From NCBI GenBank assembly GCA_009783365.1, contig WRHG01000027.1, positions 1 to 15,035 of the forward strand: a stretch of 15,035 bases of DNA, given 5' to 3'. A model generated the notes under the pieces. The model had not been told where the DNA came from. It was given only the letters and a program-made list of their open reading frames with translations, and made no database searches. Each line of letters begins with the position of its first letter. Within the stretch, counting starts at the first letter, position 1. This document shows, piece after piece, positions 1-15,035 of the stretch. The position numbers and the translations under genes were made by a program. This DNA is from Clostridia bacterium. Lineage in GTDB: Bacteria > Bacillota_A > Clostridia > Christensenellales > Aristaeellaceae.

Positions 1-1
1 G

Positions 2-829
2 GTGGTGGGTTCGGAGCATATGCTGCTGACGCTGACAAATTATCGCGAAAAATCGGGGTTTAAGATCAATATCAAACTGGACGCGCCCATGGATTCCTAT
101 TACGGCTATCATAAGGATGAACGGATTCTGTGCGCCGTCATCGATAAGGCGCAGCAATATGTGGAAACGGAGAAAATAGAAATAAGATGGACGAGCCGCG
201 TATTTGATTACGCGAAAAAGCTTGTCGAAGAACGTTCCCGTTATCTGACCGTGTTCGTCGTCATCCTGCTGCTGATACTCGCCGCAACCGTATTCCTGTT
301 TGGCAGAAACATCAGGCTTGGAAAAAAACTTCAGGAAATCGCCAACACGGACGCGCTTACAGGCATCCTCAACAGGCGCTGTTTTATGGAACTCAGCACG
401 ATACAAATCGCAAGATCACTGCGGATGAAAACCGAGTGCTTCATTATGATCTACGATTTGGATCATTTTAAGGCCGTGAATGACCGCTACGGGCACTTGG
501 CGGGAGATAACGTGTTGAAAGAAGCGGCCCAAAGGGTCAAGAAGATCATCCGTCCCTATGATCTGTTTGGGCGCTACGGGGGCGAGGAATTCATACTGCT
601 GATCCTGGACGCAAATAAAGAAACCGCCATCGCAATTGCCGAACGCATTCGGCAGGAATTGTGTAAAACGCCCGTGGACTTCGAGGGCGAATCCATACAG
701 ATATCCGCCAGTTTTGGAATCGCCCATGCCGCCGCCGTAAACGATATGGATACGCCAACCCGTCATGCGGACGAGGCGCTGTACCGGGCAAAGGAAGGCG
801 GGCGGAACAGGGTTGTCTATTACGAGTAA
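2..829 (+). CDS. Membrane diguanylate cyclase (GGDEF), 5' end cut by window edge
   Basis: Makes the second messenger cyclic-di-GMP from two GTP. The reading frame is open to the left edge, so the true start is outside and residue numbers here count from base 2. Residues 1-75 resemble the end of a periplasmic solute-binding-type (SBP_bac_3-like) sensor, with a DERILCAVIDKA stretch typical of such cyclases. A single membrane segment spans about 81-102, and a GGDEF domain fills about 115-275. The active-site loop is GGEEF at 193-197, a functional variant. The RxxD inhibitory site (RPYD, 184-187) lies five residues before it, so product inhibition is expected. The likely job is to couple an extracellular ligand to c-di-GMP levels. 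It ends with TAA, and no convincing terminator follows before the next promoter. The GGDEF call is very secure; the ligand is unknown. Confidence 0.93.
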   Translation: MVGSEHMLLTLTNYREKSGFKINIKLDAPMDSYYGYHKDERILCAVIDKAQQYVETEKIEIRWTSRVFDYAKKLVEERSRYLTVFVVILLLILAATVFLFGRNIRLGKKLQEIANTDALTGILNRRCFMELSTIQIARSLRMKTECFIMIYDLDHFKAVNDRYGHLAGDNVLKEAAQRVKKIIRPYDLFGRYGGEEFILLILDANKETAIAIAERIRQELCKTPVDFEGESIQISASFGIAHAAAVNDMDTPTRHADEALYRAKEGGRNRVVYYE

Positions 830-895
830 GCGGTCCGTTGGGTTCAGTCCCCGGCGGCTCTCCGGGTTGCCTTCAGGAAACCGCGGGCCGGCCGG

Positions 896-924
896 TTGTA
901 CGGCGCATGTATTTCTGATATAAT
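896..924 (+). promoter_or_regulatory. Sigma-70-type extended -10 promoter for the hybrid kinase
   Basis: TTGTAC at 896-901 (4 of 6 match to TTGACA) and a perfect TATAAT at 919-924 are separated by exactly 17 bases. A TG at 916-917 gives an extended -10 (TGATATAAT). It lies 73 bases before the kinase ATG. The rest of the 830-996 gap is G+C-rich with no gene. Confidence 0.75.
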
Positions 925-996
925 GCAAGCGCAGCGGCAGATTCGCCGCCGCAGGGAGAAAGGGAATAGCAACGCCGCATCCGAAGGAGAATCATC

Positions 997-3858
997 ATGC
1001 GCAAAAAAGCGAATGTTTTCAATACGATCAACATCAGGATTTTGCTTGTATTGCTGGCGCTGTTTCTCATCATCGCCAGCGTGATCGGCATGGTGAACGA
1101 CCGGAACATAAGGTCCCTGTACGAAGAATCGTACACCGAGCGCTTATTGCTTACAAACGCCCTTATGGCAACGTTTATCAACAGCGAAGACGTAGAATAC
1201 TTTGTAGATTTAATGGCCAGTCAAGACGACGAATTTAAGCAACGGCAGGTGATGTTTTATCACGACCGGGAGGAGTTTTTCCGCCTTGAGCGGGAGGGCG
1301 CGCCCCAAGAGGAGATGCAGCCATTTTGGAACCGAATGACGGCGTTTCACTCTGAAATGGAAGCCTATAAAAACAAGACGTACTGGGAAACCCTGGATGC
1401 CCTGAAAGAGCTGAAAGCGACCAGCTGTTCCACCTATGTATACGTCATGGCCGATACCGGGCTGACAACACGGGACGGGGAAAAGCTGTACTGCTACATA
1501 TTTGACGCCGAGGACGAGGCCTCCTACAGCAGTCCCGACGCGGACGGCCTGGGCACGTGCGATATCGGCAATGAAGATTTTGAAAACGTATTTCTCACAA
1601 AAAAGCAGACGGAAAAAGCCGCCCACTATGAAGGCGATTTCGGCGAGCTTTACTTCGTATGCGTGCCCATCCTCAACGGAGACGGAGACGTAATTGCCGT
1701 TTTGGGAACCGACCTTGAGCTTGATACGATGAACAACGCGATCCTGTCTTCGCTGACCTTGTTTAACGGCGTCATCATCGCGATATTTATCGTGTCCGTG
1801 GTCTTTATCTTTATTTTGCTCAGCCGCAGCATCGCCGGGCCGTTAAGCAGCCTTACCAAGACGGCCCTCGCCTTTGCGGAGGGCAATCTGCATACGCCTA
1901 TCTCTTCATCCGCCCTGAAGCAGCGCACCGAAATAGGGGTGCTGGCGCACGCGATTCAAAACACGCTTAACGCCACGACGCTGTACCTTCACAGCGTACC
2001 GGAAAGCCTTTTTATCATGAATCGGAATTTCTCCACCTATTTTCGCAACGAACACTTCATCAAGTGCTTCGGCGATATGCAGGCGCCGGAGTTTATGGCG
2101 GCCCTGTTTCCGGAGGATATGGAAGAAAAGCTGGCGGAAACGCTGAATCATGAAAACAATAACGTCACCGTCTGGATCAACGATTCCTGTTTTTCCGTCA
2201 TGCTGAAAGAAATCGTCCTCAGCAACATGCCCGAAAACAGCATATTGGTCATTGCCAACGATATTACCGCTCTCATGAAAGAAAAGGAAAAAGCGCAGGC
2301 GGCGGCGGAAGCGAAGAGCCGTTTCCTTTCCCAAATGAGCCATGAAATGCGCACCCCCATGAACGCCATCATCGGCATGACAAAAATAGCCGAGAGCACG
2401 GACAGCATTTCCAACCTCCGGCACTGCATTTCCACAATCAAGGCGTCCTCGGAACATCTGTTAAGCATCATCAACGACGTTCTGGACATGTCAAAAATCG
2501 AAGCCGGCAAGTTTGAGCTTGAGAACGCTCCGATGAATATCGAAAAAACCTTGATGAAAGTCTGCAACATCGTTATCGACGCCATGGAGAAAAAAGGGCA
2601 GAAGTTTAACGTCGTATTGAGCAAAGGCATGAAGATGCACTATGTCGCGGACGATTTGCGGCTGTCTCAGGTGCTGACAAATCTATTATCGAACGCGGTA
2701 AAGTTCACCCCTGCCGGCGGAACCATCACGCTTGCCGTTACGAGGATGAATGGGCAGGAAAATAGGGAGAGCCTGCGTTTTTCCGTATCCGATACGGGTA
2801 TCGGCATGACAAGCGACCAGATTGCCCGGCTGTTTACCGCCTTTGAGCAGGCGGACGGCAGTATCGCCCGTAAGTTTGGCGGCACGGGGCTCGGGCTTGC
2901 CATATCCCAAAGCATCATCGAGAAGATGGGCGGGCATATCGCGGTGGAATCGGAACCCGGCGCCGGCGCCGCGTTCCGCTTTGACGTAACCCTTGAGTGC
3001 GCGCCGCATCAAGATACCGTTATCTTTGACAGCATACGCCCCCAGGACATTCGGCTGCTCATCGTCGAAAGCGATGACGACGTACGGCGGCACTTTGCGG
3101 GCATCGTTGAGAGTTTCGGCATCAGCGCGGACACGGCGGCCAACGCCGACGAAGCCTTTGATCTCCTGGATGGGGCGCGTGAAACAAGCCGCGCGTACGA
3201 TATCATCTTCCTGAACTACGACATACCGGACAAAAACGGCATTACGGTCATCAATCAACTAAACAACAAAATCGACAAGAACACGGTGATCATTATTACA
3301 ACCTTCCTGGAATGGCACCGTATTGAGAAGGACGCCCTTGAAAACCATATCACGCGTTATATTACGAAGCCCATTTTCCCGTCCTCCGTTTTGGACGCGA
3401 TTAACGACGTTGTGGGGTCAAAGCTGAAATCCCTCGATATCAAGGCGGACACGGCGGATGACATGCCGGATCTGTCAGGCGTGCGTATTCTTTTGGCGGA
3501 AGACATTGAAATCAACAGAGAAATCTTCATCGCGCTGATGGCGGGAACGGGCGTCTCCATCGACATCGCTGAAAACGGGTTGGAAGCCGTATCCAAATTC
3601 AAGGAAAATCATCATAAGTATGACCTCATCATCATGGATATCCAGATGCCGGAAATGGACGGGTACGAAGCGACGCGGACCATCCGGGCGATGGATATGC
3701 CCAGGGCCGGGACCATACCGATTATTGCGATGACCGCCAATGCCTTCAAGGAGGATATTGACCGCTGCCTCGCGTGCGGCATGAACGATCATTTGGCGAA
3801 ACCCATCGACGAAAAATCCGTGATTCAAAAACTCATTGAATACTCGGCCAGAGGATGA
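997..3858 (+). CDS. Hybrid sensor histidine kinase with two receiver domains
   Basis: A membrane sensor kinase of 953 residues. In order: membrane segment 13-35; extracellular sensor about 36-250, Cache-like; second membrane segment about 258-275; HAMP about 276-330; a weak PAS-like stretch about 330-425; HisKA with phospho-acceptor His449 in the SHEMRTP motif; and the ATPase domain with N566, D599-TGIGM and the G628-GTGLGL box. Two receivers follow. The first (about 686-800) has Asn740 where the phosphorylated Asp should be, and Glu691-Ser692 at the acidic pocket, so it is probably not phosphorylated. The second (about 829-950) is complete, with E835/D836, D881, T913 and K935. No HPt domain is present, so phosphate would pass to a separate partner not seen here. 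The ATG is chosen for the GAAGGAG ribosome site at 983-989. The signal sensed is unknown. Confidence 0.95.
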   Translation: MRKKANVFNTINIRILLVLLALFLIIASVIGMVNDRNIRSLYEESYTERLLLTNALMATFINSEDVEYFVDLMASQDDEFKQRQVMFYHDREEFFRLEREGAPQEEMQPFWNRMTAFHSEMEAYKNKTYWETLDALKELKATSCSTYVYVMADTGLTTRDGEKLYCYIFDAEDEASYSSPDADGLGTCDIGNEDFENVFLTKKQTEKAAHYEGDFGELYFVCVPILNGDGDVIAVLGTDLELDTMNNAILSSLTLFNGVIIAIFIVSVVFIFILLSRSIAGPLSSLTKTALAFAEGNLHTPISSSALKQRTEIGVLAHAIQNTLNATTLYLHSVPESLFIMNRNFSTYFRNEHFIKCFGDMQAPEFMAALFPEDMEEKLAETLNHENNNVTVWINDSCFSVMLKEIVLSNMPENSILVIANDITALMKEKEKAQAAAEAKSRFLSQMSHEMRTPMNAIIGMTKIAESTDSISNLRHCISTIKASSEHLLSIINDVLDMSKIEAGKFELENAPMNIEKTLMKVCNIVIDAMEKKGQKFNVVLSKGMKMHYVADDLRLSQVLTNLLSNAVKFTPAGGTITLAVTRMNGQENRESLRFSVSDTGIGMTSDQIARLFTAFEQADGSIARKFGGTGLGLAISQSIIEKMGGHIAVESEPGAGAAFRFDVTLECAPHQDTVIFDSIRPQDIRLLIVESDDDVRRHFAGIVESFGISADTAANADEAFDLLDGARETSRAYDIIFLNYDIPDKNGITVINQLNNKIDKNTVIIITTFLEWHRIEKDALENHITRYITKPIFPSSVLDAINDVVGSKLKSLDIKADTADDMPDLSGVRILLAEDIEINREIFIALMAGTGVSIDIAENGLEAVSKFKENHHKYDLIIMDIQMPEMDGYEATRTIRAMDMPRAGTIPIIAMTANAFKEDIDRCLACGMNDHLAKPIDEKSVIQKLIEYSARG

Positions 3859-3868
3859 GGTGAGAGCA

Positions 3869-4543
3869 GTGGGACGCTTTTTGCTTCGACTGGCTTCTCT
3901 TGTATGGGGTTTGTTTTTATACGCATTGGGCATCGTCCTGTGCGTGCAGGCCAATATCGGCTGCGCGCCGTGGGATGTGCTTCACATGGGCCTTTCATCG
4001 AAGGTCGGTATGACCATGGGACAGATGTCCATTATCGTGGGGGCGCTCATCTGCCTGATCGTTTATCTGCTTCACGAAAAACTCGGGGTGGGCACCTTGC
4101 TGAACATGCTGCTGATCGGCGTGTTTATGGATGTTATTTTCTCCCTGGAGGTCATCCCCCCCATGAATTCTCTATGGGCGGGCATCCTTGTTATGATTGC
4201 CGGCCTGTTCGTCATTGCCGTCGGCTCCTACTTCTACATGGGTTCCGGCTTTGGAGCGGGGCCGCGGGACAGCCTTATGGTCAGCTTGAGGCGGCATACC
4301 CGCTGGCCGGTGGGCGTGTGCCGCGCGCTGGTGGAGGGCACTGTTTTGCTGGTTGGTTTCTTTCTGGGCGGACAGGTGGGCGTTGGCACGGTCATCGCCG
4401 TTTTCGGCATCGGATTTTGCGTGCAGATTGCGTTCCATCTTCTGTCGTTTGATCCCGCAAAGGTGAACCACGAAACCGTGTCCGGCACATGGGCCCGCCT
4501 GAGCGGGCTTTTCACCGCGAAAGCCCCGCCGCGCGGTCGTTGA
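3869..4543 (+). CDS. YczE/YyaS/YitT-like integral membrane protein
   Basis: A 224-residue, very hydrophobic protein with about five or six membrane segments. The hallmarks NIGCAPWDVLHMGLS near the start and GFGAGPRDSLMVSL in the middle match the YczE-type membrane family, whose function is poorly known. GTG at 3869 is preferred because GAGGTGAG (3857-3864) sits just upstream. In-frame GTG 3860 lies inside that ribosome site, and TTG 3836 would overlap the kinase. The gene begins 10 bases after the kinase stop, so the two are almost certainly co-transcribed and translationally coupled. The protein may act with the kinase, but that is only inferred from position. The 4544-4637 gap to the convergent regulator gene shows no clear hairpin with a T-run. 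Confidence 0.82.
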   Translation: MGRFLLRLASLVWGLFLYALGIVLCVQANIGCAPWDVLHMGLSSKVGMTMGQMSIIVGALICLIVYLLHEKLGVGTLLNMLLIGVFMDVIFSLEVIPPMNSLWAGILVMIAGLFVIAVGSYFYMGSGFGAGPRDSLMVSLRRHTRWPVGVCRALVEGTVLLVGFFLGGQVGVGTVIAVFGIGFCVQIAFHLLSFDPAKVNHETVSGTWARLSGLFTAKAPPRGR

Positions 4544-4637
4544 TAATGGTTCCCAGGCAAAACGCGCAATCCCAAGCCTGTGCGTCATGCCAGTAAATAC
4601 CGGGCGTGACCGTACGGCGTCAGCCTTTCATTGCGCG

Positions 4638-5330
4638 CTACCGTTTTAACACATATCCCACTCCGCGTGCAATGCTGATATACTCGCGGGCCGGACACTT
4701 TTCCGACAGCTTGGCGCGGAGGCGGTTGATTGTTCTCCATAAAACGCCCGCGTCTTTCTCATCATAATACTCCCCCCATATTTCTTGCAGCAGCCGCTTG
4801 TGGTCCACAACATGCCCGTTATTCTCCATCAGGCATCGTAAAATATCAAATTCCTTCTTCCCCAAATCAACCTCAAACCCGTTCACAAATACTTTCCGCC
4901 GCTCCCGCGAGAGAACGAGATCCCCGCTGACAAGGAGTTCAAACGGCTTATACGGCCGCCTCGCCCATCTGTTTTGCGCATTCAAAACTTCCAGGGCGAT
5001 CAACACATCGTGATTGGTATGAGCGTCATAGAAATCATACGCGTCCGCCCCAAGGTTCAAAGCCTTGATCTTTTGGTCAGCCGTGTAGGCGGAACTTAAC
5101 ACGAAAATCGGAATATCCGTCACATCGCGCATGATGGGCAGCATGGACATCCATTCCGGTACGGCGTCTTCGTAAATGCGGACGAAAAGGTAACCGTCGC
5201 TTCGCTTCAACTCCGCAATGGACTCGTGCATTGTTTCCACGCGCTTCATGGAAACGCCGTATTCTCCCCACCGGGCAGCCGCTTTTTCATAAACGGCGGT
5301 ATCCTGATCGACCGCCAATATACATTCCAT
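4638..5330 (-). CDS. OmpR/PhoB-type regulator with a degenerate receiver domain
   Basis: A 230-residue transcription factor. The N-terminal domain (about 1-120) has a receiver-like fold pattern (ILAVDQD start, IPIFVLSS strand, LGADAYD turn). By alignment, however, the phosphorylation site position falls at Arg51, and the conserved Lys after GADAY is replaced (GADAYDFYDAH). Residues about 127-230 form a winged-helix DNA-binding domain with the usual ending (INRLRAKL, then ARGVGYVLKR). It should therefore bind DNA in a way not governed by classic phosphorylation. ATG is supported by GGGAGGA at 5337-5343. The gene lies downstream of the tandem rhodanese and after its terminator, and it converges on the kinase/YczE pair. 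No cognate kinase is adjacent on its own strand. Its targets are unknown; neighbouring rhodaneses are a guess. Confidence 0.88.
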   Translation of the reverse strand: MECILAVDQDTAVYEKAAARWGEYGVSMKRVETMHESIAELKRSDGYLFVRIYEDAVPEWMSMLPIMRDVTDIPIFVLSSAYTADQKIKALNLGADAYDFYDAHTNHDVLIALEVLNAQNRWARRPYKPFELLVSGDLVLSRERRKVFVNGFEVDLGKKEFDILRCLMENNGHVVDHKRLLQEIWGEYYDEKDAGVLWRTINRLRAKLSEKCPAREYISIARGVGYVLKR

Positions 5331-5380
5331 CGTTCATCCTCCCGCCGCCCCGGAACGCCCGCCCGCGCCCGTTTTTTGTC

Positions 5381-5430
5381 ATAAAAAGGGGCTGTCGCGC
5401 CGTATTTCCAACCCTGCCGCAACAACCCCT
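5381..5430 (-). terminator. Rho-independent terminator after the tandem rhodanese gene
   Basis: Arms 5418-5430 and 5387-5399 pair over 13 positions on the minus-strand transcript, two of them G-U, around an 18-base loop. A T-run (plus-strand AAAAA at 5383-5387) follows. It separates the rhodanese gene from the downstream regulator gene, possibly with read-through because no clear promoter is seen between them. Confidence 0.82.
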
Positions 5431-5476
5431 ATTGGCTTTACCGGAGCCCTCCGAAATCCTCCGCAGGCCCTGCAGC

Positions 5477-6370
5477 TTATTCCATCACAACCTCATAGCC
5501 CTGGCCCAGCCAGCCTGTACCGGCATCGGCGTTGCCCATACCGCCGGACATGGAGTACGCGTCATAGCCCATCAGGCGCAGCACAGCGGTAGTCTGCGAG
5601 GAGGTTTGGCCGCTGTAGCAGTATACGACGATGGTCTTGTCGGCCGGCAGCTGCGACAACGCTTCTTCCATGCCCTGGCCGTAGGGGATGTTGACCGCGC
5701 CTGCGATGTGCCCCGCCTCATAGTCCTCAGCCCGTCGTATAGACAGGATCACATAATTATCATCCTGATCGTCCACAATGGTTTTCACGGTTTCGGCGCT
5801 CAAGTTATAATTCGCCATCGGGGTGCCGTCCAGCGCCATTTTACCGGCAAAGTATTCGGTGATGGTCTCCAAAAGGACTGCGTCGACAGGGCTGCCGGCG
5901 TCGGGCAGCATATGATCCGCGGTTTCAATGTACTTCTCAAAACCCTCTTCCTTCGAGATGGCGTTGTTGAAACCGGACTGTACGTTTTTGGCCATTTTGT
6001 CCGCAATGTTCACCAGCGCCGTCACCTGAGAAGCTGTCTGGCCGGTATAGCAGTACACCATAATGGGCCTGTCATCGGGCAGCGCGTCCAAATTCTCCGG
6101 GATGGACATATCGAAGAAGGACAGGTTTACAGCGCCAATCAGGTGGCCCGCGGCATAATCGTCAGGGCGGCGGATGTCCACGATAAGCATTTCATCGCCA
6201 TTGTCCATCATCGTGAAAAGGTCCGCCGCCGCGATGACGTTCCTGTCGGAGGGAAAGTCTCTGAAGTAGTTGAAAGCCGCCTGATATACCGTGTCGTCCG
6301 CCATGGCGAAGGGAACCAGAAGCGTCGTCAGCATGGCTGCCGAGAGGAGGATGAGCAGTGTTTTTTTCAT
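5477..6370 (-). CDS. Exported tandem-domain rhodanese
   Basis: A 297-residue secreted or membrane-anchored sulfurtransferase. Residues 1-24 are a signal peptide (KK, hydrophobic core, AMA before DD) with a likely cut after Ala24 and no lipobox Cys. Rhodanese domain 1 (about 40-130) carries Cys107 in CYTGQTAS. Domain 2 (about 190-285) carries Cys251 in CYSGQTSS, and both keep the DIRRPDDY/SIRRAEDY and AGH-GAVN motifs. Both domains thus look catalytically competent, unlike classic tandem rhodaneses in which the first is inactive. Rhodaneses move sulfane sulfur through a cysteine persulfide; here this would happen outside the cytoplasm. The ATG is supported by AAAGGAG (plus-strand 6378-6384). 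The upstream neighbour on the same strand is another envelope rhodanese. The physiological donor and acceptor cannot be read from sequence. Confidence 0.92.
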   Translation of the reverse strand: MKKTLLILLSAAMLTTLLVPFAMADDTVYQAAFNYFRDFPSDRNVIAAADLFTMMDNGDEMLIVDIRRPDDYAAGHLIGAVNLSFFDMSIPENLDALPDDRPIMVYCYTGQTASQVTALVNIADKMAKNVQSGFNNAISKEEGFEKYIETADHMLPDAGSPVDAVLLETITEYFAGKMALDGTPMANYNLSAETVKTIVDDQDDNYVILSIRRAEDYEAGHIAGAVNIPYGQGMEEALSQLPADKTIVVYCYSGQTSSQTTAVLRLMGYDAYSMSGGMGNADAGTGWLGQGYEVVME

Positions 6371-6476
6371 GAGAACTCTCCTTTGCCTATTTGTTGATCT
6401 ATCCTAAACCCCGCCGCAGGGCCGGGTTGGATGCGTACTGGCCGTGACCGTTCTTCACCCTCCCGCTTTTGGAAGG

Positions 6477-6504
6477 AAAAACGCCCGGACAGAACCCGGG
6501 GCCC
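6477..6504 (-). terminator. Probable terminator after the lipoprotein rhodanese
   Basis: On the minus strand, GCCCCGG (plus 6496-6502) pairs with CCGGGC (plus 6483-6488) with one bulged C. The stem is short but all G-C, and is followed by GTTTTT (plus 6477-6482). It lies directly after the stop codon. The rest of the 6371-6508 gap holds only the next gene's ribosome site; no confident promoter is visible there. Confidence 0.6.
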
Positions 6505-6508
6505 GCCG

Positions 6509-7426
6509 TCAGGACCCGTCGCGCACGGTGGCCGCGGGATTGGCGCCGGTTGGCATGTCCACAGGGTTCGCGCCGCTTGCTGTCCACTCCACCCAAGCGC
6601 CGTCGTAGATTTTCAGGTTGCGGTATCCGGCGTCGTACAGCCGCAGGAAAGTGACGGCGGCGCGCATGGACGTGCGGCAGTAGAGGATGACCTCGCTTTC
6701 AGCCCGGACCCCTTTTTCGATGTAATTGATCCGCGCGGCCTGGGTGTTGATGAGCGTGCCGTCCTTATAGAAGTTGTTCATGTAGTCGATCATCATGGCG
6801 CCGGGAATTTTGCCTTCGTCCAGATACTCCTGGTTGGAGCGGGTGTCCAACAGGATAACTCCCTCCCGGGGATCGTCCGCCTTGGCGCGTACGGCCCGCA
6901 TGTCCGCCGTGTAGTCACCCTTGCGGTCCGTCGCGGTAAACTCCGCCGGAACCACCTCCGGCAAGGTGTCGGTCATCTCGATTCCCGCCCTTTGGATGGC
7001 GGGCATTCCGCCGTTTACCACCTTCACGTCGTCTTTCCCATACACCAGCATGCTCCACCACAGGCGGGACGCATTCAGGCTGCGGCCTTCGTCGTATATG
7101 ACCACCCGGGTATCGTTGCCGATCCCCGCGCCGCTTAAAACGCCGGTAATCTTCCCCTTGGAAGCCAGCATGTTCTCCACCGGAAGATTGACCAGCACGC
7201 TGCCGACCGGGATGTTGACCGCGCCCGGCACATGGGCGGCGGCATAATCCTCTTCCGCCTGCATGTCGACGATCACAACGCCTTCCTGCCCGATATATTC
7301 AGCAAGCCGCTTCGCCTCTATGATGATTTCATCGGATGCGGCATATGTGGAAGTATCGCATCCGTTCAGCGTCATCAGCATGCACAGGCACAGCCCGAGG
7401 GCAAGCATACGGATCTCTTTTTTCAT
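6509..7426 (-). CDS. Lipoprotein rhodanese (thiosulfate/3-mercaptopyruvate sulfurtransferase-like)
   Basis: A 305-residue lipid-anchored sulfurtransferase. The start ATG at 7426 is chosen over an in-frame upstream start (7483) because AGGAGGA sits at plus 7436-7442 and the protein then begins with a proper lipoprotein signal: KKEIR, a hydrophobic core, and TLNGC with Cys23 as the lipidation site. Two rhodanese domains follow in the classic SseA/TST layout. Domain 1 (about 33-160) has Asp112 where the catalytic Cys would be (IYDEGRS). Domain 2 (about 180-295) has catalytic Cys250 in CRTSMRA. The WCG-type substrate determinants are not obvious, so thiosulfate versus mercaptopyruvate use is open. 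The protein should sit on the outer face of the membrane. It is followed by a terminator and then the exported tandem rhodanese. No strong promoter was found; TAGAAT at plus 7484-7489 (minus strand) is a weak candidate. Confidence 0.92.
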   Translation of the reverse strand: MKKEIRMLALGLCLCMLMTLNGCDTSTYAASDEIIIEAKRLAEYIGQEGVVIVDMQAEEDYAAAHVPGAVNIPVGSVLVNLPVENMLASKGKITGVLSGAGIGNDTRVVIYDEGRSLNASRLWWSMLVYGKDDVKVVNGGMPAIQRAGIEMTDTLPEVVPAEFTATDRKGDYTADMRAVRAKADDPREGVILLDTRSNQEYLDEGKIPGAMMIDYMNNFYKDGTLINTQAARINYIEKGVRAESEVILYCRTSMRAAVTFLRLYDAGYRNLKIYDGAWVEWTASGANPVDMPTGANPAATVRDGS

Positions 7427-7444
7427 ATCACTCAATCCTCCTAC

Positions 7445-7474
7445 AGACAGGCCCATGTCAAGCAGGCCCTGTCT
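7445..7474. repeat. Imperfect inverted repeat between divergent genes
   Basis: AGACAGG (7445-7451) and CCTGTCT (7468-7474) are perfect inverted arms, with two further G-C pairs after one mismatch. It lies just upstream of the ribosome site of the lipoprotein rhodanese gene, so it could be a leader hairpin in that transcript or a protein-binding site. There is no T-run next to it. Confidence 0.5.
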
Positions 7475-7507
7475 TATTTCCACATTCTATGCAAACGGCG
7501 GGCCGGA

Positions 7508-7516
7508 TGCTATACT
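7508..7516 (+). promoter_or_regulatory. Extended -10 element for the glycosyltransferase gene
   Basis: TGCTATACT matches TGnTATAAT with one change. The region 17 bases upstream (TATGCA, 7488-7493) is a poor -35, as allowed for extended -10 promoters. It is 45 bases before the TTG start. Confidence 0.5.
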
Positions 7517-7560
7517 AAGGAAAACGAGCGCCCCTTGCGCCATACCGGGAGGAGAGCATC

Positions 7561-9120
7561 TTGCGAAACGTCATCCGCCGAATCAAGCCGCGGCACATCC
7601 TTTGGGCTTATCTGTGCCTGTATGGAGCCGCCAGTTTCGCGACGCTTACGCGCTTTCCCTTCGTACATTCCGACGAGTCCTGGCTGTCCGGCCTGACGCG
7701 CAACATGCTGGAACACGGCGGCGTGTGGGTAACCGAGCCCTTTTTCGATCTGAAACCGCGATACCCCCATGCCATCAAGACCCTGTTTCACCTGTTGCAA
7801 ATGCTGATGCTCCGTTTGTTCGGCTACCAGATATCTTCCTTTCGCCTGCTGTCGCTGGCCGCCGGCATTGCCGCCCTTGCCCTGTTTTACGCCGTACTGC
7901 GGCGGCAGACGCGCAGCCCGTGGTACGCCCTCGTCGGCATGGCGCTGCTTTCCGCGGATGCGCAGTTTGTGTACGCCAGCCACTTTGCGCGGGCTGAAAT
8001 GCTGCTGCTGCTCAGCGCGCTCGGCTGTTTTCTGGCGCTTACCACAGGGGAACGCGGCCATCCGGCGATCGCGGCGGTGATTACAGGGCTGTGCATCGGG
8101 CTGCATCCCAACAGCTTTATGATCGGCGGCATGTGCGGCGCCCTGCTGGTACTCGGCGGGAAACGGCGCCTTAAAGATACCATTCGCCCCCTGGCTCTGT
8201 ACGCCGGCGTTGCGTCCGTTTTCCTGCTGGCGGCAATCGGCCTCACCCTGCGTATGGACGCGCAATTTTTCCGCCACTACTTCAGCCAATACGGATCGGA
8301 TTACCAAGTTCACGGGTCGATACTCGAAAAGCTGATGGAAACCGGACCGTATTTTCAGCGGCTGTGGAATCAAATCTCCGGCACTTACCACACGGCGGAC
8401 ATCCGCTTGCAGCTTCTGCTTTTTGCGGTTGCCGCGCCGTCCGCCCTGGCCCTGCTGCTCCTGAAAAAGAAAACGCTGTTTCGCCCCGGCCTCTCCGCCA
8501 TATTGGGCCTTTGGCTGGCAATGGTCCTCATCGGAAGGTTTGGACAGCCGTATGTGGCGCTCTTCTTTCCCTTTGGCTACCTGCTTGTCATCCAGCTGAT
8601 CCGCTTCACGGGCGCCCGCCGTAAAACGGCCGTCTTGTCCGCTCTGGCGGTGGCGATCGGCTGGCTGTCCCTGGCGCAAATCCTGCCTCCGGTCCGGCAG
8701 CCGGAACAATATGACCGCTACCTGCAAAAAATTGCGGGTGTTGTACCGCCGGACGCCAAAACCCTTGGGAACCTCAATACCGAATATCACTTTCAAAACG
8801 GAATGCTGCTGGATTACCGCAACCTTCCCTACCTTGCGGCGGAAGGCCTGTCCGTTTCCCAGTACCTATCCTCCCGGAAGGTGGAGTACATCCTCTACTC
8901 CAGCGAACTGGAACTGCTGTACAGCCTCCGCCCGCTGTGGAACCACATCTACGGCGACTTGGACTACCTGCCGGAGCTTCAGCGGGTGCTGCGGGAGGAA
9001 TGCACCCTTTTGTACAGCTTTGTCGACAACCAATATGCCAACCGCGTCGTCGGCTACCGGTATACCGGGCGTGAGTTTACCGTAACCATTTACCGGTACG
9101 ACGGGGCCGCCTCCTTTTAA
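7561..9120 (+). CDS. GT-C / family 39-like membrane glycosyltransferase
   Basis: A 519-residue polytopic membrane protein. The first membrane segment is at about 13-31, followed by the acidic Asp38-Glu39 pair (HSDESW) in the first outer loop. That pair is the usual catalytic signature of polyprenyl-phosphate-sugar-dependent GT-C enzymes (PMT/ArnT type). Many hydrophobic segments follow up to about residue 380, then a soluble tail of about 130 residues rich in Tyr and Leu. It probably transfers a sugar from a lipid-phosphate donor to a cell-envelope acceptor; donor and acceptor are unknown. TTG is the start because GGGAGGAG (7547-7554) is correctly spaced. It converges on the flavoprotein gene, with the two stop codons overlapping within TTAA at 9117-9120. 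Nothing ties it functionally to the sulfur genes on either side. Confidence 0.85.
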   Translation: MRNVIRRIKPRHILWAYLCLYGAASFATLTRFPFVHSDESWLSGLTRNMLEHGGVWVTEPFFDLKPRYPHAIKTLFHLLQMLMLRLFGYQISSFRLLSLAAGIAALALFYAVLRRQTRSPWYALVGMALLSADAQFVYASHFARAEMLLLLSALGCFLALTTGERGHPAIAAVITGLCIGLHPNSFMIGGMCGALLVLGGKRRLKDTIRPLALYAGVASVFLLAAIGLTLRMDAQFFRHYFSQYGSDYQVHGSILEKLMETGPYFQRLWNQISGTYHTADIRLQLLLFAVAAPSALALLLLKKKTLFRPGLSAILGLWLAMVLIGRFGQPYVALFFPFGYLLVIQLIRFTGARRKTAVLSALAVAIGWLSLAQILPPVRQPEQYDRYLQKIAGVVPPDAKTLGNLNTEYHFQNGMLLDYRNLPYLAAEGLSVSQYLSSRKVEYILYSSELELLYSLRPLWNHIYGDLDYLPELQRVLREECTLLYSFVDNQYANRVVGYRYTGREFTVTIYRYDGAASF

Positions 9121-10343
9121 ACCAACCCGTTTAAGATGCGCTCGTAAGCGATGTCCTTATGCTCCAGTATCTCCGCCACTTTGCCGTCCCTCACAATGAG
9201 CGCGCACGGTGCATCCGGCGCGCCAAGCATACGCGCAATTCCGCCGGACTTGTACACATCCACGCTCACCACCTCCAAGCGGCTGGCGTTCTCCGCTTCC
9301 AGCTTTTCAAAAACCGGCAGGAGGTCGCGGCAGGCCGCGTCGGCGGCGTTCCAGATATAAACAACCCTGGGCTTTCCGCCGGAAAGGATTTGCCGCTCCA
9401 CAATTTCGCTCTCGGCAATGTATTTTTCGGCGGCATAAGCCGCAACAGCGCCGTCGCCTACGGCGGTAGCCACCTGTTTTAAAAATTTGTCGCACACGTC
9501 GCCCGCCGCAAATACGCCGGGGAGATTGGTTTCCATCCGTTCGTTCACGATGAGATAGCCTTGCCGGTTCATGTCCAGCTGCCCGCTAAAGATCTCGGTA
9601 TTGGGCAGGTACCCGATAAACAGGAAGCAGGTATCTACCGGTACGTCCGTCACTTCGCCGGTTTTCACGTTCTTCAGCGCGACGGCCTTCAAGCGCCCGT
9701 CCCCCTTGAACTCCTCCACCACGGTATTCCAGCGGTACTCCATCTTTTCGTTTGCCAGCGCCTCATTTTTGGCAATCTCGTTGCAGTCCATCCTGCCTTC
9801 CTCATGCATGACGGATACGATTACCCTCTTGGCAAACTTGGTTAGAAACATGCCTTCCTCAATGGCCGCGTCGCCGCTGCCAACCACCATTACGGTTTTG
9901 TCCGTGTTGGCGGCGGCGTCACATGTGGCGCAAAAGGAGATGCCCTTGTCATACAGATAGCAATCCTCTCCCTTAGCGCCGGTCAGCCTGGGTTTCCCGC
10001 CTGTGGCGGCGATAACCGCCCTGGCGTGGTAATCGGTCCGGAAGGTTTCCACCACCTTGGTTCCGCCGCTTAAGCGCACGCCCTTAACGTCGGTCAGCTT
10101 AAACTGAACCCCAAACCGCTTGGCCTGTTTGTGAAACAGTTCCATCAGCCCGGTGCCGGAATCGCCCTCCGGAAAGCCGGGATAGTTTTCAATTTCGCTG
10201 GTGTAGGTAGCCAGACCGCCTACCAGCGATTTTTCGATCAGCAGCGTTTTCAGACGGGCGCGTCCGCAGTAAATGCCCGCCGTAAGCCCCGCGGCGCCGC
10301 CGCCGATGATTACCACATCGTATTGCTCCGTTTTTTTCTCCAT
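9117..10343 (-). CDS. Thioredoxin-reductase-like flavoprotein fused to a degenerate thioredoxin domain
   Basis: A cytoplasmic protein of 408 residues, about 90 longer than ordinary thioredoxin reductases. Residues 1-310 form the reductase: FAD motif GGGAAG at 14-19, redox Cys138-Ala-Thr-Cys141-Asp142, nucleotide motif GSGDAA at 155-160, and the second FAD motif GVFAAGDV ending at 283 (Asp282). The usual HRRxxxR clamp for the NADPH phosphate is replaced by HEEGR (180-184), suggesting NADH or another donor. Residues about 325-408 form a thioredoxin fold in which the WCxxC site reads Asp335-Ala-Ala-Cys338: the first Cys is lost and the second kept. The cis-proline position (Pro379) is preserved. 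The ATG is preceded by a modest AAAGGG. It is the last gene of the transporter operon, so it probably reduces persulfides or thiosulfate-derived sulfur, or recycles TusA. The substrate is inferred. Confidence 0.9.
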   Translation of the reverse strand: MEKKTEQYDVVIIGGGAAGLTAGIYCGRARLKTLLIEKSLVGGLATYTSEIENYPGFPEGDSGTGLMELFHKQAKRFGVQFKLTDVKGVRLSGGTKVVETFRTDYHARAVIAATGGKPRLTGAKGEDCYLYDKGISFCATCDAAANTDKTVMVVGSGDAAIEEGMFLTKFAKRVIVSVMHEEGRMDCNEIAKNEALANEKMEYRWNTVVEEFKGDGRLKAVALKNVKTGEVTDVPVDTCFLFIGYLPNTEIFSGQLDMNRQGYLIVNERMETNLPGVFAAGDVCDKFLKQVATAVGDGAVAAYAAEKYIAESEIVERQILSGGKPRVVYIWNAADAACRDLLPVFEKLEAENASRLEVVSVDVYKSGGIARMLGAPDAPCALIVRDGKVAEILEHKDIAYERILNGLV

Positions 10344-10363
10344 GGGTGAATCCCTTTCCGGTC

Positions 10364-10387
10364 AGGAGCGGGAAAGCCCCCGCTCCT
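10364..10387 (-). other. Intercistronic hairpin between transporter C-half and flavoprotein
   Basis: AGGAGCGGG (10364-10372) and CCCGCTCCT (10379-10387) form a perfect 9-bp stem with a 6-base loop. It overlaps the stop codon of the upstream gene. No T-run follows on the minus strand, so it is more likely an mRNA processing or stability element, or one that lowers downstream expression, than a terminator. Confidence 0.6.
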
Positions 10388-10934
10388 ACATAAAGAACTT
10401 CGCCAGCAGCTTGCTGCCCACAAAAGCGCCCGCGAACAGGAAGACGGCGTATACCCAGCCGGACACGGACATGGACGCGATGCCGCTGAACAGCGCGCCG
10501 ATGTTGCAGCCAAAAGCCAGCCTGGCGCCATATCCCATCACAAAACCGCCAAGCACCGCAGCCACAACCTGGCGCAGCGATTTGATTTTTTTGAACTTAA
10601 ACTGGGAGGCCAGCAACGTGGCGGCCAGCGCGCCCAGGATAACGCCCAGGTTGCGCATTGTGCCCGGATCGTTGAAGAAGCCTGCGTCCAGCGTTGCCTG
10701 AGCGCCGGAACCGCTGAAATAGTACCACTGATCCACATTGCCGCCGAATAACCGGTACAGCCACGCGCCCCAATTGGCAAACGTGCCCGAAACGCCCCAA
10801 GGGTCGCCGGTAACCGCCAGTGTAACCACCTGAAAAATCGACAGCAGGATCGCGCCGGCAAGATATGTAAACGGATTTTTAAAAATCATCACATAAAACT
10901 TGTTCTTGCCAAGCTTCGTAAAAAGCGCCTGCAT
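10386..10934 (-). CDS. YeeE/YedE-family transporter, C-terminal half
   Basis: A 182-residue membrane protein matching the second half of the YeeE/YedE (TsuA-type) sulfur transporter family. The family motif GARLAFGCNIGALFSGIA contains Cys143, which corresponds to the third conserved cysteine of full-length YeeE. Several membrane segments are visible (about 23-42, 85-105, 120-140, 150-175). The family imports thiosulfate, with conserved cysteines lining the path, and a TusA-like partner works at the inner face. Here the protein is a separate polypeptide from the N-terminal half (11268-11969), with a TusA gene between them. ATG at 10934 follows AGGTGAG at a spacing of 8. It probably pairs with the N-half to make one pore. 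Selenium-type YedE function is less likely because no selD-like gene is near. Confidence 0.88.
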   Translation of the reverse strand: MQALFTKLGKNKFYVMIFKNPFTYLAGAILLSIFQVVTLAVTGDPWGVSGTFANWGAWLYRLFGGNVDQWYYFSGSGAQATLDAGFFNDPGTMRNLGVILGALAATLLASQFKFKKIKSLRQVVAAVLGGFVMGYGARLAFGCNIGALFSGIASMSVSGWVYAVFLFAGAFVGSKLLAKFFM

Positions 10935-10987
10935 GAATCACACTCACCTGCCCTTCCGTCCATCCGCATGCCCGGCACGCGATAACG

Positions 10988-11215
10988 CTACTTGGTTTTT
11001 TCGATGACAACTTCCCACTCGCCGTCGTCGACCTCTTCGATCTCCACGTTATGGCCTTGCTTGCGCGCCCATTCGGGAATGTTTTTCATGGCGCAGCTAT
11101 GATCGATGCTAACCACCAAAATGTCGCCCACAGCCAGCTCCGCCATCTTCTTTTCGGTCTTCATCAGAGGTACGGGACAAGCCTCTCCCAAACAATCCAA
11201 TGTAAATTCCGCCAT
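10988..11215 (-). CDS. TusA/YeeD-family sulfur carrier protein
   Basis: A 75-residue cytoplasmic protein of the TusA/SirA/YeeD family. The signature DCLGEACPVPLM gives the persulfide-carrying Cys13 in the CPxP motif, and a second Cys8 lies near it. A further Cys41 in DHSC is shared with the second TusA of this window. Such proteins take sulfur as a cysteine persulfide and hand it to other enzymes. YeeD types work with YeeE during thiosulfate uptake. The location between the two halves of the transporter makes a direct partnership very likely. ATG is supported by AAGGAGG just upstream. The exact donor (transporter-delivered thiosulfate or a rhodanese persulfide) cannot be settled here. Confidence 0.93.
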   Translation of the reverse strand: MAEFTLDCLGEACPVPLMKTEKKMAELAVGDILVVSIDHSCAMKNIPEWARKQGHNVEIEEVDDGEWEVVIEKTK

Positions 11216-11267
11216 GGTTCATTTCCTCCTTCGTACCTTATCATTTTACCGGTGCGCATACCCCCGG

Positions 11268-11969
11268 CTATTCCTCGGATGCACCCATTTTTTTTCGTTC
11301 CCACAGCATTGCCGCGCGGTACAGGCACAGGATCACCAGCAACTGAATGACCACGGCGCCGGTCCAGCCGAATACGTCGGGCAGAAAAATCTTGGGGCCA
11401 TGCACGATGAAGTGCTCTTTCCACCAGCCATAGTGGGCCGCGCCCACCAGCGAGCCGACCACGAAGAACAGCAGCGAAAGGAATTGCATGGAAAAGCCTT
11501 CTCCGACGCGCATCAGCGTTCCTGACGCGCAGCCACCCGCGATGACCATGCCGATCCCAAAGATGAACGCGCCGAATACAGTCGCGAAGCTGATGGGAAC
11601 AACATAGCTCTGCCCCGGCATGGGCAGCCCGTTTTGCACCGCGCCATACTGGATAGCGGCAAACATAACGGTTGTGGCGGCAAAGGCGATCAGCACCGCG
11701 CGGGTAACCGAGGTGCTTCCCGTGATCACCGGATCGCGCATGGACGCCGTGAAGCAGAAACGCGACTTTTGCAGGATGAACCCGAAGATGGCGCCTGTCA
11801 TCCAATAAAAGCCAAGGTTTTGCGAGCGGTATGCCTGCACGACGCCAATGACGACCGCCGCCAGGACAACCAGAATACCGAAAGGAATTTGATTTCGCTT
11901 GGGCTTGCGCTGCGGCCGGGCCCGCGCGGCGCGGATGGGGGACGCGGCTTGGTTGGTTGCTTCAGACAT
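11268..11969 (-). CDS. YeeE/YedE-family transporter, N-terminal half
   Basis: A 233-residue membrane protein and first gene of the operon. After a basic cytoplasmic tail of about 35 residues (rich in Arg, Lys, Pro), about five membrane segments follow. The family motifs KSRFCFTASMRD with Cys72 and GGCASGTLMRVGEG with Cys147 match the first two conserved cysteines of YeeE. The 75-residue distance between them is close to that in known full-length transporters. The third cysteine is on the separate C-half protein. The start is ATG 11969, because GGGAGGTGATC (plus 11973-11983) is the ribosome site; a longer frame start at 11978 lies inside it. It is transcribed divergently from the LysR gene, which is its probable regulator. 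Expected role: import of thiosulfate or a related sulfur compound together with its partner half. Confidence 0.9.
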   Translation of the reverse strand: MSEATNQAASPIRAARARPQRKPKRNQIPFGILVVLAAVVIGVVQAYRSQNLGFYWMTGAIFGFILQKSRFCFTASMRDPVITGSTSVTRAVLIAFAATTVMFAAIQYGAVQNGLPMPGQSYVVPISFATVFGAFIFGIGMVIAGGCASGTLMRVGEGFSMQFLSLLFFVVGSLVGAAHYGWWKEHFIVHGPKIFLPDVFGWTGAVVIQLLVILCLYRAAMLWERKKMGASEE

Positions 11970-12051
11970 ATAGATCACCTCCCTGGATCATTCATTTGCT
12001 TTGCACGAGGAATGACGCGGATTGTAGATTCTTTGTCAAACTAATGCCAAC

Positions 12052-12060
12052 ATTATACCA
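12052..12060 (-). promoter_or_regulatory. Extended -10 of the transporter operon
   Basis: On the minus strand TGGTATAAT is a perfect TGn-TATAAT. The -35 region (TACTCA at 17-base spacing) is poor, fitting an activator-dependent promoter. A LysR-type palindrome is centred about 62 bases upstream of the predicted start point. Confidence 0.65.
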
Positions 12061-12098
12061 TAGTGCGCGCGGCCTGAGTATCTGATATTATGATTGTA

Positions 12099-12115
12099 CA
12101 TAAGAAAAACTTATG
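12099..12115. promoter_or_regulatory. Candidate LysR-type operator (perfect palindrome with T-N11-A)
   Basis: CATAAG (12099-12104), AAAAA, CTTATG (12110-12115) form a perfect 6-bp inverted repeat. It contains the T-N11-A core (T12101, A12113) typical of LysR-family recognition sites. Its centre is about -62 relative to the predicted start of the transporter operon, where LysR activators usually bind. Confidence 0.6.
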
Positions 12116-12140
12116 GCAGGACGAAGCCTTTTCTTGCCAT
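12113..12140. promoter_or_regulatory. Second inverted repeat overlapping the LysR gene -35
   Basis: ATGGCAGGA (12113-12121) and TCTTGCCAT (12132-12140) are inverted 9-base arms with one mismatch and a 10-base gap. The right arm contains the TTGCCA -35 of the LysR gene. Binding here would block that promoter, consistent with negative autoregulation. Confidence 0.5.
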
Positions 12141-12163
12141 CCTGTTTTATTCTATGCTATACT
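12134..12163 (+). promoter_or_regulatory. Promoter of the LysR gene
   Basis: TTGCCA (12134-12139, 5 of 6) and TATACT (12158-12163) are 18 bases apart, with TGC at 12155-12157 making an extended -10. It lies 70 bases before the ATG. Confidence 0.72.
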
Positions 12164-12193
12164 CCATTCAGATTTCGTGCGGGGCGCAGATAA

Positions 12194-12209
12194 GCGGGCG
12201 GGAGCCCGC
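12194..12209 (+). other. Small hairpin in the LysR leader
   Basis: GCGGGC (12194-12199), loop GGGA, GCCCGC (12204-12209): a perfect 6-bp G-C stem 10 bases before the ribosome site. There is no T-run. It may dampen translation of the regulator. Confidence 0.45.
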
Positions 12210-12232
12210 CGGATAACTTGGAGGGAAGCGCA

Positions 12233-13138
12233 ATGCAGATCGAGCATCTTCGTCTGTTTCACAAGGCGGCGACGCTGGGGAGCATTTCCAACGCCGCTGA
12301 GGTTTCCCATATTTCCCAGTCCGCGCTGAGCCAGCAGATTCAACGGCTGGAGCAAGAGCTTGGAGCGGAGTTGCTTTGGCGCAGCAACAAAGGCGTCGTA
12401 TTGACGGAAGCGGGAACCATAGTGGAAAAATATGCCGAGCGCTTTATCATCCTGCAGGACAATATGCTTGCCGACCTGTCTACCATGCTCAGCCAGCCGG
12501 CAAGCCGTACTACGCTCCACGTGGCCGCGTCGCCGGTGGTGGGGGTGTACGGGCTTCCCTGCACGATGTTCCGGGTCAAAACCGCCTTTCCGGACGTTAC
12601 CTTCAACCTGACGACCCGCCCCTCGCGGGATGCGGAGAACGAGGTGCTGCAGGGCGAAAGCGATATCGGATTTATCATCGGGCCGCCGCAGGGCAAGGAT
12701 CTGGTTCACAAACGGGTGTACAGCGACCCCGTTTGCCTGGTGGCCGCGGAAGCATACCCGGTGGAACGGCAGATGACCATGGACGGTTTACAAGCCTTTC
12801 CGCTGGTTGTACATTCTGTGCGCAGCAGCCTGTACGGCCTCATCGCGGAATATTTTGAGCGGATAGGGCGCAGCTTTTCCAGGTATAACGTCCTGTTTCA
12901 CTTGGACACGGCGGAATCGGTTAAGTCCTCGGTGCTGCAAAGCCACGGGCTTGCTTTTCTGCCCTATTTGGCCATCAAAAAGGAGCTTTACCTGAAACAG
13001 CTGAAGCGGATTGAACTGGAGAATTTCGATTTGAATTATGACGTGCACATCATCTACAGGCAGAAAAAAAGGACGGAGGACTTGCCGTACCGCATCGCCG
13101 AATACTTTTCGCAGCTCGGCAGCGACGCTTTCTGTTAA
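12233..13138 (+). CDS. LysR-family transcriptional regulator (CysL/CysB-like position)
   Basis: A 301-residue LysR-type regulator. Residues 1-60 form the helix-turn-helix (EHLRLFHKAATLGSISNAAE, then SQSALSQQIQRLE and LTEAG), and about 88-295 the two-lobed effector-binding domain. The start is ATG 12233, with GGAGGG at 12220-12225 as ribosome site; an upstream in-frame TTG (12218) lies at the edge of that site. It is divergent from the transporter/TusA operon across 263 bases holding two inverted repeats, the standard LysR arrangement. It therefore probably senses a sulfur metabolite and activates that operon while limiting itself. Its stop codon overlaps the stop of the convergent second TusA gene in TTAA. 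The effector is not predictable from sequence. Confidence 0.94.
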   Translation: MQIEHLRLFHKAATLGSISNAAEVSHISQSALSQQIQRLEQELGAELLWRSNKGVVLTEAGTIVEKYAERFIILQDNMLADLSTMLSQPASRTTLHVAASPVVGVYGLPCTMFRVKTAFPDVTFNLTTRPSRDAENEVLQGESDIGFIIGPPQGKDLVHKRVYSDPVCLVAAEAYPVERQMTMDGLQAFPLVVHSVRSSLYGLIAEYFERIGRSFSRYNVLFHLDTAESVKSSVLQSHGLAFLPYLAIKKELYLKQLKRIELENFDLNYDVHIIYRQKKRTEDLPYRIAEYFSQLGSDAFC

Positions 13139-13359
13139 GGGTCCGGGACGGTGACGGTGATTTCCCATACGCCGGGAGCCGCTTCCGCTGCGCCATACAA
13201 CAGGTTTTTCTTTTTGCAGTAGTCCTCAATGGAGCGCGGTACGCAGGAATGGTCGGACATAAGCAGGACGCTGCCCCCAGGCTTTACGGTTTTCAGCCGG
13301 TTTTGAAGACGCATGACGGGGACCGGGCAGATGTCCCCCAAACAATCCAGTATGACCAT
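13135..13359 (-). CDS. Second TusA-family sulfur carrier
   Basis: A 74-residue TusA-like protein. DCLGDICPVPVMRLQN gives Cys11 in the CPxP persulfide motif plus nearby Cys6, and Cys39 lies in SDHSC as in the other TusA. A longer frame start at 13389 is rejected because the ATG at 13359 has AGGGGA upstream and begins directly at the family's VILDCLG. Overall similarity to the operon TusA looks moderate, suggesting paralogues with different partners rather than a fresh duplication. It has its own extended -10 promoter, converges on the LysR gene and diverges from the ATP-grasp gene. Expected role: relay of sulfane sulfur in the cytoplasm, possibly to an acceptor different from that of the first TusA. 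Confidence 0.92.
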   Translation of the reverse strand: MVILDCLGDICPVPVMRLQNRLKTVKPGGSVLLMSDHSCVPRSIEDYCKKKNLLYGAAEAAPGVWEITVTVPDP

Positions 13360-13421
13360 GTGTCCCCTTTCTGTGCAAAGGCGCATCAACGTTACATGCT
13401 TCGCGCGGCGCGGTCCATCCC

Positions 13422-13430
13422 ATTATAGCA
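13422..13430 (-). promoter_or_regulatory. Extended -10 of the second TusA gene
   Basis: On the minus strand TGCTATAAT is a perfect TGn-TATAAT, 62 bases before the ATG. No good -35 is present. No convincing plus-strand promoter for the divergent ATP-grasp gene was found in the same 95-base gap. Confidence 0.6.
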
Positions 13431-13454
13431 CGCATCCCGCCAAGAAGGAGATGA

Positions 13455-14684
13455 ATGGCGATGAAAAGCGATACGTTGTTGATACTCGGCGGTTCTCATT
13501 GCCAGATGAACGCATTTCGCATGGCGCGCCGCAGAGGATATCGGACGGTGCTGTTTGATTACTTGAGTGCGCCTCCCGCGGCGTCGCTTGCGGACCGGCA
13601 CATTCAAGTCAGCACCTTTGACGCGGAAGCCTGCCTGGCCGAAGCCCAAAAACTAGAGCTTTCCGGCGTAATGACGCTGGGTACGGACCAGCCGGTCTAT
13701 ACCGCCGCGTATATTGCCAAGCGGATGGGCTTACCCTGCCTGCTGGACGTGAATACGGCTTTCACAGCCACCAACAAGGCTTGCATGAAGCGGATTTTTA
13801 CGCAGGCGGGCATACCAACGGCCCAGTACCGGCTGACGGATACCGCCATGCTGGCGCAGGTGGATTTAAAAGGCCCCATCGTGCTGAAGCCGACGGACAG
13901 CCAGGGCCAAAAAGGCGTGCTGCTCGTAAAGAACTTACGGGAGGCGGCGGCTTTGGCCCCGCGAACGCTCTCCTATTCAAGGCAGCGGCTGCTGCTCTGC
14001 GAAACCTACTATCCCAGCGAAGAAATCACCGTAAGCGCTTGGGTGGCGGCGGGGCGGGCCCATCTGTTGACCGTAACCGACAGGCGCACCTTTCCCCACA
14101 GGAGGCACATCGGGGTATGCGCCGCCCATTGCTTCCCATCCCGGGCGGCCCGGGAACATACGCGGGAAGTTGAAAGGCTCACGCAGGCAGTGACGGACGC
14201 TTTCGCCATCCCGGCCGGACCGCTGTATATCCAGATGCTTATCGGCGCGCGGGGAGTGCTGGTAAATGAAATGGCATGCCGTATCGGCGGCGCTTTTGAG
14301 GATGTGTTCATCCCCAAGGCATCAGGTTTCGATATCCTATCCGCCGTGATGGAGGCCGCGCTGGGCAGGGAGCCGCCCCCGCCCGCGAGCCCCGTTTCCC
14401 ATGGCTGCGCGCGGGAGTTGATGCTGTTCGCCCGGGAGGGGACGATCGCCGCCTTGACGCCTCCGGAAACGCTGCTGTCGCTTCCGTTCGTGCTGGACGC
14501 GGGGTACTATTTCACGCTCGGCGACAGGATTCCGCCATTTGAGCACGCGGGCGCCCGGCTTGGCTATGCCGTGCTGTGGGCCGAAAACGAAACGGACATG
14601 TCCCGTTACCTGGCGCAATTCTACGACGTTTTTCAGGTCGAGGACTCCACGGGCCGCCCCATGCTTCTGCGGCGGGAGGATTGA
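13455..14684 (+). CDS. ATP-grasp carboxylate-amine/thiol ligase-like protein
   Basis: A 409-residue cytoplasmic ATP-grasp enzyme. Residues 1-105 are a Rossmann-like pre-ATP-grasp domain (LLILGGSHCQMNAFRMARRRG). The ATP-grasp core spans about 110-290, with Lys145-Pro-Thr-Asp-Ser-Gln-Gly (ATP-binding loop) and Asn271-Glu272 then ARG276-IGG279 (metal and phosphate site). The last 110 residues resemble the extra C-terminal domain (LAL_C2-like) of amino-acid ligases. Such enzymes join a carboxylate, through an acyl phosphate, to an amine or other nucleophile. The substrate is not recognisable, and it is not a clear PurK, PurT, Ddl or biotin carboxylase. ATG 13455 follows AAGGAG (13444-13450); ATG 13461 is an alternative. 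It is divergent from the second TusA and followed by a strong terminator. A role joined to sulfur metabolism is only inferred. Confidence 0.88.
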   Translation: MAMKSDTLLILGGSHCQMNAFRMARRRGYRTVLFDYLSAPPAASLADRHIQVSTFDAEACLAEAQKLELSGVMTLGTDQPVYTAAYIAKRMGLPCLLDVNTAFTATNKACMKRIFTQAGIPTAQYRLTDTAMLAQVDLKGPIVLKPTDSQGQKGVLLVKNLREAAALAPRTLSYSRQRLLLCETYYPSEEITVSAWVAAGRAHLLTVTDRRTFPHRRHIGVCAAHCFPSRAAREHTREVERLTQAVTDAFAIPAGPLYIQMLIGARGVLVNEMACRIGGAFEDVFIPKASGFDILSAVMEAALGREPPPPASPVSHGCARELMLFAREGTIAALTPPETLLSLPFVLDAGYYFTLGDRIPPFEHAGARLGYAVLWAENETDMSRYLAQFYDVFQVEDSTGRPMLLRRED

Positions 14685-14754
14685 CCCGCGCCGGGGCTTC
14701 GCATCAGGGCCGACGCGACCCTCAAAGCGCGCGGAAACATACGCCCATCTATAA

Positions 14755-14796
14755 CCTAATGCCCGCGCAAACGCGCGGGCATTAGGCCCCTTTTTT
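14755..14796 (+). terminator. Strong Rho-independent terminator after the ATP-grasp gene
   Basis: CCTAATGCCCGCG (14755-14767) pairs perfectly with CGCGGGCATTAGG (14774-14786). One further C-G pair closes a 4-base loop, giving a 14-bp stem. CCCC and six T follow (14787-14796). The rest of the 14685-14836 gap shows no gene. Confidence 0.95.
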
Positions 14797-14836
14797 GTAC
14801 TGCCAATCACGGCTTCGTTTCATCGCCGTTATTGAT

Positions 14837-15035
14837 CTAGGGTTGTTCGGCTGGTTCCGCGCCGCTTTCGACGGCCGGCGAGGCGGTTTGCTTGGAGCTG
14901 CTGTTCCCGCCGCCGTTGTTGCTTCCGCCGCCGTTATTGGTTCCGCCGCCGTTGTTGGTTCCGCCGCCGTTGTTGGTTCCGCCGCCGTTGCTGGCCCCGC
15001 CGCTGTTGGTGCCGCCGTTGTTGGTTCCGCCGCCG
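14837..15035 (-). CDS. C-terminal end of a protein with Gly/Thr/Asn-rich repeats (5' part outside window)
   Basis: An open minus-strand frame of at least 65 codons runs from the right edge to TAG at 14837-14839. It encodes units of Gly-Gly-Gly-Thr-Asn-Asn, some with Ser or Ala changes and two shortened to five residues, then a Ser/Lys/Ala/Glu/Pro tail ending in AEQP. It has no start codon in the window because the gene begins beyond it. Evidence that it is coding: repeat units of 18 bases (and 15) keep the frame, variation is mostly silent or conservative, and the frame ends cleanly. The tail looks disordered and flexible, as in linkers or C-terminal tails of surface or regulatory proteins. 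The function of the main protein cannot be judged. The hairpin at 14755-14786 lies downstream but has no T-run on this strand. Confidence 0.65.
   Translation of the reverse strand, partial: GGGTNNGGTNSGGASNGGGTNNGGGTNNGGGTNNGGGSNNGGGNSSSKQTASPAVESGAEPAEQP
14903..15035. repeat. Tandem 18-bp repeats (in-frame minisatellite)
   Basis: About seven to eight units of the form GGTTCCGCCGCCGTTGTT occur on the plus strand, three nearly identical in a row at about 14933-14986 and others degenerate or 15 bases long. They code for hexapeptides on the minus strand and continue past the window edge. Confidence 0.9.

Follow-up and report, generated by a model that had tools for sequence, protein, structure and literature searches.

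Does a membrane transporter that is encoded as two separate halves, with the gene of its sulfur carrier lying between them, depend on that gene order? The locus that raises this question lies in a stretch of 15,035 nucleotides (the window; contig WRHG01000027.1 of a Clostridia bacterium), in which the initial annotation had placed, at 10386..11969, a YeeE-type sulfur transporter split into two genes with tusA between the halves. It had further proposed that the two halves form one pore and that the order of translation possibly builds a unit of N-half, TusA and C-half. Published work is cited below for those parts of each paper that were covered.

Results

Organization of the locus

On the minus strand the genes follow each other in the order N-half, tusA, C-half and then a gene for a TrxB-like reductase (Table 1). 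The N-half matches positions 1-153 of the Pfam profile Sulf_transp (PF04143) with an E-value of 4.9e-30 (105.6 bits) and the C-half positions 169-310 with 2.5e-32 (113.1 bits), so that both pass the gathering score of 27 and are members of the superfamily; the tusA product matches Pfam TusA with an E-value of 2e-26, and E-values of this size mean that none of the three matches arose by chance. The split arrangement first annotated here is thus borne out in its coordinates and in the complementarity of the two Pfam matches, and judged from sequence the halves correspond to the complementary halves of one YeeE-type transporter. Gaps of 52 and 53 bases separate the three genes, so that no stop codon overlaps the next start; GGAGG precedes tusA, and the N-half has an alternative GTG start 9 bases upstream of its ATG. 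By a simple hydropathy scan the N-half has five strongly hydrophobic segments and the C-half four. Cysteines are found at positions 72, 147 and 215 of the N-half, only at 143 in the C-half, and at 8, 13 and 41 of TusA; the initial annotation had named all of the transporter cysteines except Cys215.

Table 1. Features of the window, with the TGA-at-143 loci of relatives in the last line.
Feature	Coordinates	Strand	Remarks
Two-domain rhodanese	5477..6370	-	N-terminal signal peptide (by eye)
3-mercaptopyruvate-sulfurtransferase-like rhodanese	6509..7483	-	N-terminal lipoprotein-like signal (by eye)
PMT-like membrane glycosyltransferase	7561-9120	+	23.5 bits vs cut-off 22.7; between reductase and rhodaneses
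TrxB-like NAD(P)H/FAD thiol reductase	9117..10343	-	CATC (138-141); adjoins C-half downstream
C-half of YeeE/YedE transporter	10386..10934	-	182 aa, Cys143, Gln111
tusA, TusA-type sulfur carrier	10988..11215	-	75 aa, CPxP motif, Cys13; Pfam match
N-half of YeeE/YedE (Sulf_transp) transporter	11268..11969	-	233 aa from ATG; Pfam, NCBIfam and PDB matches
LysR-type regulator, divergent	12218..13138	+	nearest NCBIfam model selenium-metabolism LysR, 166 bits vs cut-off 250: non-member
Second TusA-type gene, beyond LysR gene	13135..13389	-	
Low-complexity Thr/Ala/Glu/Pro repeat	14782-15033	-	window's end
TGA-at-143 loci L104, L105, L107, L110, L111, L113-L117	C-half genes at ~1500-2020 of these loci		

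Two side observations concern the neighbouring genes. The C-terminal thioredoxin match of the TrxB-like protein is weak and has a single Cys338 without a CxxC motif, a position occupied by Ser in 65/119 relatives and by Cys in 32/119. The two rhodaneses (5477-7483) appear to be exported, and similar pairs trail the TrxB-like gene in many spirochaete loci.

Comparison with known transporters

HMMER alignments to the StYeeE structure 6leo paired residues 57-184 of the N-half with residues 7-129 (E 2.1e-17) and residues 93-172 of the C-half with 243-322 (E 7.1e-9), which makes Cys72 equivalent to Cys22, Cys147 to Cys91 and the C-half Cys143 to Cys293. In YeeE itself Cys293 is the first, Cys91 the second and Cys22 the third cysteine of the path, with YeeD Cys17 as the fourth, and the crystal structure 8K1R of YeeE with YeeD has contacts at Arg28, Arg98, Glu101 and Glu261 (PMC11073785, part covered). 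We take TusA Cys13 as the equivalent of StYeeD Cys17 from its CPxP motif. Arg78, Arg154 and Glu157 of the N-half occupy the places of the first three docking residues and Gln111 of the C-half that of Glu261, so that the N-half carries three of the four, all conserved, and the C-half the fourth, which is not.

The window system therefore shares with YeeE/TsuA and YeeD/TsuB of Spirochaeta thermophila and E. coli (PDB 6LEO, 8J4C, 8K1R) the N-to-C order of the halves, the hallmark of three conserved cysteines, the docking Arg, Arg and Glu, and an adjacent gene for a TusA-like partner with a CPxP cysteine, here between the halves. It differs from YeeE/TsuA in having two chains rather than one, in the Gln that replaces Glu261, and in an N-half that is about 50 residues longer in front, including a hydrophobic segment. 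Neither half reaches the NCBIfam cut-offs for TsuA/YeeE (NF052577, 400; NF041049, 645), with 72.3 and 59.9 bits at best, although one chain could hardly do so because the transporter here consists of two; TusA scores 52.1 bits against a TsuB/YeeD cut-off of 147.5. The closest curated model for both halves is FdhT/YedE (NF033796), with 108 and 102 bits (TsuA 72 and 60), and here too the pair stays outside the family, which is defined by one chain above 350 bits, being permuted and on two chains. Unlike in the window, the FdhT order is swapped within one chain: the C-half matches positions 5-159 of the model and the N-half 179-383, which reflects a circular permutation between FdhT and the TsuA-like joins. 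The outcome that the initial annotation had set against its own reading, halves that align over their full length to independent complete transporters, was not seen in the Pfam, NCBIfam and PDB comparisons.

Half-size pairs are known as well. In the parts of the two papers covered, a PmpA/PmpB heterodimer is proposed (PMC11582611), and YedE1 and YedE2 are reported to take up zero-valent sulfur jointly, neither doing so alone and the conserved Cys being essential (PMC10812762). The window pair resembles these in being made of complementary half-proteins with a proposed pairing or a reported joint function. Each PmpAB/YedE1E2 protein, however, has about 130 aa, four helices and a single conserved Cys, and the two genes are mostly neighbours; with 233 and 182 aa, three path cysteines (two of them on the N-half) and an intervening tusA, the window pair falls outside that group. 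Split halves and partnership with TusA are both already known.

Distribution and conservation of the gene order

The same order was then found in many other genomes, as the initial annotation had suggested searching for. Relatives were taken from the best 80 of 577 confirmed C-half relatives (the named loci) and from whole-genome loci, giving a non-random sample of 185 loci and, with identical sequences merged, 175 distinct rows (L165 holds two); about 130 places were listed in a phylum survey (counted by eye), of which 71 were examined. A count of N-half homologues came to 2,682. Both halves were present in 161 rows, the other 14, without a nearby N-half, being omitted (five near-family loci cut at contig ends and nine distant ones on 3.5 kb loci). 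Among the 161 listed rows, 126 have the layout N-tusA-C (125 plus L159, reassigned on its TGA stop), six N-C, six C-N, 21 fused N-C and two fused C-N. The 126 N-tusA-C loci carry one tusA copy in 110 cases, two in 15 and three in one. The near family, made up of the 110 rows most similar to the window (C-half above 200 bits), comprises 102 N-tusA-C rows, three N-C rows and five cut at a contig end, which leaves 102/105 uncut rows with this order and both halves together in all 105. Within the best 80 of 577, N-half, one to three TusA and C-half follow in order in 75/80, the remaining five loci beginning near a contig end. The N-tusA-C order is common, not rare.

A C-half-type match in any layout was present in 99/398 genomes drawn from the phylum of G001 (the genome that holds L001) and in 24/296 from the phylum of the spirochaete relative G005. 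In a tree of the window and 109 of the 161 rows (all rows of other layouts, the ten rows with the TGA described below and part of the rest), N-tusA-C was recorded in Bacillota, Spirochaetota, Chloroflexota and Latescibacterota; it did not form one clade but required 13 changes, in a quick search with an unsure root and an outgroup split across a branch. N-tusA-C is an old and widespread operon layout, and no order of origin among the layouts is claimed on a tree whose root is unsure. The initial annotation knew of no description of this exact order, and none was found in the literature searched, which largely excludes subscription papers, nor in the covered parts of PMC13047784, PMC13293266, PMC9431562 and PMC10536192, and YTD clusters (yeeE, tusA, dsrE-like) have a single yeeE gene in the published descriptions covered. 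As a layout in genomes, however, it is nothing unusual.

Cys72 and Cys147 are each found in 101/102 near N-tusA-C rows listed (one gap each) and in 24/24 far ones, and position 143 is Cys in 92/102 near rows, an in-frame TGA in the other 10/102, and Cys in 24/24 far rows. Together with the 6leo alignments this conservation supports the initial assignment of the three path cysteines to the two halves, for which TusA is the expected partner. TusA Cys13 is present in 142/143 in-between copies, with one gap; the Cys72 equivalent is missing in 9/21 fused N-C rows. Of the docking residues, Arg78 occurs in 101/102 near but only 16/24 far rows, Arg154 in 102/102 and 22/24, and Glu157 in 102/102 and 24/24. 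The Glu261 site, Gln in the window, is variable in the family; Gly stands there in 30/102 rows, which may be an alignment shift and serves here solely to describe the site as variable.

The TrxB-like gene accompanies the unit on the same strand in 97/102 near N-tusA-C rows listed and lies downstream in 74/74 named loci with room, and is present in 0/24 far N-tusA-C loci. Among the same best 80 of 577, a divergent LysR gene was seen in 53/66 loci with enough upstream DNA, a TusA gene upstream of the N-half in 52/66 with room, and each rhodanese type downstream in 19/58 with enough DNA.

Fused and rearranged relatives

Fusions of the halves occur naturally in both orders. Loci L126 (1501-2700) and L127 (811-2016) have tusA, then one frame with the C-half before the N-half, then the TrxB-like gene, and these fused proteins match FdhT/YedE in a single stretch, 2-383 and 3-383 of 387, with 200 and 193 bits (cut-off 350). 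They group in the tree (SH-aLRT 100) with L122-L125, where the same C-half and then the same N-half have genes of their own between tusA and the TrxB-like gene (order C-N). N-C fusions as in TsuA are found in L146-L153 and others; tusA precedes the fused gene in 11 of the 21 such rows, and no tusA lies in range in the other 10. No fusion of TusA to a half was found in the loci examined. An apparent N-half/TusA fusion in L159 was rejected on a TGA stop before the TusA start, as were several other "fusions" in read-through frames with TGA stops between the genes.

A probable selenocysteine form in Moorella-like relatives

Ten of the 99 matching genomes from the phylum of G001 carry a C-half frame interrupted only by a TGA, which falls exactly on position 143 (G-[TGA]-N-I-G); the corresponding codon of the window is a normal one for Cys. 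All ten genomes score above the curated cut-off for selB and selD and contain a tRNA-Sec of at least 70 bits. In six of the ten sequences, chosen to omit near-copies, same-residue pairs agree in their synonymous codon in 522/1112 cases upstream of the TGA (47%), in 36/70 at codons 1-5 after it, in 107/115 at codons 7-15 (93%) and in 88/182 at codons 16-36 (48%). Of 138 windows of nine codons, the best covers codons 6-14 after the TGA, with full agreement. Bacterial SECIS elements sit just downstream of the TGA, where the codons are frozen here. A shared hairpin with the same stem is predicted in 7/10, while L104, L105 and L107, near-copies of one another, fold otherwise in the stretch used. 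With an in-frame TGA, a SECIS-like element, SelB, tRNA-Sec and SelD all present at the sequence level, the TGA likely encodes selenocysteine in these ten relatives. These relatives are Moorella-like; L113 has an N-half with 95% identity to a Neomoorella glycerini protein. Locus L101 has TGC in place of TGA and a nearly intact SECIS-like stretch (45 bases after), and may have reverted recently from selenocysteine to cysteine. A TGA in L177 was rejected as a selenocysteine site because it falls close to the start of the C-half frame, away from the Cys position. When 26 genomes from the class to which one of the ten belongs were searched with the motif as a pattern, four matches came up, all known already, against two with a reversed control pattern, and selenocysteine-specific NCBIfam models, TsoY included, gave none at E 0.001 with two of these C-halves.

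A review of selenoproteomes includes a selenocysteine form of YeeE/YedE with the motif GUxSG (PMC13188914), and the family is also named, without a motif, in the part of PMC9312934 covered. The former is like the present case in its predicted selenocysteine and its superfamily, but GUxSG fits the second cysteine (GGCASG, 147 here) whereas the TGA here is at the first (GUNIG, 143), as far as the covered part of that paper goes. No description of selenocysteine at the first cysteine was found in the literature searched, subscription papers being largely outside its coverage.

Discussion

The three genes quite probably encode a heterodimeric importer of reduced sulfur of the YeeE/YedE type together with its cytoplasmic carrier, in an order that assembly would not need. 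That the halves assemble into one pore, as first proposed, we infer from their complementarity, the conserved cysteines and, as good evidence that separate halves meet in one complex, the natural fusions in both orders. Two computations bear little on the point: AlphaFold2 models of each half alone (27 and 29 aligned rows) had mean pLDDT values of 57.0 and 56.8, too poor for searching, and Gaussian DCA with APC on 97 paired rows, with an effective number of 71.5, put one N:C pair in its top 1000 (615 within the N-half, 373 within the TrxB-like protein, 0 within the C-half) and has no power either way.

The second proposal, that the order matters because N-half, TusA and C-half co-assemble from one mRNA with TusA as an assembly factor or permanent subunit, fared less well and now appears unlikely. 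It could draw on the constancy of the order in the near family and its presence in several phyla of the tree, and on docking residues divided three to one between the halves. Against it, no stop codon overlaps a start, two or three tusA genes are present in 16/126 loci, the six N-C rows have no TusA match of at least 35 bits between the halves, six further rows have the order C-N, the fused N-C rows have tusA in front or not in range, and TusA is not fused to either half in any locus examined, the L159 candidate having its stop. Since other lineages do with C-N, N-C and fused forms, the order would be unnecessary for assembly; its stability in the near family (102/105 uncut rows listed) nevertheless makes some benefit plausible, such as matched synthesis, and the N-tusA-C order may give balanced synthesis of the partners.

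In the heterodimeric importer, substrate would enter at Cys143 of the C-half and then pass Cys147 and Cys72 of the N-half, where Cys13 of TusA, docked on a surface formed mainly by the N-half, would take it at the inner mouth. TusA would retain the sulfane sulfur, and the TrxB-like reductase might free the sulfur or regenerate the thiol with NAD(P)H, a role that is not general, given that its gene is absent at the 24 far-family loci. Going by TsuA and TusA the substrate is most likely thiosulfate; polysulfide or other sulfane sulfur is possible, a second guess suggested by the activity of YedE1E2 and the neighbouring rhodaneses.

That the pair, like YedE/FdhT, carries a selenium compound from which selenoproteins or selenouridine are made is doubtful. 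The best NCBIfam model of both halves and the resemblance of the window LysR to a selenium-linked LysR speak for it, as does selD, over the cut-off in 34/44 genomes and in 24/34 of those with the Cys form, so that such a role is possible in many. Against it, every model score falls well short of the curated cut-off of 350, and the genes around the pair belong to sulfur metabolism (TusA, two rhodaneses, a thiol reductase). In addition, selD is not over the cut-off in 10/34 Cys-form genomes, including G001 and G002, whereas the YedE described by Lin et al. reportedly keeps almost exclusively to genomes with SelD (PMC5322559, part covered); selB is over the cut-off in 19/34 of the same Cys-form genomes. 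The selD absences are soft because genome completeness is not given. How soft can be seen in G005, which has selB and tRNA-Sec over the cut-off and selD not. The C-halves closest to the window are those of L001 in G001 (87% identity), L002 in G002 (80%) and L003 (80%, outside the selD check); selD, selB and tRNA-Sec are all below the cut-off in G001 (1.5 Mb) and G002 (2.1 Mb), completeness again not being given, which makes selenium less likely for the window.

A further scheme has sulfane sulfur handed on covalently rather than through an ion-channel-like path: a persulfide would move from Cys143 (selenocysteine in the Moorella-like relatives) to Cys147, Cys72 and TusA Cys13 in an obligate trio whose order is kept by co-translational assembly, with selenocysteine allowing a faster nucleophilic attack at the entry. 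As a whole this scheme has a small chance of being right. That each half is an independent homodimeric transporter is highly improbable, for although the halves share an internal repeat, with the N-half aligning weakly to the second half of 6leo and a profile comparison matching 26 columns at the Cys motif (26% probability), neither half has all three conserved cysteines, one being missing from the N-half and two from the C-half, the two halves co-occur in every uncut near-family row listed and are fused in both orders elsewhere, and single YedE1E2 halves are reported inactive in the part of PMC10812762 covered.

Two further points concern the family. Full-length transporters of the FdhT type and of the TsuA type look as if the same two half-genes had been joined in opposite orders, and the series of layouts, from split N-tusA-C, N-C and C-N to fused N-C and C-N, lays the circular permutation of a membrane protein open to reconstruction. 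Selenocysteine at the first cysteine would moreover be difficult to account for unless that atom takes part in the chemistry, so that the Moorella-like bacteria could help to decide whether this cysteine of YeeE merely hydrogen-bonds thiosulfate in passing or reacts with it.
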